A DNA stretch of 64,000 nt from assembly GCA_913048115.1 (NCBI GenBank), contig CAJWVI010000007.1, positions 1-64,000 of the forward strand, in the 5' to 3' direction. How positions within the stretch are numbered: the first letter of the stretch is position 1; the number at the start of each line of letters is the position of its first letter. Shown here one piece after another: positions 1 through 64,000 of the stretch. Under the pieces are notes generated by a model. It was not told the DNA's origin. It ran no database searches and worked only from the letters and a program-made list of their open reading frames with translations. The DNA is from an uncultured Flavobacteriaceae bacterium (GTDB lineage: Bacteria; Bacteroidota; Bacteroidia; Flavobacteriales; Flavobacteriaceae). The position numbers and the translations under genes are program-made.

Positions 1-940
1 TATCAGGCTTAATACGCCCATCATCTGTAGGTCCCCAGCTACTAAAGCTAGACATAAATACATCTCCAGCATCTTCATAATTTAAGACCTCAAAGGTAGC
101 AGCTACCACAATGTTATTTTTTGCCACACTCTTATCTGTAAGGTAATCATAGCCTCCATCTGCACTATTTGCTCCAGATTGACGATCGTTTCCTGCAGAA
201 CAAATAGGTAAATAGTAAGGTGCATTGTATACTATTCTATCCATGTTTCTTGCATTGCTATCATAATATCCAATATACCAAAGAGGTACATTGGTACTGG
301 CAATACCATAACTATGATTAGACAACAGCAAACCATCTGCAGCTGCATTTGTCATTTCTGGCTCATCTGAATTGAAACTGTAGTTTAACAACTCTGCAAA
401 AGGAGCCATCCCTGTTGCCTGGCCGTTAATTTGAGTTGCAGAACCAATCATAGTACCAGATACATGGGTAGCATGGCTACTAATACTTCCCGGATTATCT
501 ATTTGCTCTGCTCTTCCTTCTAATAAGTTATGACTCTCGCGCACAAGACCTCCATCCCAAACACCAGCGACCATATCTTCTCCATTAAGATCTAATCCTG
601 CAACGCCTCCAGTATGAACTCTATCTGCTCTGGTGGTAATACCACCTTCACGATTATCTGTTGTATAATATTTTGGGGTACCATCATCAAAAACGCCAAC
701 TAATAATGCGCTACCACCATTTGGTAATGATATTTCAGTTTCCCAACCATTTTGAGCCGCCAAATCAAAGGCTATTCTTTGGTTGGATTCAAAATCTTGT
801 CTCAACTCTGTCTCAAGTAATAACAGAGCTTGTTGGTCATAGTTCTCTATGATTTTTTGACGTTCTGCTAGGGTTTGTGAGAATGTATTGGAAACAGCTA
901 AGATAGCTGTAACAAGAAATAATAGTTTGATTTTTTTCAT
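1..940 (-). CDS. Subtilisin-like S8 serine peptidase, C-terminus beyond window
   Basis: The reverse strand encodes at least 313 residues from an ATG at 940 and runs off the window edge. The first about 22 residues form a signal peptide ending in TFSQ. The S8 catalytic Asp lies in the VAGVWDGG context near residue 129 and the catalytic His in SSHATHVSGT near residue 156. The oxyanion Asn follows in the SAGND stretch. The catalytic Ser would lie outside the window. By family it is a secreted endopeptidase. Flavobacterial members often end in a T9SS sorting domain, which cannot be checked here. It has its own upstream region and looks separate from pgi. Confidence 0.88.
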   Translation of the reverse strand, partial: MKKIKLLFLVTAILAVSNTFSQTLAERQKIIENYDQQALLLLETELRQDFESNQRIAFDLAAQNGWETEISLPNGGSALLVGVFDDGTPKYYTTDNREGGITTRADRVHTGGVAGLDLNGEDMVAGVWDGGLVRESHNLLEGRAEQIDNPGSISSHATHVSGTMIGSATQINGQATGMAPFAELLNYSFNSDEPEMTNAAADGLLLSNHSYGIASTNVPLWYIGYYDSNARNMDRIVYNAPYYLPICSAGNDRQSGANSADGGYDYLTDKSVAKNNIVVAATFEVLNYEDAGDVFMSSFSSWGPTDDGRIKPD

Positions 941-1063
941 AATAAGATGCGTTTTAATACGCACTCCAAAAATACTAAAAAACAAATCGTGATATTACAG
1001 GGTATTTTGTTAAAGTTTCTGTGTTGAATAGTAATTTCTGTTAAAAAAAGGATTTAAAACGCA

Positions 1064-2563
1064 CTATTGATTAATTAAATGCCTGTTAGCCATTTTCTTA
1101 CCTAGTTCAACACCAAATTGGTCAAAACTATAGATGTTTAAAACAGCACCCTGCACAAATATTTTATGCTCGTACATAGCTATTAATGCCCCTAAACTCT
1201 CTGGCGATAGTGTGTCTAGCCTTAAAAGGTTTGATGGCTTGTTACCTTCAAAAACTTGATACGGATTAGCAACATCCTCACCATAGGTACCCATTAACAA
1301 TGCTTCTGTTTGTGCTAGACAATTAGCGGTTAAAATATCTTGATGGTTTTTTTTACCGTGTAAAGAATCTGTACACAAAATAAAATCTGTGGGTATTAAA
1401 AGTGTTCCTTGGTGTAATAATTGTATAAACGCATGCTGTGCATTGGTTCCAGTATTTCCCCAAACAACAGGTCCTGTTTGATAGGTAACTGGAGTTCCGT
1501 TTCTATCGACAGACTTACCATTGCTTTCCATAGAGGCTTGTTGCAGATAATCTACAAACTTAGACAGGTATTGGGTGTAAGGCAATACAGCTTCTGTTTC
1601 TGCTTTAAAAAAATTAGTGTACCAGATAGACAGCAGGCCCAAAAGAACAGGCATATTTTCTGAAAAAGGAGCTTCTTTAAAGTGAATATCCATTTGATGC
1701 GCACCTTTTAATAATTGCTCAAAATGAGCATATCCAATAGCACAACATGTTGAAAGACCAACAGCACTCCACAAAGAAAATCTTCCACCTACCCAATTCC
1801 ACATGGTAAATGTGTTTTGAGCAAGTATACCATATGCAGCAACAGCAGTAAGATTTGTAGATACAGCAACAAAATGTTTTTCTATTGCGTTTTCTCCAGC
1901 TTTTTGCACAAACCACTGCCTAACAGTATTGGCATTGGTAAGAGTTTCTTGAGTAGTAAAGGTTTTACTTACTATAATAAAAAGTGTTGTTTCTGGATCA
2001 AGTTTTTTTAGTGTTTCACAAACATGATCCCCATCTACGTTTGATATATAATGAACCGTAAGATGGTTTTTATAATAACTAAGTGCCTCAGTTACCATGG
2101 CAGGACCTAAATCACTACCTCCTATTCCTATATTAACAATATCTGTAATTGTTTTTCCTGTATACCCTTTATGAGTTCCTTGAATTATTGCCTCAGAGAA
2201 CTCCTTGATCTTAGATAAGGTAGCATTCACTTCAGGCTTCATGGCGTCAAAATCTCGCAACGCAGTATGAAGTACCTGTCTGGATTCTGTTTCATTGATA
2301 ACCTCACCATTAAATTGAGCCTTAATAGCTTCATCCAATTTTGTTTCTTCGGCTAGAGATTGTAACAAATCTAAAGTCTGTGAAGTTATTCTATTTTTTG
2401 AAAAATCTAATGAAACCAAATCTGTCTTAAGGCTCATACGCTCTTTTCTACCAGTTTCATTTGCAAATAAATCTTGCATTTTAACACCACGCATTGCTGC
2501 ATAATGCTCTTCTAGCTTAATCCAAGCTTTGGTAGTAGTAGGGTTTATTTTTGGGAATGCCAT
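1064..2563 (-). CDS. pgi: Glucose-6-phosphate isomerase, short C-terminus
   Basis: Interconverts glucose-6-phosphate and fructose-6-phosphate in the cytoplasm. Family hallmarks include VNIGIGGSDLGPAMVTEAL, the SKTFTTQET phosphate-binding loop, WVGGRFSLWSAVGL, the MESNGKSVDR stretch, and the C-terminal FDQFGVELGKK signature whose Lys is the conserved active-site Lys. The protein is 499 residues, whereas long-type bacterial enzymes have about 545. It stops about 9 residues after the signature Lys, so the usual C-terminal arm with an SSTNGLI motif is absent, and the loop before the VFEGN segment is also short. No frame downstream of the stop encodes the missing arm. It is the last gene of the pfkA-gap-kinase-pgi operon, 46 bases after the kinase. 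Confidence 0.95.
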   Translation of the reverse strand: MAFPKINPTTTKAWIKLEEHYAAMRGVKMQDLFANETGRKERMSLKTDLVSLDFSKNRITSQTLDLLQSLAEETKLDEAIKAQFNGEVINETESRQVLHTALRDFDAMKPEVNATLSKIKEFSEAIIQGTHKGYTGKTITDIVNIGIGGSDLGPAMVTEALSYYKNHLTVHYISNVDGDHVCETLKKLDPETTLFIIVSKTFTTQETLTNANTVRQWFVQKAGENAIEKHFVAVSTNLTAVAAYGILAQNTFTMWNWVGGRFSLWSAVGLSTCCAIGYAHFEQLLKGAHQMDIHFKEAPFSENMPVLLGLLSIWYTNFFKAETEAVLPYTQYLSKFVDYLQQASMESNGKSVDRNGTPVTYQTGPVVWGNTGTNAQHAFIQLLHQGTLLIPTDFILCTDSLHGKKNHQDILTANCLAQTEALLMGTYGEDVANPYQVFEGNKPSNLLRLDTLSPESLGALIAMYEHKIFVQGAVLNIYSFDQFGVELGKKMANRHLINQ

Positions 2564-2609
2564 GTTGATCTTTAACAGTTAATGCTTTTACAAGGTACTA
2601 AGTAGCAAG

Positions 2610-3488
2610 TTATTTTATTATATGATTCCTGTAATATTCAATAAGTCCATCAATAGGCCTACGTATAATAGTACCAAGGCTTAGATGGTATGGCTGCATA
2701 CAGTCTCTAATAATATCTTCACTGAAATGGGCTATGCTACCAATAAAATGGATAGGAACATGCTGAGCTTCTTTAAAACACAGCACCCTACATTCAATAA
2801 AATTGTTAATACCCTCACTAATTAATTTATAGAAATAACCATTGATTTCTATAGCATTAATAGGTCTTGAAGCTCCTGGATTAAATATAAATTCTGCAAA
2901 AGAAGCCAAATACATATTAGGGTTCTCTTGCTTATAAACATTATATTTTATAACATCTGGAGTAAGATCAAATCTTCTTGCAAACTCGGCTTTTAAAACC
3001 GCGGGCATTCTATTGTAAAAATAATCTCGTAGCAAACGTTTTCCGAAGTAATTACCACTGGCTTCATCCATTAAACTATAGCCTAACGAGACAGCACTTG
3101 GGTGTACTTTAGTACCATCGAAATAACTACTGTTAGATCCTGTACCTAAAATACATACAATACCTGGTTTTGTGGTTGCTGCATAAACAGCAGCGATGGT
3201 ATCTTCCTGAACCTCAACATTTGCTTTTGGAAAAATAGCCTCTAACACATTCTTAAGTAATAGGGAAGGCTTTTGTGTACCACAACCAGCGCCATAAAAA
3301 TCTAAGCGCGTCACTAGATCATGATAAGCTTGAAGCTCTGTATTGGCTAAAACCCTTTTAAGAAGCTCTTCTCCTTGCACAACTGCAGGATTTAAACCAA
3401 CGGTACGGGTTTTTAAAACCACAACACCTTTGTTGTCTAATAATATCCAGTCACATTTTGTGGAACCACCGTCTGTTATTAAAATCAT
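2610..3488 (-). CDS. BadF/BadG-type sugar kinase (N-acetylglucosamine kinase-like)
   Basis: A 292-residue ASKHA-fold kinase. The N-terminal phosphate-1 motif reads ILITDGGSTKCDW and the second phosphate-binding region reads GIVCILGTGSNSSYFDG, as in the BadF/BadG/BcrA/BcrD family that includes eukaryotic N-acetylglucosamine kinase. It lies 3 bases after gap and before pgi, on the same strand as the neighbouring beta-glucan locus. By position it could phosphorylate glucose or an amino sugar entering glycolysis. The substrate cannot be read from sequence. No other glucokinase gene is seen in the window. Confidence 0.8.
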   Translation of the reverse strand: MILITDGGSTKCDWILLDNKGVVVLKTRTVGLNPAVVQGEELLKRVLANTELQAYHDLVTRLDFYGAGCGTQKPSLLLKNVLEAIFPKANVEVQEDTIAAVYAATTKPGIVCILGTGSNSSYFDGTKVHPSAVSLGYSLMDEASGNYFGKRLLRDYFYNRMPAVLKAEFARRFDLTPDVIKYNVYKQENPNMYLASFAEFIFNPGASRPINAIEINGYFYKLISEGINNFIECRVLCFKEAQHVPIHFIGSIAHFSEDIIRDCMQPYHLSLGTIIRRPIDGLIEYYRNHIIK

Positions 3489-3491
3489 AAT

Positions 3492-4490
3492 TTATAGACT
3501 TGCTACATGTGTAGCTAATTCGATTAATTTTGCAGAATACCCATATTCATTGTCATACCATGCTATCAATTTGAAAAAATGATCATTAAGTGCGATACCT
3601 GCTCCTGCATCAAAGTTACACGCATATGTGCTACCTACAAAATCTTGAGAAACTACTTGGTCATCTGTATATGATACGACACCATTATAGGCTCCTTGTG
3701 AAGCTTCTTTAAAAAGTTTTTTAATATCTTCATAACTAGCCGCTTTTTTTGTTCTAACGGTTAAATCTACTACAGAGACATCCACGGTAGGCACTCTAAA
3801 GGCCATTCCAGTAAGTTTTCCAGAAAGGTTAGGAATTACTTTAGTTACAGCAACAGCTGCGCCGGTAGTAGATGGAATTATATTATTAACACCACTTCTA
3901 CCCATTCTATAATTTTTAGCAGAAGGTTGATCAACCGTTGCTTGTGTTGCTGTTAAAGCATGAACAGTAGTCATAAGCCCCTCTACAATCTCAAGATTAT
4001 CATCAATTATTTTTGCCAGTGGCGCTAAACAATTGGTAGTACAAGAAGCATTTGAAACAATAGTGTCTGTTGCTTTAACATCAAGGTGATTTACACCCAT
4101 TACAAACATTGGTGCTGTTTTAGAAGGTGCAGATATTACAACTTTTTTAGCTCCTGCTTTAATATGCGCATCAGCAGTGTTCAAGTCTGTAAAAATACCT
4201 GTACAGTCTAATACAATTCTAGCATCTACAGCATCCCATTTTAAAAGCTCTGGGTTTCTCTCTGCTGTAACTCTAACATGATGACCATCTACTACTAGAT
4301 TACCATTTTCAACAGCAACACTACCTGAGTATGTTCCATGAACTGAATCATATTTTAAAAGATACGCAAGATGATCTACATCTAATAAATCATTTACTGC
4401 TACTACTTCAATATTTGGATTTTGTGATGCGATTCTAAATGCGATTCGACCAATGCGGCCAAAACCGTTAATTGCAATTTTTATTTTCAT
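3492..4490 (-). CDS. gap: Type I glyceraldehyde-3-phosphate dehydrogenase
   Basis: Catalyses the phosphorylating oxidation of glyceraldehyde-3-phosphate. It has the N-terminal NAD-binding motif INGFGRIGR, an Asp after the second strand (VAVNDLLD) typical of NAD preference, and the active-site block [12 protein letters not shown]. The C-terminus has the conserved [10 protein letters not shown] chose the ATG at 4490, giving 332 residues. An in-frame GTG 15 bases upstream is possible, but the family begins at this Met. It lies 36 bases after pfkA and 3 bases before the sugar kinase, so one transcript is likely. Confidence 0.97.
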
Positions 4491-4526
4491 AGCTATTTGT
4501 TTCACATCAAAAGATGCTTTAATTTT

Positions 4527-5513
4527 TTATATTGATATTATATCTGCGACTCTAATTAAGTCTGTGTCTATTTTACTTGAACCTTCTAAAGATTTTTTAA
4601 AATCAACAGAAACTACTTTATTGTGAACAATGCCTATCATTACCTCACGTTCTCCTGCCAACAAAGCATCTATCGCACCTACGCCAAGTCTACTAGCTAG
4701 CACCCTATCATGACAACTTGGTGACCCTCCTCTTTGTATGTGGCCCAATACCGTTACTTTACATTCATAGTCTTCAAGGTTTTCTTGGATGTATTGTGCA
4801 AGTCCAAAAATATTTTTCCCTATTTGATCTCCTTCTGCTACAACAACAATACTACTTGATTTACCAGATTTTTTGCTTCGTTTTAAAGAAGCTAGCAATC
4901 GTTCTTTCCCCATGTTTAATTCTGGGATTAATATTTCTTCAGCACCCGCACCAATACCTGCGTTTAATGCTATATCTCCTGCATCACGACCCATCACTTC
5001 TATTAAAAATAAGCGACTGTGTGAAATTGCGGTATCTCTAATTTTATCAATGGCTTCAACTACAGTGTTTAAAGCTGTGTCGTAACCAATGGTAAAATCT
5101 GTACCATTAATATCGTTATCAATGGTGCCAGGAATACCAACAATTGGAAAGTTAAATTCTTGGTTAAAAACAATAGCACCTGAAAAAGTTCCATCTCCAC
5201 CAATAACAACAAGAGCATCAATATTTTGTTTCTTAAGATGTTTGTAGGCTTTTTCTCTTCCTTGTTTTGTTCTAAACTCTTTGGATCTAGCAGATTTCAA
5301 AAAAGTACCTCCTCGATTGATAATATTTTTTACAGAACGGGCATCCAAAGGTTCAAAAGCTCCTTCTATTAATCCTTCATATCCTCTAAAAACGCCTACA
5401 CATGCTATATTATGATATACACATGAACGAACTACAGCTCTTATAGCTGCATTCATTCCTGGAGCATCTCCCCCACTTGTTAGAACAGCTATTTTGTTTA
5501 TTGAATTTTCCAT
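4527..5513 (-). CDS. pfkA: ATP-dependent 6-phosphofructokinase
   Basis: Commits fructose-6-phosphate to glycolysis. Visible motifs are the N-terminal VLTSGGDAPGMNAAIR ATP-binding loop, VIGGDGTFSGA, the catalytic PGTIDNDINGTD block, and MGRDAGDIAL. The ATG at 5513 gives 328 residues, close to the bacterial norm of about 320. A GTG at 5555 would add 14 unrelated residues. It is the first gene of the glycolytic operon and lies 154 bases from the end of the glucan-utilisation genes, with a terminator-like hairpin between. Confidence 0.97.
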   Translation of the reverse strand: MENSINKIAVLTSGGDAPGMNAAIRAVVRSCVYHNIACVGVFRGYEGLIEGAFEPLDARSVKNIINRGGTFLKSARSKEFRTKQGREKAYKHLKKQNIDALVVIGGDGTFSGAIVFNQEFNFPIVGIPGTIDNDINGTDFTIGYDTALNTVVEAIDKIRDTAISHSRLFLIEVMGRDAGDIALNAGIGAGAEEILIPELNMGKERLLASLKRSKKSGKSSSIVVVAEGDQIGKNIFGLAQYIQENLEDYECKVTVLGHIQRGGSPSCHDRVLASRLGVGAIDALLAGEREVMIGIVHNKVVSVDFKKSLEGSSKIDTDLIRVADIISI

Positions 5514-5601
5514 AGCGGTAAATATAATATTATAGATTAAATAACGTACTAGCACCTAAATATTTGTGTTATAAATAACGTGCAAATTGATCCTGAAAAG
5601 C

Positions 5602-5640
5602 CAAAACAAAAGCTTGTTTATTAAGTATAAACAAGCTTTA
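5602..5640 (-). terminator. Rho-independent terminator after the glucan locus
   Basis: A perfect 12-bp stem (5609-5620 with 5628-5639) encloses a 7-base loop. On the minus strand it is followed by a T-rich tract that reads TTTTGTTTTGG. It lies between the stop of the T9SS gene at 5668 and the pfkA start, so it should end the glucan-utilisation transcript. Some read-through into pfkA is possible. Confidence 0.75.
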
Positions 5641-5667
5641 AAAAAAACAAACTTAAAACACTTATCT

Positions 5668-6528
5668 TTATTTCTTTATAAATTTTACAGTCTTAGATCC
5701 ACTAGTGGTTGCAATACTAGCAAGATAAACACCAGGGTTAAGTGCTGTCATGTCTGCAACATAATTTAATGAAGCTGGTATTACATTAAGAACTTGTTGA
5801 CCTAATACATTAAACACAGAAACATTAGTAATTGATTCTTGAGCTTGAATATTCCAAGTAGAAGTTACTGGATTTGGATACGTAATAACCGTAGCTGCAT
5901 CAAAATCATTAGTTCCTAATACAGTATCCATTATAACGATGCTACCTAATGCAGCCTCATTTTCTGGATTTGCATTTAAACCTACAACTTGATACCCGTA
6001 TTGAATCGTGGTATCTTCTGGCTCTACGTTTGTGTAGGTGATAGAGAAATCTTGCCCTGCAACTAGTGGTGATGTTACTTCTTTAACAAAAGAAAAATCT
6101 GCGTTAAACACTTTAATAAAAGCAACGGCAACATAAGATGGGTCTAGCGTATTAGATGCTACTCCTCCAGTAAATGTTAATTCACTCCCTATTAGGTTTG
6201 TATTGTTTTCAATAAATGAATTTCCTTCAAAAGTTTTATTTCCAAGACCTGTAGCTGGATCAATCCAAAAAGGATCTCCTGGATTATCTGCGTAGGTATT
6301 GTAATTTGGTTGTAGTGTAACGGTTCCATTAGCAGCATCAACTACAGTTTTAATATCTGCAACTCCCCAACCTGAACCAAATACAAAGGCACCACCATTA
6401 GCTATTGTTTCAAAGACATTTGCATATCCAAGGTATTCTGCACCTGCATCAGCAACTACTGTATTTTGGGCATTGGTCATAAAAGCAGTACTTAATAGTA
6501 CTGAAAATAAAATGTAAACTTTTTTCAT
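5668..6528 (-). CDS. T9SS-secreted protein of unknown function in the glucan locus
   Basis: A 286-residue protein with a signal peptide (first about 20 residues, ending in TNAQ) and a C-terminal type A sorting domain of about 75 residues. The sorting domain begins at TYPNPVTSTWN, contains VFNVLGQQVL and ends in KTVKFIKK. This predicts export through the T9SS to the cell surface or medium. The central about 180 residues are rich in beta-forming and aromatic residues and have no catalytic motif that I recognise. As the last gene of the SusCD/GH16/GH3 operon it is probably a glycan-binding or accessory protein, which is inference from position only. Confidence 0.82.
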   Translation of the reverse strand: MKKVYILFSVLLSTAFMTNAQNTVVADAGAEYLGYANVFETIANGGAFVFGSGWGVADIKTVVDAANGTVTLQPNYNTYADNPGDPFWIDPATGLGNKTFEGNSFIENNTNLIGSELTFTGGVASNTLDPSYVAVAFIKVFNADFSFVKEVTSPLVAGQDFSITYTNVEPEDTTIQYGYQVVGLNANPENEAALGSIVIMDTVLGTNDFDAATVITYPNPVTSTWNIQAQESITNVSVFNVLGQQVLNVIPASLNYVADMTALNPGVYLASIATTSGSKTVKFIKK

Positions 6529-6608
6529 AATCTTAAATTTATAATTAAAAACTTATTTTTTGATTTCTTCAGAAATATTAAAATCCAAATACTATCGGGT
6601 AATTACAA

Positions 6609-6640
6609 TTTCAAAAGGGAGGCATTTCTCCCTCTTGAAA
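6609..6640 (-). terminator. Intra-operon hairpin between two T9SS genes
   Basis: The 13-base arms 6609-6621 and 6628-6640 pair around a 6-base loop. The single irregular position becomes a G-U pair only in the minus-strand transcript, which suggests a minus-strand RNA structure. It lies 8 bases after the stop of the 421-residue gene and lacks a long T tract. It may be a partial terminator or a 3'-end stabiliser rather than a full stop. Confidence 0.55.
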
Positions 6641-6647
6641 ATATTTT

Positions 6648-7913
6648 TTATTCTTTAATGAAATTTAATGTTTGAACATTTCCGTTAGAGAATAGAACTT
6701 TTGCAATATACATGCCAGTTTTAAATTGAGACACATCGATACTGCTTCCTGTAGTATTAACTTCTAGAGATGAAATGTTTTGACCAAGTAGGGTAAGTAT
6801 TTGAATCATTGCAATTTCTTGTGATGCTTCTATACTTAAAATAGATGTTGTAGGATTTGGATACAACGTAATGTTAACAAGGTCATTTCCAGAAACTCCT
6901 AGGGGGTCTCCTAGTTCTAAATTATCCCAGTAGTAAACCTGATCTGCGGCATCTGTTACGTTAAAATTCATGAATATTGTTACAGACTGATATGTTAACT
7001 GTCCTGCTTCACTAAAATCAAAACTTAGGGTTTCCCAAGCGTTTGTTGTTGTAGTAGTAACTGCTCTTTCTGAATTTGCTCCAGATGCATTTTCTAATTT
7101 AAGAAGCACTGGTATATTTGATAGGGGTGACCAAACAGATAAACTAAAAACTTTCTCTGTAGTGATGTCTATATTATTTACTGGAAAATTAACACCTGCA
7201 AATGCAGCATTTGCAGGTACAGTGTTCTGTATAACAGTGGCAGTGGTATTTGATCCTGATGCATCTGGATTAGCAATAGCTAACGTAGCAGAACCATTAA
7301 AATCTAAAAAGGCTGGAGCTTGACCACCTTCAAGAGTAATAGGAAGACCAATGGTATTAGGTAGGGGAATTCCAAATGTAATATTGTCAAAATAGATAAT
7401 ATCATCTGCTGTTCTATTTATAAAATCTGGAAATATAATAATTTGATCCAACCCTGTTGTTTCTCCAAGACCAATATACCCAGTAAAATCAATAGAGATA
7501 AGTTCCCATTGGTTTATTAATGTGTTGGCCACTTTAATTTCAGCTTGAGCTCCTCCGGTAGGAGTTGCAAATTTGATACCTACATCACTTATTTTAGTTT
7601 TGTAGACCATAATATTTACAAGGGCATTATCGCTTGTTAGGTCAAAGGTTCCTATGTTACCTCCATGTTGGCTCTCTAACCCTGCATAAGGAGCACCTGC
7701 ACCTCTAGCTGTAAATTTTGCCACCGTTGCAGATTGATTGATTCCAGAAGGGTCTGGATTTGTTACAATTTCAAGGGCTGGATTATCTGCATTTTCAAAT
7801 ACATTCCAGGTCCAGTTTGCACCTTGGCCTCCAGCTTCAAAATCAATGGGTGCATTTTGTGAAAAACCAACATAAGCCAACATTAAAACTAAAAAAGTTA
7901 TGGTTTTTTTCAT
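6648..7913 (-). CDS. T9SS-secreted protein with two carbohydrate-binding-like modules
   Basis: A 421-residue protein with a signal peptide ending near residue 19 (VGFSQ) and a T9SS type A sorting domain from about residue 348 (LYPNPTTS) to the end. Between them are two related beta-rich modules at about residues 22-182 and 189-338. Each opens with PI(D/T)(F/L)E, carries an NPD-SG-N--ATV segment and closes with a (Y/F)(F/W)DNI/L motif. The same module occurs twice in the surface lipoprotein at 11943. No catalytic residues are recognisable. A secreted glucan-binding protein is the likely role, inferred from the operon. The gene lies 69 bases after the GH3 gene. Confidence 0.82.
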   Translation of the reverse strand: MKKTITFLVLMLAYVGFSQNAPIDFEAGGQGANWTWNVFENADNPALEIVTNPDPSGINQSATVAKFTARGAGAPYAGLESQHGGNIGTFDLTSDNALVNIMVYKTKISDVGIKFATPTGGAQAEIKVANTLINQWELISIDFTGYIGLGETTGLDQIIIFPDFINRTADDIIYFDNITFGIPLPNTIGLPITLEGGQAPAFLDFNGSATLAIANPDASGSNTTATVIQNTVPANAAFAGVNFPVNNIDITTEKVFSLSVWSPLSNIPVLLKLENASGANSERAVTTTTTNAWETLSFDFSEAGQLTYQSVTIFMNFNVTDAADQVYYWDNLELGDPLGVSGNDLVNITLYPNPTTSILSIEASQEIAMIQILTLLGQNISSLEVNTTGSSIDVSQFKTGMYIAKVLFSNGNVQTLNFIKE

Positions 7914-7982
7914 AATATATTTATTAATTAATATGTAAAAATTTAAAATATTGTAGGTTTATAGTGCCAATATATATATTAG

Positions 7983-10289
7983 CTACAATGCAAATTCGGC
8001 TTTATTTTTAGTTGCTGAGTCTCCACCCACAAATACTTCAAAAGCACCTTTCTCTATAACCCACTGTTCTTGATTATTAAAAAAACCAAGTTCTTTGTCT
8101 GTTAGGGTGAATGTTATTTTTTTAGATTCGCCAGGTTGCAACATAAATTGCTTAAAACCTTTTAACTCTCTTACTGGCCTTGTAACACTTGCATACATAT
8201 CTCTAAGATATAACTGCGCTGTTTCTTTACCTTTTGTTTTTCCGGTGTTCGTTACTTTTACAGTAACAGTAACTTCTTTGTTTTTGGTATAGGTATTTAA
8301 AACAGTAAGATTTTCATAGCTAAAAGTAGTATAGCTCAATCCAAAACCAAAGGGATACAGTGGGGTGTTTTCTTCATCAGTATAGTGAGTCCAGAAAACT
8401 AAATCACTCCCAGGAATAGTTGGTCTACCTGTGTTTTTAAAATTATAGTACAAAGGTACTTGACCTACACTCCTGGGAAATGTCATAGGAAGCTTACCAC
8501 TAGGGTTATAATCACCATAGATTACTTGAGCCAGCGCATTTCCACTTTGAGTTCCTAGGTGCCACCCTTCTAAAATTGTTGGTATATGTTGAGCGGCCCA
8601 AGTAATGGTTAATGGTCTACCATTACTTAGCACCAAAATAATATTTTTATTTACAGCATATACAGCCTCTAGGAGTTGTTGTTGAACACCTGGCAAGCCT
8701 ATATTAGCTCTACTTCTTCCTTCACCACTTTGCAAACCATGTTCACCAAGAGCCATAATAACAACATCTGCATTTTTAGCAGTTAGAATAGCTTCATTAA
8801 AACCTGAAGTATCGGTAGTGTTTATAGTTAGCTCTGAGACAAACTCTGTCTTTCCAGTAACAACATCTGCTCCTTTTGCATAGGTAATTGTATTTTTTGA
8901 GTAAGCCTTTAAGCCTTCTAATAGAGATACTGCAGAATTATTCTCTGCGGCGAGCCTCCAATTACCAAGTGGGCTTGTTTTATCTGAAGCAAGTGCTCCA
9001 ATTACAGCAATCTTCTTACCTTTTTTTGATAATGGTAATAAGTTGCTTTGATTTTTTAAAAGTACAATAGACTTTTTGGCAACATCTAGTACTTCGTCTA
9101 AATTACTTTGACTACCAATAACAGATGCCTCTCGAGCTTCATCACAATATTTGTATGGGTCATCAAAAAGACCTAACTCAAATTTTACTTTAAGGATTCT
9201 ACCTGCTGCATCATGTATGAGCGCTTCATCTACTTTTCCTTGTTTAACAAGACTAGCCAATTCATTAACATACAGATGAGATTCCATGTCCATGTCTGAG
9301 CCTGCGTTTACGGCTAGCTCAGCTGCGTGGTTTCCATCTTTTGCGTATCCATGTGCAATCATTTCTGCAATAGAGCCCCAATCTGAGACAACAAACCCAT
9401 CAAAGTTCCATTTTTCTTTTAGTACCGTTCGCTGTAAATAAGTATCACCGGTTGCAGGAATTCCATTTAAATCATTAAATGAATTCATGAATGTTTTTAC
9501 TCCAGCATCTTTAGCTGCCTTAAATGGCGGCAAAATAATATTGTTTAATGTAGAGGTACCAACATCTGCGGTGTTGTAATCTCGTCCTGCTTCTGCAAAA
9601 CCGTAGGCTGCAAAATGTTTTGCACAGGCAGCTATGGTAGAAGGGCTTGATAAGTCTGTACCTTGAAAACCTTCCACACGCGCAATTGCTATTTTACTAC
9701 CAAGATAAGGATCTTCTCCAGCTCCCTCCATAACACGGCCCCATCTAGCATCTCTAGAGATGTCAACCATGGGTGCAAATGTCCAGTTAATTCCTGCAGC
9801 AGATGCCTCTAGAGCAGCTACTTGTGCAGAGTTTTTTATAGCCTCTAAATCCCAACTAGCAGCTTCTGCTATGGGTATTGGGCTTATAGTCTTATATCCA
9901 TGTATTACATCAAAACCAATGATAAGCGGTATGCCTAACCTGGATTCTTCTACAGCAATTTTTTGTACTGCTCGCACATCTTTAACACCAGTTACATTTA
10001 GCATAGAACCTACCCAACCCTTTTTTAGGTTATCCATTTTTTGGGCAGCTTCCCCACCCTTTGGTTCAGGTCCTGTAAAATCCCAAAAGCCATTGTATTG
10101 GTTCATTTGACCTATTTTTTCTTCTAAGGTCATTCGGTCTAATAGCATACTCACTTTTTGATCTGTAGAAAGTGTTTCACTTTTTAAGACCTCTGAGTTG
10201 AAGGCTAGTAAATCTGTTTCTTTTTCTTTACAAGAAAATAATTGTAAAACCGAAAAGAAAAATAGGATGTATAACGTTTTTGATTTCAT
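7983..10289 (-). CDS. bglX: GH3 beta-glucosidase lipoprotein
   Basis: A 768-residue glycoside hydrolase family 3 enzyme that should release glucose from beta-gluco-oligosaccharides. The lipoprotein signal ends at Cys20 (LQLFSC). The N-terminal barrel carries the KHFAAYG motif near residue 225 and the catalytic nucleophile Asp303 in the GFVVSDWGS block. The second domain has GEHGLQSGEGRSR, which probably supplies the acid/base Glu. A C-terminal fibronectin III-like domain covers the last about 90 residues. It follows the GH16 gene by 2 bases, so the endo- and exo-acting enzymes are co-expressed. The lipid anchor suggests a periplasmic or outer-membrane location. Confidence 0.94.
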   Translation of the reverse strand: MKSKTLYILFFFSVLQLFSCKEKETDLLAFNSEVLKSETLSTDQKVSMLLDRMTLEEKIGQMNQYNGFWDFTGPEPKGGEAAQKMDNLKKGWVGSMLNVTGVKDVRAVQKIAVEESRLGIPLIIGFDVIHGYKTISPIPIAEAASWDLEAIKNSAQVAALEASAAGINWTFAPMVDISRDARWGRVMEGAGEDPYLGSKIAIARVEGFQGTDLSSPSTIAACAKHFAAYGFAEAGRDYNTADVGTSTLNNIILPPFKAAKDAGVKTFMNSFNDLNGIPATGDTYLQRTVLKEKWNFDGFVVSDWGSIAEMIAHGYAKDGNHAAELAVNAGSDMDMESHLYVNELASLVKQGKVDEALIHDAAGRILKVKFELGLFDDPYKYCDEAREASVIGSQSNLDEVLDVAKKSIVLLKNQSNLLPLSKKGKKIAVIGALASDKTSPLGNWRLAAENNSAVSLLEGLKAYSKNTITYAKGADVVTGKTEFVSELTINTTDTSGFNEAILTAKNADVVIMALGEHGLQSGEGRSRANIGLPGVQQQLLEAVYAVNKNIILVLSNGRPLTITWAAQHIPTILEGWHLGTQSGNALAQVIYGDYNPSGKLPMTFPRSVGQVPLYYNFKNTGRPTIPGSDLVFWTHYTDEENTPLYPFGFGLSYTTFSYENLTVLNTYTKNKEVTVTVKVTNTGKTKGKETAQLYLRDMYASVTRPVRELKGFKQFMLQPGESKKITFTLTDKELGFFNNQEQWVIEKGAFEVFVGGDSATKNKAEFAL

Positions 10290-10291
10290 GC

Positions 10292-11926
10292 TTATTGGTA
10301 TACTCTTATGTAATCAACTTCCATACTAGATTGAGTAAAACCTGGGTCTATTTCACCACCAAAGTCGCCACCCATTGCAAAATTCATTATCAAAAAGAAA
10401 TCTTTATTGAAAGGAAAGTTTTGACTGTTAGGGAAAACATAAAATACGTTTCCATTTACTGCAAATCGAATGTCTGCCTCACTCCAGGTAACTTCATAGG
10501 TGTTGAAAGAATCTGAAGCGCCAGGAATTATAGTAGAACTAGTAATGGCATCTCCACCAGAATTTCCTGGAAAATGTAAGGAAGAATTAATGCGATCTTG
10601 CTCATTTCCTCGGTGTTCCATAATATCAATTTCACCAGCTCCTGGCCAAGGATTTGTTGGTAAATCTGCTCCAAGCATCCATAAAGCTGGCCAAGTACCA
10701 CCTCCTGTAGGAAGTTTTGCTCTTATTTCAACACGCCCGTATTGAAACTCAAAATTATCTTGTGTTCTAATACGTCCAGAGGTATAATTTGCACCAGAAA
10801 ATTCTTCGGCTATAGCGGTAATTACTAGGTTTCCATTTTCAACTTTTATATTCTCTGGGCGATCAGTGTAGTATTGGGATTCATTATTACCCCAACCACC
10901 GGCACCTAGATCGTGTTTCCAGTTTCCAGAACATACCACGCCATCAGTATCAAACTCATCTGCCCAAACTAAAACATCAAAGTTTCCAGAACCAGTATCT
11001 CCTGTTACAGATGTTTCACAATCAGTATCACCGCCGCCAGCACCGCCGCCGCCAGCACCATCTTGAGGAACAAATGTATGGTACCAAGCTAATTCATTTC
11101 CAGGTGGATCAAAAGGATCTTGTATACCACGAACTACTAATTTATCATTAGTTAATTCTAAGATAGTGTAGGACATAGCACCAGACCAGTATGATAACAT
11201 ACTGTTTGTAACTACCAATTCTTGTACACCATTGTTGTCAATAATAGAAAACAGTGTGTTTGTGGCAATTTGAGAATTAATATCTCTACACTCATCTGCA
11301 AACTCACCAGGATTAGCGTCTGGAAAAAATCTTTTTACTTCTGCCCAATTGATAAATGAAGCTTCTGTAGTTTCAAGAGTATAGGTAAGATCTGTATTAA
11401 AGGTTAATACATCATCATACATACAAGGGTTTAATTGATTAGGAGCTGCAGAGAAATAATTAGGAAAGTTCTCTAATGGATCTCCAACGCCAAAGTGACC
11501 AGCGTTTGATGAATCCCAAATCCAATTTTTTGAGCCATTTCCAGCAATCATTTCTAGTACAACAGGATCAATAAAAACATCAACATTTAGATCAAGAGTT
11601 ACAACAATACTACTAGAAACTCCTGCCCTACCAAAGGCAATAACTTGAACTTGTTGTTGGTATTCTCCGGGGGTCGTATATCTGTTTTTTGCCTCCAGAC
11701 CATTTCCAACAACAACAGGTTGTGCCCCGTCAGAAAAAATAACGTGAAAATTAATAGCATTTTCAGCAGAGGGTACTAGGGTAACGTTTCCAGAATTGTC
11801 ATCAGCAACACTTACAGTAACTTGCAAATTTGTAGGTGTAATTATATCTCCAAATTCAAAATCATCTTTTTGGCACCCTAAAACAACTGCTAGCAGTAAA
11901 ATACCTATTGTATATATATATTTCAT
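10292..11926 (-). CDS. GH16 endo-beta-1,3-glucanase (laminarinase-like) lipoprotein
   Basis: A 544-residue lipoprotein (lipobox VVLGC, Cys18). Residues about 32-115 form a PKD-like module related to that of the neighbouring PKD lipoprotein. Residues about 115-290 form a further beta-rich domain I cannot name. A Gly-rich linker (about 291-299) precedes the GH16 domain at about 315-544. The catalytic motif GEIDIMEHRG places the nucleophile at Glu432, the assisting Asp at 434 and the acid/base at Glu437. The single residue between Asp434's Ile and Glu437 gives the beta-bulge form usual in laminarinases. It should cleave laminarin internally at the cell surface. It sits 16 bases after the PKD lipoprotein gene. 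Confidence 0.92.
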   Translation of the reverse strand: MKYIYTIGILLLAVVLGCQKDDFEFGDIITPTNLQVTVSVADDNSGNVTLVPSAENAINFHVIFSDGAQPVVVGNGLEAKNRYTTPGEYQQQVQVIAFGRAGVSSSIVVTLDLNVDVFIDPVVLEMIAGNGSKNWIWDSSNAGHFGVGDPLENFPNYFSAAPNQLNPCMYDDVLTFNTDLTYTLETTEASFINWAEVKRFFPDANPGEFADECRDINSQIATNTLFSIIDNNGVQELVVTNSMLSYWSGAMSYTILELTNDKLVVRGIQDPFDPPGNELAWYHTFVPQDGAGGGGAGGGDTDCETSVTGDTGSGNFDVLVWADEFDTDGVVCSGNWKHDLGAGGWGNNESQYYTDRPENIKVENGNLVITAIAEEFSGANYTSGRIRTQDNFEFQYGRVEIRAKLPTGGGTWPALWMLGADLPTNPWPGAGEIDIMEHRGNEQDRINSSLHFPGNSGGDAITSSTIIPGASDSFNTYEVTWSEADIRFAVNGNVFYVFPNSQNFPFNKDFFLIMNFAMGGDFGGEIDPGFTQSSMEVDYIRVYQ

Positions 11927-11942
11927 CTTCGTGATTATTTTT

Positions 11943-13520
11943 TTAATTTGTTAATTCTATATCATCAAAATAGTATGTAGAACCATCACCTGCAAGGTCT
12001 ACAACAAATTCAAAGAATATTACAATTCTATTATAGTCTACACTAGAATCAATCAAGGCTTCAAAATCAAATACTAAAGTCTCCCAAGTATTAGCTACCG
12101 TAGTATTTACATCTAAAAATATTTGATTCCCTGTGTTTTGATTTTCTATGGCTACCCTAACCGGAATATTTGATTTTGGAGACCATGTTGTTATTGCAAT
12201 CTTTCCAGTATCAGAGAAGTCAACAGCCGTATCAACATCAATAAAAGTACCTGCATAAAACACAGAACCTTCTGTTTTGATTGTTTGCATAACAGTGTTA
12301 CTTGTATTCTCACCACTCATGTCTGGGTTCATCTCAATGGTAGAATCAGCACCTTCAAAACCAAGGAAAGTGTATGATGCTGCTGGAAGTTCAAAATCAA
12401 TAGGAAGTGCAATTCCATCTCCAGTGTCTATTCCGACAGATTGTTCTATATCATCAAAATAGAATGTAGTTCCTGTTCCAGGATTTCCAAAATCAAAGAA
12501 AATAACAACCTTAGAGTACTCTTGCTCTGTAAGCCCTGTAAAATCAAAGTTAACCTCTTCCCAAGCATTGGCTGTTGTAGTGATAGCATCAATTTCTGCG
12601 GAGATATTAGGGTCTGTACCGTTTTCTAGTTTTAACTTCACAGTAAGTCCAGCAGCTGGAGACCACGTTTTAATTGTAAACCCTTGAAAATCTGTAAAAT
12701 CTATTGGAGCTCCAAGTTCAAGAATGCTTCCTGCATATACCTCTGCTCCTGGCTCTTTGAAAAACTGGGCAACAGTTGCGCTAGTGTTTATACCAGATGG
12801 GTCAGGATTATCTATTAAAGAAGTGGTGGCACCTCCAAAACTTGTTGAGGCTGAGGCATAATCAATAGTTTGAGATTCAAAATCAATAGGAAGTGTTAAA
12901 GGGTTTTCTATAACTACTTCTGTGGTACTTTCTACAGTTGCAGTACTCCCTGCATACGCCACAACTCTCACACTATAGGTTCCTGTGTTTGAGTAGGTAT
13001 AGCCTACAGATTCTCCTTGCATAAATGGTGTGGGGGCTTGATTTGGATCTTCACCAAAGGTAACTTCATACCCGGTAGCTAAATCTGCCGTGGCAGAAAC
13101 CGAGATAGAAAAAGCATCTCCAGATATTGGCGTAATTGTTACTACTAAATTTTCTGGAGGTAAAAAAGAAACAACTACCTCTTGTAAAAGCGAGGCTGTT
13201 TCTCCATTAAGGTTGGTTCCTGTAAGAGTTGCAGTATAGACTCCTTCTTGATACACATGAGTAAAAACAGCTCCTGGTTGTACCATAGCTACTTCACTAT
13301 CATCTCCAAAATCTAAAGAGTATTCTACCACACTTTCACCACTAGGTGTTAAGGTAACACTACCTGTATTATCCTGTGTTATTTGAACTAACAAAGAAAG
13401 GTTTGACGGTACTTCTATACCGTCTGTAAATGCTGTATCCCTATCCTCTTGTGTGCATGATAGTACAACAATTAAAAACAATGCACTTAGGAGGAAGGGA
13501 TATATCTTAAATATTTTCAT
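11943..13520 (-). CDS. PKD-domain surface glycan-binding lipoprotein
   Basis: A lipoprotein with a lipobox near residue 22 (VVLSC), followed by two PKD-like domains (about 38-118 and 124-205) and two carbohydrate-binding-like modules (about 209-367 and 373-525). The modules match those of the T9SS protein at 6648. In the position after susD such proteins normally serve as outer-membrane surface glycan-binding proteins that hold the polysaccharide for SusCD. I chose the ATG at 13520, since the in-frame GTG 6 bases upstream adds little. No enzyme motif is visible. It lies 14 bases from susD. Confidence 0.85.
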   Translation of the reverse strand: MKIFKIYPFLLSALFLIVVLSCTQEDRDTAFTDGIEVPSNLSLLVQITQDNTGSVTLTPSGESVVEYSLDFGDDSEVAMVQPGAVFTHVYQEGVYTATLTGTNLNGETASLLQEVVVSFLPPENLVVTITPISGDAFSISVSATADLATGYEVTFGEDPNQAPTPFMQGESVGYTYSNTGTYSVRVVAYAGSTATVESTTEVVIENPLTLPIDFESQTIDYASASTSFGGATTSLIDNPDPSGINTSATVAQFFKEPGAEVYAGSILELGAPIDFTDFQGFTIKTWSPAAGLTVKLKLENGTDPNISAEIDAITTTANAWEEVNFDFTGLTEQEYSKVVIFFDFGNPGTGTTFYFDDIEQSVGIDTGDGIALPIDFELPAASYTFLGFEGADSTIEMNPDMSGENTSNTVMQTIKTEGSVFYAGTFIDVDTAVDFSDTGKIAITTWSPKSNIPVRVAIENQNTGNQIFLDVNTTVANTWETLVFDFEALIDSSVDYNRIVIFFEFVVDLAGDGSTYYFDDIELTN

Positions 13521-13534
13521 AATCACTTATTTTT

Positions 13535-15025
13535 TTAGTATCCTGGATTTTGTTGCCATCTATTCCCTGCTAGTTGTATTTCAACTAGTGGAATTGGAAA
13601 TAATTCATTTTTACCTGCACTGAAGCCTTCAATTTCTTGAGCAGCTCTACCTGTTCTAACCAAATCAAAGAAGTGGTGTCCTTCACCCACAAGCTCTAAT
13701 CTTCGTTCATTGTATATTGCTTGTGTTAATGCAGACCCTGAAACATTAACATCAATTAATGTTGTTCTTAGTCTTACTCTATTAAGGTATTGACGCGCTA
13801 ACACATCATTACCATCTCCTTGATTGTGAGCTTCTGCTGCCATTAACAAAACATCTGCAAAACGAATGGCTCTGTAGTTGTTTGGGTTGGTTAAGTTTTG
13901 ATCTCCAATATTAGTATCTCCAACTCTTGGAATGTACTTACGGTTAAAAAATCCTGTATGCTCAAAACCTTCTGTAAAGGTTATACCTGCACCATCATTA
14001 AAATCTGAATTTGCAGCTGCAAAAGCAACAATATCTAATATAGCAAACTCTCTACGTGCATCATCTTGGTCAAAGGCATCAAAAACCTCTTGGGTTGGAA
14101 TATTAAAACTAAAACCAGATTCAAACAAAGGGCCATTGAAATTACGAGGACCGTTAAAACCAATAGCAACGTTTCCTTCACTACACTGCAGACAACCAAA
14201 ACCGGCTCCTTCTACATCTGTATATTGTATTTCAAATACCGATTCAATATTGTTTTCATTGTCATTTTCAAACAAGGTGCTATAATCTTCAACCAAATCA
14301 TACACGCCGCTATTAATAACATCGTCCAACACTGGAGCTGCTAATGAATATTTATTTTGGTATAAGTATACCCTCCCTAACAGAGCTTGTGCAGCTCCTT
14401 TAGTAACTCTTCCTGTTTCAGCTTGCATTAGTGGTAAATTGTCTGCAGCAAACATAAGATCAATCTCTATTTGTGCATATACCTCTGCTGCTGGGGTTCT
14501 ATCAATAGTATTTTGATCACCAAATAATAAACGTTGATCAACTGCTAAGGGTACATCACCAAAGAATTTTACCAATTCAAAATAATAGTAGGCTCTTAGA
14601 AAAGTAGCCTGCCCTATTACATTTTCTTTATTTGGAAAGTCTGTCTTGTCTTTAAATTCAAGAATATAGTTGGCTCTATTAACACCAGCGTACATCCAGT
14701 TCCACACATCGCGCAATTGATCATTAATAGGGGTATGAATCATATCATCAATTTCTTGAATACCTGGAACATCTGTAGCACTCTCACCACCAGCTAATGT
14801 ATTGTCTGAAGCTATTTCTCCAAGCATTACATTAAGATAACTTGATTGCAACAAATCGTAGGCCCCAATAAGAGCACTTTGGTAATCTGCTTCAGAATTA
14901 AAAAAGTTTTCTGAATTTTCGTCTTCAGAACTAACATTGACAAAATCATCACTACAAGAAAATAGTAAAGTAGATGCTAAGCCAATAAATAGTGCTGCTT
15001 TGTATGTATATCTCATTATATTCAT
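13535..15025 (-). CDS. susD: SusD/RagB-family outer-membrane glycan-binding lipoprotein
   Basis: A 496-residue SusD-like protein with a lipoprotein signal ending in LLFSC, SusD-like N-terminal helices and TPR-like repeats. Family features include FLRAYYYFELVKFFGDVPL, RVTKGAAQALLGRVYLYQ and the C-terminal ERRLELVGEGHHFFDLVRTG stretch. It caps the SusC transporter and captures oligosaccharide at the cell surface. It starts 4 bases after the SusC stop, so translation is probably coupled. A second in-frame ATG lies 9 bases downstream of the chosen start. Substrate is inferred as beta-1,3-glucan from the GH16 and GH3 genes. Confidence 0.95.
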   Translation of the reverse strand: MNIMRYTYKAALFIGLASTLLFSCSDDFVNVSSEDENSENFFNSEADYQSALIGAYDLLQSSYLNVMLGEIASDNTLAGGESATDVPGIQEIDDMIHTPINDQLRDVWNWMYAGVNRANYILEFKDKTDFPNKENVIGQATFLRAYYYFELVKFFGDVPLAVDQRLLFGDQNTIDRTPAAEVYAQIEIDLMFAADNLPLMQAETGRVTKGAAQALLGRVYLYQNKYSLAAPVLDDVINSGVYDLVEDYSTLFENDNENNIESVFEIQYTDVEGAGFGCLQCSEGNVAIGFNGPRNFNGPLFESGFSFNIPTQEVFDAFDQDDARREFAILDIVAFAAANSDFNDGAGITFTEGFEHTGFFNRKYIPRVGDTNIGDQNLTNPNNYRAIRFADVLLMAAEAHNQGDGNDVLARQYLNRVRLRTTLIDVNVSGSALTQAIYNERRLELVGEGHHFFDLVRTGRAAQEIEGFSAGKNELFPIPLVEIQLAGNRWQQNPGY

Positions 15026-15029
15026 AGCA

Positions 15030-18000
15030 TTAAAATTTTAGTTGTAAACCAAATAAATATGTTTTAGGCGTTGGGTAAAAACCATAGTCAATACCTCCAC
15101 CAATAGGTTGTCCAGTTGATCCCGTTGGATCGTACCCGGTGTACTTTGTCAATGTCACTAAGTTACTTGCAGAAACATAGAAACGTAATTCATTAATTTT
15201 ATAATCTTCTAAGAAAGTGTCTGAAAGGGTGTATCCTACTTGTAAGTTTTGAAGTCTTACAAATGAACCATCCTCTACAAAAAAGTCTGAAAACTGATTG
15301 TTTTGAGTAGCTCCTGTTGTTACACGAGGTGTTGTGTTTGAGGTGCCTGCTCCATTCCATCTATCTAAGTATTGCGCAGAACGATTAGTAAGTGGTTGAA
15401 AACGCTCATAATTACGTACAATTTCATTTCCTACCGATGCAAACACATAGGTAAGAAAATCAAAGTTCTTATAAGAAAAACCTAAGTTTAAACCAAAGGT
15501 TGCATCAGCAATAGGATCTCCAAGGTAGGTTTTATCATCATTTGTAATTTCACCATCACCATTTACATCTACAAAACGTAAATCTCCTGGTTGAGCGTTA
15601 TTTTGCAGCGCATGAGCATCAACTTCTTCTTGTGTTTGAAAAACACCATCTGTTTGATATCCTCTAAAGTATCCTATAGGCATACCTGCTTCCATTCTTG
15701 CTGGCGCTTCTTGTCCAACTCCAAAGGATCCACCTGCTAGAAAACTAGATTCTCCGTTTACTTCTAATACTTCATTTTTAAGTGCTGTAGCATTAAAGCC
15801 AATGTTGTACTTAAAGTTTTCAGAAACTTTTTTTCTATAAGAAAGGCTTAATTCAAATCCTTTATTTTCTACAGAACCAGCATTAACAGTAGGAGCTCCG
15901 GAACCTGGCCCACTTCCACCTAAAATACCCGAGGTTTGAGGTGTAATTAATAAATCTTCGGTACGTCTTGTAAAATAGTCTAAAGATACATCCAGTTTAT
16001 TTTCAAAAAACTTAGCATCAAGACCTACATCAAATGTGTATTGCTTTTCCCAGCGTATCTCTGGATTTGACAACCCTCCAATGGCTGTACCAAAAATTAA
16101 CTCACCATCTATAACATAAGCACCCTCACCGTTTAATAAAGATTCAAAACCAAAATCTCTAATTCTATCATTTCCAAGGATACCGTATGATGTTCTAATT
16201 TTTAAGAAATTAAACATAGTACTTTCGTTTAAGAAACCTTCTTCAGAGACTATCCAACCAGCCGATGCCGATGGGAAATACCCAAATTTGTTTTCAGGAC
16301 CAAATTTTGTAGAACCATCTCTTCTTAGTACACCAGAAAATAAATATTTTCCTTTATAATCATATTGCAAACGTGCAAAGTAAGAAAGAAGTCTTGCATC
16401 AAAGGTGTTACCTCCATTTTGGAAATTATTTGTAACAATCTCTGCATCTTGAACCGTTACGTCAACCCCAGTGGTCCCTGGTACGTTAATACCCGTAAAA
16501 CCAGTAAACCTACCCGTTGTTTGAAACACAGAGGTTCCAAGGGTAACATCTACTTTGTGGGTATCATAAAAGGTATTGTTATAGTTTGCAAAAGCATCAA
16601 AAGTATAATCTCTAAATATGTTTGCTGACTGAGAGATAATATCTCTATCTGTATCTATGTTAAATACTTTACCAGAACCATAAAACACAGCTGGTGAATA
16701 ACTAAAACCAAAAACCTCTGCGTAGTTTGCTTGGATTCTAGATTCTATTTTAAAGTGCTCAAGAAACTTATAGTTAAGGCCAAAGTTTCCACTAAGCTTT
16801 CTTACTCGTGTATTGTTATTGGTATTATCCATCTGTGCGATAGGATTAATAACTTCATTGCCTAAACCTTCTGCCAATGAATAATTTCCAGACTCGTCTC
16901 TTACATTAAAGGTAGGAGCATTATTAATTGCGTTATATAATACAGAACCCAAAGAATTCTCTATAAGAGTTTTACGCTTTATCCCAGAAAAAAGAATAGA
17001 AGTATTAAGCTCAATGTTTTTTAGGATTCTTCTATCATGACTCAGTCTTGAGGTAAAACGATTGAAGTTGGCTTTATCACCACCCACAATACCATCTTGT
17101 GTAAGGTAAGAGGCACTAAAAGAAGTACGACCATTTTTTGTACCACCAGAAACAGATATATCTGCATTATATATAGGAGCAGATTGAAACACTTCGTCTT
17201 GCCAATCTGTACCTTGACCCAAGGTACCCACATCACCAAACAAAGGAGCTTCTCCATTATTAATTCTAGCTTCGTTTACAAGCCCAGCATATTCTGTTGC
17301 ATTAAGTACTGATATCTTTCGAGTAGTTTCTTGAATTCCGTAATATGTTTTAAAATCAAATTTAATGTCAGAATCATAAGAACCACTCTTTGTCGTTATT
17401 AAAATAACACCATTGGCTGCTCTTACCCCATAAATTCCGGCAGTAGCATCTTTTAATACATTAATAGATTCTATATCTGAGGGATTTATGACACTTAAAT
17501 CTTCAATAACATTACCATCTAGTAATATTAGTGGTCTACTATCACCATTGGTAGCAATACCACGAATTTTAATATCAAGACCACTACCTGGTGCACCAGA
17601 GCTTGGGCTGATTTGAACCCCAGCAACTTGACCTTGTAATGCCTGCTCTATTCTAGTGGGCTTTAAATCCTCAATGGTCTCGCTAGATACTACAGATACT
17701 GCACCCGTAATTTCTTTTTTACGCTGGGTACCATACCCCACGATTAAAACCTCCTCTAAAGAATCTACATCTGGCGTTAACGAGACAGTAATGTTCATTT
17801 GAGAGGTGATGCGTTTTTCTGAATTAACAAAACCTACGTATGATATGACTAAAATGTCATTCATGGTAACTTCGTCAATTTTGAAATTTCCATCAAAATC
17901 TGTGGTAACACCATTTTGAGTTCCTTTCACCAAAACGGTAGCGCCTAATAAAGGTATGTTTTGGTTTTGATCTACAACAGTTCCTGTTATTGAAAAGTTT

Positions 18001-18059
18001 TGAGCACTTGCTACAAAACAAAAACAAAATACAGCAACAAAAAGACTAATGTGTTTCAT
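15030..18059 (-). CDS. susC: SusC/RagA-family TonB-dependent oligosaccharide transporter
   Basis: A 1009-residue outer-membrane transporter. It has a signal peptide ending near ASAQ, an N-terminal carboxypeptidase-regulatory-like beta domain (about 22-100), a TonB-box and plug region beginning EEVLIVGYGTQRKKEITGAV, and a long beta barrel ending in the aromatic terminus FGLQLKF. The plug carries the SusC-type GAPGSGLDIKIRG segment. With SusD it imports oligosaccharides produced by the surface GH16. It is the first gene of the seven-gene locus and lies 232 bases downstream of the regulator on the same strand. Confidence 0.96.
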   Translation of the reverse strand: MKHISLFVAVFCFCFVASAQNFSITGTVVDQNQNIPLLGATVLVKGTQNGVTTDFDGNFKIDEVTMNDILVISYVGFVNSEKRITSQMNITVSLTPDVDSLEEVLIVGYGTQRKKEITGAVSVVSSETIEDLKPTRIEQALQGQVAGVQISPSSGAPGSGLDIKIRGIATNGDSRPLILLDGNVIEDLSVINPSDIESINVLKDATAGIYGVRAANGVILITTKSGSYDSDIKFDFKTYYGIQETTRKISVLNATEYAGLVNEARINNGEAPLFGDVGTLGQGTDWQDEVFQSAPIYNADISVSGGTKNGRTSFSASYLTQDGIVGGDKANFNRFTSRLSHDRRILKNIELNTSILFSGIKRKTLIENSLGSVLYNAINNAPTFNVRDESGNYSLAEGLGNEVINPIAQMDNTNNNTRVRKLSGNFGLNYKFLEHFKIESRIQANYAEVFGFSYSPAVFYGSGKVFNIDTDRDIISQSANIFRDYTFDAFANYNNTFYDTHKVDVTLGTSVFQTTGRFTGFTGINVPGTTGVDVTVQDAEIVTNNFQNGGNTFDARLLSYFARLQYDYKGKYLFSGVLRRDGSTKFGPENKFGYFPSASAGWIVSEEGFLNESTMFNFLKIRTSYGILGNDRIRDFGFESLLNGEGAYVIDGELIFGTAIGGLSNPEIRWEKQYTFDVGLDAKFFENKLDVSLDYFTRRTEDLLITPQTSGILGGSGPGSGAPTVNAGSVENKGFELSLSYRKKVSENFKYNIGFNATALKNEVLEVNGESSFLAGGSFGVGQEAPARMEAGMPIGYFRGYQTDGVFQTQEEVDAHALQNNAQPGDLRFVDVNGDGEITNDDKTYLGDPIADATFGLNLGFSYKNFDFLTYVFASVGNEIVRNYERFQPLTNRSAQYLDRWNGAGTSNTTPRVTTGATQNNQFSDFFVEDGSFVRLQNLQVGYTLSDTFLEDYKINELRFYVSASNLVTLTKYTGYDPTGSTGQPIGGGIDYGFYPTPKTYLFGLQLKF

Positions 18060-18137
18060 TCAATATAATTTTAGTACAATATAAGTATATGAAACTAACA
18101 TTTTATTGATATAACCCCATACAAATAGCATACATCA

Positions 18138-18171
18138 CAAATATAGGGGTCATACTTTATGAATACACCAA
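18138..18171 (-). promoter_or_regulatory. Candidate Bacteroidota-type promoter of susC
   Basis: On the minus strand, 18145-18138 reads TATATTTG, an exact match to the Bacteroidota -7 consensus TAnnTTTG. A TTG at 18171-18169 lies 23 bases upstream as a possible -33 element, at the long end of the usual spacing. It would give a leader of about 75 bases before the susC ATG. Confidence 0.4.
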
Positions 18172-18249
18172 CAATAACGCAATGACAGCGTAAATAAAGT
18201 GTAATTAAAAAAAGTAGATAAAACACACAAAACAAGTGGATTAGACACC

Positions 18250-18294
18250 AATGTTGTGGTAATGTTGTAGTAGAATAAAGCCGTGTTGTAGCTA
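18250..18294. repeat. Helically phased direct repeats between regulator and susC
   Basis: Two tandem 11-mers, AATGTTGTGGT (18250-18260) and AATGTTGTAGT (18261-18271), differ at one base. A third partial copy, TGTTGTAGCTA, lies at 18284-18294 and runs into the stop codon of the regulator gene. The core TGTTGTR starts at 18252, 18263 and 18284, spacings of 11 and 21 bases, or one and two helical turns. The same core with an inverted mate stands directly upstream of the regulator gene. This is a candidate binding site for the regulator at 18292; binding is inference. Confidence 0.5.
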
Positions 18295-21102
18295 TTTTAA
18301 ATCTATAAAGTAATTATTAAGGTTAATCTCGTGGTCTAGATTAATCTTTTTACGCAATCTATATCGCTTTATCTCAACACTCCTATGTGAAATATTAAGC
18401 AAAGGAGCTATTTCCTTTGAAGAAAGATTAAGTCTTAAGTAAACACAAAATCTTAAATCATTAGCAGTAAGCTCAGGGTGCAAATCTTTTACTTTCTTAA
18501 AAAAGTCTTTGTCTGCATGATTAAAAGCTTCTTCAAAGAACTCCCAATCATCTTTATCATTCAATGACTTGTTTATTTTTTTAACAAGAGGTGCTACGGT
18601 TTCTATTTCAGAAAACTTTAAAAGCTCTGCTTTAAAATCATTAAGCACATTGTTTTTCTTAATCATACTCATGGTTGAGACAGCTAGTTCTCTATTTCTA
18701 GCTTCAATATCTTGTTGCAAGCTTTCATTTTTTAATTGTATGATTTCTTTCTGAGCCTCCAGTTCTTTTAATGCAATCTCCCTACTGCTTTTTTCTAAAA
18801 TGCGGTCTTTTTCCATTGTGTAATTTCTCTTATACCACGCGTTTACTAATATAAAAAAGAACACAATCCCTATTATGTATAACGTAATAGCGACAACTGA
18901 TAGATACCAGGGTGTTTCTATAGTAAAAGAATAGCTAGCCTGTCTTTTTAATATACTATTGTTAACACGCCCCTTGAGACGGAAGGTATAATCTCCATAG
19001 GGTAAATTCTCAAAGGAAATAGATGGGTTGGTACTCCATTCACTCCACATTGTATTTGTATCGCTCTCTAGGAGATATTGAAATTCTGAAACCTTATATG
19101 TATTGTATTGTGGAATAGAGTACTTAAACACGATACAGTCTTCAATAGCCTTTAAAACATGCTGCTGCTGCTGCTCTACTAGTAAAACGTCCTCCTTGGT
19201 TTGACCTACATAAATTGCATTTAAAAAAATCGAGTAATCTTCTTTAGCGGTATTATTCGTGTTGATAAGCAAATAACCGTTTGAAATACCAAAAAGATAT
19301 TCTTGAGCGTTAATTTTTGAAATATTCTCATAGCCCTTCTTCTGATTACGAAGTGATATCGGTATTTGCATGGTCGTAATGATATATGAATCCGTAAAAG
19401 GCTCTTTGGTAACATAGGTAATTCCATCTTGTGTAAAAACCCATAACATACCAGAAACATTGGTTTCTAACTTACCAGAGACATACGTTTTCTTAGAGTA
19501 AATAGCGCTAAGGCTTTGTTCTTTTACGAAGGTTTTGGCCGTAGTATCAAACACGAAAATTCCATCCTCATTTGCATATAAAAGACGATCGTAAAACTTT
19601 GCGATACTTGAATTAGAACCCTTTTTAACAGTAGTGTGTTTTTTTATATCGACAACTTCTTGATAGCCTGAGTCTAGCTCCAAGGAATAAACTCCTTTGT
19701 ATTCATGGCTTACCAAAATGCTATTATTAGGTAAAAACTCAAAATATTTTGATGAAATATCAAACCCTTTAATTTTATTTCTAAGTTTCCATACACCGTT
19801 TCTCTTTTCAAGAACATTTAATCCAGCATAGTTCCCTTGTAATAAAAGATTTTTATTTTCTCCAGGAATGGGTTTTATACTCCAGGTTCCCATAACGGTA
19901 GTAATTGGTGTTGCAAAAGCTCCCTGTATTTGGAAAGTACCTCTATTATGCCCACAGAATAATGTTTCGTTTATATTTTCAAGACACCAAACTTGCCCCT
20001 CAGTACCCCTAATTAGTTTAAAATCACCATCGCCAGTAAGGGGTTTGTAAAACAACCCTTGATTTGTACCCAAATACATTGTGTTATCAAAAATAATAGA
20101 AGCATAGGTTGTACCAAGTCGCCCACTTCTATCTGTATAGTTTAAATACGGAGAGTTTATATTAATACAATCTAAACCGTTATCTAATCCTACCCAAACG
20201 TTGTTGCTTTGATCTTCAAAGAGAGACAAGGCAGTGTTGTCTCCAAGACCGTTAATTTGATTGATGGTAAAAAGTTGTGATCCATCTCCAGAGAGTTTTA
20301 TGATACCGTTTCCAATGGTGCCAAGTAATATAGTTCCATCTTTTAAGGCTAATGCTGTGTAAATACTGGCATCTTCAATTTCTTTGTCTACAGAAACACC
20401 CCAAGGACTAACCCCTTGGCTATCAATTAAAAATAAGCCGCTATTTTGTGTAACCGCTAGTGTTTTATTGCCTATTGATAAAATTTGTACAATGATGTCA
20501 TTGTTAAAATGATCTGCTGTAAAAACGTTCTTTTTAGTTCCGTTTTGAATGGTAAATAGGCCCTGATCAATTACATAAAAGTATATTTCTTGCTCTACTT
20601 TAAACAATTTATGTATTGTCTTCTCAGACTCAATTACCTTAATGGTACTATCTTCTGTATTGAATATATATATCCTACTTAAAGATTGAAACAAAATCCA
20701 TTTATTGTACGGGGTAATACTCCAAAACTGTTCGTCTTCGGCAATATCTATGCCTAGTGTTGTGGTTAAAGAACTGTATTGTTGTAGTCCTTTAGGACCA
20801 ACTTCCCAATAACCAAAATCCATATAACTACCACTGTACACTTTATCGTCTACAGCACAAACAGAGCGAATAATTGTTTTATTAGGTGAAGGGTATAACT
20901 TCCAGTAGGCGCCATTATACTCTAATAACCCCTCATTATTAGCAACATAGATAAATTTATTGTTAGACTCTGTGATGGACCAGTTTTGAGTTCCAGCATT
21001 GTATAGCTCTGAAGGATAGTTTGTAATTGGAGGTAATTCTTGAGAGCTACTTGTTGTACAGGTAAAACAAAAAAGTAAAAAAAGGATAAAAGGTATACGC
21101 AT
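18292..21102 (-). CDS. Membrane-spanning propeller/Y_Y_Y regulator with LuxR-type HTH
   Basis: A 936-residue one-component regulator. A signal sequence (about 1-20) precedes a long extracytoplasmic two-component-regulator propeller region, with repeats such as LSLFEDQSNNVWVGLDNGL, and a Y_Y_Y-type domain at about 650-725. One membrane segment (about 733-755) leads to a coiled coil (about 770-815) and a C-terminal LuxR-like helix-turn-helix (about 880-930) containing LSSKEIAPLLNISHRSVEIKRYRLRKK. No histidine kinase or receiver domain is present, so ligand sensing in the periplasm should act directly on DNA binding. It is encoded just upstream of susC on the same strand and is the probable regulator of the glucan genes. 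Confidence 0.88.
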   Translation of the reverse strand: MRIPFILFLLFCFTCTTSSSQELPPITNYPSELYNAGTQNWSITESNNKFIYVANNEGLLEYNGAYWKLYPSPNKTIIRSVCAVDDKVYSGSYMDFGYWEVGPKGLQQYSSLTTTLGIDIAEDEQFWSITPYNKWILFQSLSRIYIFNTEDSTIKVIESEKTIHKLFKVEQEIYFYVIDQGLFTIQNGTKKNVFTADHFNNDIIVQILSIGNKTLAVTQNSGLFLIDSQGVSPWGVSVDKEIEDASIYTALALKDGTILLGTIGNGIIKLSGDGSQLFTINQINGLGDNTALSLFEDQSNNVWVGLDNGLDCININSPYLNYTDRSGRLGTTYASIIFDNTMYLGTNQGLFYKPLTGDGDFKLIRGTEGQVWCLENINETLFCGHNRGTFQIQGAFATPITTVMGTWSIKPIPGENKNLLLQGNYAGLNVLEKRNGVWKLRNKIKGFDISSKYFEFLPNNSILVSHEYKGVYSLELDSGYQEVVDIKKHTTVKKGSNSSIAKFYDRLLYANEDGIFVFDTTAKTFVKEQSLSAIYSKKTYVSGKLETNVSGMLWVFTQDGITYVTKEPFTDSYIITTMQIPISLRNQKKGYENISKINAQEYLFGISNGYLLINTNNTAKEDYSIFLNAIYVGQTKEDVLLVEQQQQHVLKAIEDCIVFKYSIPQYNTYKVSEFQYLLESDTNTMWSEWSTNPSISFENLPYGDYTFRLKGRVNNSILKRQASYSFTIETPWYLSVVAITLYIIGIVFFFILVNAWYKRNYTMEKDRILEKSSREIALKELEAQKEIIQLKNESLQQDIEARNRELAVSTMSMIKKNNVLNDFKAELLKFSEIETVAPLVKKINKSLNDKDDWEFFEEAFNHADKDFFKKVKDLHPELTANDLRFCVYLRLNLSSKEIAPLLNISHRSVEIKRYRLRKKINLDHEINLNNYFIDLK

Positions 21103-21153
21103 TATGTTGTACTATTTATTTGATAAAAATACCAAAATTAATAGTACAACATA
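21103..21153. promoter_or_regulatory. Perfect 14-bp inverted repeat at the regulator start
   Basis: The arms TATGTTGTACTATT (21103-21116) and AATAGTACAACATA (21140-21153) are exact inverted copies separated by 23 bases. The left arm abuts the ATG of the regulator. The spacer holds a minus-strand TAATTTTG (21140-21133), a match to the -7 consensus TAnnTTTG, with no clear -33 box. The arms share TGTTGTA with the direct repeats at 18250. An autoregulatory operator or a leader hairpin are both possible. Confidence 0.55.
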
Positions 21154-21253
21154 GGATATAAACGTAATAGATTACAAACAGAGTGTTGCGAGCACGAGAG
21201 ATCATGTGTCTTTAGTATGAGAAACTTCAAACACACAAGACTAACTAATAAGC

Positions 21254-23245
21254 CTACTTAGAAACAGCATTTTGTTTAAAAGCCTCTAGCCCTTCTTGCA
21301 GCCATTTTAAATAAGCATCTGCATCTGGCGTATAACCTAGAGGCGTATTTAATATGTTGTAGTTTGAGTCCATTAAAATATAATAGGGTTGAGAGTTGTT
21401 CTTAAAGTTTACCGTTTGAAATGTTGCCCACTTATCCCCTACAGTCTTAATGGCCTTTGTGCCACCTGTTGGTTTTAAAAAATTAAACATATCGTCAACA
21501 TCCAGTTTCTTCCTGTCATCTACGTATAGTGATACCAAAACATAATCATCGTTTATCACTGTGTAGATATCATCTCTGGTCCAAACCTGTTCTTCCATCT
21601 TACGGCAATTAACACAAGCCCATCCAGTAAAGTCAATCATTATAGGTTTGCCTGTTTTCTCAGCCTCTGCTACTCCATCATAAAAATCTTTAAATCCTGT
21701 AATTCCTAGATCCCTTTCATAAAGACTATAAAACATTGGTGGAGGAAAACCACTTAACAGTTTAAGGTTTGAATACTTAGTGTTTGAGAGTCCTGGTATT
21801 AGGTACAAAAAGAAAGATATACTTGCAATACCAACAATAATGTTACCTAAAGGTAGCTTCTTCTTTTTTGGGCCATCGTGAGGAAAGCGTATAAAACCAA
21901 ATAGATACAATGCAAGACCAAGAGCGCAAATAACCCAAATGGCAATAAAAATTTCTCTTTTTAATAATCCCCAATGCTCAACAAGATCTGCGTTTGACAA
22001 GAATTTAAACGCAAGTGCTAATTCAACAAACCCTAGAACAACTTTTACAGTATTAAGCCAACCACCACTCTTAGGCAATGTATTTAACCAATTAGGAAAC
22101 AATGCAAATAAAGCAAATGGCAAGGCTAAGGCCAAACCAAAACCTCCCATACCCATAGAGAGTTGCATGGCACCTCCATCACTTGATAAAGACCCCCCTA
22201 ACAGCGAGCCTAGAATAGGCCCTGTGCATGAAAAAGAAACAATTGCAAGGGTAAGGGCCATAAAGAAAATACCTACTACCCCACCAATACTATTTGCTTT
22301 ATCGTCCATTTTGGCACTCCAAGACTGAGGTAGTGAAATTTCATAATATCCAAAAAATGAAAAGGCAAAGGCAATAAAAATAACAAAGAAGATAACATTA
22401 AGCGTTACGTTTGTTGAAATATTATTTAGTATTTCTGGATCTAAAGAATCTAATAGATGAAACGGTAGGCTCAACAAAACGTATATACCAAATATGAATA
22501 AGCCATACAAAACAGCGTTACGCATTCCTGTCTTTTTGTTTTTTGCACTTTTAGTAAAAAAGGAAACAGTTAAAGGAATCATTGGAAACACACAAGGTGT
22601 CAATAAAGCGATGAGCCCTCCAACAAAGCCCAAAAAGAATATCGTTAAATATGTTTTCCCTTCCTGATCCTCTGTCTCATATTTATCCATCCCTTTTAAA
22701 GCAATAGATAGTTTTGCAGACTTCTCTAAATCTTCTTTAGTAATATTAGCAACCTGGGCAGAGGCTTTCTCATCATTTAAGCCAATTTTAAACACCTTAC
22801 TCTCTGGAGGCAGACATTGTTTGTCGTCACATACAGAATAATAAATATCTACTTCAATTTCTAGCTTTTCTGGATTTATAACTTTGATTTGCTGGGTAAA
22901 AACAGCATAATTATCAAAGAAAATAATATCCATCTCAAATATAGGGTCATAGTAAGGAGCAACCGTAGGCTCTATGGTTTCACCCACTAAAACAAAACTA
23001 GTATCACTTGTATTATAACTAAATTCTGTGGAGATAGGGCCAATTTCATCTTCTTCCATTTCTGGTTCTTGTTGGCTATATAAATGCCACTTTTCTTCCA
23101 AAACAGCCTCCATAGTGATGGTATATAGATCACCGGTATTTTTTTCTAAACTTACATCCCAAGTAACAGGATCTAAAAAACCCTGTGCATTTGTTTGACT
23201 CACAAATGATGTAACCACTAAAACAAAAAATAGTATTTTTTTCAT
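21254..23245 (-). CDS. dsbD: Thiol:disulfide interchange protein DsbD
   Basis: A 663-residue electron conduit from cytoplasmic thioredoxin to periplasmic thiols. After a signal peptide comes a DsbD-alpha-like domain whose Cys pair appears as YSVCDDKQCLPPE. The membrane region with about eight segments has the two buried Cys motifs LTPCVFPMIPL and FSCTGPILGSLL. The C-terminal thioredoxin domain has TGWACVNCRKME. All three redox pairs expected of DsbD are therefore present. It starts 2 bases after tilS and ends the FMN reductase-pabB-tilS-dsbD operon. Confidence 0.94.
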   Translation of the reverse strand: MKKILFFVLVVTSFVSQTNAQGFLDPVTWDVSLEKNTGDLYTITMEAVLEEKWHLYSQQEPEMEEDEIGPISTEFSYNTSDTSFVLVGETIEPTVAPYYDPIFEMDIIFFDNYAVFTQQIKVINPEKLEIEVDIYYSVCDDKQCLPPESKVFKIGLNDEKASAQVANITKEDLEKSAKLSIALKGMDKYETEDQEGKTYLTIFFLGFVGGLIALLTPCVFPMIPLTVSFFTKSAKNKKTGMRNAVLYGLFIFGIYVLLSLPFHLLDSLDPEILNNISTNVTLNVIFFVIFIAFAFSFFGYYEISLPQSWSAKMDDKANSIGGVVGIFFMALTLAIVSFSCTGPILGSLLGGSLSSDGGAMQLSMGMGGFGLALALPFALFALFPNWLNTLPKSGGWLNTVKVVLGFVELALAFKFLSNADLVEHWGLLKREIFIAIWVICALGLALYLFGFIRFPHDGPKKKKLPLGNIIVGIASISFFLYLIPGLSNTKYSNLKLLSGFPPPMFYSLYERDLGITGFKDFYDGVAEAEKTGKPIMIDFTGWACVNCRKMEEQVWTRDDIYTVINDDYVLVSLYVDDRKKLDVDDMFNFLKPTGGTKAIKTVGDKWATFQTVNFKNNSQPYYILMDSNYNILNTPLGYTPDADAYLKWLQEGLEAFKQNAVSK

Positions 23246-23247
23246 AA

Positions 23248-24558
23248 TTATTTAATCCATTCAATTTTTAAAATCTCTTGAGTTGTATCTGTTACTTTAT
23301 ATCGATCATCTGCCCTTAAACCAATAAGCCAAATAATATCAATACCACTTTCTAATAGCCAAACATTTTCTTTGGCAGCCAAAGATACCTTTTCATCTTT
23401 AAAAAACTTACTCAGTTTCTTTTTTCCTTTCATCCCAAAGGGCTGAAATATATCATCATCACGCCATAGCCTTACCTTAAGAGGATATGTTAGTTTTGCT
23501 GGGTCAACATATAGTATTGCAGGATCACAAACCCCTACTTTATTGACAGATCTAAGCGATAATGTTAAAGGAACAATACTTTTTTCTTGATACTTTTCTA
23601 TACTGTAAATGGTTTCATCTCTTTTTAAATTCTTTTCACGCACAAAAAGCAAGCCTCTATCTTTGTATAATATATAATCCTTAGACAATACTTTCTTGCC
23701 TTGGTCACTCTCTAAAATGTTAGTTATAGCCTTAAAATCCTTAAAGCCCAATGGGTATAATAACTCAAATAATAGCGAGTTAGTATTTGGTAATGCTTGC
23801 AATTTCTTTATGTCTATTTCAAAGCCGGTATCCTGTGGTGTGACAACCAATTTTGTAACCAAAGTAATATAATCCTCAAGCAGTGCTTCACTATCTTTTA
23901 GGTGCTGTTGTGTTTGTTGAAAATTTTGTAATACTGTTTTATTAACTTCTTTAAAAGCGGGTATTACATCCAAGCGAAGTTTATTTCTAAGGTAATCTCG
24001 CTTATGGTTACTACTATCTTCTCTCCAAAACAAGCCTTGCTTCTTTGCAAATTGTAAAATTTGTGCGCTAGAAAACGGCAGTAAAGGCCTTATAACCCCT
24101 TTATTTTGTTTTGGAATACCACTCAACCCTCGAAGCCCTGTAGCCCTTGAAAGATTAATAAAGAACGTTTCAAGGTCATCATCTGCATGGTGGCCAGTGG
24201 CAATAAGATCATATCCATTGGCATCTGCAATAGAATTAAACCAAGAATACCTTAATTCTCTGGCTGCAACTTGGGTAGATAAGCCTTGTTGTTTTGCGTA
24301 TTTTTTAGTTTGAAATGCTTTGGTAAATATGGGGGTTTTTAACCGCAATGCTGTTGCCTCAACAAAGGCTAAGTCATCATCACTTTCCTCTTTGCGAAGC
24401 ATGAAATTACAATGTGCTACGCCAATAGTGAAACCCAAAGATTTAAGTAGGTGTAATAAAACCATGCTATCTAAGCCACCACTGCAAGCCACCAAAATTT
24501 TTTGATTGGCTAGTGCTGGAAATTGACTTACAATATGTGTTTTAAACGCTGTAATCAA
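23248..24558 (-). CDS. tilS: tRNA(Ile)-lysidine synthase
   Basis: Modifies C34 of the tRNA-Ile that reads AUA codons to lysidine. The N-type ATP pyrophosphatase P-loop reads ILVACSGGLDSMVLLHLL, followed by GVAHCNF and ATGHHADDDLET. The C-terminal TilS domain includes KLSKFFKDEKVS. No ATG fits. I chose a TTG at 24558, which gives MITAFKTHIV about 30 residues before the SGGLDS motif as in family members and has a purine-rich stretch upstream. A GTG at 24612 is the alternative and would add 18 residues. It lies between pabB and dsbD in one operon. Confidence 0.93.
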   Translation of the reverse strand: MITAFKTHIVSQFPALANQKILVACSGGLDSMVLLHLLKSLGFTIGVAHCNFMLRKEESDDDLAFVEATALRLKTPIFTKAFQTKKYAKQQGLSTQVAARELRYSWFNSIADANGYDLIATGHHADDDLETFFINLSRATGLRGLSGIPKQNKGVIRPLLPFSSAQILQFAKKQGLFWREDSSNHKRDYLRNKLRLDVIPAFKEVNKTVLQNFQQTQQHLKDSEALLEDYITLVTKLVVTPQDTGFEIDIKKLQALPNTNSLLFELLYPLGFKDFKAITNILESDQGKKVLSKDYILYKDRGLLFVREKNLKRDETIYSIEKYQEKSIVPLTLSLRSVNKVGVCDPAILYVDPAKLTYPLKVRLWRDDDIFQPFGMKGKKKLSKFFKDEKVSLAAKENVWLLESGIDIIWLIGLRADDRYKVTDTTQEILKIEWIK

Positions 24559-24616
24559 GACTTCTATTCTAATAATTATAGTGCATAAATAACGATAAAA
24601 TGCCGGTAACACAATT

Positions 24617-25912
24617 TTATTGCAGTAATACCTGCCGCATCGCTTTTGCCTTTAGTAAACACTCCTGGTATTCGGCTTCGGGAATTGATTTTGCTGTAAT
24701 TGCACCACCCACCGAAAAACTCACATATTGAGATGCAGCATTGTATAAGATACTTCGTATTACAACGTTAAAATCAAAATCACCACTTGGTGTAAAATAC
24801 CCTATAGCACCACTATAAATACCTCGCCTAGCATCTTCTAGTTTTTCAATAATTTTCATTGCACTTACCTTAGGGGCACCAGTCATGCTGCCCATTGGGT
24901 AGGTTTTTTTAATAATTTCAACAGGATGTATCAATGCAGATACCTCACACCCTATGGTAGAAATCATTTGGTGCACCTGCTCAAAGGTGTAGATTTTACA
25001 AAGCTCTTCTACATACACTGTCCCTTTTTCTGCAATACGAGACAGATCATTACGTACCAAATCTGTAATCATGATATTTTCACTTCTCTCTTTTGGGTCC
25101 TGTTCTAATTGTAACATGAGTGCCGCATCCTCTAGCTTAGAAACAGCCCGTTTTGCAGTACCCTTAATAGGCTGAGAAATAATTTGTATCCCGTCTTTTT
25201 TAATATAACGCTCTGGAGAGGCAGAGAGCACATAGTGTTGTTCTAATTTTAAAAACGTAGCAAAAGGAGGTTTTGACAAGTCATTTAGCTTCAAAAAAGC
25301 AGCTACAGGATCAAGTTCTACATCTTCACTAAAAAATTCTTGACAAAAATTAGCTTCATAAATATCACCGCGTTTAATATGCTGTAACATTTTATGCACC
25401 TTTTCAAGATAGTTGTCTTTTGAAGTACGCGCGCTTAAGGTTATAGGCTCTCTAGAAATAGCTGCCTCTAACACTTGTGTGGCTAGAATGGTAGACCAGT
25501 CTGCATCAAGCTCATCCTCCACCACACTAAGATAGTGCATTGTTACCTGTGTTTGGGAAAAAAGAAATACTTTCTTAGGCTGGAAAAAATAGAGTTCGGG
25601 AACACCCAAACCATCTGTATTTTTTGAAGATAATTGCTCAACATCATTTTTAAGATCATAGCTTAAAGATCCAAACAACCAATCTTTTGTAGTTGTTTGA
25701 TACTCATCTAGCTTTTCAAAGGCCCTAAAAGTATCTGTTTTTAAAGCAGTAAAAGCATCTACTGCAAGTATTGCTGTATGGCTACTGTGTGCGCTATCGT
25801 GCGTATTGGAGTCTAACCAAGAAACCTCATCAAACTGTTGAGCCCATTGCAACAATTGTTGCTTGAGGGTATCTGTAAGGATAATAGAAAAGGTTTTTGA
25901 ATATCGTTTCAC
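24617..25912 (-). CDS. pabB: Aminodeoxychorismate synthase component I
   Basis: A 431-residue chorismate-binding enzyme for p-aminobenzoate and folate synthesis. The blocks SASPERYI, QPIKGTAKR, MITDLVRNDLSR, MGSMTGAPK and the C-terminal FSVGGAIT are those of the anthranilate/PABA synthase component I family. The Lys in PIKGT distinguishes PabB from TrpE, which has Ala at that place. The start is a GTG that overlaps the stop of the upstream FMN reductase gene by one base (TAGTG), so translational coupling is likely. Confidence 0.93.
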   Translation of the reverse strand: MKRYSKTFSIILTDTLKQQLLQWAQQFDEVSWLDSNTHDSAHSSHTAILAVDAFTALKTDTFRAFEKLDEYQTTTKDWLFGSLSYDLKNDVEQLSSKNTDGLGVPELYFFQPKKVFLFSQTQVTMHYLSVVEDELDADWSTILATQVLEAAISREPITLSARTSKDNYLEKVHKMLQHIKRGDIYEANFCQEFFSEDVELDPVAAFLKLNDLSKPPFATFLKLEQHYVLSASPERYIKKDGIQIISQPIKGTAKRAVSKLEDAALMLQLEQDPKERSENIMITDLVRNDLSRIAEKGTVYVEELCKIYTFEQVHQMISTIGCEVSALIHPVEIIKKTYPMGSMTGAPKVSAMKIIEKLEDARRGIYSGAIGYFTPSGDFDFNVVIRSILYNAASQYVSFSVGGAITAKSIPEAEYQECLLKAKAMRQVLLQ

Positions 25913-26448
25913 TATAAAGAAGCTATCAATGAAGCAACTGCTTCTTGCATAATTTTTGCTTGTTCTTCATTCACTATTTTATCCTCTTTTATTGAGAAAT
26001 TTTCACTGAAGGAAGCAAACGGTATGCTTGCAACAATCGTTACTTTTTTTCTAGTGTAATACTCTGTAAGATACTTTAATGCTGTTTGGCCACCTCGAGC
26101 TCCCTCAGAGGTGCTAAGAAGTATCACTTTTGCTCCACTCAAATAACTACCATCTACCCTTGACAACCAATCAATTACATTTTTAAAGAAAGCAGAAATA
26201 GTGCCGTTATGCTCATTTACTGAAATTAATACGCCATCTGCTTCTTTAATTATAGCTGCCAAACGTACTAGAGTATCAGAAAAGCCTTCTTGCTTTTCAA
26301 TATCTTCACCAAACATAGGCAAAGGATAGTCTGTAAGGGTTAGCACTGTAACATCACAATTTTCTATAGTAGAGGCTACATGACTTACCAAGGCATGATT
26401 TATTGAAGTACTACTATTACTTCCTGCAAAGGCTATGATTTTTTTCAT
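25912..26448 (-). CDS. NAD(P)H-dependent FMN reductase family flavoprotein
   Basis: A 178-residue flavodoxin-like protein. The N-terminal FMN phosphate loop reads AFAGSNSSTSINHALV, and ISVNEHNGTISAFFKNVIDWLSR matches the conserved flavin and dimer region of NADPH-dependent FMN reductases. The physiological substrate is unknown. It is the first gene of an operon with pabB, tilS and dsbD, overlapping pabB by one base. A redox link with dsbD is possible but is not shown by sequence. Confidence 0.88.
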   Translation of the reverse strand: MKKIIAFAGSNSSTSINHALVSHVASTIENCDVTVLTLTDYPLPMFGEDIEKQEGFSDTLVRLAAIIKEADGVLISVNEHNGTISAFFKNVIDWLSRVDGSYLSGAKVILLSTSEGARGGQTALKYLTEYYTRKKVTIVASIPFASFSENFSIKEDKIVNEEQAKIMQEAVASLIASL

Positions 26449-26485
26449 TCTTTAAAGATATTGAAAAGGATAACCATTTCAAATA

Positions 26486-26548
26486 AAAAGAATTCTAGAA
26501 AAAGCATGATTTAGATAAACCTCTATGCTACTGTTCTAGAATTCTTTT
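26486..26548 (-). terminator. Terminator-like hairpin downstream of lpdA
   Basis: A perfect 15-bp stem (26486-26500 with 26534-26548) encloses a 33-base loop that has its own AGCAT/ATGCT pairing. It lies 20 bases beyond the lpdA stop on the minus strand and before the FMN reductase gene, and is followed by a short T-rich stretch. Confidence 0.65.
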
Positions 26549-26568
26549 AAGAGTTAATAATTTTATAT

Positions 26569-27969
26569 TTAAATATGTAAAGCTCTATCTGCCGTTGCGG
26601 CTAGAGCAGCTTCTTTAATTGCTTCTGCGTAGGTTGGATGGGCATGGCTCATACGTGCTATATCTTCTGCACTGGCACGAAACTCCATTGCTACTACCAT
26701 TTCAGCAATAAGATCTGCACAACGAGCTCCTACCATATGCGCACCTAAAATTTCATCTGTAGTTGCATCACTTAGTATTTTTACAAAACCATCTGTATCT
26801 CCACTGGCTCTTGATCTACCTAGAGCACGCATAGGAAACTGTCCTGCTTTGTATGCAATTCCAGATTCTTTTAATTGCTCCTCTGTTTTACCAACACTAG
26901 CAACCTCTGGCCAAGTATAAACAACACCAGGAATTAAGTTATAATCTATATGTGGTTTTTGACCTGCTAGAATTTCGGCAGCCATGACACCCTCTTCTTC
27001 TGCTTTGTGAGCTAACATAGCGCCGCGCACCACATCTCCAATGGCGTATATGTTTGAAATATTTGTTTGTAAGTGATCATTTACATCTACTTGTCCTCGC
27101 TCATTGGCTTTTACACCAGCATTTTCAAGGTGAAGCCCATCTGTAAAAGCACGACGCCCTACAGATACCAAACAATAGTCTCCAGTAAAAGTTACTTCTT
27201 TATCTTTCTTGTCTGTGGCGGTAATAGTTACTTGGTTTGACACTCTTGTTACATTAGACACTTTATGAGACAAGAAAAACTTCACTCCTTGCTTCTTCAT
27301 TGCCTTCATTAATTCTTTACTCTGTGCGGCGTCCATGGTTGGAATAATTCTATCCATGTATTCTATTACAGATACTTCTGCACCAAGTCTCTTATAAACC
27401 TGACCTAGCTCCAGACCAATAACACCACCACCAATAACAACCATATGCTTTGGAATCTCTGTAAGACTCAAAGCTTCTGTAGAGGTAATGACACGTTGTT
27501 TGTCTAGGGTAATAAAAGGCAAGGTAGCTGGCTTACTTCCTGTAGCAATTATAGTATTTGCTGCCTCTATAGTTTGAGTAGTTTCTCCAGTTATTTCAAT
27601 ATGTGTAGCATCCTTAAAAGAACCTAGTCCTGTAAAAACATCAATCTTATTTTTATTCATTAAAAAATCAATTCCTTTGGTAGTTTGCTCTACCACAGAT
27701 GCTTTTCTTTCGATCATCTTCTTGAAATTAATTTTAACCTCTCCAGGAATATCAATACCATGCCCTTCAAAATGCTTTATAGCATCTTCATAATGATGTG
27801 ACGAATCCAGTAAAGCCTTGCTAGGAATACAACCCACATTTAAACAGGTTCCCCCAAGGGTATTATATTTTTCGATAATTGCGGTTTTCATACCTAATTG
27901 TGCGCAACGAATTGCCGCTACATATCCACCAGGGCCAGAACCTATTATTGCAACATCATACTTTGACAT
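26569..27969 (-). CDS. lpdA: Dihydrolipoyl dehydrogenase
   Basis: The E3 subunit of 2-oxoacid dehydrogenase complexes, reoxidising dihydrolipoamide with FAD and NAD. The 466-residue protein begins with the FAD fold (VAIIGSGPGGYVAAIR). The redox-active disulfide lies in GGTCLNVGCIPSKALL. The NAD fold has VVIGGGVIGLELG, and the C-terminal His-Glu dyad is in HAHPTYAEAI. Length and start are normal. The E1 and E2 genes are not in this window, so it stands alone as in many Flavobacteriaceae. Confidence 0.97.
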   Translation of the reverse strand: MSKYDVAIIGSGPGGYVAAIRCAQLGMKTAIIEKYNTLGGTCLNVGCIPSKALLDSSHHYEDAIKHFEGHGIDIPGEVKINFKKMIERKASVVEQTTKGIDFLMNKNKIDVFTGLGSFKDATHIEITGETTQTIEAANTIIATGSKPATLPFITLDKQRVITSTEALSLTEIPKHMVVIGGGVIGLELGQVYKRLGAEVSVIEYMDRIIPTMDAAQSKELMKAMKKQGVKFFLSHKVSNVTRVSNQVTITATDKKDKEVTFTGDYCLVSVGRRAFTDGLHLENAGVKANERGQVDVNDHLQTNISNIYAIGDVVRGAMLAHKAEEEGVMAAEILAGQKPHIDYNLIPGVVYTWPEVASVGKTEEQLKESGIAYKAGQFPMRALGRSRASGDTDGFVKILSDATTDEILGAHMVGARCADLIAEMVVAMEFRASAEDIARMSHAHPTYAEAIKEAALAATADRALHI

Positions 27970-28097
27970 ACTACTTCTTTTTTAATTAACATTTTTGCTC
28001 CGATGCTAATATTTCCAGAGCGCATCTACAAAGGTACACTTCTACTCAGAAGTTTAAAAGTTTATAGGCATTGAAGTTTATGTTCTATTGTGAAATA

Positions 28098-29681
28098 TTA
28101 TTGTTTAGATTCTACATCCTTTAAAATCCAATCTAAGGCTGCATCAATTCCATTTTCTTTATCTAAAATAGTAGGCATAATCTCCACATCTGCTTTTACA
28201 CCATAGCCATCTGGATCTGTTTTTTGAGGTGCATCAACTTGCATCATCCCCATACGTACAATGATTTTTGAATTTGGCAATTTATAGTTGTAGAACATTC
28301 CTGCCACGGTCCCATTATAGGCACCTCCTGTTTCTTGACCTACAAAAATGGCTCGTTTATTTGCTTTTAAATGTGTCGACAAAATAGATGATGCCGAAAA
28401 AGAATTGCCATTAATTAAGACATATAAATTTCCTTTAAAGTTATATTCACTTGGCTCTTGATGCTTTATACCTTTAAATCTATAATACAACTTACCATCT
28501 CTCTTTCTTGTTTTTAGTAAATTATGAGTTATAATAATTGGAGAAAACAAACCAGCAAAAATCTTTAGACTAGTAGGTATAGTATTACTCATAAGGTAAT
28601 TTAAAATGGGGATTCTACTTGTGACTTCACTTTCATTTATAAAAACATATTCTTTATCTGTTAAATATGAATACAGATCATCAATTTCACTTAATGAACC
28701 TCCTCCATTATCTCTTAAATCTATAATTAAATTTTTGGTTTTCAAGCTGTCCATAGCCTGAAAGCATTGCTCATAAAAGGTGTCAGATTTTCCGCCAGTG
28801 AATCCTCTTATCTTCATATATACAACAGCACTATCTGCTCCTATTAAATTAAAATTTCGGGTATAATGATCACTCATACTATCATAATCATATATTTTAT
28901 TTTTCTTGCGTTTTTTCTTTGCAAGAGCGCTGAGTTCCTTTTTTTCTTTTTTACTTAATTTCGGTTTAGGAGTTTTCGCTAGGCTATCTATTTTTGTTGT
29001 ATCGCTTTTAGGGTTTTTATCTTTCCAAGTGAATTGCTTTGAAAATATAGAATCATCTTGTTTCAAGGTTACCTGAATACTGTCTTGAAATCCATTTTCT
29101 CTATAATAAAAACTTTTAAATCGTGAACCTACAATAGCTTCAAAAAAGGTTGTATTATATCCATCACTTGCGATATAATTATTATATTCCTTTACGATTT
29201 CTTGAGGAGTCACAGCATCAATTTTTAAGACCTCCGCCCCTACTAATAAAGAATCTTCATTTTTGGCCGACTTTACAAAAAGCCTAGATTCTATATACTG
29301 GTACCCTAAAGTATTAAAATTGAATTTTTTGTCTTTATATGTTTTACGTGTTTTCTTGTCGCGTTTTTTTTGAGGCGGAATGACACTTATATGTCCCTGT
29401 CCAACAGCCTTTACAACTGGAGCTAATTTTTTATAAAATTGTTTACTGGTTAGTGGCTGCTTTATTGTGTTTTTTAAACTATCAAATTTTGCTTCTAATG
29501 CTTCTTTTGTTATGTATTGATATAATCTAGGATGATTTCTTTGTAATTTTTGATAGGTTTTATCTACATCTTCATGTAATGCTTCAATAGATTGTGGTTG
29601 CAATATAGCTTGATTGTATTTTTCTAAACTATTACATGATACTAGCAATAAACCAACAAGAACAAGTTGTAATTTTTTCAT
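28098..29681 (-). CDS. S41-family peptidase lipoprotein
   Basis: A 527-residue lipoprotein (LLLVSC, Cys16) with a C-terminal S41 (tail-specific protease or tricorn core-like) domain. The hydrophobic block NLIIDLRDNGGGSLSE and the nucleophile segment LINGNSFSASSILS, followed by VGQETGGAYNG, are typical of S41. A Lys-rich segment near residues 225-265 (KKEKKELSALAKKKRKKNK) is an unusual basic insert. The substrate is unknown, and a cell-envelope location is predicted. It is monocistronic as far as I can see. Confidence 0.88.
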   Translation of the reverse strand: MKKLQLVLVGLLLVSCNSLEKYNQAILQPQSIEALHEDVDKTYQKLQRNHPRLYQYITKEALEAKFDSLKNTIKQPLTSKQFYKKLAPVVKAVGQGHISVIPPQKKRDKKTRKTYKDKKFNFNTLGYQYIESRLFVKSAKNEDSLLVGAEVLKIDAVTPQEIVKEYNNYIASDGYNTTFFEAIVGSRFKSFYYRENGFQDSIQVTLKQDDSIFSKQFTWKDKNPKSDTTKIDSLAKTPKPKLSKKEKKELSALAKKKRKKNKIYDYDSMSDHYTRNFNLIGADSAVVYMKIRGFTGGKSDTFYEQCFQAMDSLKTKNLIIDLRDNGGGSLSEIDDLYSYLTDKEYVFINESEVTSRIPILNYLMSNTIPTSLKIFAGLFSPIIITHNLLKTRKRDGKLYYRFKGIKHQEPSEYNFKGNLYVLINGNSFSASSILSTHLKANKRAIFVGQETGGAYNGTVAGMFYNYKLPNSKIIVRMGMMQVDAPQKTDPDGYGVKADVEIMPTILDKENGIDAALDWILKDVESKQ

Positions 29682-29902
29682 AAATTCATTTTCTTTTTTA
29701 AACGCTGCTTTTTTATATGAAGGTCAAATCCCGTGCCAAAAACGTATTGATTTTTAGTTTATAATTCTTTACTAATATAGGGTTAAGCGCTAGACTCTTA
29801 AACACGCTTTAGAGCGTATTTAAAAATGTTAAACAAAAAAAGAGCAACCCAATACTAAGAGTGAAAAACAAAAAAACGATACTACTAAGCCATTTTTTAT
29901 TT

Positions 29903-30364
29903 TTATGATACCGTAAAGGCTGTTGAATTTTTTACTTCGTTTATGGTGAAAGAACTTTGTGTACTTCCAATATTCTTTAGAGATGTTAATTTATTAATCA
30001 TAAAAAGTCTAAAGGCATCCATGTCTTTTACAACTACTTTTAACAAATAATCGTACTCACCACTCACATGAAAACACTCAAGTACTTGGTCTAATTGTGA
30101 TACTTCAGACTCAAAATCTGAAATATTTTTTTCAGTATGATGTGAGAGTTTTACATGGCAAAACACCATGAAACCAAAATCAAGATGTTTTTTTTCTAAT
30201 AATGCAACATACTTTTTAATAACTCCAAGACGCTCCAGTTTTTTTATACGCTCATACACAGCCGTTACAGAAAGATTAAGCTTTCCAGATAAGTCTTTAT
30301 TAGTCTGTTTACTATCTTCTTGCAAGTAACGGAGCAACAAAAGGTCTGTATTGTCTAATTTCAT
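29903..30364 (-). CDS. Lrp/AsnC-family transcriptional regulator
   Basis: A 153-residue regulator with an N-terminal winged helix-turn-helix (residues about 5-60, including LNLSVTAVYERIKKLERLGVIKKY) and a C-terminal RAM/AsnC ligand-binding domain (VSGEYDYLLKVVVKDMDAF). Length is normal for Lrp. It is transcribed away from the PLP enzyme at 30575 across a 210-base shared region, the usual arrangement for a local Lrp-type regulator of an amino-acid gene. Control of that enzyme is inference. Confidence 0.93.
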   Translation of the reverse strand: MKLDNTDLLLLRYLQEDSKQTNKDLSGKLNLSVTAVYERIKKLERLGVIKKYVALLEKKHLDFGFMVFCHVKLSHHTEKNISDFESEVSQLDQVLECFHVSGEYDYLLKVVVKDMDAFRLFMINKLTSLKNIGSTQSSFTINEVKNSTAFTVS

Positions 30365-30574
30365 GTAGAAAATTTTTCGTAAAAATACATTATACGAACA
30401 TAAAACAGATTAAAAAACAGGATTTATTGATTTAACTAGAATAAATCACTTTATTGATTAGGCATGATCAAATATTATTCAGCTTATTTGTATTTTTGAT
30501 GTTATATTTTTTGATTTGTAACAAAAAATAAAGGATTTCAAACAATTAACCTAATCTCACAATACACATATATC

Positions 30575-31783
30575 ATGGCAAAAAAAGACTTTAACCCTGC
30601 AAATAATATACAAGACCTTCAATTATTTGGAGAATCTGGAGGTGTTAACCCATCTATTTCAGATTCATCAACCTATACCTTTCTATCTGCACAAACCATG
30701 CTTGACACCTTTGAGGGAAACACAGAAGGTTGTTATTTATATTCACGCCATACTGCCCCTTCTAACCTAAATTTAGGCGAGGCCCTAGCGGCCATGGAGG
30801 GTACAGAAACTGCCAATGTTGCTGCCAGTGGTATGGGAGCTATCACTCCTACTATTTTACAATTTTGTGAAGCTGGAGATCATGTAGTATCAAGTAGAAC
30901 GATTTATGGTGGTACCTACGCATTTCTAAAAAACTTTACACCAAAACTCAATATCAACACAACCTTTGTTGACATTACAAAACTAGAAGCGGTTGAGGCG
31001 GCAATTACACCTCAAACTAAGATTATCTTCTGTGAGTGTGTGAGCAACCCATTACTTGAAATAGCAGATATTAAAGGACTTGCAGCTATTGCTAAAAAAC
31101 ATAAGCTACAACTACTTGTTGACAATACATTTTCACCACTAACGATATCTCCTATAAAATTAGGGGCAGATGTTGTAATGCATAGTTTAACAAAATTTAT
31201 AAACGGTAGTAGTGACACTATGGGAGGTGTTGTTTGTGGATCTCAAGAATTAATAAACTCTTTGCGAGATGTAAACAATGGTGCTTGTATGTTGCTTGGC
31301 GCCTCTATGGACAGTTTGCGTGCAGCGTCAATATTAAAAAACCTAAGAACCTTGCATATACGCATGCAACAACACAGTAAAAACGCGCTGTATCTTGCAC
31401 AAAAATTTGAAGCAGATGGGGTACGCACAGTATACCCTGGATTGCCCTCTCACCCAGGACATGCATTATACAACAGTATGATGAACGACAAATACGGATA
31501 CGGTGGTATGTTAACTATTGATGCGGGAGGCCTTGAGAACGCAAACAAACTAATGGAGTTAATGCAAGAGAAAAATGTAGGATACCTTGCCGTGAGTTTA
31601 GGGTTTTATAAAACCTTATTTAGCGCACCAGGAACTTCTACCTCTTCAGAAATACCTGAAGAAGAACAAGCAGAAATGGGATTAACAGATGGATTAATTA
31701 GGTTCTCTATTGGTCTAGATGACGATATTGAGCGCACCTACCAGATGATGCATAAATGCATGAAAGAAGTAGGGGTCTTATAA
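30575..31783 (+). CDS. Cys/Met-metabolism PLP-dependent enzyme (gamma-lyase/synthase family)
   Basis: A 402-residue PLP enzyme of the trans-sulfuration family. The PLP Lys is Lys207 in VMHSLTKFINGSSD. Tyr56 in YSRHTAPS and Tyr111 in RTIYGGTYAFL match catalytic tyrosines of the family. The position that is a specific Cys in methionine gamma-lyase (LYGCT) is Gly113 here. That favours a cystathionine gamma-lyase/synthase-like or uncharacterised gamma-elimination activity over classical methionine gamma-lyase. It is divergent from an Lrp regulator and ends at a strong terminator, so it is probably a single-gene unit. Confidence 0.88.
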   Translation: MAKKDFNPANNIQDLQLFGESGGVNPSISDSSTYTFLSAQTMLDTFEGNTEGCYLYSRHTAPSNLNLGEALAAMEGTETANVAASGMGAITPTILQFCEAGDHVVSSRTIYGGTYAFLKNFTPKLNINTTFVDITKLEAVEAAITPQTKIIFCECVSNPLLEIADIKGLAAIAKKHKLQLLVDNTFSPLTISPIKLGADVVMHSLTKFINGSSDTMGGVVCGSQELINSLRDVNNGACMLLGASMDSLRAASILKNLRTLHIRMQQHSKNALYLAQKFEADGVRTVYPGLPSHPGHALYNSMMNDKYGYGGMLTIDAGGLENANKLMELMQEKNVGYLAVSLGFYKTLFSAPGTSTSSEIPEEEQAEMGLTDGLIRFSIGLDDDIERTYQMMHKCMKEVGVL

Positions 31784-31804
31784 AATTATGATAAGACAAA
31801 TAAT

Positions 31805-31842
31805 AAAAGAGAGCTATATTTTAAAACATAGCTCTCTTTTTG
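31805..31842 (+). terminator. Rho-independent terminator of the PLP enzyme gene
   Basis: A perfect 13-bp stem (AAAAGAGAGCTAT at 31805-31817 with its complement at 31828-31840) encloses a 10-base loop and ends in a T run. It lies 22 bases after the stop codon. The A-run on the other side would also allow function in the opposite direction. Confidence 0.9.
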
Positions 31843-31897
31843 ATTTGCGTATATTTCCACAAAATTGTAACATTACAAAACCATTTAAATATACACC

Positions 31898-33370
31898 ATG
31901 CAAGAAGACAACCTTTCAGATATTAATATTCAAGATCAAAAAACAAAAGACAACAAAGAGCTTAGTATCTGGGAAGCGCTTATTCCTGTTGTTATCTTAA
32001 TGTCTTTGCTAGCCTATAACATTTTTGTAAAAGACGGTGCGTGGTTTGGTGATTACTCAAACCAATACATATTACTTATTGGCGGAGGTATTGCAGCCAT
32101 TGTAGGAGCTTTAAATAAGGTGTCTGTTGGCGTAATGCTCAAAGAAGTTTTGGAGAACATCAAAAGTGTTTACAAGCCTATTATAATATTAATGCTGGTT
32201 GGCGCTTTGGCAGGCACTTGGCTGGTAAGTGGTATTATTCCTGCCATGGTGTATTATGGATTACAAGTACTAAGCCCAGAAATATTCTTACCTGCATCTG
32301 TAATTATTGCCGCTATTATCTCTATCGCTACAGGAAGCTCCTGGACCACCTCAGCTACGGTTGGTATTGCATTAGTAGGTATTGGGACCGCATTAGGTAT
32401 TAACCCTGGAATGATTGCTGGAGCTGTAATATCTGGAGCTTATTTTGGAGATAAGATGTCTCCATTAAGTGACACTACAAACCTAGCACCTGCAATGGCT
32501 GGTACAGATTTGTTTACCCACATAAAGTATATGGCATACACTACTGTGCCAACAATTATTATTACCCTTATTGTATTCTCAATTCTAAGCATTACTATTG
32601 AAACCTCTGGAGAAGCAGATATTAGCAATCTACTACAAACAATAAACGCAACTTTTAATACCACAGGATGGTTATTTATTGTACCACTTATAGTTATTGC
32701 GCTAATTGTATTAAAAACAAATCCACTAGTCGCCTTAGCAACTGGAGTAGTTTCTGCCGCTATTTTTGCCGTTATTTTTCAACCCGAAATTTTAGCTAAA
32801 ATTTCAGACACTACCACAGGGGCATTATCACAAGCAATTCTTAGCGATGTAGCAATACAAACCCCAAATAAAACCTTAAATGAGTTATTTAGTTCAGGTG
32901 GACTTATTGGCATGTTATGGACCATTTTACTTATTGCATCAGCGATGGTTTTTGGTGGCGTTATGGACGGTATAGGAGCTCTAGCAAGAATTACAAAATC
33001 ATTGTTAAAAATGGCTTCTTCTGTATTTGGTTTGTTTGCAACGACCGTTGTGAGTTGTTTTGGGTTAAATGTAATTGCAAGTGACCAATATCTTGCACTG
33101 GTCATTCCTGGAAAAATGTTCAAACAAGCCTATGAAGATAAAAACCTTGCTCCAGAAAACCTATCAAGGACCCTAGAGGATTCTGGAACAGTAACTTCTG
33201 TACTAATTCCATGGAATACCTGTGGAGCCTATCAAAGTGATGTACTGGGTGTTGGTGTTGGCGAATATTTTATGTTTGCGATCTTTAACTGGCTCAGCCC
33301 TTTTATGACCTTAATCTTTGCCGCTTTTAAAATAAAAATCAGACTGTTACGTCAAGCAAAAGTAGCCTAA
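31898..33370 (+). CDS. nhaC: NhaC-family Na+/H+ antiporter
   Basis: A 490-residue inner-membrane protein with about 12 hydrophobic segments, beginning with a soluble about 25-residue N-terminus. NhaC-type blocks include IISIATGSSWTTSATVGIALVGIG, ISGAYFGDKMSPLSDTTNLAPA and LEDSGTVTSVLIPWNTCGAYQ. It should export sodium in exchange for protons, which fits a marine organism. It lies between two strong terminators and so appears monocistronic. A related role as an amino-acid/proton antiporter cannot be excluded for this family. Confidence 0.92.
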   Translation: MQEDNLSDINIQDQKTKDNKELSIWEALIPVVILMSLLAYNIFVKDGAWFGDYSNQYILLIGGGIAAIVGALNKVSVGVMLKEVLENIKSVYKPIIILMLVGALAGTWLVSGIIPAMVYYGLQVLSPEIFLPASVIIAAIISIATGSSWTTSATVGIALVGIGTALGINPGMIAGAVISGAYFGDKMSPLSDTTNLAPAMAGTDLFTHIKYMAYTTVPTIIITLIVFSILSITIETSGEADISNLLQTINATFNTTGWLFIVPLIVIALIVLKTNPLVALATGVVSAAIFAVIFQPEILAKISDTTTGALSQAILSDVAIQTPNKTLNELFSSGGLIGMLWTILLIASAMVFGGVMDGIGALARITKSLLKMASSVFGLFATTVVSCFGLNVIASDQYLALVIPGKMFKQAYEDKNLAPENLSRTLEDSGTVTSVLIPWNTCGAYQSDVLGVGVGEYFMFAIFNWLSPFMTLIFAAFKIKIRLLRQAKVA

Positions 33371-33391
33371 TCAAGGTATTAAATATCTATT

Positions 33392-33432
33392 AAATGGTTT
33401 TGGAAATAATTGTATTTCCAAAACCATTTTTT
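33392..33432 (+). terminator. Rho-independent terminator of nhaC
   Basis: A perfect 17-bp stem (33392-33408 with 33413-33429) encloses a 4-base loop and is followed by a T run. It lies 22 bases after the nhaC stop codon. Confidence 0.92.
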
Positions 33433-33499
33433 ATGAATAACGTACTAAAACATTGTGAAGTGTTTTGTACTTTTAAACTCTAAATTAAAAATAAAAACT

Positions 33500-34000
33500 A
33501 TGGCTCAAATAACTCTTGGTGGAAACCCAACAAACACTTCAGGGACTCTTCCCACCGTTGGTACACAAGCAACAGATTTTACGCTAACTGCAGTAGATTT
33601 ATCTTCAAAAAACTTGACAGATTATGAAGGTAAAAGAAAAATATTAAATATTTTTCCTAGTGTAGATACTGGAGTATGTGCAAGCTCTGCAAGAACTTTT
33701 AATACACAAGCTGCTTCGCTAAACAACACACAAGTGTTATGTATCTCAAGAGACCTTCCATTTGCACAGGCGCGTTTTTGTGCAGCAGAAGGGATAGAAA
33801 ATATTGAAATGCTAAGCGACTTTAAAGACGGTAGTTTTGGAAAAGACTATGGACTTACCATCATAGATGGCGCTTTTGCTAATTTGCATTCTAGGGTAGT
33901 AATGGTATTGGATGAACAAAACAAAGTGCTATATACAGAACAGGTGCCAGAGATTGGGCAAGAGCCTAATTATAATGCGGCTTTAAAAATATTAGGATAA
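33500..34000 (+). CDS. tpx: Thiol peroxidase
   Basis: A 166-residue peroxiredoxin of the Tpx subfamily that reduces hydroperoxides. The peroxidatic Cys lies in NIFPSVDTGVCASSARTFN, and a second Cys in FAQARFCAAEGI fits the resolving position. The start MAQITLGGNP at 33500 is the family N-terminus, and an in-frame extension to 33455 is not needed. Its TAA shares one base with the dgkA ATG, so the two genes are translated from one message. Confidence 0.95.
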   Translation: MAQITLGGNPTNTSGTLPTVGTQATDFTLTAVDLSSKNLTDYEGKRKILNIFPSVDTGVCASSARTFNTQAASLNNTQVLCISRDLPFAQARFCAAEGIENIEMLSDFKDGSFGKDYGLTIIDGAFANLHSRVVMVLDEQNKVLYTEQVPEIGQEPNYNAALKILG

Positions 34001-34359
34001 TGTTAAACTCCTTCCTAGGCAAACGCTTACTTGGCTGTAAATATGCCATTAAGGGCGCCATTCAACTCATAAAAAACGAAGCAAGCGTACAAGTGCAAAC
34101 AGTTATTGCCATTGGTATTACTATTGCCGGATTTGTTTTTGAAATTTCGGCAACCGAGTGGATGTTGCAATGTTTTGCTATTGGATTGGTCATGACAGCA
34201 GAGGGCTTAAATACAGCCGCAGAAGAAATTGCAAACTTTATTCATCCAGACCAACATCCAAAAATTGGATATATTAAAGATGTGGCTGCAGGAGCTGTTT
34301 TTTTTGCAGCTATAACCGCTGTTGTAATTGCTGGTATTATTTATATTCCTAAATTTTAA
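34000..34359 (+). CDS. dgkA: Diacylglycerol kinase (DgkA type)
   Basis: A small 119-residue membrane kinase with three hydrophobic segments. The family signature is in the ATEWMLQCFAIGLVMTAEGLNTAAEEIANF block, where the conserved Glu and Asn residues are present. It recycles diacylglycerol or phosphorylates a related lipid such as undecaprenol. The ATG overlaps the tpx stop by one base. A 152-base gap without a recognisable signal separates it from ftsK. Confidence 0.93.
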   Translation: MLNSFLGKRLLGCKYAIKGAIQLIKNEASVQVQTVIAIGITIAGFVFEISATEWMLQCFAIGLVMTAEGLNTAAEEIANFIHPDQHPKIGYIKDVAAGAVFFAAITAVVIAGIIYIPKF

Positions 34360-34511
34360 AGAACAAACGTCTGCCAAGAGCATAAAAATAGGCGATATTG
34401 GTATTTACTAAGACCCGCTAGAGTCAAAATACAGTAACACAATTATTTAAAAATAAAAACACAACATAACTCATAACAATTTGTATTTTTGTTTTAGACA
34501 CCTAACACTTC

Positions 34512-36917
34512 ATGGCTAAAAAGAAAACAACAACATCAAATAAACCAAAACAGCCTAGAAAACCTGTCTCGTTTTCTCTTTCAAAACAGCAAAAAATATT
34601 ACTAGGTAGTTTCCTTGCACTTCTAGGTATTGCACTATTATTTTCTTTTACTTCATTTTTATTTACTTGGCAAGCAGACCAAAGTATTGTTGGAGTTTTT
34701 GATAGAACCCTAGAGACAAAAAATTGGCTTAGTACCTTTGGGACCAATATAGCTCACTTTTGCATGTATCAAGGTTTTGGTGTTGCTGCCTATATTTTTG
34801 CCACCCTAGTGACCCTAACTGGTGTGTACTTCTTTTTTGATTACACCAAAAAACAATTAAAGAGATTTTGGTTTTGGGGTATTTTGCTGATGATTTGGAT
34901 TTCTGTGTTTTTTGGTTTTTTTGATACTAATAACGGCATACTAAGCGGCGTTATTGGTTTTGAACTAAATGATTTTTTACAAGACTATGTGGGCTTAACT
35001 GGAACCATATTAGCCATGACATTTTTTGCTATTGTGTATTTGGTCTTACGCTTAAAAATAACCCCAGACAAGGTACAAGATGCCTTGAGAAAAACAAAAA
35101 AAGACATCACAGCAGATTTTTCACAAAGTGATAGCACACAAAACACAGTAGAGAACAACATAGTTTCTACTCAAGAAACTACAAACAATACACCTATTGG
35201 GGCAGAGATACCTCTAGACACAAACCCTAGTCCTATAACCAGTGTAGGAAATTTAGACCCTCAAGAGACTAAAGAAGAAACTACCCCAAATAGCCTCCAA
35301 GAAAACCCTGAGGCAGACGCCACTGAAAGTGAGCTAGCCATGGAGGTAGAACAGGCAAAAGAAGAAGTGATTGTAAAAGAAAACTTGAGTGATAGACTCG
35401 TAAAAGATTTTGGAGAATTTGATCCTACACTAGAATTAAGTAATTACAAATTCCCTACCATTGAACTGCTAAAAGATTATACCGCTGGACAAGGTATTAC
35501 TATCAATCAAGAAGAGCTTGAAGAAAACAAAAATCGCATTGTTGAAACCCTAAATAATTATAAAATTGGTATTGCCAGTATTAAAGCTACCGTAGGGCCA
35601 ACAGTTACCTTATATGAAATTGTTCCAGATGCTGGAATACGTATCTCAAAAATTAAGAACCTAGAAGACGATATTGCCTTATCTCTTTCTGCACTTGGAA
35701 TACGCATCATTGCTCCTATTCCTGGGCGTGGAACCATAGGTATTGAAGTGCCCAACAAAAACCCAAAAACAGTATCCATGCGTTCTACCATTGCCTCTCC
35801 AAAGTTTCAGAGCGCAGAAATGGAGCTTCCCTTAGCCTTAGGTAAAACAATTAGCAATGAAACCTTTGTAGTAGACTTAGCTAAAATGCCTCACTTACTA
35901 ATGGCAGGAGCTACAGGACAAGGAAAGTCTGTAGGCTTAAATGCGATTTTAACCTCCCTGTTGTATAAAAAACATCCTGCAGAGGTGAAATTTGTATTGG
36001 TAGATCCTAAAAAAGTAGAGCTTACCTTATTTAATAAAATTGAACGTCATTACTTGGCTAAATTACCAGGTGATGAAGATGCTATTATCACAGATACAAA
36101 TAAGGTAATTACTACCTTAAACTCTTTGTGCGCAGAAATGGATCAACGATATGATTTATTGAAAAATGCCTACGTGCGTAATATCAAAGAATACAACACC
36201 AAGTTTAAGGAACGTAAGCTAAACCCAGAAGAGGGACACAAATTCTTGCCTTATATAGTACTAGTGATTGATGAGTTTGCAGATTTAATAATGACTGCAG
36301 GAAAAGAGGTGGAAACCCCCATTGCACGGTTAGCGCAATTAGCCCGAGCCATTGGTATACACCTTATTGTGGCAACCCAACGTCCTTCTGTAAATGTAAT
36401 TACCGGTATCATAAAAGCCAATTTCCCTGCGCGTATTGCCTTTAGGGTAACTAGTAAGATTGACTCTCGTACTATTTTGGACAGTGGTGGCGCAGATCAA
36501 TTAATTGGGCGCGGTGATATGCTATATACCCAAGGAAATGAATTAGTAAGAATACAATGTGCTTTTGTTGACACCCCAGAAATTGCAGACATCACAGATT
36601 ATATAGGTGGGCAAAAAGCCTATCCAGATGCCTATATCTTACCTGAGTATGTTGGCGAAGAAGGTGGCACAAATCTTGATAATAATATCAATGAGCGCGA
36701 TGTAATGTTTAGAGAAGCTGCAGAGGTGCTGGTAATAGCTCAACAAGGTTCTGCCTCTTTATTGCAACGTAAGTTAAAATTAGGCTACAACCGTGCAGGT
36801 AGAATCATAGATCAACTAGAAGCTGCAGGTATTGTTGGCCCCTTTGAAGGAAGTAAAGCTAGAAGCGTGTCTGTTTCTACTTTAGAGGCCTTAGACCAAT
36901 TGTTAGAAAACGAATAA
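34512..36917 (+). CDS. ftsK: FtsK/SpoIIIE-family DNA translocase
   Basis: An 801-residue membrane-anchored DNA pump for chromosome segregation at division. Four hydrophobic segments occupy the first about 180 residues, followed by an acidic linker (about 200-300). The motor domain has Walker A GATGQGKSVGLNA near residue 467 and Walker B VLVIDEFADLIM. The C-terminal gamma winged helix contains SASLLQRKLKLGYNRAGRIID. A TATTTTTG at 34484-34491 matches the -7 promoter consensus 20 bases before the start, without a visible -33 box. A LolA-like gene follows after 2 bases. Confidence 0.96.
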   Translation: MAKKKTTTSNKPKQPRKPVSFSLSKQQKILLGSFLALLGIALLFSFTSFLFTWQADQSIVGVFDRTLETKNWLSTFGTNIAHFCMYQGFGVAAYIFATLVTLTGVYFFFDYTKKQLKRFWFWGILLMIWISVFFGFFDTNNGILSGVIGFELNDFLQDYVGLTGTILAMTFFAIVYLVLRLKITPDKVQDALRKTKKDITADFSQSDSTQNTVENNIVSTQETTNNTPIGAEIPLDTNPSPITSVGNLDPQETKEETTPNSLQENPEADATESELAMEVEQAKEEVIVKENLSDRLVKDFGEFDPTLELSNYKFPTIELLKDYTAGQGITINQEELEENKNRIVETLNNYKIGIASIKATVGPTVTLYEIVPDAGIRISKIKNLEDDIALSLSALGIRIIAPIPGRGTIGIEVPNKNPKTVSMRSTIASPKFQSAEMELPLALGKTISNETFVVDLAKMPHLLMAGATGQGKSVGLNAILTSLLYKKHPAEVKFVLVDPKKVELTLFNKIERHYLAKLPGDEDAIITDTNKVITTLNSLCAEMDQRYDLLKNAYVRNIKEYNTKFKERKLNPEEGHKFLPYIVLVIDEFADLIMTAGKEVETPIARLAQLARAIGIHLIVATQRPSVNVITGIIKANFPARIAFRVTSKIDSRTILDSGGADQLIGRGDMLYTQGNELVRIQCAFVDTPEIADITDYIGGQKAYPDAYILPEYVGEEGGTNLDNNINERDVMFREAAEVLVIAQQGSASLLQRKLKLGYNRAGRIIDQLEAAGIVGPFEGSKARSVSVSTLEALDQLLENE

Positions 36918-36919
36918 AA

Positions 36920-37561
36920 ATGATGAAAATAGTTTTAAGTATATTCATATTTATAGCCACTACTGCAACCTATGCTCAAAATGCAACAGCATTGCTAAAA
37001 GAGGTTTCTACCAAAGTAAGAAGCTATGACAATGTACAAATCGAGTTTAAATACAACTTAAACAACCAAAAAGAACGTGTTAACCAAGACACGCGCGGAG
37101 ATGTCACTCTCTCTGGCGATAACTACATTTTAAACATGTTAGGGCTCACCCGCATGTTTGATGGCACATCTATTTACACCATTGTATCAGAGGATGAAGA
37201 AGTAACGATTTCTTCATTTAATAGTGAAGATGAAAAAGACATCACTCCCTCTGAAATGTTAACCTTTTACGAGTCTGGCTATGATTCAAAAATGGGGCTT
37301 GTGGAAACTATAAAAGGAAGAAAAATTCAATTTGTGAAATTAACACCTATTGATAGTGATGCCGAAATTAAAAAAATCTATTTGGGTATTGACAAAAAGA
37401 CAAAACACATCTATAAATTAATACAAATAGACAGCAAAGGCACAAAATATACCTTAACGGTTCAATCCTTTAAGACAAATCTGCCTCTTTCAAAAACCTT
37501 ATTTACTTTTAACGAGGCAACGTACGCCAAAAAGGGGTACTACATTAATAAGTTGGACTAA
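36920..37561 (+). CDS. LolA-like outer-membrane lipoprotein carrier protein
   Basis: A 213-residue periplasmic protein with a signal peptide ending near TATYAQ. The body matches the LolA/DUF4292-like half-barrel, with GDVTLSGDNYILNMLGLTRMFDG and the later IDSDAEIKKIYLGIDKKTKHIY strand pattern. It should shuttle lipoproteins, or act similarly in envelope biogenesis. It starts 2 bases after ftsK and ends 9 bases before the LptF/LptG-like gene, a gene order often seen in Bacteroidota. An ATG three bases downstream of the chosen start is equally possible. Confidence 0.88.
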   Translation: MMKIVLSIFIFIATTATYAQNATALLKEVSTKVRSYDNVQIEFKYNLNNQKERVNQDTRGDVTLSGDNYILNMLGLTRMFDGTSIYTIVSEDEEVTISSFNSEDEKDITPSEMLTFYESGYDSKMGLVETIKGRKIQFVKLTPIDSDAEIKKIYLGIDKKTKHIYKLIQIDSKGTKYTLTVQSFKTNLPLSKTLFTFNEATYAKKGYYINKLD

Positions 37562-37570
37562 CTACTTGGT

Positions 37571-39016
37571 TTGAAAATACTAGACAGGTACATATTGGTT
37601 ACATACTTGAGGACGTTTTTTAGCGTCTTCATTATTTTGATGTTTATTTTTGTGCTACAAACTATTTGGTTGTACATCGCAGAACTTGCAGGCAAAGACA
37701 TTGATTTTCTCATCATCCTAAAGTTTTTATGGTTTTTCACACCTAAGCTAATACCTTTAGTACTTCCGCTCACTATTTTAGTAACCTCTCTAATGGTATT
37801 TGGAGGTTTTTCTGAGCGGTATGAGTTTGCTGCCATGAAATCAACAGGTATTTCATTACAGCGAGCTATGCGAAGTCTCACAGTCTTTATACTAGGCTTG
37901 GCATTAACTGCTTTTTTCTTTGCTAACAATATCATTCCGTATTCTGAATATAAGTGGCAAAACTTACGTAGAAATCTAGCACAGGTAAGTCCTTCTATGG
38001 TAATAAATGAAGGTCAGTTTAGTCAAATTGGGGAAGGTTTCAATATCAAAGTAGATGAGAAGTCTGGAGAAAACAAAGAGTTCCTTCGAGGCATTATTAT
38101 TCATGAAAAGAATCCAGCAAAGCCCAACGGAAATTATATTGTAACCATTGCTGCAACAGGAGAGTTTAGAAGTCAAGAAGGCAGTAATACCTTATCTCTT
38201 ATTCTTAATGACGGTTCTAGATATGAGGATATTCAAGAAAGGGACATCAGAAAACGAGAGCGCATGCCTTTTGCTAAGACTGATTTTAAACAATATACAG
38301 TTAATATAGACCTCACAGAATTAAACAATACAGACATTGATCGTGAAAATGATTTGAGCAATCAAAATATGTTTAACATGCGAGAGTTATTTATAGAAAT
38401 TGATTCTCTATCTCAAGGGTATAGCAAAGACATAGAAAGTTTTGCAAATAACAGTTATTATAGAACTGGGTTTTCAAAATTTAAAAACACAAAAATTAAG
38501 GCAAAGCAACTTCCAGATAGTATTGACTCTTACATGGATGTGTTTTCACAAAAACGCCAAACCGAGATAGCAAAGATGGCACTAAACAATGCCAAAGGCA
38601 CTTTGCAAACTATCGACGCTAAAAGAAAACAATACAAAATAAAGACAAAACGACTCAATAAATATGAGATGTCATTACACGACAAACAGGTACTACCTAT
38701 AGCATGTATTATCTTGTTTTTTGTAGGAGCTCCCTTAGGCGCTATTATTCGTAAAGGCGGTATGGGCTTGCCAATGGTCGTGGCTGTTTTATTGTTTTTA
38801 ACCTATCATTTCATTGGTATTTTTGCTAAAAACAGTGCAGAAGATGGAACCCTGCATCCATTTATCGCCACCTGGCTGAGTACTTTTATTATGTTTCCAT
38901 TGAGCATATGGTTAACCTATAGAGCCACTACAGATCAAGGTGTCTTTGACTTAGAAACCTTTGTTGGAAGATTTGTAAAACTGTTTAAGAAAAAAGAAAA
39001 AGACCCAAAGAAATAA
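37571..39016 (+). CDS. LptF/LptG-family permease (YjgP/YjgQ)
   Basis: A 481-residue inner-membrane protein of the LPS transport ABC permease family. Three hydrophobic segments lie in the first about 120 residues (from RYILVTYLRTFFSVFIILMF) and three near the C-terminus (LPIACIILFFVGAPLGAIIRKGG), flanking a large periplasmic beta-jellyroll region. The start is a TTG at 37571, giving MKILDRYI, the family N-terminus. It follows the LolA-like gene. Which of LptF or LptG it represents cannot be decided. Its C-terminal half carries a charged insert. Confidence 0.9.
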   Translation: MKILDRYILVTYLRTFFSVFIILMFIFVLQTIWLYIAELAGKDIDFLIILKFLWFFTPKLIPLVLPLTILVTSLMVFGGFSERYEFAAMKSTGISLQRAMRSLTVFILGLALTAFFFANNIIPYSEYKWQNLRRNLAQVSPSMVINEGQFSQIGEGFNIKVDEKSGENKEFLRGIIIHEKNPAKPNGNYIVTIAATGEFRSQEGSNTLSLILNDGSRYEDIQERDIRKRERMPFAKTDFKQYTVNIDLTELNNTDIDRENDLSNQNMFNMRELFIEIDSLSQGYSKDIESFANNSYYRTGFSKFKNTKIKAKQLPDSIDSYMDVFSQKRQTEIAKMALNNAKGTLQTIDAKRKQYKIKTKRLNKYEMSLHDKQVLPIACIILFFVGAPLGAIIRKGGMGLPMVVAVLLFLTYHFIGIFAKNSAEDGTLHPFIATWLSTFIMFPLSIWLTYRATTDQGVFDLETFVGRFVKLFKKKEKDPKK

Positions 39017-39110
39017 CTCTTTTAAAATCATTAGAAGTTATCAGCATAGATATTAAAATAGTATAAGAAATTAATATTTCAGAAACTAAAAAGCAAACAT
39101 ACTTTAAAAA

Positions 39111-39131
39111 AGAAGGTGACAAACACCTTCT
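39111..39131. terminator. Weak hairpin after the LptF/LptG-like gene
   Basis: An 8-bp stem (AGAAGGTG at 39111-39118 with CACCTTCT at 39124-39131) encloses a 5-base loop. It is preceded by an A-run but followed only by AAATTGTTT, so it is a weak terminator candidate. Confidence 0.35.
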
Positions 39132-39181
39132 AAATTGTTTAACTTAACCAAATATTTAACACCCATACACCACACACAACT

Positions 39182-40150
39182 ATGAATAAAGATCAATTCA
39201 CAGAAAACCTTAGCCTACCTGTAGTAGCGGCGCCTATGTTTTTAATTTCTGGACCAGAGCTTGTTATTGAAGCTTGTAAGAACGGTATTGTAGGTACTTT
39301 CCCCGCATTAAACCAACGTACTACCGAAGGTTTTGAAGCATGGGTTGTGCAAATAAAAACGGAGCTAGAAGCCTGGGAAAAAGAAACAGGTAAGAAAGCA
39401 GCTCCTTTTGGAGTAAATCTCATTGTACATTTCAGCAATCCTAGAATTGAAGCAGATGTACATGTGTGTGTAAAACATAAAGTGCCACTAATTATTACCT
39501 CTTTGGGCGCTATTAGCCTTGTTGTTGATGCTGTTCATAGTTATGGCGGCTTGGTTTTTCATGATGTAATTAAAAGACGTCATGCAGAAAAAGCCATTGA
39601 AGCAGGTGTTGATGGTTTGATACTAGTATGCGCTGGTGCTGGAGGACACGCAGGAACCCTTCACCCTGTTCCATTTATAAACGAAATCAAAAAGATTTTT
39701 GATGGTTTTATATTATTATCTGGAGCATTAAGTACTGGGCAAGACGTTGCAAGTGCTATGCAAATGGGTGCAGATTTGGCCTATATGGGAACTCGTTTTA
39801 TAAATACCACAGAAAGCGAAGCAAATCAAGAATACAGAGATATGATTATTGCCTCTGAAACAAAAGACATCACCTATACTGCTGCTATTAGTGGTGTAAG
39901 TGCTAACTTTTTAAGTAAGAGTTTAGACAATGCTGGTATCACTCAACAACAAAGAGAAAGCAAAGGTAAAATAGATTTTGGTAAGGAGATGGACACAGAG
40001 GCCAAGGCATGGAAAACCATCTGGTCTGCTGGTCAAGGGGTAACAACTATTGAGGACAACCTACCAATTAAAGAATTACTCCTTGGCATGAAAACAGAAT
40101 TTAAAGATGCAATTGCCAAACAGCAAGCTATTGCAAAAAAATACAGTTAA
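39182..40150 (+). CDS. Nitronate monooxygenase family protein
   Basis: A 322-residue FMN-dependent TIM-barrel protein of the 2-nitropropane dioxygenase family. Visible blocks are VVAAPMFLISGPELVIEACKNGIVGTFPA, the VCAGAGGHAGTLHP glycine-rich stretch with the conserved His, and the phosphate-binding LSGALSTGQDVASAMQMGADLAYMGTRF. It probably detoxifies alkyl nitronates, but the natural substrate is not deducible. Its stop overlaps the 3' end of the convergent SDR gene by 4 bases. Confidence 0.9.
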   Translation: MNKDQFTENLSLPVVAAPMFLISGPELVIEACKNGIVGTFPALNQRTTEGFEAWVVQIKTELEAWEKETGKKAAPFGVNLIVHFSNPRIEADVHVCVKHKVPLIITSLGAISLVVDAVHSYGGLVFHDVIKRRHAEKAIEAGVDGLILVCAGAGGHAGTLHPVPFINEIKKIFDGFILLSGALSTGQDVASAMQMGADLAYMGTRFINTTESEANQEYRDMIIASETKDITYTAAISGVSANFLSKSLDNAGITQQQRESKGKIDFGKEMDTEAKAWKTIWSAGQGVTTIEDNLPIKELLLGMKTEFKDAIAKQQAIAKKYS

Positions 40151-40953
40151 AGTTTATAATGATTCATTAATAATTTCTCATACATTTTTGAAGGCAAAAC
40201 CTTCTTAAGCACAATAGAAAATTTTTGCATAAAAGCACCCACGGTATATCGTACTTTGGGTGTTTTTTTATTGATAATCTTATAAACAGCTGCTGCCATT
40301 TGGTGTGGATCTTGCCCACTATCAACATCTGCATCCATCATTGCCAATGTAGCACTGTATGCTTTTTTATAGGGAGAGCCATCTAGTTTTGGGGCATGGT
40401 ATCTGCCCGCAGCGATATTGGTAGCAAAATCTCCAGGCGCCACATTGCTCATGTGTATGCCAAATTGCAGCAATTCCATTCTATAGGCTTCGGTCGTTAT
40501 TTCTAGGGCTGCTTTGGTGGCAGAGTAAATTCCTCTGTAAGGTAAGCCCATATATCCAGCTATAGAGGTTATGTTTATAATATGACCACATTGCTGAAGA
40601 CGCATTGTAGGTAAAACTTCATTTGTTATTTGTATCGGGCCATACACATTGGTTGCAAAAACGTTGTGTATTTCTTCAATAGGAGTTTCTTCAATAGGGC
40701 CCGTAATTCCAACACCTGCATTATTAATAAGAATATCTAGTGTTGCTTCTCTTTCAAGAAGTGAGGCCACACAGGCTTTAATACTAGCTGTACTGGTAAC
40801 ATCTAGTTGTAGTAAAGCAAATGGGAAATCTGCCTTAAAACGATCTGGGTTTCTACTTGTTCCATAGACTTTATAATCTTTAGTAACCAAGTATTCTCCA
40901 ATAGCTTTACCAATACCTGAGGACCCTCCTGTAATTAAGACAACTTTTTTCAT
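40147..40953 (-). CDS. Short-chain dehydrogenase/reductase
   Basis: A 268-residue SDR. The Rossmann motif is ITGGSSGIGKAIGEYL, the NNAG motif is present as LINNAGVG, and the catalytic Tyr and Lys lie in YSATKAALE after a Ser-containing ITSIAGYMG. The C-terminal about 60 residues are basic and do not suggest a membrane segment. Substrate is unknown. It converges with the nitronate monooxygenase gene, overlapping by 4 bases, so the two are not an operon. Confidence 0.9.
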   Translation of the reverse strand: MKKVVLITGGSSGIGKAIGEYLVTKDYKVYGTSRNPDRFKADFPFALLQLDVTSTASIKACVASLLEREATLDILINNAGVGITGPIEETPIEEIHNVFATNVYGPIQITNEVLPTMRLQQCGHIINITSIAGYMGLPYRGIYSATKAALEITTEAYRMELLQFGIHMSNVAPGDFATNIAAGRYHAPKLDGSPYKKAYSATLAMMDADVDSGQDPHQMAAAVYKIINKKTPKVRYTVGAFMQKFSIVLKKVLPSKMYEKLLMNHYKL

Positions 40954-41107
40954 AGTTTATATATTCCTGCAAAGATTAAATTATAGTAGTTACCATACAA
41001 CAAATGATCGTTTTTATTAAAAAACAGGTTCTTTATAATCTGCTATTTTATGTAACAAATAGCACGACAACTCGTCAAACACATAAGTAACTTAAAAACA
41101 TTTGTTC

Positions 41108-42019
41108 TTGGAAACAATTCTTAGTATTGAAAACCTTACTAAAAAATTTGGAACCCTAACGGCGGTAGACAATCTTTCTTTCTCGATTGAAAAAGGAAAT
41201 GTATATGGCATATTAGGTCCTAACGGAAGTGGTAAATCTACCACCCTAGGTATTGTATTAAATGTAGTAAATAAAACTACAGGAAACTTTGCCTGGTTTG
41301 GGGCAAACGTCTCAACCCATAATGCCCTAAAAAAAGTGGGTGCCATTATTGAGCGCCCTAACTTTTACCCATATATGACAGCCAAACAAAACCTCGAGTT
41401 GGTCTGTAAAATTAAAGGGGTAGACACCACCCAGGTACAAAACACACTAGAGATTGTTGGCCTACTAGATCGCCAAGATGATAAATTCCAGGGATTTTCT
41501 TTAGGTATGAAACAACGCCTTGCTATTGCTTCAGCATTATTAAACACGCCAGAAATTTTAATTCTAGATGAACCAACAAACGGCTTGGATCCTCAAGGAA
41601 TTCATCAAATTAGGAAGATTATTCAAAAAATAGCTTCAGAAGGAACAACCATTTTATTGGCCTCTCACCTTCTAGATGAAGTTGAAAAAGTATGTACCCA
41701 TGTGGTGGTTCTTAACAAAGGTAAAAGCCTGTTTGTAGGAAAAGTAGAAGACATGAATACAAGTTTTGGTTTTGTTACACTAAAGTGTGATACCATGCCA
41801 GCTCTAAAAACAATACTCGAGGAAAACCTATCTTTTGGTAGTATCAAAGAAGAAGGAGATTTTTTAGTAGCATACCTAAAACAAGAGATGGACCCAGCAA
41901 AGCTTAATACACTATTATTTGAAAAAGGAATTACCCTCTCTCATCTAGTAAAACGTAAAGAAAGTCTAGAAGAGAGATTCTTAGCCTTGACAAAAAAACC
42001 AGAACAAACTCACAACTAG
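41108..42019 (+). CDS. ABC transporter ATP-binding protein
   Basis: A cytoplasmic ATPase of the ABC-2 exporter type. Walker A is GPNGSGKSTT, the signature is FSLGMKQRLAIA, and Walker B is LILDEPTNGLDP, followed by the switch His in LASHLLDE. No ATG start exists. I prefer the TTG at 41108, giving METILSIENLTKKFG as in family N-termini, but a TTG at 41102 is also open. It pairs with the permease gene 6 bases downstream. The cargo is unknown; similar pairs export lipids, peptides or antibiotics. Confidence 0.92.
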   Translation: METILSIENLTKKFGTLTAVDNLSFSIEKGNVYGILGPNGSGKSTTLGIVLNVVNKTTGNFAWFGANVSTHNALKKVGAIIERPNFYPYMTAKQNLELVCKIKGVDTTQVQNTLEIVGLLDRQDDKFQGFSLGMKQRLAIASALLNTPEILILDEPTNGLDPQGIHQIRKIIQKIASEGTTILLASHLLDEVEKVCTHVVVLNKGKSLFVGKVEDMNTSFGFVTLKCDTMPALKTILEENLSFGSIKEEGDFLVAYLKQEMDPAKLNTLLFEKGITLSHLVKRKESLEERFLALTKKPEQTHN

Positions 42020-42025
42020 ATCAAA

Positions 42026-42865
42026 ATGCTTAGATTACTTTCTATAGAACTCGATAAAATAAAACGCAACAAAGCAGCAAAGGTTATTACCCTTGTCTAC
42101 GGCTCACTCATACTAGGTATTTCATTAATTGCCTCTTATGAATTTGATTTTGCTGGAATAAATTTTAGAATTGCAGATCAAGGTATTTTTAATTTTCCTT
42201 TTATCTGGCACTTTAACGGCTTTATGGCTTCATGGCTTAAAATTTTCTTTGCCATTGTCATTGTCTCTATTGTTGCCAATGAATACAGCTATAACACGTT
42301 AAAACAAAATCTTATTGATGGCTTAAGCAAAAAAGAGTTTATTGCTTCAAAGTTCTTAGCGGTGCTCCTTTTCTCTGTAATCTCTTGCCTGTTTCTATTT
42401 ATAGTGTCGATGACATTAGGGCTCGTATTTAGTGACTTTACAGAAATAGGAATCATCTTTAGTGACTTGCAATACATGCTAGGATATTTCATAAAACTAA
42501 TCACCTTTTTTAGTTTTTGTATGTTTTTAGGCATCTGGATTAAACGATCTGCCTTTGCACTGGGTTTTCTAGGAGTATGGCAAGTTTTTGAAGCAATGAT
42601 TTATATATTTTTTAGCTGGCTAAAAAATAAAAAAGATATTGACCTTATTGATAATGTATATAATTTATTACCACTTAACGCCATGTCAGACTTAATTGTA
42701 GAGCCTTTTACAAGGTTGGGCGCAGTACAAACATTGGCCAACCAAGTGGGTGAAAGCTTTGATAAATCTTATGATGTACCTTGGTATTCTATTGTAATAT
42801 GTTTGGTGTGGACAACACTTTTTGTATACTGGTCTTATCTAATTTTGAAACGTCGAGATTTATAA
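42026..42865 (+). CDS. ABC-2 type transporter permease
   Basis: A 279-residue inner-membrane protein with six hydrophobic segments, starting with the short cytoplasmic lead LRLLSIELDKIKRNKAAK typical of ABC-2 permeases. It has the SIVANEYSYNTLKQNLIDGLSKKEF segment, which is the usual coupling helix. It follows the ATP-binding protein by 6 bases and forms the membrane half of the exporter. Cargo is unknown. Confidence 0.9.
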   Translation: MLRLLSIELDKIKRNKAAKVITLVYGSLILGISLIASYEFDFAGINFRIADQGIFNFPFIWHFNGFMASWLKIFFAIVIVSIVANEYSYNTLKQNLIDGLSKKEFIASKFLAVLLFSVISCLFLFIVSMTLGLVFSDFTEIGIIFSDLQYMLGYFIKLITFFSFCMFLGIWIKRSAFALGFLGVWQVFEAMIYIFFSWLKNKKDIDLIDNVYNLLPLNAMSDLIVEPFTRLGAVQTLANQVGESFDKSYDVPWYSIVICLVWTTLFVYWSYLILKRRDL

Positions 42866-42898
42866 AACATCATAAAAGCCCTGCCCTAACCTATCGCT

Positions 42899-42926
42899 AA
42901 AAAAGCCTTGATTCAAAAAAAAGGCT
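42899..42926 (-). terminator. Terminator of the InaA-like kinase gene
   Basis: On the minus strand AGCCTT (42926-42921) pairs with AAGGCT (42909-42904) and is followed by a run of T residues. The hairpin overlaps the stop codon at 42925-42927. It lies in the convergent gap after the ABC permease. Confidence 0.5.
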
Positions 42927-43680
42927 AAAACTTTAATGTACGTTTTCTAATTTTTCTTTGGTTTGCTTTGCCTTGAAATTCTTTACTATAGCCTAGCATA
43001 AGAGCATGAACCTTAGAAGTAGGCGCCCCATATAATCTTGCATATTCTGGAGCTATTATGTGTATCATTTTTTTGGACAACCACATGCGCCTAAAATTAT
43101 GCATGCGCTTTTCAAGAGACATAGATTCAAAGCGCATTCTATTTAAATCTATTAAATAAAAATCATAGGTATTATTTTCTGAAATAGTAATCAAGGTATT
43201 TCCTGGAGAATGATCTAAGAAATTGATGTTGTTTTCATGTAAATCAAAGGTAAATGCCGCAAACTGTGTTAAAATTTCATCTCTATTTGGATACTCTGGA
43301 GCATGATTTAAGACTCTAAAATCTAAATCATACGCAACATATTCACTTACATAATAACTCTCTTTAAGACCTCCACTATACCGCTGTGCATATGCAATAG
43401 GAAATGGAGTCTTTATCCCTGCATCAATAAGCTTTGTAGCATATTTAAAAGAACGCTCTGCCTTACTTTCTCTAAGATACTGATACACTAAGGCTTGAAA
43501 AAAACTAGGAGTCTTAAACTTTTTAATGGTTAGGGTAACACCATCCAAGGTCGCTTTTTTAATAACATTACGGTCACCTTTAGTAAGGTATTGGCCAGTA
43601 TTTTCAAAATCTGCTAGGAGTTTTGAAAGAGCTGTTTCTAAGTTTACAAAATTAGGATGTACAACGAGCGCTAATGACAT
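42925..43680 (-). CDS. InaA/Kdo-kinase-like lipopolysaccharide kinase
   Basis: A 251-residue protein with a protein-kinase-like fold related to InaA and Kdo kinase KdkA. The catalytic region NINFLDHSPGNTLI corresponds to the H-D-x-x-x-x-N loop with a His-containing variant, and FYLIDLNRMRF holds the metal-binding Asp. The nucleotide Lys is probably in VTLTIKKFK. It probably phosphorylates the inner LPS core. It is divergent from the GT9 gene at 43727, which supports an LPS-core role. Exact substrate is inference. Confidence 0.78.
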   Translation of the reverse strand: MSLALVVHPNFVNLETALSKLLADFENTGQYLTKGDRNVIKKATLDGVTLTIKKFKTPSFFQALVYQYLRESKAERSFKYATKLIDAGIKTPFPIAYAQRYSGGLKESYYVSEYVAYDLDFRVLNHAPEYPNRDEILTQFAAFTFDLHENNINFLDHSPGNTLITISENNTYDFYLIDLNRMRFESMSLEKRMHNFRRMWLSKKMIHIIAPEYARLYGAPTSKVHALMLGYSKEFQGKANQRKIRKRTLKF

Positions 43681-43726
43681 TAATAAATTTTAGATACGTT
43701 TAAAAAAAAGGTATTTTGCGAAGATA

Positions 43727-44806
43727 ATGGAACTAAAACAAATTCTTGTAATACAAAATAAACGAATTGGCGATGTGCTTATAAGCTCTGTCATTGCAAA
43801 TAACATAAAAAAAGTATTTCCAAAAAGTTATGTTACCTATTTTGTGTATGATTACACAACGGGTGTTTTAGAAAACAACCCAAACATAGACCATATTATT
43901 TGTGTACAGGAGAAGGTTTTAAAAAAACCACTTGAGTTACTTAAAATGATGCGTCGTATTAAGCGTGAAAAGTATGATATTATTTTTGACCCTTATTCCA
44001 AGCTACAAAGTAGGCTTATTTGTTTAAGCTCAAATGCAGCATATAGAATTGGTCAAAAACGTGCCCATAAAAAATTAAAACTCCCATTTTACACTCACCC
44101 TATTAGTTTTTTAGACCGTCGTTCTAAAATTTGCGGGAAAGCTATTGAAGATAGAGTTAATATGATTACTTCGGTATTTGATCTGCCTAATCCAGACTTC
44201 GAGCCAAAAATTTTCTTAACAGATCAAGAAAAACAATACCCTGGCATTACAGGATTAAAAAAACCTGTGATTATGCTTGGAGTACTAGGAAGTACACCAC
44301 AAAAATCAATGCCATACCCTTACATTGTAGCGCTTATAGATTTTATAACAACTACCTATAGGGCTACTATTTTATTTAACTATGCGCCCCATCAAAAACA
44401 AGAGGCACTTAAAATTTACCAAATGTGTGCCCACAAAGAACAAATTAATATAGACATTTATGAAGATTCTATAAGAGGCTTTATTTGCCTTATGAACACC
44501 TGTGATTTATTGGTCTCTAATGAAGGGGGTAGCGTGCACATCACAAAAGCCTTACACGTTCCTACCTTTACTATTTACTCACCGTATATCAATAAAGAAA
44601 GCTGGTGTAGCTTTGAAGATGGTATTGCGCATGATTCTATTCATTTACTGGAAGAGCAACCAGATTTATTTAAAACCTTCACTCAAGAAGAGCGAAGAAG
44701 AATTGAAAAAAATCCAAACGCTTTATACCACAAACTCACCCCAGAGATGATAATAAATAAGCTTAATCCTTTTTTACAAAAACACTTGAGTAAGGCTGCG
44801 CTTTAA
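43727..44806 (+). CDS. GT9 heptosyltransferase-like glycosyltransferase
   Basis: A 359-residue GT-B protein of family 9. The N-terminus ILVIQNKRIGDVLISSVIANNIKKVFP is the ADP-heptose:LPS heptosyltransferase signature. The C-terminal half has LLVSNEGGSVHITKALHVPTFTIYSP, matching the nucleotide-sugar binding region. It should add a sugar to the LPS core at the cytoplasmic face. Donor identity is not certain. Divergent from the Kdo-kinase-like gene, 46 bases apart. Confidence 0.9.
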   Translation: MELKQILVIQNKRIGDVLISSVIANNIKKVFPKSYVTYFVYDYTTGVLENNPNIDHIICVQEKVLKKPLELLKMMRRIKREKYDIIFDPYSKLQSRLICLSSNAAYRIGQKRAHKKLKLPFYTHPISFLDRRSKICGKAIEDRVNMITSVFDLPNPDFEPKIFLTDQEKQYPGITGLKKPVIMLGVLGSTPQKSMPYPYIVALIDFITTTYRATILFNYAPHQKQEALKIYQMCAHKEQINIDIYEDSIRGFICLMNTCDLLVSNEGGSVHITKALHVPTFTIYSPYINKESWCSFEDGIAHDSIHLLEEQPDLFKTFTQEERRRIEKNPNALYHKLTPEMIINKLNPFLQKHLSKAAL

Positions 44807-44848
44807 GATTAACAAGAAACAATACTGCTATAATAAACTTAAAAGATA

Positions 44849-46543
44849 CTAAGGTGTTTTTGTCTCTTTCATGACAACACTCTTAAGATCCTCTAAGCGA
44901 TCTACTGGCTCGATACCGTAAGGAGTCCAGACTAAATTTTCTTTGCGAGTATGAGCTCGGATGGCCTTGTTTTTTTCTATCATATCTTGGGTAACATACC
45001 CACGAGCATGCTCTAGATGAACTGCAACTGCACTATACCGTATTTGAATACCTTGTACGCCATAATTTGTCAATCGCTCTCCTAGCTCTCTATCCTCTCC
45101 TCCATACTGCATTCTAGAATCAAAGCCATTAACCGCAAGGATATCTTCACGCCAACCAGAGGCATTATTACCATCCCAGGTTGGGCTTGTTGTGGTAAAG
45201 GTATTAAGCATTACTTCTTTGGTCCCGTGTGAAGTAAGCTTGTTTATTTTAAAATTTTTAGGCTGCCCATTTTCTAACAACCAGTCTGCATCAAAACATG
45301 TTTGAGTTTCAATGGTGTTTTTAGTAATAGCATTACTTATCTCTTTGGACAGCTTGTAATACCCTCCAGATAAAAAATGTTTAAAACTCCTGTGCTTTAA
45401 ATGTTTAAAAACAAAGTCTTTTCTAGCAATACAATCACCATCACTAAAAATAAGGTATTCTCCTTCACTGGCTTGTATGGCTTTGTTTAAAATTTTTGTT
45501 TTTTGAAATCCATCATCTTCCTGCCAAACATGCTTAATACGCAAGTTAGACTCTTGTTGAAACTGCTTAATCAAAACTGCGGTTTCTTGGGTAGAGCCGT
45601 CATCAGCAATCACTATTTCAAAATCCTTAATATCTTGCATTTCATAGCCCCACAAAGATTTCTCCAACCAAAGTGGTTGATTGTATGTGCTTAATATAAT
45701 AGAAACAGGTGCTTTTGTATAAGTGTCTTTTAAAATACCATGGGTAGTCCACTTTTTTTGTAGCTCTCTGGTTTCTCTGCGTATGGATTGATTTTTCTTT
45801 ATGGAAATTTCATTTTTATAGCCTCTAGGGTGGTCTAAGTGAACAACAATAGCATTGTAGCGTATTTGTTTACTCTTAATTCCTGCATTAAACAAACGCT
45901 CTCCTAGCTCTCGATCTTGACCTCCATACTGCATTTCTTCATTTAGGCCATTTACAGCAATAATATCTTTGGTCCAACCAGATGCATTGTGGCCATTCCA
46001 GCTCGCATTTGTAGGCGTTATTAAATTTAAAATAGATGCTGTAACAGATTTTGCAGTAAGCTTACTGTTTTTAAAAGAGGTTTGTAGACCGTTATCTTTT
46101 AGCCATTTTAAATTAAAACATCGTGATGTATAAATATCTTCTTTATCAATCTTTTCTGAAATATCCATTGGCAACATAAAATACCCGCCAGATAAAAAAC
46201 AGCCTTGTTCACGAAACTTTACATGCTGCTCCACAAAGTCTTTTCTAGGTATACAATCACCATCACTCATGATTGTATACTTTGTACTACAATGCATTAC
46301 TGCCTTGTTAAGAATTTCAGATTTCTGAAAGCCATTGTCTTCATGCCAGACATGCACAATAGGGTAAAACACTTCTTCTTGCATACGTTCTAGTAAGGCT
46401 TTGGTTTGAGGCCCAGAACCATCATCTGCAATTATAATCTCAAACAATCTATAAGTCTGGTTATTATAACCATATAGTACTTTCTCTAACCACTTGGTGT
46501 TATTGTATGTGCTAATTATAATAGAAGTGTCCAATGTTTTCAT
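44849..46543 (-). CDS. Tandem-duplicated GT2 glycosyltransferase fusion
   Basis: A 564-residue protein consisting of two full GT-A domains in tandem, about residues 1-278 and 282-550. Each half has an I(I/V)IADDGS nucleotide motif, an HVW-ED-GFQK segment, an SDGDC metal-binding DxD-like motif, an LSGGY strand, and a C-terminal GG(Q/E)DRELGERL acceptor motif of the galactosyltransferase type. Both active sites look intact, so it could add two sugars or act processively. It is on the strand opposite to its neighbours in the glycan cluster. A TATATTTG lies directly upstream of the start. Confidence 0.9.
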   Translation of the reverse strand: MKTLDTSIIISTYNNTKWLEKVLYGYNNQTYRLFEIIIADDGSGPQTKALLERMQEEVFYPIVHVWHEDNGFQKSEILNKAVMHCSTKYTIMSDGDCIPRKDFVEQHVKFREQGCFLSGGYFMLPMDISEKIDKEDIYTSRCFNLKWLKDNGLQTSFKNSKLTAKSVTASILNLITPTNASWNGHNASGWTKDIIAVNGLNEEMQYGGQDRELGERLFNAGIKSKQIRYNAIVVHLDHPRGYKNEISIKKNQSIRRETRELQKKWTTHGILKDTYTKAPVSIILSTYNQPLWLEKSLWGYEMQDIKDFEIVIADDGSTQETAVLIKQFQQESNLRIKHVWQEDDGFQKTKILNKAIQASEGEYLIFSDGDCIARKDFVFKHLKHRSFKHFLSGGYYKLSKEISNAITKNTIETQTCFDADWLLENGQPKNFKINKLTSHGTKEVMLNTFTTTSPTWDGNNASGWREDILAVNGFDSRMQYGGEDRELGERLTNYGVQGIQIRYSAVAVHLEHARGYVTQDMIEKNKAIRAHTRKENLVWTPYGIEPVDRLEDLKSVVMKETKTP

Positions 46544-46771
46544 TAGTGCAAATATACTAGATTTTGTGTTTGCTTGTAAAATGTAAGCGCTCAGATTTAG
46601 ACTGAAATACTATTGCTAGTTATAGACTAGTGTGGCAGAAGCGCTCCAAAAAAACAGTACATTGTTTTTTTAGTCAACTACAAAAATAAATTGCAGCTAA
46701 TTTAATTTGAAAATAGCGAATATTCTAAAAGCCAAGGGGTCTAATCTCAAATTTTATTACCTTTGTATTTG

Positions 46772-47518
46772 ATGCAAAAAACACCTTCACTTACCGTTAT
46801 TATACCTACTTACAATGAAGCGGGCTATATAGAGGATGCGCTTAAAAGTGTTGCATTTGCAGATGAAATCATCTTGATAGATTCTTTCAGTGAAGACGCT
46901 ACAGTTGCCCTGGCAACACCCCATGTAACCAAGATAATATCGCGTGGCTTTGATACTTTTAGCAATCAAAAAAATGAAGCACTTAAACACGCTACAAGCA
47001 AATGGGTATTATTCCTAGATGCAGATGAACGTGTTACACAATCCTTAGAAAAAGAAATTAAAGACACACTATTGCAGCCGCAACATGGAGGATATAAAAT
47101 AAACTTCCCACATTTTTATATGAATCGCTTTTTATACAGCCATAGCGATAATGTGTTACGCCTAGTAAAACGAGAAGGGGCAAATTATAGTGGAGATGTG
47201 CATGAAAAACTAGCATGTCAAGGCTCCATAGGAAAGTTAGAAAATAAAATGCTGCATTATACTTACAAAGGTTTACACAGCTACATCACCAAAAAAGAAA
47301 AATACGCTTGGTTTCAAGCAAAGCAGCAATACGCAAAAGGAAAAAGAGCTACTTGGATGCATTTTTGGTGTAAACCTATCTACCGGTTTTTTAAATCATA
47401 CATTATAAAAGGGGGATTCAAAGATGGCGTTCCAGGCCTTACCGTTGCTGCGGTTAATGCTTATGGAGTTTTTGAACGTTATGTAAAGTTACGCTTACTT
47501 CATAAAGACATGGAGTAA
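46772..47518 (+). CDS. GT2 glycosyltransferase, WaaE/KdtX-like (copy 1)
   Basis: A family 2 glycosyltransferase of about 248 residues. The N-terminus reads LTVIIPTYNEAGYIEDALKSV, with DEIILIDSFSEDAT for nucleotide binding and LFLDADERVT as the DxD region. The C-terminal part with YTYKGLHSYITKKEKYAWF and the GGFKDGVPGL motif is that of LPS-core beta-glucosyltransferases such as WaaE. I chose the ATG at 46772 over the upstream TTG codons. A TACCTTTG at 46758-46765 matches the -7 consensus. The next gene is a paralogue. Confidence 0.9.
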   Translation: MQKTPSLTVIIPTYNEAGYIEDALKSVAFADEIILIDSFSEDATVALATPHVTKIISRGFDTFSNQKNEALKHATSKWVLFLDADERVTQSLEKEIKDTLLQPQHGGYKINFPHFYMNRFLYSHSDNVLRLVKREGANYSGDVHEKLACQGSIGKLENKMLHYTYKGLHSYITKKEKYAWFQAKQQYAKGKRATWMHFWCKPIYRFFKSYIIKGGFKDGVPGLTVAAVNAYGVFERYVKLRLLHKDME

Positions 47519-47628
47519 GTAAATGCTTATAATAGAACCTTACCTATATTTTTGTGCTAGTGTCATTATTAAGGCGCTGCCTTTTATAGATGTAAAATTA
47601 GTATTTTTACCCAAATAATAATATACCA

Positions 47629-48390
47629 TTGAAAAATCACTTTAAAATCTCTGCAGTTGCCATTACGCTCAATGAAGAGAAAGCGCTGCCAAGGTTCTTA
47701 GAGCATCTTTGGTTTGTTGATGAAATTATTATAGTAGACTCTTTTAGCACAGATGACACCATAGGCATTGCAAAACAACATGAAAAAGTAAGTGTATTTC
47801 AAAGAGAGTTTGATGATTTTTCTACACAAAAAAACTTTGCTATCAGCAAAGCTACTCATGACTGGGTAGTGTTTTTTGATCCAGATGAGCTTATCACAAA
47901 AGCGCTTGCTCAAGAAATTATAAGCACCCTAGAAAACCCTCAAGCTATTGCATATTTTGTGAACCGTTCGTTTCACTTTATGGGAAAACGCATAAAGTAT
48001 AGTGGCCTACAAAATGATGATGTGCTTCGTGTCTTTAACAAAAACTACTGTAAATACAATAACAATCTGGTCCATGAGGTTCTACAAGCAACTGGACCCA
48101 CGGCAAAATTAAAAAATAAGCTACCACACTATACCTACAAATCTTTTGATGATTACACCTCGAAAATGCACCATTATAGTGCGTTAAAAGCTAAGATGCT
48201 TTACAAAAAAGGTGTGAAGCCCAAAGGGTATCATTTCTTTTTTAGGCCTTGGTATCGTTTTGTAAATCAATACTTTTTTAGAGGTGGGTTTCTAGATGGT
48301 AAAGAAGGTTTTATACTAGCCTATGTGAGTGCATTTTCTGTATTTAAAAGATACGTAAACCTTTGGTTATTATACCGTAACATAAAATAA
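47629..48390 (+). CDS. GT2 glycosyltransferase, WaaE/KdtX-like (copy 2)
   Basis: A 253-residue paralogue of the gene before it, sharing SAVAITLNEEKALPRFL, DEIIIVDSFSTDDT, VFFDPDELIT, YTYKSFDDYTSKMHHY and GGFLDGKEGF. The start is a TTG at 47629, since no ATG fits the family N-terminus. The gene is followed after one base by a GT4 gene, so a glycosyltransferase operon of four to five genes begins here or at copy 1. It probably adds a hexose to the LPS core, but the linkage is unknown. Confidence 0.9.
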   Translation: MKNHFKISAVAITLNEEKALPRFLEHLWFVDEIIIVDSFSTDDTIGIAKQHEKVSVFQREFDDFSTQKNFAISKATHDWVVFFDPDELITKALAQEIISTLENPQAIAYFVNRSFHFMGKRIKYSGLQNDDVLRVFNKNYCKYNNNLVHEVLQATGPTAKLKNKLPHYTYKSFDDYTSKMHHYSALKAKMLYKKGVKPKGYHFFFRPWYRFVNQYFFRGGFLDGKEGFILAYVSAFSVFKRYVNLWLLYRNIK

Positions 48391-48391
48391 C

Positions 48392-49441
48392 ATGAAACAG
48401 GTATTTTTAGAATCCCATAACATAAAAAATAAATTCTCTGGTTTTGGCCAGTTTAATTATCATCTTATAAAAGCGTTGGCAAAGCAAGAAACTACGGGTT
48501 TTGAGATTATATTACACGCCAAAGACACTGCCTCTTTAAAAGAAGAATTTGGAAGCGTATTTAAGTACAAGAAATACCAGAACATCTCGCGGCACACCCC
48601 TTTTAGGATTAAAAAGAGGTATGATGTATGGCACTGTTTAAATCAAAATATTAAAATTGAGCCTTTCTTCAAGACGCCCTATGTGTTAACGGTGCATGAT
48701 GTGCATTTTGCTACAGAAGCAAAGCTAAAGGATCGATTTAATCTTAAATTACAGCGTGCTACTGCTATTATTTACATTTCAAAATTCGCAAAAAAAGACA
48801 CACATGCTAATTTCAAGGTGCCAAAAGTGCCAGAGTATGTAATTTATAACGGGAACACGATCACAGCTATTGAAATTCCAGAAGCTTATGTTTCAAAAGC
48901 ATTACCAAAGCAAAAGTTTTTGTTTTCTATAGGTGCGTTTACCCAACGTAAAAACTTTAAGAGTCTGGTGCGTATATTACCACTATTACCCGAGTATGAT
49001 TTGGTATTAGCAGGAGACAACACCACTAAATATGCTGATGAATTAAAAGCCTTAGCCAGAGAGCTAGGAGTACAAGAGCGTGTACACACACCAGGTAAGA
49101 TACAAGACTTAGCAAAGTACTATTATTTACAACATTGTGAGGCCTTTGTCTTTCCATCATTAAAAGAAGGCTTTGGTATCCCTCCTATTGAAGCCATGCG
49201 TTTTGGAAAACCTATATTTATATCAAACAATACTTCACTCCCAGAAATTGGTGGTGAGCATAGCTTTTATTGGGATCATTACAGCCCAGAATATATGGTT
49301 CACGTTTTAAAAGAAGGTATGCTGAAATTTCATAGCCAAGAAGAGTTTTACACCCAATGGTACATTACACGTGCTAAAAGTTTTGACTGGAATGAAACAG
49401 CAAAGCAATATATAGACGTGTATCAATCTATTTTATCCTAA
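48392..49441 (+). CDS. GT4 (glycosyltransferase group 1) protein
   Basis: A 349-residue GT-B glycosyltransferase. The C-terminal domain has the retaining EX7E element in KEGFGIPPIEAMRFGKPIF, followed by LPEIGG, and an FSIGAFTQRKNFKSL nucleotide-binding start. The N-terminal half carries YVLTVHDVHF, as in mannosyltransferases of this family. It starts one base after the GT2 gene and ends 9 bases before the next, consistent with one operon for a surface glycan. Confidence 0.91.
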   Translation: MKQVFLESHNIKNKFSGFGQFNYHLIKALAKQETTGFEIILHAKDTASLKEEFGSVFKYKKYQNISRHTPFRIKKRYDVWHCLNQNIKIEPFFKTPYVLTVHDVHFATEAKLKDRFNLKLQRATAIIYISKFAKKDTHANFKVPKVPEYVIYNGNTITAIEIPEAYVSKALPKQKFLFSIGAFTQRKNFKSLVRILPLLPEYDLVLAGDNTTKYADELKALARELGVQERVHTPGKIQDLAKYYYLQHCEAFVFPSLKEGFGIPPIEAMRFGKPIFISNNTSLPEIGGEHSFYWDHYSPEYMVHVLKEGMLKFHSQEEFYTQWYITRAKSFDWNETAKQYIDVYQSILS

Positions 49442-49450
49442 TTTCGCAAA

Positions 49451-50380
49451 ATGAAAGATGTTGCCATTAGTATTATTAATTACAATACCGCAAAATACAC
49501 CATTGCATGCATAGACTCCATTGTGGCGCACACGACAGCAGCACTCTCTTTTGACATTATTGTAATAGATAATAACTCAGAGCCAGATGATTTTGCTTAT
49601 TTACAAAGCAACATACAGCTACAAGATAATATAACACTGCATAGAAGCCCTATCAACAGAGGATTTGGTGGAGGTCACATGGAGTCTTTACCCTATGTAA
49701 ATGCAAGCTATTTTCTATGTCTTAATAATGATTCTATCTTTTTAAATGATTGCTTAGTCCACTTAAAAGAGTACTTAGATAAAAACCCAACAGTAGGATT
49801 AGCTACCGCTCAAAATTTTGATGAAGCGGGAAATTTCTCCCCTTCATTTCATCATTATAAAACATTTTGGAAACTGCTTTTAGGTAAAAAATTGTTGGAG
49901 AAAATAAATCCTATAAAATTTCCGAAGCGTAAAAATCAATACACGCACCCTTTAAAAATAACATCTCCAAATGGAGCTTTTCTATTTTTTAGAAGCAGCA
50001 CCTTTGCTGAAATTGGGGGGTTTGACACCAATATCTTCCTGTATTCAGAAGAGATGGATTTAGCTAAAAAATTAGAGAAAATAAAAACAGAAGCAGCTTT
50101 AGTACCGCAAGCAAAATTCCAACACTTTCAAGGAAAGAGCTCTAAGGCATCTAATGCTATTAGTAAAGAAGCCATGTTATCTGAATTATACGTGATAAAA
50201 AAGCATTATTGCTTTTTACACTATAAAGCAGTTCAACTTTACTTTATCTTCACCTTACCGTTTAAACCTCGAAAATGGTTTCTATTGCCGGTAATTTTAA
50301 AAGGAGATGCGTTAAAACATTCTTTAAAACAAAAACAAAAAGTTCGTTTTTTAAAGACAACAAAGAAATTACATGAATAA
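49451..50380 (+). CDS. GT2 glycosyltransferase, WbbL-like
   Basis: A 309-residue GT-A protein. Motifs are ISIINYNTAKYTIACIDSI, the nucleotide-binding VIDNNSEPDD, and LCLNNDSIFL at the metal site. The acceptor segment SPNGAFLFFRSSTFAEIGGFDTNIFLYSEEMDLAKKL resembles rhamnosyltransferase-type WbbL proteins. The C-terminal about 70 residues contain a hydrophobic stretch (AVQLYFIFTLPF). It overlaps the FkbM gene by 8 bases. Confidence 0.9.
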   Translation: MKDVAISIINYNTAKYTIACIDSIVAHTTAALSFDIIVIDNNSEPDDFAYLQSNIQLQDNITLHRSPINRGFGGGHMESLPYVNASYFLCLNNDSIFLNDCLVHLKEYLDKNPTVGLATAQNFDEAGNFSPSFHHYKTFWKLLLGKKLLEKINPIKFPKRKNQYTHPLKITSPNGAFLFFRSSTFAEIGGFDTNIFLYSEEMDLAKKLEKIKTEAALVPQAKFQHFQGKSSKASNAISKEAMLSELYVIKKHYCFLHYKAVQLYFIFTLPFKPRKWFLLPVILKGDALKHSLKQKQKVRFLKTTKKLHE

Positions 50381-51218
50381 AAAAATCAAATATTTTTTTA
50401 GGAATTTAAAATCCAAAAAAAGGAACAAAATTTTTGGCCCACATACCAAAGGAATTATTTATGATTCCAAAAACGGGTATATGGCACTTCCAATTTCAGA
50501 CATTACTATTGGTAAAAACTTAGGGTTTAAAGGACATTGGAACTTCAATGAAATCTCAACACTTCTAGAACAAACAAGGCCTGAAGATGTCATTTACTTT
50601 ATAGGAACTCATGTAGGGACTCTTTTAGTACCCATTGCAAAAAAAGTAAAAACGGTCATTGGTTTTGAAGCCAATGATGATACTTTTTGGTTTTTGAAAG
50701 CTAATTTGTGTTTGAATAAAATATCAAACGCAACTATATTTAACAAGGCCGTGGGTGATAGTGACAGGAAAGTAACCTTTTACCAAAACACAGTGAACAC
50801 TGGAGGGAGTAAAATAAAACCTATTAAAGACTCTATTCTTTATAACTATGACAACCCTAATGAAGTTGAAGTTGACATGGTTGCCTTAGATCCTTTTATC
50901 ACAAAAGAAGCCCTAGGGCCAGCAAGTGGTATCATTATGGATATCGAAGGTGCTGAGTATTTTGCGTTAAATGGGATGCAAGAAAGCTTATCAACAGTGC
51001 GTTTTTTGTATGTAGAATATGTACCACATCACCTGCAAAATGTTTCTAATGTTTCTATTGAGAGCTTCTTGGATACAATCACCCCTCATTTTGCTAAAGC
51101 AACATGCCTTAAAGACAATACCCTATTTGACATTACCAATACTACCCAAAAACTCTTAGAGCATTTAAAAACACTTGAGAAAAATAACGTAGCAGACGAT
51201 ATTTTATTCACCAAATAA
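50373..51218 (+). CDS. FkbM-family methyltransferase
   Basis: A 281-residue SAM-dependent methyltransferase. After a basic N-terminus (NKKIKYFFRNLKSKKRNK), the SAM-binding core reads IYFIGTHVGTLLVPIAKKVKTVIGFEAND, and IIMDIEGAEYFALNGM is the FkbM signature. In glycan clusters such enzymes O-methylate sugars. Overlap with the upstream GT2 gene and 4-base spacing to tsaC suggest co-transcription. The acceptor is unknown. Confidence 0.87.
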   Translation: MNKKIKYFFRNLKSKKRNKIFGPHTKGIIYDSKNGYMALPISDITIGKNLGFKGHWNFNEISTLLEQTRPEDVIYFIGTHVGTLLVPIAKKVKTVIGFEANDDTFWFLKANLCLNKISNATIFNKAVGDSDRKVTFYQNTVNTGGSKIKPIKDSILYNYDNPNEVEVDMVALDPFITKEALGPASGIIMDIEGAEYFALNGMQESLSTVRFLYVEYVPHHLQNVSNVSIESFLDTITPHFAKATCLKDNTLFDITNTTQKLLEHLKTLEKNNVADDILFTK

Positions 51219-51222
51219 AACT

Positions 51223-51792
51223 ATGGAAAACCTTAAATCTGAAATCGAAAAAACCCTTGCCGTATTAAAACGAGGTGGCTTAATTCTATACCCTACAGAC
51301 ACTGTTTGGGGCATTGGCTGTGATTCATCAAACCCAGACGCCATAGATCGTATCTATAAATTAAAGCAGCGTGAAGATAGTAAGTCTATGATTTGCTTGG
51401 TACATGATTTTAAAATGTTAAATCAGTTTGTAGAAGAAATTCCAGAAGTTGCTTATGATATTTTAAGATATGCTGCAAAACCAACTACCGTTATTTATGA
51501 TGACCCTATTCGGGTTTCAGAAAACATCATAGCACCAGACAACTCACTTGCCATTCGTGTGGTGGATGATACATTTGCAAAAACACTGATACGCAAATTT
51601 AGACGCCCTGTGGTGTCTACCTCTGCCAATGTTAGTGGCACAAAAACACCGATGAATTTTAAGGACATTGCTCCTGAAATTATAGCTGGTGTTGACTATG
51701 TCGTTGATTTTGAAAGAAATAAAAAATCAGAAAACCCTTCTGCTATTATTAAATTAACCATGGATGGTAAGGTGAAAATCATTCGAGAATAA
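51223..51792 (+). CDS. tsaC: L-threonylcarbamoyladenylate synthase
   Basis: A 189-residue YrdC/Sua5-domain protein that makes threonylcarbamoyl-AMP for the t6A37 modification of ANN-decoding tRNAs. Visible are GGLILYPTDTVWGIGCDS, the KxR-like KLKQREDSKSMICLV block, AIRVVDD and the RRPVVSTSANVSG motif. Length is that of the short bacterial TsaC without the Sua5 C-terminal domain. It follows the FkbM gene by 4 bases and precedes cca, another tRNA gene. Confidence 0.95.
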   Translation: MENLKSEIEKTLAVLKRGGLILYPTDTVWGIGCDSSNPDAIDRIYKLKQREDSKSMICLVHDFKMLNQFVEEIPEVAYDILRYAAKPTTVIYDDPIRVSENIIAPDNSLAIRVVDDTFAKTLIRKFRRPVVSTSANVSGTKTPMNFKDIAPEIIAGVDYVVDFERNKKSENPSAIIKLTMDGKVKIIRE

Positions 51793-51871
51793 TTTTGTAA
51801 ATAGTCTAAATTCACTTCGGTTTTTGAGCCCTATAGCGTAACTTTGTAAAAGCTAATAAATATGCAATTAC

Positions 51872-53299
51872 GTGGCTACATCAACATACTCAAACGCTTT
51901 ACAAAATCCAATTTTCAAGACCGTTTCACAGGCTGCATCAAACCTTGGTTTAGACTCCTACGTGATCGGCGGTTTTGTGCGAGATTTTTTATTACAAAGA
52001 GGTGACGCCAAGGATATTGACATTGTTGCCATAGGAAGCGGTATTGCCCTTGCAAAAGAAGTCTCGAAATTACTACCAGGCAAGCCTAATGTAACGGTGT
52101 TTAAAAATTATGGTACTGCCATGTTAAAAACAGGCGGTATTGAATTAGAGTTTGTAGGAGCTCGCAAAGAATCATATCGTGAAGACAGCCGTAATCCTAT
52201 TGTAGAAAATGGCACGTTACAAGATGATCAAAACCGAAGAGATTTCACTATAAATGCCTTAGCGCTTAGTTTAGGAAAAGAGAATTTTGGAGACTTACTA
52301 GATCCTTTTGACGGTGTTGCAGACTTAGATGCCAAAATAATTCGTACGCCGCTAGATCCAGACATCACCTACAGTGATGACCCCCTTAGAATGATGCGGG
52401 CGCTACGTTTTGCTACACAACTAGATTTTATTATTGAAAAAGAGTCTCTAGATGCTATTACTAGAAATGCAGAAAGAATTAAAATTATTTCTAAAGAACG
52501 CATTGTAGACGAATTACATAAAATAATTGCAGCTTCTATACCCTCTAAAGGATTTTCATTGTTACATAAAACCTTATTATTACCACATATTCTCCCAGAA
52601 CTTGTAGCATTACAAGGTATAGATGAAAAAGATGGGCAACGTCACAAAGATAACTTTTGGCATACCTTAGAGGTGGTTGATAATATTGCAAAAACGACAG
52701 ACAACCTCTGGCTTCGCTGGGCAGCTTTGCTACACGATATTGGAAAAGCACCCACAAAGCGTTTTGATAAAAAAATAGGGTGGACCTTTCATGCACATGA
52801 GTTTGTAGGAGCCAAAATGGTCTTTACTCTTTTTAAAAGGTTAAAAATGCCATTGAATGACAAGATGAAATTTGTACAAAAAATGGTATTAATGAGCTCT
52901 CGCCCTATTGTACTAGCAAGCGATGTAACAGATAGCGCAGTGCGCCGTTTGATATTTGATGCTGGAGCATGCGTAGAAGATCTAATGACACTTTGTGAAG
53001 CAGACATTACAACCAAGAACCCAAAGAAGTTTAAAACATACCACCAAAATTTTAAAACCGTACGCGATAAAATTATAGAAGTAGAACAGCGTGATAGTGT
53101 GCGTAATTTTCAACCCCCAGTAAGTGGTGAGGAAATTATGAAAACCTTTGGCTTAAAACCATGTCGAGAGATTGGGCAAATCAAAGACGCTATTAAAGAA
53201 GCCATTTTAGAGGGTGAAATACCCAACGAATATGAGGCTGCTAAAAAATTTATGCTCGAAAAAGGAGCTACATTAGGGTTGAAAACAGAAACAATTTAA
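51872..53299 (+). CDS. cca: CCA tRNA nucleotidyltransferase with HD domain
   Basis: A 475-residue class II nucleotidyltransferase. The head reads SYVIGGFVRDFLL and the catalytic carboxylates are in DAKDIDIVAIG. Nucleotide selection motifs EDSRNPIVENGTLQDDQNRRDFTINALAL and SDDPLRMMRALRFATQL follow. A central HD domain has LLHDIGKAPTKRF. It adds or repairs the 3' CCA end of tRNAs. The start is a GTG at 51872, and the ATG at 51862 is in another frame. Confidence 0.95.
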   Translation: MATSTYSNALQNPIFKTVSQAASNLGLDSYVIGGFVRDFLLQRGDAKDIDIVAIGSGIALAKEVSKLLPGKPNVTVFKNYGTAMLKTGGIELEFVGARKESYREDSRNPIVENGTLQDDQNRRDFTINALALSLGKENFGDLLDPFDGVADLDAKIIRTPLDPDITYSDDPLRMMRALRFATQLDFIIEKESLDAITRNAERIKIISKERIVDELHKIIAASIPSKGFSLLHKTLLLPHILPELVALQGIDEKDGQRHKDNFWHTLEVVDNIAKTTDNLWLRWAALLHDIGKAPTKRFDKKIGWTFHAHEFVGAKMVFTLFKRLKMPLNDKMKFVQKMVLMSSRPIVLASDVTDSAVRRLIFDAGACVEDLMTLCEADITTKNPKKFKTYHQNFKTVRDKIIEVEQRDSVRNFQPPVSGEEIMKTFGLKPCREIGQIKDAIKEAILEGEIPNEYEAAKKFMLEKGATLGLKTETI

Positions 53300-53316
53300 G
53301 TTGTAAAAAAATACGC

Positions 53317-54330
53317 ATGAAAGACAATAAAAAGGTGATATACTGGCTTATTACAGGTTGTACACTCATTTTTATTATGGTGATTGTAGGTGGTATTACT
53401 CGCTTAACCCACTCAGGATTATCTATATCTAATTATAAACTAATCTCTGGTACCATTCCACCAACCAACGCGGTAGAGTGGAAAGAAGCCTTCGATTTGT
53501 ATAAGCAATATCCAGAATATCAAAAACTCAACTATAACATGACCTTAGAGGCGTTTAAAGACATCTACTTCTGGGAATGGATTCATCGTGTGATAGGGCG
53601 CGTTATAGGATTGGTATTTGTGATTCCTTTTTTATATTTCTTGATACGCAAACAACTTACAAGGCCCACTATAAAAAAATGTGTTGTTTTATTGTGCATG
53701 GGAGGTTTTCAAGGATTCCTGGGCTGGTATATGGTAAAAAGTGGTTTGGTTGAAAGACCAGATGTTAGCCATTATAGACTGGCGATGCACTTAACAACAG
53801 CATTTTTAACATTTGCATACACTTTTTGGGTAGCCCTGGACTTAGTCTTTACATCTAGAAAAGAAATAAAATCATCTTTTAGAAACATCATAAGGGTTGG
53901 GCTTGTTGTTTTGGTAATTCAAATTATTTGGGGAGCCTTTGTTGCTGGTTTAGACGCTGGATGGATTCATAACCATTGGCCTTTCATGAATGATGGACAG
54001 CTCATACATGAAACCGTAACTACAGAACAAGAATCTCTTTGGAGAAACTTTATTGAAGGTAAAAGTGGTGTTCAATTTGCGCATCGATATCTAGCCTATG
54101 TTGTGGTTGGTTTTATTGGTTTTATTTGGTACAAATCCAAAAAAATGAAAACAACTGTATTGCAACAAAAAGGAGCTAACTTGCTTTTAATACTTGTGGG
54201 AGTACAATTTATTCTAGGGGTGCTTACACTCGTGTTATTTGTTCCCGTTTGGCTTGGAGTATTACATCAAATTACGGCTTTCTTTTTATTGGCAGCCATG
54301 ACTTTTACCTTACACAGGTTTAGTAAATAA
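53317..54330 (+). CDS. ctaA: Heme A synthase (COX15/CtaA family)
   Basis: A 337-residue membrane protein with eight predicted membrane segments. Conserved histidine contexts are GGITRLTHSGLSIS, WEWIHRVIGR, AMHLTTAFLTF, FAHRYLAYVVVGF and VLHQITAFFLL, which place the heme ligands. A loop with HNHWPFMNDGQLIHE is as in the family. It oxidises heme O to heme A for cytochrome oxidase. It starts 17 bases after cca. Confidence 0.93.
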   Translation: MKDNKKVIYWLITGCTLIFIMVIVGGITRLTHSGLSISNYKLISGTIPPTNAVEWKEAFDLYKQYPEYQKLNYNMTLEAFKDIYFWEWIHRVIGRVIGLVFVIPFLYFLIRKQLTRPTIKKCVVLLCMGGFQGFLGWYMVKSGLVERPDVSHYRLAMHLTTAFLTFAYTFWVALDLVFTSRKEIKSSFRNIIRVGLVVLVIQIIWGAFVAGLDAGWIHNHWPFMNDGQLIHETVTTEQESLWRNFIEGKSGVQFAHRYLAYVVVGFIGFIWYKSKKMKTTVLQQKGANLLLILVGVQFILGVLTLVLFVPVWLGVLHQITAFFLLAAMTFTLHRFSK

Positions 54331-54369
54331 ATAGAGAAATAATATCATTGAGAACTAATAAACAAGAAT

Positions 54370-54894
54370 ATGATTTATCGTTTTAGAGCCATTTTAAATT
54401 CGCAAGACGAAGTCTATCGCGACATAGAGATTGAAGAAAATGCATCTTTTGAAGACCTTCACAATACCATTACACAAGCCTTTGGCTTTGAAGGACAGGA
54501 AGTGGCATCTTTCTATGAAAGCAATGATCAATGGGAGCAAGGAGACGAAATAGCTCTTTTTGACATGAGTGATACAGCAGAGCCTATACGCACCATGGCA
54601 GAAACAAAACTTAACCATGTTGTTTCTAAAGAGCATAGAAATCTAGTATACATTTATGATTTCTTAGCAATGTGGACCTTTATCGTGGAGCTCGCAGATA
54701 TTGCAGAACCAGAAGCTGGCATCACCTACCCTAACCTTATGTTTGCACAAGGAGAAATTCCAGAAGAGCCTATAGACCCCAAGTTTGTTAGCGAATCTGT
54801 AGACGGAGAACTTGATGACATGTATGGCGATGATGACTTTGAGGATAACCAATACGGCAGTGGAGACCCTTATGAGGATCTCGATTTTGACTAG
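54370..54894 (+). CDS. pRiA4b ORF-3-like family protein
   Basis: A 174-residue protein. The N-terminal about 110 residues match the plasmid pRiA4b ORF-3-like fold (IYRFRAILNSQDEVYRDIEIEENASFEDLHN, then AFGFEGQEVASFY and VYIYDFLAMWTFIVEL). The C-terminal about 40 residues are strongly acidic (DDMYGDDDFEDNQYGSGD). The family name comes from a plasmid, but the function is unknown, and here it is a chromosomal single gene with ordinary codon use. Confidence 0.85.
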   Translation: MIYRFRAILNSQDEVYRDIEIEENASFEDLHNTITQAFGFEGQEVASFYESNDQWEQGDEIALFDMSDTAEPIRTMAETKLNHVVSKEHRNLVYIYDFLAMWTFIVELADIAEPEAGITYPNLMFAQGEIPEEPIDPKFVSESVDGELDDMYGDDDFEDNQYGSGDPYEDLDFD

Positions 54895-55014
54895 ACCTGG
54901 AACTAAGAAGCAAGCAAAATATTTAAATAAATTTAGACCAACTTCTATTTTAAGTAGCTCGTAATTTCGAAACTTTTTTTACCTTCGGAAAGACTAAACA
55001 CCTCAACCTTTTTT

Positions 55015-56073
55015 ATGATTAATTTATTTAATACGCACATTGCCTCTTTATCTATTCACCGCGTTGGAAACAAAAGCAAGAGTGAACCTATAGTACTATC
55101 TGATGATATCTACAAAATGGATGATGAGATTACTCCTTTGATGAAAGAGTATTTTTTAAAACCTTTTAGAGAAAAAGAAGAAAATTATTTTCAATTTGTG
55201 AACGAGGCAGATCTAGAATTTCATGAGCTTTTTAATTGTGCTACTCAAATCTTTGACGACCCAGAGAGCGTGCATGAGGTAAGTAAAAAAATAACAAAAC
55301 ATTTGTATGACCAATCTACACATCAGCACATTAAAAGTGGTGAAGTGTATGTAGCATACCTAGAAAATTTACAACTTGACAATGAAAAGGTAAATGCAGT
55401 AGGGATTTTCAAGTCTGAGCTAAAGCATGACTTTCTTCAGTTTTCTGAGGATGAAAACCAAATTAAAGCACATTTACAACAAGGTGTAAGCCTAAACAAA
55501 CTAGACAAAGGGTGTTTGATTTTTAATGTAAAGAAAGAAGAAGGCTACAAGGTCTTGTCTATAGATAGTAATAGGTATGACACGCGCTATTGGCTGGAAG
55601 GCTTTTTAGGTGTTGAAGCCTTTGAAGATGATAATTTCTACACCAAGAAATATTTAAAATTTTGTCAAGATTTTGCAAAAGATGTAGTGCTTCCTGCTGA
55701 AGATAAAAAAGAAGAAGTGCTGTTTATGAATCGTGCTGTAAATCATTTTGCTAAAAACGACACTTTTAATGAAGGTAATTTCGTGAATGATGTTATTAGT
55801 AACCCAGATTTAATTCCAGAATTTAATCACTATAAAAGCGAAACAGCTCCTAAGTATAAAATTGAAGATCTTACTACATTTCCAATTGCAAATACAGCGG
55901 TAACTGCTGCGCGTAAAAAAATAAAAAATGTTATTAATCTAGACACCAACATCCAGATTAAATTAGACTTTATTAATCCAGAGAGTGCAGATAAATTTGT
56001 AGAGAAAGGCTGGGATGAAGAAAAGCAAATGTATTACTATCTAGTGTATTTCAATAAAGAAGAAAAGAGTTAG
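55015..56073 (+). CDS. Nucleoid-associated protein, YejK/NdpA family
   Basis: A 352-residue protein similar to the 37-kDa nucleoid-associated NdpA family. Matching regions are the N-terminal HRVGNKSKSEPIVLSDD, the central SGEVYVAYLENLQLDNEKVNAVGIFKSE, and CLIFNVKKEEGYKVLSID. DNA association is known for the family, while the biological role is unclear. The orphan RskA-like gene follows 20 bases later on the same strand. Confidence 0.85.
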   Translation: MINLFNTHIASLSIHRVGNKSKSEPIVLSDDIYKMDDEITPLMKEYFLKPFREKEENYFQFVNEADLEFHELFNCATQIFDDPESVHEVSKKITKHLYDQSTHQHIKSGEVYVAYLENLQLDNEKVNAVGIFKSELKHDFLQFSEDENQIKAHLQQGVSLNKLDKGCLIFNVKKEEGYKVLSIDSNRYDTRYWLEGFLGVEAFEDDNFYTKKYLKFCQDFAKDVVLPAEDKKEEVLFMNRAVNHFAKNDTFNEGNFVNDVISNPDLIPEFNHYKSETAPKYKIEDLTTFPIANTAVTAARKKIKNVINLDTNIQIKLDFINPESADKFVEKGWDEEKQMYYYLVYFNKEEKS

Positions 56074-56093
56074 ATTCTTGCAAGGGTAAGTCT

Positions 56094-56645
56094 ATGGAAC
56101 AATTAAGCACCAAAAAACCAAAAAGAAATTGGAAAGCAATAACAGGATGGGTAGTTGCCGTTTTATGTGCTGGATTTATTTTATGGATGCAACAAAAACA
56201 AGAAAGACTTGTTGAAACCATTAGCACCACAAAACAAGAACTAACACAGACAAGCAAAAAATTATTTCTCAGCACTAGGGTCTTAGAACTTTTAAGAGCA
56301 AAAGAGTTTACCCTAATCACATTAGCAGGAAACCAAGCAGTAGCGCCAAGAGCCTTCTCAAAGGTGTACATAAACAAAAAAGAACAGATTCTTTACATAG
56401 ACACCAAAGGCTTGCCTGAAGCACCTCAAGCAAAAACATATCAAGTCTGGTCTCTACAAATGGACCCCTTAGTAGCTAAAAGTCTAGGCCTTATAGACAG
56501 CAGTAGTTTTGCAACAACAGGATTTTACAAGTTTAAGGGTATTCAAGAAAATCCAGAAGCTTTTGGAATCACCCTAGAACCCTCTGGAGGAAGTAAATCT
56601 CCTACCCTATCAAAACTATATGTCTTAGGAAACGCAACTCCTTAA
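56094..56645 (+). CDS. Orphan RskA-type anti-sigma factor domain without sigma-binding region
   Basis: A 183-residue protein with one membrane segment (about residues 16-34) close to the N-terminus and a periplasmic RskA C-terminal-like domain (ELLRAKEFTLITLAGNQAVAPRAFSKVY, YQVWSLQMD, and FGITLEPSGGSKSPT). Typical anti-sigma factors of this type carry about 80-100 cytoplasmic residues that bind the sigma factor, and here only about 15 basic residues precede the membrane segment. No sigma-factor gene is in the window. It is therefore a shortened or repurposed member, not a proven anti-sigma factor. Confidence 0.78.
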   Translation: MEQLSTKKPKRNWKAITGWVVAVLCAGFILWMQQKQERLVETISTTKQELTQTSKKLFLSTRVLELLRAKEFTLITLAGNQAVAPRAFSKVYINKKEQILYIDTKGLPEAPQAKTYQVWSLQMDPLVAKSLGLIDSSSFATTGFYKFKGIQENPEAFGITLEPSGGSKSPTLSKLYVLGNATP

Positions 56646-56664
56646 AAAGCATTTATACCATTTT

Positions 56665-57960
56665 TTATAATTCTGCAATCTGCGCAGCTACTATTGGGCC
56701 AAGCTCAAAAGTACTTGTTACCAACGCCTTTTTTAAAACTAGTACTTTTTCTTGCAGACCGTTTGCCTTGTATACCAAAGCACTATGAAATAAAGCCATC
56801 GGTTCGGTTATTTTTCCATCCACAAAATTTTCAATAGTTACAAGGGCTAACTCCTTTTGGTTAGTAGCCAATTGTGTCAATGCCAACAAATGATAGGTCT
56901 GTGGTGTTGCTCTATTTTTTATTTCTTGTTTTGCCAATGCCAGTGCCTTTTCTGGATCACTTTTTACCAATGCTTTAATTTTATGACTATTGTACATCGA
57001 GCCATACAAAGGGTTGTTTGCAAGGGTAAAAAAAGCTTTGAGGTAATTATCTGCAGCTACAGCATTATCTTGATAACGCGCCAGCTGTGCTTTAAACAAA
57101 TAATCTTCAGGTACTTGATGGGTGGCCATTAGTATGTCTAAAATACGATTGGTTTCAGAAATATTATAATCTTTTGAATATAAAATCCACGCAATTCCTT
57201 TTTTTGCATAAGCGTTATCGGGCTGCAATTCTAGCGTCTTTATATAATAAGTATAGGCAGCTTTAATATTTCCGTTGTGTCCATAATAATCTGCAATGTT
57301 AGTATATGTCCATATTTTTAAAGACAAACTATTCCTAGACTCTGCAATATTTTTGGCTTTCTCCATGTACCGAATCGCTGCTGGCAATTGCCCTTTATGA
57401 TCACTCCACTTTGAAATACGAATTAGGTAATTATAATCAGTAAGGTTCTCTATCTTTTTTAGGACTCTTTCTGCTTTGTCATAGAAACCAATTTCCATGT
57501 AACAATCAAATAACATAAGCTGTGTAGCTTGTTTATTTGAAACACCTGCAAAACTTGTCTCTAATAAAGCAGTAGCTTCTTTAAAACGATGCTGTGAGAT
57601 GTAGTTTTTTGCCAAAGCTCTGGTATATCCATCTTTAATTTTGATGGATGCTACAGAAATCGCTTTTTTGTAAACCGTTTCTGCATCTTTAAGGTATTGA
57701 ATATTTCCGTTGGTCTCAAAAAGCCTAGAATATGCTCCGGCTAAAGGCCCTAAATCTCCAACCCCTGTAGAATCTGCACCTAATCGTCTTGACCAAAAGT
57801 CTTTTTCTTTTAAAGCAGCAGTATAGGATTTAGTAGGGTTTTCCTCTAAAAAAAAAGCATACTCTGCTGGAGTTGTTACAAAAACAAGATCTTGGTCAAC
57901 CTCATTTTTGCAACTCAGCATTATAATACCAAAACAAATACATACAAGGATATTTTTCAT
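56665..57960 (-). CDS. TPR-repeat lipoprotein
   Basis: A lipoprotein of 431 residues (GIIMLSC, Cys16) composed largely of tetratricopeptide repeats, for example YLKDAETVYKKAISVASIK, AAYTYYIKTLELQPDNAYAKKGIAW and NAVAADNYLKAFFTL. I chose the ATG at 57960, where MKNILVCICFG starts the signal, over an upstream start at 58008. A terminator separates it from the DUF4331-like genes upstream, so it may have its own promoter. It could scaffold envelope complexes. A link to the DUF4331-like pair is inferred only from adjacency. Confidence 0.85.
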   Translation of the reverse strand: MKNILVCICFGIIMLSCKNEVDQDLVFVTTPAEYAFFLEENPTKSYTAALKEKDFWSRRLGADSTGVGDLGPLAGAYSRLFETNGNIQYLKDAETVYKKAISVASIKIKDGYTRALAKNYISQHRFKEATALLETSFAGVSNKQATQLMLFDCYMEIGFYDKAERVLKKIENLTDYNYLIRISKWSDHKGQLPAAIRYMEKAKNIAESRNSLSLKIWTYTNIADYYGHNGNIKAAYTYYIKTLELQPDNAYAKKGIAWILYSKDYNISETNRILDILMATHQVPEDYLFKAQLARYQDNAVAADNYLKAFFTLANNPLYGSMYNSHKIKALVKSDPEKALALAKQEIKNRATPQTYHLLALTQLATNQKELALVTIENFVDGKITEPMALFHSALVYKANGLQEKVLVLKKALVTSTFELGPIVAAQIAEL

Positions 57961-57992
57961 AATTAGGTTATTAAAAACAGCACTGTTAATCA

Positions 57993-58020
57993 CAAAAAAA
58001 AAGAGCAATTTCTTGCTCGT
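57993..58020 (-). terminator. Rho-independent terminator of the DUF4331-like pair
   Basis: On the minus strand GAGCAA (58018-58013) and TTGCTC (58008-58003) pair around a GAAA tetraloop and run straight into at least nine T residues. It stands 25 bases after the stop of the gene at 58044. Confidence 0.88.
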
Positions 58021-58043
58021 TTTTTATATCAATTAAAGACTCT

Positions 58044-58775
58044 TTAATTCATTAAAATAGGAGCTTCCAAATACGGGAAACCGCTATAGGTTCTTGTACC
58101 AATAGAAACCCCATCAGTAGTTAATTGAGGTGTTTGATTCTCTCCATTAAAACGCACACCATCTGCACCACCAAACATAAGGGTTAGTGAGATATCAATA
58201 ACATCATCTTCTAGTGCTCTTCCAGTTAAAGCAACTCCTGTAGCTTGGTCATAATATACTGTTTGCCCATTAGGTGCTACCTGTAAAGCATCAAAATTTG
58301 CGAGCAATGCTGTAAATTGAGTGGCATCAAGACCTAGTATATTAGCCTGGTAATTCACCAAAGCTGGATCTAGCCCTAAGGCAACTGCATACACGTCGTG
58401 ATAAGCCTCTAGAAGATTCTGGAAGGTAACCTGGAAGGTCTGCGTTTGCCCATCTTGGGTTTGTAAGGTGGCTCTCAATGATGGGGCAACGCGGTTATAT
58501 AAATTCTTCACAGCGTCTGTACCACTAAATACAGTATTCACTCCTGGACGCCCCATGCTGTCTTCTTGACTGTAGTTGCCAGAAAAATCAACGGCGCCTT
58601 CACAAGGCTCACATGTACCACCGCAATCTATAGCAATCTCATCTGCGTTTTGAATACCATCATCACAAGTAGCTTCATTAATAACATTTGCGTTATCGTC
58701 ATCATCTACACACTGCACAAACAATAACGAGGTACAAATAGCCATTAATAATACTTTTATTTTATATGTTTTCAT
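58044..58775 (-). CDS. DUF4331-like C-terminal-half lipoprotein with Cys-rich segment
   Basis: A lipoprotein of 243 residues (LLFVQC) starting at the ATG at 58775. The mature N-terminus carries CDDGIQNADEIAIDCGGTCEPC, a short four-Cys, acidic segment of a kind common in surface proteins of Bacteroidota. The rest has DSMGRPGVNTVFSGTDAVK and, at the end, GADGVRFNGENQ with FPYLEAPI. As I recall the DUF4331 family, these belong to its C-terminal half. The N-terminal half is the gene just upstream, so the family is split over two secreted proteins. Function unknown. Confidence 0.75.
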   Translation of the reverse strand: MKTYKIKVLLMAICTSLLFVQCVDDDDNANVINEATCDDGIQNADEIAIDCGGTCEPCEGAVDFSGNYSQEDSMGRPGVNTVFSGTDAVKNLYNRVAPSLRATLQTQDGQTQTFQVTFQNLLEAYHDVYAVALGLDPALVNYQANILGLDATQFTALLANFDALQVAPNGQTVYYDQATGVALTGRALEDDVIDISLTLMFGGADGVRFNGENQTPQLTTDGVSIGTRTYSGFPYLEAPILMN

Positions 58776-58801
58776 CTTGTTTTTTTTAATGTTGTACATT
58801 A

Positions 58802-59521
58802 TTATTGTTTTCTACTTGTAGTAATCCATATGTTATAAGCATCAGGCAATGCACCTGGTGCAAAAAAACCTTGGTCTACTCCAACATGTGTTGGCGCAGT
58901 GCCTAACATAGAATTTGGAACTTCTACAACGATGGCCAAAACATTTAGATCTTCAAAAAAGTCATTTGCCTCTTCTGGTGGTAAAAATCCTTCTGGAGCA
59001 ACAGCGCCATCTGCAACCAAATTAAAACGGTTAAAATCAAAATAAAAAGGGTCTCTTCTTGGACCTGCATATACTTGCATGCCGTTATTTATTGTCGTTT
59101 CTGCCGAGTCTACATCAGAGATTTTTACAACAGTGCGTGTAGCTGTAGTAACAATACTGGTCTCTAATCCAGTTTGGATAGGTGCAACAGGTCCAAAGAA
59201 GTACATGGAATCTCCTCGTTTAACAGCTTGTATCACCAAGTCTTCAACAAAATCTCCAGTATTATCTATATTAAATGTAATAATAACATCTTCATCAAAT
59301 TGAGCATTTATTGTTTGCTCCATAGGCGCTAATGGCCCCTGAACCGTGGCTACTAAAACAGTATTCTCTGGAGTACTCCCTTCAAAGGCAAAGAAATCTG
59401 CAATGTCTGTAGAGGTTGAAGCTACATCTGGAGCCTCCATATGATCTGCTGAAATCAAAAAAACCGAGAGACAGGCAAGCCCTAATACTCCTATAACCGC
59501 AAATAGTTTTGTTTTTTTCAT
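58802..59521 (-). CDS. DUF4331-like N-terminal-half secreted protein
   Basis: A 239-residue protein with a hydrophobic signal sequence (first about 22 residues). The mature part begins ISADHMEAPDVASTSTDIADFFAFEG, which is the opening of the DUF4331 family including the SADH-EAP motif. Later RRDPFYFDFNRFN also fits. It ends where other family members continue into a region with RPGVNTVF, which is encoded by the next gene. The stop lies 26 bases before the ATG of that gene. Neither domain half has a known activity. Confidence 0.8.
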   Translation of the reverse strand: MKKTKLFAVIGVLGLACLSVFLISADHMEAPDVASTSTDIADFFAFEGSTPENTVLVATVQGPLAPMEQTINAQFDEDVIITFNIDNTGDFVEDLVIQAVKRGDSMYFFGPVAPIQTGLETSIVTTATRTVVKISDVDSAETTINNGMQVYAGPRRDPFYFDFNRFNLVADGAVAPEGFLPPEEANDFFEDLNVLAIVVEVPNSMLGTAPTHVGVDQGFFAPGALPDAYNIWITTSRKQ

Positions 59522-59683
59522 AATGGTTTTAGTTTTTAAAAAATTATAGTGTTTTATTTACACAACCAAAGACAAATGTACGCCGTGTAGGTTAAAAGAA
59601 AGAACACTATTTTGTTAACGTAAATATCATGGTTTTAATACATTTTTAAAAGTAAATTGTAATTTTTAATTAATAATATAAAA

Positions 59684-60874
59684 ATGAATCCTTCTGCACC
59701 AGATTGGATAAAAAAATTCTTAAGCACCTACAAAGAGGATGTAATGGCATTACAATCTACTTCAAAGGATGCTTTCTATAGCATATTAAAAGCCAGTGGT
59801 TTTTTATATGGTAATTCTAACGCGCTTTTGTTACCCCATGATATCGAATTAAAACTCACTCATGAAGAATACACAAAAGTAAATTTGTTTCATGCGCTAC
59901 TCTTCACAGGCATAAATCAAAACCCAACTGCAGCACCCTCAGAAATCATAACCGCTATTGTGCAATATTATAAAGCACTAGACAAAGGAAAAACAGGTCT
60001 TTTACAAGCCATTACATTTTCAAGCTCTGAGACCTCCAATCTAGAACACATACTTTCCAAGCGCTTGCAAGAATCAAATTCAATATATAAAACAAATGCA
60101 GTCTCTTTATTAACACATGCATTGTTATTTATTGATGTGTTGGCTTTTGAGTATTGGTTATCTGGTGCAGACAACACTAAAGAGTTTGTAAAACAACTAG
60201 AACAACAAACCATTGTGTGCTGTTTTACTTCACTAAAATCTAAGCAGACAAAAAACCAATACGACACATTACTCATAGAACTATTTGAGGCATCCTCTCA
60301 GTATATGGCTTCAAATGGAACGTTTAAAACTAGGCGCAACAAAGAACATTTTGCTTCATACCCCAAAAGTGGGAGGAAATATATATTTGAACTAAGCTGT
60401 CTAGCTGTCTGGGAGGACAGGGCATTAGACGCTCAAGAACATTCCTTCTTAAAAGAACTAAACAACATCTTAGGTTTTAATGAAAACATGTTGCAAAAAA
60501 CAATAGATGACATCAAGGAGTTTTCAAAACTCTCTGAGGGTAAAGTTACTTTGTTTGAATATGCAACGCCCATTAAACAGTTTTACACTCAATCTACAAG
60601 CACCGTAAAGCGGCTTATCGATAGAAATAAAGACAGATTACAAAAAGAACTTCAAGAAAGTGGAGAATTATTAAAGCTACTTGGTGTTTCTACACAGAGA
60701 GAACTGTCAAAAGATGAAAAAAAGAAGGTAAGAGAACAGCTGCTAGACATCTGTAAAACGATCCCTTCGTTAACTATTTTCTTACTTCCGGGAGGTGCCT
60801 TTTTATTGCCATTGCTGGTTAAATTTATTCCTAAGTTACTGCCCTCGGCTTTTGACGAAAATAGGTTGAAATAA
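59684..60874 (+). CDS. LETM1-related protein
   Basis: A 396-residue protein. The C-terminal about 60 residues, KKVREQLLDICKTIPSLTIFLLPGGAFLLPLLVKFIPKLLPSAF, closely resemble the ribosome-binding/LETM1 region of mitochondrial LETM1 proteins, with a hydrophobic stretch at about 365-388. The N-terminal about 300 residues are mostly helical, with an acidic TerB-like part (LSCLAVWEDRALDAQEHSFLKELNNILGF). Proteins of this type are known in Bacteroidota as LETM1-related biofilm-associated proteins. The molecular function is not known. The gene stands alone, convergent with holA. Confidence 0.78.
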   Translation: MNPSAPDWIKKFLSTYKEDVMALQSTSKDAFYSILKASGFLYGNSNALLLPHDIELKLTHEEYTKVNLFHALLFTGINQNPTAAPSEIITAIVQYYKALDKGKTGLLQAITFSSSETSNLEHILSKRLQESNSIYKTNAVSLLTHALLFIDVLAFEYWLSGADNTKEFVKQLEQQTIVCCFTSLKSKQTKNQYDTLLIELFEASSQYMASNGTFKTRRNKEHFASYPKSGRKYIFELSCLAVWEDRALDAQEHSFLKELNNILGFNENMLQKTIDDIKEFSKLSEGKVTLFEYATPIKQFYTQSTSTVKRLIDRNKDRLQKELQESGELLKLLGVSTQRELSKDEKKKVREQLLDICKTIPSLTIFLLPGGAFLLPLLVKFIPKLLPSAFDENRLK

Positions 60875-60915
60875 ACATGCGTTTTCTACTTATACTGCGC
60901 TAATAACAAAGCCTT

Positions 60916-61917
60916 TTAACTAAAGATAGCTACAAGTAATTCTTTGAGAAGGTCTCCCTGAGGAACATTGGAAGCACCTACGCCCTTACTTTTCATATCC
61001 ACCTCTCTAATAGCACTAATAATGGCACTTACTTTTTTCATAGGATAATTACGAGCAGCTATTTGATAATCTTTTATGAAAAAAGGATTTACTCCAAGTA
61101 CCTTTGCAGCATCTGCTTTATTAGCCAATGCGTGGTATTTTAATAATTTCACAAAAAAGCCGTACAACAAAGAAACCGTCATAACAATAGGGTTGTTCTT
61201 TGGGTTTTGACCAAAATATTGAATAATTGCAAATGCCTTTTTTACGTTACGATCTCCAAGTGCTTTTTGTAATTCAAAATTATTAAAATCTTTGCTTATC
61301 CCAATGTTCTCTTCTACTAATTGAGGGGTTATTTGGGCACCCGTTTTTACAATAAGCTGTAATTTTTGAAGCTCGTTATTAATTTTCCCTAAATCGTTTC
61401 CTAGAAACTCTGTTAACATTAGAGCCGCCTTTGGGGTAATAGTGTACCCTTTACTTGCTAGGGTACTCTGTATCCAATCTGGAATTTTATTTTCATACAG
61501 TTTCTTGCTTTCAAATAAAACACCTGCTTTTTTAACAACTTTACTTAGTTTTTTTCTTGCATCTAGTTTTTTGTATTTATAACAAATAACCAAGACTGTG
61601 GTGGGTTGAGGATTCTCAACATAGGCCACCAAGTTCTCAATAGTCCGGGACAGGTCTTGCGCTTCTTTTACAATCACCACTTGCCTTTGTGCCATCATTG
61701 GGTAGCGTTTGGCATTACTCACGATATCATCTATACTTACATCTCTGCCATAGAGCACCATCTGGTTAAAGCCTTTCTCGTCCTCTGCCAAAATAGTTTT
61801 TTCAATGAAATCTGAAATGGCATCAATATAAAAAGCTTCCTCACCCATTAAAAAATAGACCGGAGCAATGTTACCTTGATTAATATTTCTTACAATTTCA
61901 TTAGCTTGTGCAGACAT
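60916..61917 (-). CDS. holA: DNA polymerase III subunit delta
   Basis: A 333-residue clamp-loader subunit that opens the beta sliding clamp. The N-terminus has IAPVYFLMGEEAFYIDAISDFIEK, followed by RYPMMAQRQVVIVKEAQDL and the helical collar-forming C-terminus with NPIVMTVSLLYGFFVKLLKYHAL. Length is that of HolA. It is divergent from the HsdR-like gene across 87 bases that contain a 20-base palindrome. Confidence 0.92.
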   Translation of the reverse strand: MSAQANEIVRNINQGNIAPVYFLMGEEAFYIDAISDFIEKTILAEDEKGFNQMVLYGRDVSIDDIVSNAKRYPMMAQRQVVIVKEAQDLSRTIENLVAYVENPQPTTVLVICYKYKKLDARKKLSKVVKKAGVLFESKKLYENKIPDWIQSTLASKGYTITPKAALMLTEFLGNDLGKINNELQKLQLIVKTGAQITPQLVEENIGISKDFNNFELQKALGDRNVKKAFAIIQYFGQNPKNNPIVMTVSLLYGFFVKLLKYHALANKADAAKVLGVNPFFIKDYQIAARNYPMKKVSAIISAIREVDMKSKGVGASNVPQGDLLKELLVAIFS

Positions 61918-61974
61918 AGATATAGGTATGAAATGTTAGCAATTTGGGCACAAGTTAAGTAGATTATACAAAGC

Positions 61975-61994
61975 TAATCTTTCAAGAAAGATTA
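61975..61994. promoter_or_regulatory. Palindrome in the divergent holA/HsdR-like promoter gap
   Basis: The 20 bases are two perfect 9-bp inverted arms (TAATCTTTC and GAAAGATTA) around a central AA. The site lies 11 bases before the ATG of the HsdR-like gene at 62005. It could be a small operator or a hairpin near the ribosome-binding region. Confidence 0.35.
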
Positions 61995-62004
61995 TTTTTA
62001 CTTT

Positions 62005-62457
62005 ATGCAGCAGCTCAACTTTAAGCAGTATTCATTTCGATTCAAAAATAGGGAAAACAAACCATTGATTTTTGATGTTGTTAGAAAAAAATTCATGGTC
62101 CTCACCCCCGAGGAGTGGGTAAGACAAAATACCATACAATATTTAGTTAAGGAGCTTGACATTCCCTTATCATTAATTAATGTTGAAAAACAAATCAAGT
62201 TACACGGCACCATCAAACGCTATGACATCGTAACTTTTAACCCAGACGGTAGTATTTTTCTTATTGTAGAGTGCAAGGCAGATAGCATTAAAATTTCTCA
62301 AGACACCTTTGACCAAATTGCCCGGTATAATTTGGTACTACAAAGCACCTATTTAATGGTAACTAATGGGCTAGAACATTATTATTGTAAGATGGATTTA
62401 GAAAAAGAACGATACTCATTTCTAGAAAGACTGCCAGTGTATAGAAAAAAAAATTAA
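62005..62457 (+). CDS. Stand-alone HsdR N-terminal-like PD-(D/E)xK nuclease domain protein
   Basis: A 150-residue protein consisting only of the type I restriction enzyme R-protein N-terminal domain. The nuclease core reads TIKRYDIVTFNPDGSIFLIVECKAD, giving the Asp and the Glu-x-Lys of the PD-(D/E)xK active site. DQIARYN matches the QxxxY element found in HsdR nucleases. No helicase, HsdM or HsdS is nearby, so it is not a restriction system. It is divergent from holA, a conserved neighbour in Flavobacteriaceae by my recollection, so a DNA-repair or replication role is possible. Confidence 0.82.
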   Translation: MQQLNFKQYSFRFKNRENKPLIFDVVRKKFMVLTPEEWVRQNTIQYLVKELDIPLSLINVEKQIKLHGTIKRYDIVTFNPDGSIFLIVECKADSIKISQDTFDQIARYNLVLQSTYLMVTNGLEHYYCKMDLEKERYSFLERLPVYRKKN

Positions 62458-62470
62458 TGAGACATCTATC

Positions 62471-62638
62471 ATGAAAAAAAGAACATTTGACCTCATATTT
62501 ATAGTAATCGTAGCCACAATATTAATCGTATTATTAGAATATGAAATTTTAAAAAAGCACACTGCTTTTGCACTAGTTCCTATTTTGATTGCCTATTTCC
62601 TAGGTCAATATTCTGAAAGGAAATTTAAAAATAAATGA
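62471..62638 (+). CDS. Small two-segment membrane protein of unknown function
   Basis: A 55-residue frame begins at an ATG 13 bases after the HsdR-like gene. It encodes MKKRTFDLIF, two hydrophobic helices (about 8-22 and 31-43) and a basic C-terminus ending in ERKFKNK. The spacing and length suggest co-translation with the upstream gene. The composition is that of a real small membrane protein, but I know of no function. Confidence 0.6.
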   Translation: MKKRTFDLIFIVIVATILIVLLEYEILKKHTAFALVPILIAYFLGQYSERKFKNK

Positions 62639-62796
62639 CCAAAATCCTTTTGTATCTTTGCATGTGCTTAAAGTTTAATACGCAGTGTCGTGTGCTTTAT
62701 TTGGATTAAAAACAACAAACACATTATTTACGGGCATCGATACTCATTTATAAAAACACGTACAGGTATAGAAAATAAATATGTTATTTTGCATTT

Positions 62797-63801
62797 ATGA
62801 AAGTTGCTATTGTCATACTAAATTATAACGGTAAAACGCTCCTAGAGCAGTTCTTACCTGGTGTTCTTGAACATTCTCAAGAAGCTACCGTATATGTTGC
62901 AGACAACGCCTCTACAGATGGCAGTGTTGCGTATGTAAAAGAACATTTTAGTAAGGCGAACCTTATCATTAACACCCAAAACGGGGGCTATGCCAAAGGA
63001 TATAATGACGCATTAAAAGATCTTAATGAAGATGTTTTTGTCCTTCTAAATAGTGATGTAGAGGTTACAAAAGGGTGGATAAGCCCTATATTAGAGGCCC
63101 TTCAAAAAACAAAAAACTTGGTCGCGGTACAACCTAAAATACTAGACTACAAAAACAAAGATTATTTTGAGTATGCGGGAGCTGCAGGAGGCTACGTAGA
63201 TGCACTAGGCTACCCATATTGTCGAGGACGTATATTTAATACCCTAGAAAAAGATCTAGGACAATACAATGATACCCAACAAATTTTCTGGGCAAGCGGC
63301 GCCTGTTTATTTGTGAAAAAAGAAGCTTTTCAAAATGCAGGAGGCTTTGACGAAGACTTGTTTGCACATCAAGAAGAAATAGATTTATGCTGGCGCATGC
63401 AACAACAAGGAGGCGGTATTCAATACATAGGAAGCTCGACGGTGTATCATCTTGGGGGAGCTACCCTTGGGGTAGAGAACCCCAAAAAGACTTTTTATAA
63501 TTTTAGAAACTCTTTATTGGTGATGCTTAAAAATAATAAGAGAGCTTCTGTCTGGCCAATTCTATGTATTAGAATGCTACTAGACGGTGTTGCAGCTTGG
63601 CAATTTTTATTTTCTGGGAAACAATCTCACTTTTTTGCCGTCTTTAAAGCACATCTTTCTTTTTACAGTCTTGCACCAAGATTTTTAAAAAAAAGAATGA
63701 AACAATCAAAAAAGATGAAATATTATCAAATAAAGTCTATCGTTTGGAACTATTTTATTAGAAAAAAAACTACTTTTAACATATTAAAGAAACACATTTA
63801 G
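62797..63801 (+). CDS. GT2 glycosyltransferase, rhamnosyltransferase-like
   Basis: A 334-residue GT-A protein. It begins VAIVILNYNGKTLLEQFLPGV, with ATVYVADNASTDGS for nucleotide binding and VLLNSDVEVTKGW as the metal site. The acceptor region ASGACLFVKKEAFQNAGGFDEDLFAHQEEIDLCWRMQ is typical of WbbL-like enzymes. The C-terminus is very basic (LKKRMKQSKKMKYY), suiting membrane association. It is separate from the main glycan cluster and precedes an OmpA-like gene. Confidence 0.92.
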   Translation: MKVAIVILNYNGKTLLEQFLPGVLEHSQEATVYVADNASTDGSVAYVKEHFSKANLIINTQNGGYAKGYNDALKDLNEDVFVLLNSDVEVTKGWISPILEALQKTKNLVAVQPKILDYKNKDYFEYAGAAGGYVDALGYPYCRGRIFNTLEKDLGQYNDTQQIFWASGACLFVKKEAFQNAGGFDEDLFAHQEEIDLCWRMQQQGGGIQYIGSSTVYHLGGATLGVENPKKTFYNFRNSLLVMLKNNKRASVWPILCIRMLLDGVAAWQFLFSGKQSHFFAVFKAHLSFYSLAPRFLKKRMKQSKKMKYYQIKSIVWNYFIRKKTTFNILKKHI

Positions 63802-63839
63802 ATTATTGTAAAATATTGTATTATTTACGATAATCTAAA
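63797..63839 (+). terminator. Hairpin overlapping the GT2 stop codon
   Basis: The 16-base arms 63797-63812 and 63824-63839 pair with one irregular position that becomes a U-G pair in the plus-strand RNA, around an 11-base loop. No clear T run follows, so termination may be partial. It lies between the GT2 gene and the OmpA-like gene. Confidence 0.5.
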
Positions 63840-63871
63840 TAGTTTAAAACAACAATAAAATTCAATTCGTC

Positions 63872-64000
63872 ATGAAAAAATTACTTATTCTAGCCGCTTG
63901 TGGAATCTTTTTATTTCCATCATGCGTAGCATCAAAAAAATATAAAGCCCTTGAGGCAACTTATAAAAAGAATAAAGATTTACTAAACACAGCAACAGTA
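63872..64000 (+). CDS. OmpA-like lipoprotein, N-terminal fragment cut by window end
   Basis: The first 43 residues are visible and the frame is open to the window edge. A lipoprotein signal ends at Cys18 (LFPSC), followed by VASKKYKALEATYKKNKDLL, a charged helical lead. Many flavobacterial OmpA/MotB-family lipoproteins begin this way before a peptidoglycan-binding domain. The C-terminal domain is out of view, so the family call is an inference. Confidence 0.6.
   Translation, partial: MKKLLILAACGIFLFPSCVASKKYKALEATYKKNKDLLNTATV

Follow-up and report, generated by a model that had tools for sequence, protein, structure and literature searches.

Conserved half-sites beside a SusR-like regulator as the probable operator of a laminarin-type locus in an uncultured Flavobacteriaceae bacterium

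Short repeats lie on both sides of a one-component regulator gene in a 64,000-nucleotide stretch of DNA from an uncultured Flavobacteriaceae bacterium (the whole stretch is called the window here). We propose that these repeats are very probably the operator of the adjacent regulator, a putative sugar-sensing, membrane-anchored protein that would control susC from a distant site and, within this clade, itself as well. The sites, their positions, their conservation, their spacing classes and the association between a helix residue and one base were established by computation; from the sequence we infer binding, ligand, looping, promoter positions and the sign of regulation.

The regulator is encoded on the reverse strand (18292..21102; ATG at 21100-21102) and has 936 amino acids. 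Its layout comprises an N-terminal signal, a periplasmic sensor with a Y_Y_Y domain (residues 686-728), a hydrophobic segment (approximately 732-757), a coiled coil and a C-terminal helix-turn-helix (HTH) domain of the LuxR fold, the signal, membrane segment and coiled coil having been read by eye in the translation. A Pfam search (E <= 0.001) returned two domains only, each just below its cut-off: Y_Y_Y (25.8 bits against 26.6) and GerE (19.7 bits against 23.5). Neither a kinase nor a receiver domain was found at this threshold. With a periplasmic sensor containing Y_Y_Y, one membrane segment, a C-terminal HTH and neither kinase nor receiver, the protein has the layout of SusR-like one-component regulators of polysaccharide utilization loci (PULs). 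It is also encoded beside a susC/susD pair, as are the regulators at three paralogous loci of another genome. An AlphaFold2 model of the HTH (pLDDT, 83; pTM, 0.70) was compared with known structures; nearly all of the 50 matches listed were of the LuxR/NarL type, with DosR giving the best Z score among them (8.1) and the NarL-DNA complex 1je8 a Z score of 6.9, while Foldseek E values were weak throughout (at least 0.08). Profile comparison matched the HTH to EsrB with an E value of 2e-5. By model and profile comparison, the domain is thus predicted to adopt the four-helix fold of the LuxR/NarL type. A second related HTH region is present in the same genome (L063, C1:110763-111239; 27% identity over residues 776-929), in an open frame of 649 amino acids. 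A genome of the same genus (G076) has no match to the regulator at an E value of 1e-50, so the locus may be variably present.

The genes downstream of the regulator all run in one direction on the reverse strand with small gaps. They encode a SusC-like TonB-dependent receptor, the first gene of the target operon (15030..18059), a SusD-like protein (13535..15025), a PKD-domain protein that is probably a surface glycan-binding protein (11943..13526), a GH16 family protein that is probably a beta-glucanase (10292..11926) and a GH3 beta-glucosidase (7983..10289). This gene content suggests a laminarin-type (beta-glucan) PUL. Just downstream of the PUL, and in the same direction, positions 1064-5555 encode glucose-6-phosphate isomerase, a BadF-like protein, GAPDH and phosphofructokinase; the BadF ATPase family match is below cut-off, and the protein is a possible glucokinase. 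Since these glycolysis genes adjoin the PUL in the same direction, uptake and glycolysis may be linked.

The interval between the regulator stop and the susC start is 232 bases long. On the forward strand, TGTTGTGG starts at 18252 and TGTTGTAG at 18263 and again at 18284, with starts 11 and 21 bases apart, and the 11-mers at 18250-18260 and 18261-18271 are identical at 10 of 11 positions; the coordinates and spacings of the tandem and its third half-copy given in the earlier sequence-only reading were borne out. Read on the reverse strand, these are three half-sites in the same direction: A (CTACAACA; 18284..18291), directly after the regulator stop codon and 21 bases before B; B (CTACAACA; 18263..18270); and C (CCACAACA; 18252..18259), 11 bases after B. 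An equally good direct 11-mer repeat (lags of 8 to 30) was found in 237 of 1,000 shuffles of the 232-bp region. The tandem is therefore not significant from the window alone, and conservation had to decide. The short core also recurs elsewhere, as previously noted: the window contains 32 copies of TGTTGTA, where shuffles lead one to expect 15, and most of them lie outside the two regions studied. In the 1.99-Mb assembly of the same organism (90% complete), the tandem 20-mer has one exact match and two more at three mismatches, with no other target within two mismatches.

Conservation was assessed in relatives of the regulator locus. Among 57 loci fetched, six lacked the gene end or were not entered, leaving 52 regions to be scanned (51 loci and the window). 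Of these, 46 scored above 13.5 and six below (L006, L007, L021, L030, L032, and L054). L039, whose site lies elsewhere, was left out of training, so that the tandem (B-C) profile was trained on 45 sequences; the profile of a further half-site, D, described below, was trained on 43. Both were applied to a test set of 89 further loci from another collection, with 890 shuffles as the null. Of the 89 test loci, 75 had a tandem score higher than that of any of the 890 shuffles, and 74 had a D score higher than that of any shuffle. Removing one test locus identical to a training sequence left 74/88 and 73/88, respectively, and among the 86 test loci less than 60% identical to training sequences the counts were 72 and 71. 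At this strictest threshold, the tandem was missed in 14 of 89 loci and D in 15; in 11 of the 14 tandem misses, the best match still lay 22 to 24 bases after the regulator stop.

The position of the array is likewise fixed. In 108 of 120 loci, the start of B falls 20 to 26 bases past the regulator stop; a half-site core at the offset of site A, precisely 21 bases ahead of B, is present in 77 of 126 orthologs, with counts of 0 to 5 at neighboring offsets. For the ortholog counts in the comparison of helix and half-site below, L064 (a duplicate), L058 and L062 (copies of the window), and L115 and L133 (helix pattern unmatched) were dropped, and nine loci had no usable C-terminal match; of the 139 orthologs kept, nine had no tandem above a score of 10 and 13 had no D. 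The susC-side consensus is roughly CCNNWACATTACCNNWACAT, and the half-site words vary by lineage (CTACAACA, CCTATACA, CCTCAACA, CCACAACA, or CCACTACA). AA at positions 4 and 5 of B and C is avoided (4 seen, 50 expected). In a phylum-wide set of 32 downstream stretches, taken irrespective of susC presence, 25 could be read by the helix pattern and seven could not; inspection by eye revealed a related tandem in L179, L180, L181, and L186 and, less clearly, in L183, and no related tandem in the other 20 stretches.

The sequence-only reading had not described D, the fourth half-site, which lies at the putative susC promoter. A promoter-proximal element on the reverse strand (18115..18135) contains D as an inverted half-site (CCCATACA on the forward strand; 18116-18123), 135 bases after B. 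In orthologs, this block nearer susC typically reads ATGTATGTTTTTTGTATAGGT, and its right half is the inverted half-site. D uses the half-site letters of B and C and shares their avoidance of AA at positions 4 and 5 (3 seen, 14 expected). The B-to-D distance falls into four classes (110 to 116, 120 to 126, 131 to 138, and 142 to 148 bp) in 113 of 120 loci, with two loci in the gaps between classes and five outside. Circular analysis of this distance at a period of 11.4 gave a resultant of 0.72 (0.77 within 76 loci of the test set), whereas none of 2,000 jittered sets exceeded 0.28. P values here assume more independence than related species, with their common spacings and sites, provide, but the four discrete classes, about 11 bp apart, remain. 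Locus-by-locus covariation was detected neither between B and C (P value, 0.41) nor between D and B/C (P values, 0.16 for 44 rows and 0.15 for 126 rows), which counts against the reading of D as a half-site.

A further link between the regulator and the half-sites comes from the recognition helix, HRSVEIKRYRLRKK in the window protein (residues 906-919; 18346..18387, reverse strand), in which the residue at position h5, Ile 911 (codon 18370-18372, reverse strand), tracks base 5 of the half-site. In NarL, this helix position contacts bases. The helix is nearly constant among orthologs (NISxRSVE[V/I]KRYR), and seven orthologs carry T in place of V or I at h5. Base 5 of B is G in five of these seven, compared with 0 of 123 orthologs with V or I; two of the seven have no G in either B or C. 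D carries G in three of six T orthologs (L109, L140, and L141; CCTCGATA), compared with 1 of 120 others.

The same association was seen in a group of paralogs with about 31% identity to the window protein, most of which have helices of the GVETHRYR type. None of 20 paralogs passed the ortholog tandem profile. They carry TACGTCA in tandem, 11 bp apart; the pattern [TC]AC[AG]TCA occurs in tandem in 16 of 20 and in none of 200 shuffled sets. In 14 of 20, another direct copy follows 66 bp after the first, and 15 of 20 have an exact inverted copy close to the promoter. All 16 paralogs with T at h5 have TACGTCA; where h5 is I or L, in members and cousins of the group, the word is TACATCA or CACATCA. 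The promoter-side inverted copy follows suit, being exactly TGACGTA in 12 of the 16 with T and TGATGTA in three of the four with I or L. A tree was built without the HTH from 36 V/I orthologs (4 chosen and 32 random), all seven T orthologs, the 20 paralogs and five more sequences. Across its rows, G accompanies T in 21 of 23 cases and V, I, or L in 0 of 45, and T at h5 arose twice. Two independent switches are too few for a tree-based significance test, and both point the same way. A second rule, in which K or H at the next helix position sets half-site base 6, was dropped, as L172 (S..H) and L183 (G..R) break it in its simple form.

In one genome (G070), three such regulators each precede a SusC/SusD locus of their own, and the half-sites differ among the three; the loci contain PKD and GH16 proteins, a GDPD-GH16 protein with a sulfatase and GH3, and two PF10091 enzymes, respectively. 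The regulator of one of these (L219), a paralog with a SVETKRYR helix, precedes a PUL in which a GDPD-GH16 fusion is encoded together with GH3, a sulfatase and an endonuclease/phosphatase-type protein; a substituted beta-glucan is a possible substrate. We put forward tentatively, as a generalization that may or may not hold, an operator grammar common to Bacteroidota one-component PUL regulators, in which in-phase half-sites after the stop are combined with an inverted promoter half-site at turn-like distances, and in which V/I/L or T in the helix would set the base to A/T or G and so insulate duplicated PULs from one another. For the susC side of the window, the earlier reading of the repeats as a site of the adjacent regulator has strong support from conservation, fixed position and helix tracking. 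The LuxR-type fold of the HTH is predicted by model and profile, with the GerE score (19.7) short of its cut-off (23.5).

How such an array might act on susC can be outlined. The periplasmic sensor presumably senses a sugar ligand, and the cytoplasmic LuxR-fold HTH would bind half-sites of 8 bp that conform to CCNNWACA (CTACAACA and CCACAACA in the window). A, B, and C are spaced by roughly one and two helical turns, which puts them on one face of the DNA. Most probably, a sugar-sensing dimer or larger assembly on A-B-C would act on the susC promoter and, through a loop, would reach or neighbor D, about 12 to 13 turns further. The spacing, held in steps of about one turn, is compatible with a DNA loop or with some other stereospecific contact controlling susC.

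An alternative, which we regard as rather unlikely, is that D is solely the core promoter (the Bacteroidota -7 region) and that the regulator on A-B-C alone touches RNA polymerase, giving rise to the spacing classes. The Bacteroidota -7 consensus is TAnnTTTG, and the conserved TTTG in D resembles this box; the absence of locus-by-locus covariation between D and B/C also agrees with a promoter role. However, D varies with the half-site vocabulary and with an internal dependency, the switch to G is found in D of three of six T orthologs, and the CG/CA switch is followed in the paralogs. A sigma-70 pattern scan picked out no promoter in either intergenic region and gave fewer matches than shuffles (7 compared with 15.6), Bacteroidota promoters being different. 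Slightly less probable still is a repression loop like that of AraC, in which the regulator without sugar would bridge B/C and D, closing the susC promoter, and with sugar would free D. The turn-like long-range spacing and the inverted promoter half-site fit this arrangement as well. It is at odds with the usual arrangement of AraC-type activators, whose tandem adjoins the promoter. According to the available part of one report (PMC3878776), SusR, as the functional analogue, acts as an activator of its operons, which also counts against such a loop. We favor an operator at which the regulator on A-B-C would act on susC together with D.

At the regulator start, a perfect 14-bp inverted repeat was confirmed where it had been described: one arm, TATGTTGTACTATT (21103..21116, forward strand), abuts the ATG, and its reverse complement holds TACAACA; the second arm, the complement of TATGTTGTACTATT, lies at 21140..21153 on the reverse strand. 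The arms contain TGTTGTACTA and its complement and are 23 bp apart. None of 1,000 first-order shuffles of the 151-bp upstream region reached a 14-bp arm (largest, 11), and the repeat occurs at a single place in the organism's assembly at up to three mismatches. At least both arm cores are kept in the window and in L001, L002, L003, L005, and L052 (71 to 77% identity to the window protein); the outer TA of the arms is not kept in orthologs, and the repeat is not kept in L004, the next ortholog at 54% identity. In seven of 10 Winogradskyella-titled loci (L009 to L013, L041, and L042), the arrangement is instead a forward half-site at about -104 with an inverted one at about -47. A CC-rich half-site profile found at least one site in the upstream regions of 25% of 100 loci (10% in shuffles) and at least two in 13% (1% in shuffles), and missed the arms of the window clade, which read GTACAACA. 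The sequence-only reading had proposed aligning orthologous loci and had expected autoregulation from the shared core; the susC-side motif proved to be conserved across loci, and the regulator-side repeat is limited to the window and its five closest orthologs. Within this clade, two more half-sites would flank the putative promoter of the regulator as an inverted repeat, an arrangement compatible with autoregulation, more likely as repression.

The repeat could also act in RNA, as a 5' leader hairpin abutting the start codon and limiting translation of the regulator, which we consider improbable. The window strand folds at -21.3 kcal/mol, compared with a shuffle mean of -5.3, for each of the six sequences at least 196 of 200 shuffles fold less well, and the inner stem retains G-U, G-C, or A-U pairs in most sequences. 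The hairpin is paired in 83% of cells, compared with 35 to 55% when slid by 1 to 3 columns, a difference that is partly expected, as the structure was derived from the window. Yet the percentage paired and the covariation are at the level of shuffles (328 and 186 of 500 as high, respectively), and the only Rfam match at an E value of 1 or less was a sub-threshold microRNA model. Moreover, if the core promoter sits between the arms, as we think, the transcript would carry one arm only. The invariant outer pairs fall in the half-site core, and pairs outside the core often break. Because the invariant pairs coincide with the half-site core and covariation does not exceed shuffles, DNA half-sites flanking a promoter are favored over the hairpin. 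That another factor reads the repeats, for example a Crp-like regulator, is very improbable. The Bacteroides Crp-like motif given in the available part of PMC3878776, TATGTTnTAnAACATA, has TATGTT in common with the arm, but that motif is contiguous and the arms here are 23 bp apart with the outer TA not kept in orthologs, so that a Crp-like site was rejected on spacing. The susC-side sites, moreover, adjoin the regulator studied here and vary with its helix.

Where the operator is conserved and its half-sites can be read, a regulator can be paired with its locus from sequence. The helix code, if true, predicts the outcome of a one-residue swap: I911T would move the preference from CCACAACA to CCACGACA, with base 5 changing from A to G. 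A mechanism acting from a distant operator likewise becomes testable through half-turn insertions. Since much of the carbon available in the ocean comes as laminarin, how the genes for its uptake are switched has ecological interest.

We recognized no description of this operator in a literature search covering the titles and the beginnings of abstracts of the papers listed, with few subscription papers; the sources included a Vibrio XylR-type regulator (PMC12125979, available in part). NarL/FixJ-type proteins with a LuxR HTH (NarL, DosR, LiaR, VpsT, and RcsB) have a similar HTH fold by model comparison. In the window regulator no receiver was detected, the HTH is fused to a periplasmic sensor, and the associated direct repeats, 11 bp apart, consist of the half-site CCNNWACA. 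Hybrid two-component systems (HTCS) of Bacteroides carry a histidine kinase and a receiver, neither of which was found in the window regulator. Partially available sources describe an AraC-type HTH for HTCS, unlike that of the window, and direct-repeat sites that are on average 21 bp apart, as are A and B here. The Escherichia coli AraC operator combines tandem half-sites with a distant half-site, spaced in helical turns, and forms a DNA loop. The window array likewise has a tandem and a distant half-site at helical-turn spacing; it differs in HTH family, and its tandem is the distal element of a putative loop.

The closest comparison is with the SusR-like regulons of Bacteroides, and it rests on described architecture and spacings. 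In the available part of their report, Ravcheev et al. (2013; PMC3878776) predicted these regulons with direct-repeat motifs having long spacers (67 or 77 bp) and stated that SusR still lacked characterized DNA sites. The window does not have two direct sites 67 or 77 bp apart; its direct spacings are 11 and 21 bp, with the inverted site at 135 bp. Across orthologs, the 11-bp tandem is joined by a half-site at -21 and an inverted site, mostly 110 to 148 bp away, unlike the Bacteroides arrangement. In paralogs such as L155, the third direct TACGTCA, 66 bp after the first, is close to the 67 bp of the Bacteroides motifs. As far as the available part of that description goes, both systems share a large membrane-type one-component PUL regulator beside susC/susD, and in both the direct-repeat operator parts lie on one face of the DNA, with a long spacing that differs by about one turn.
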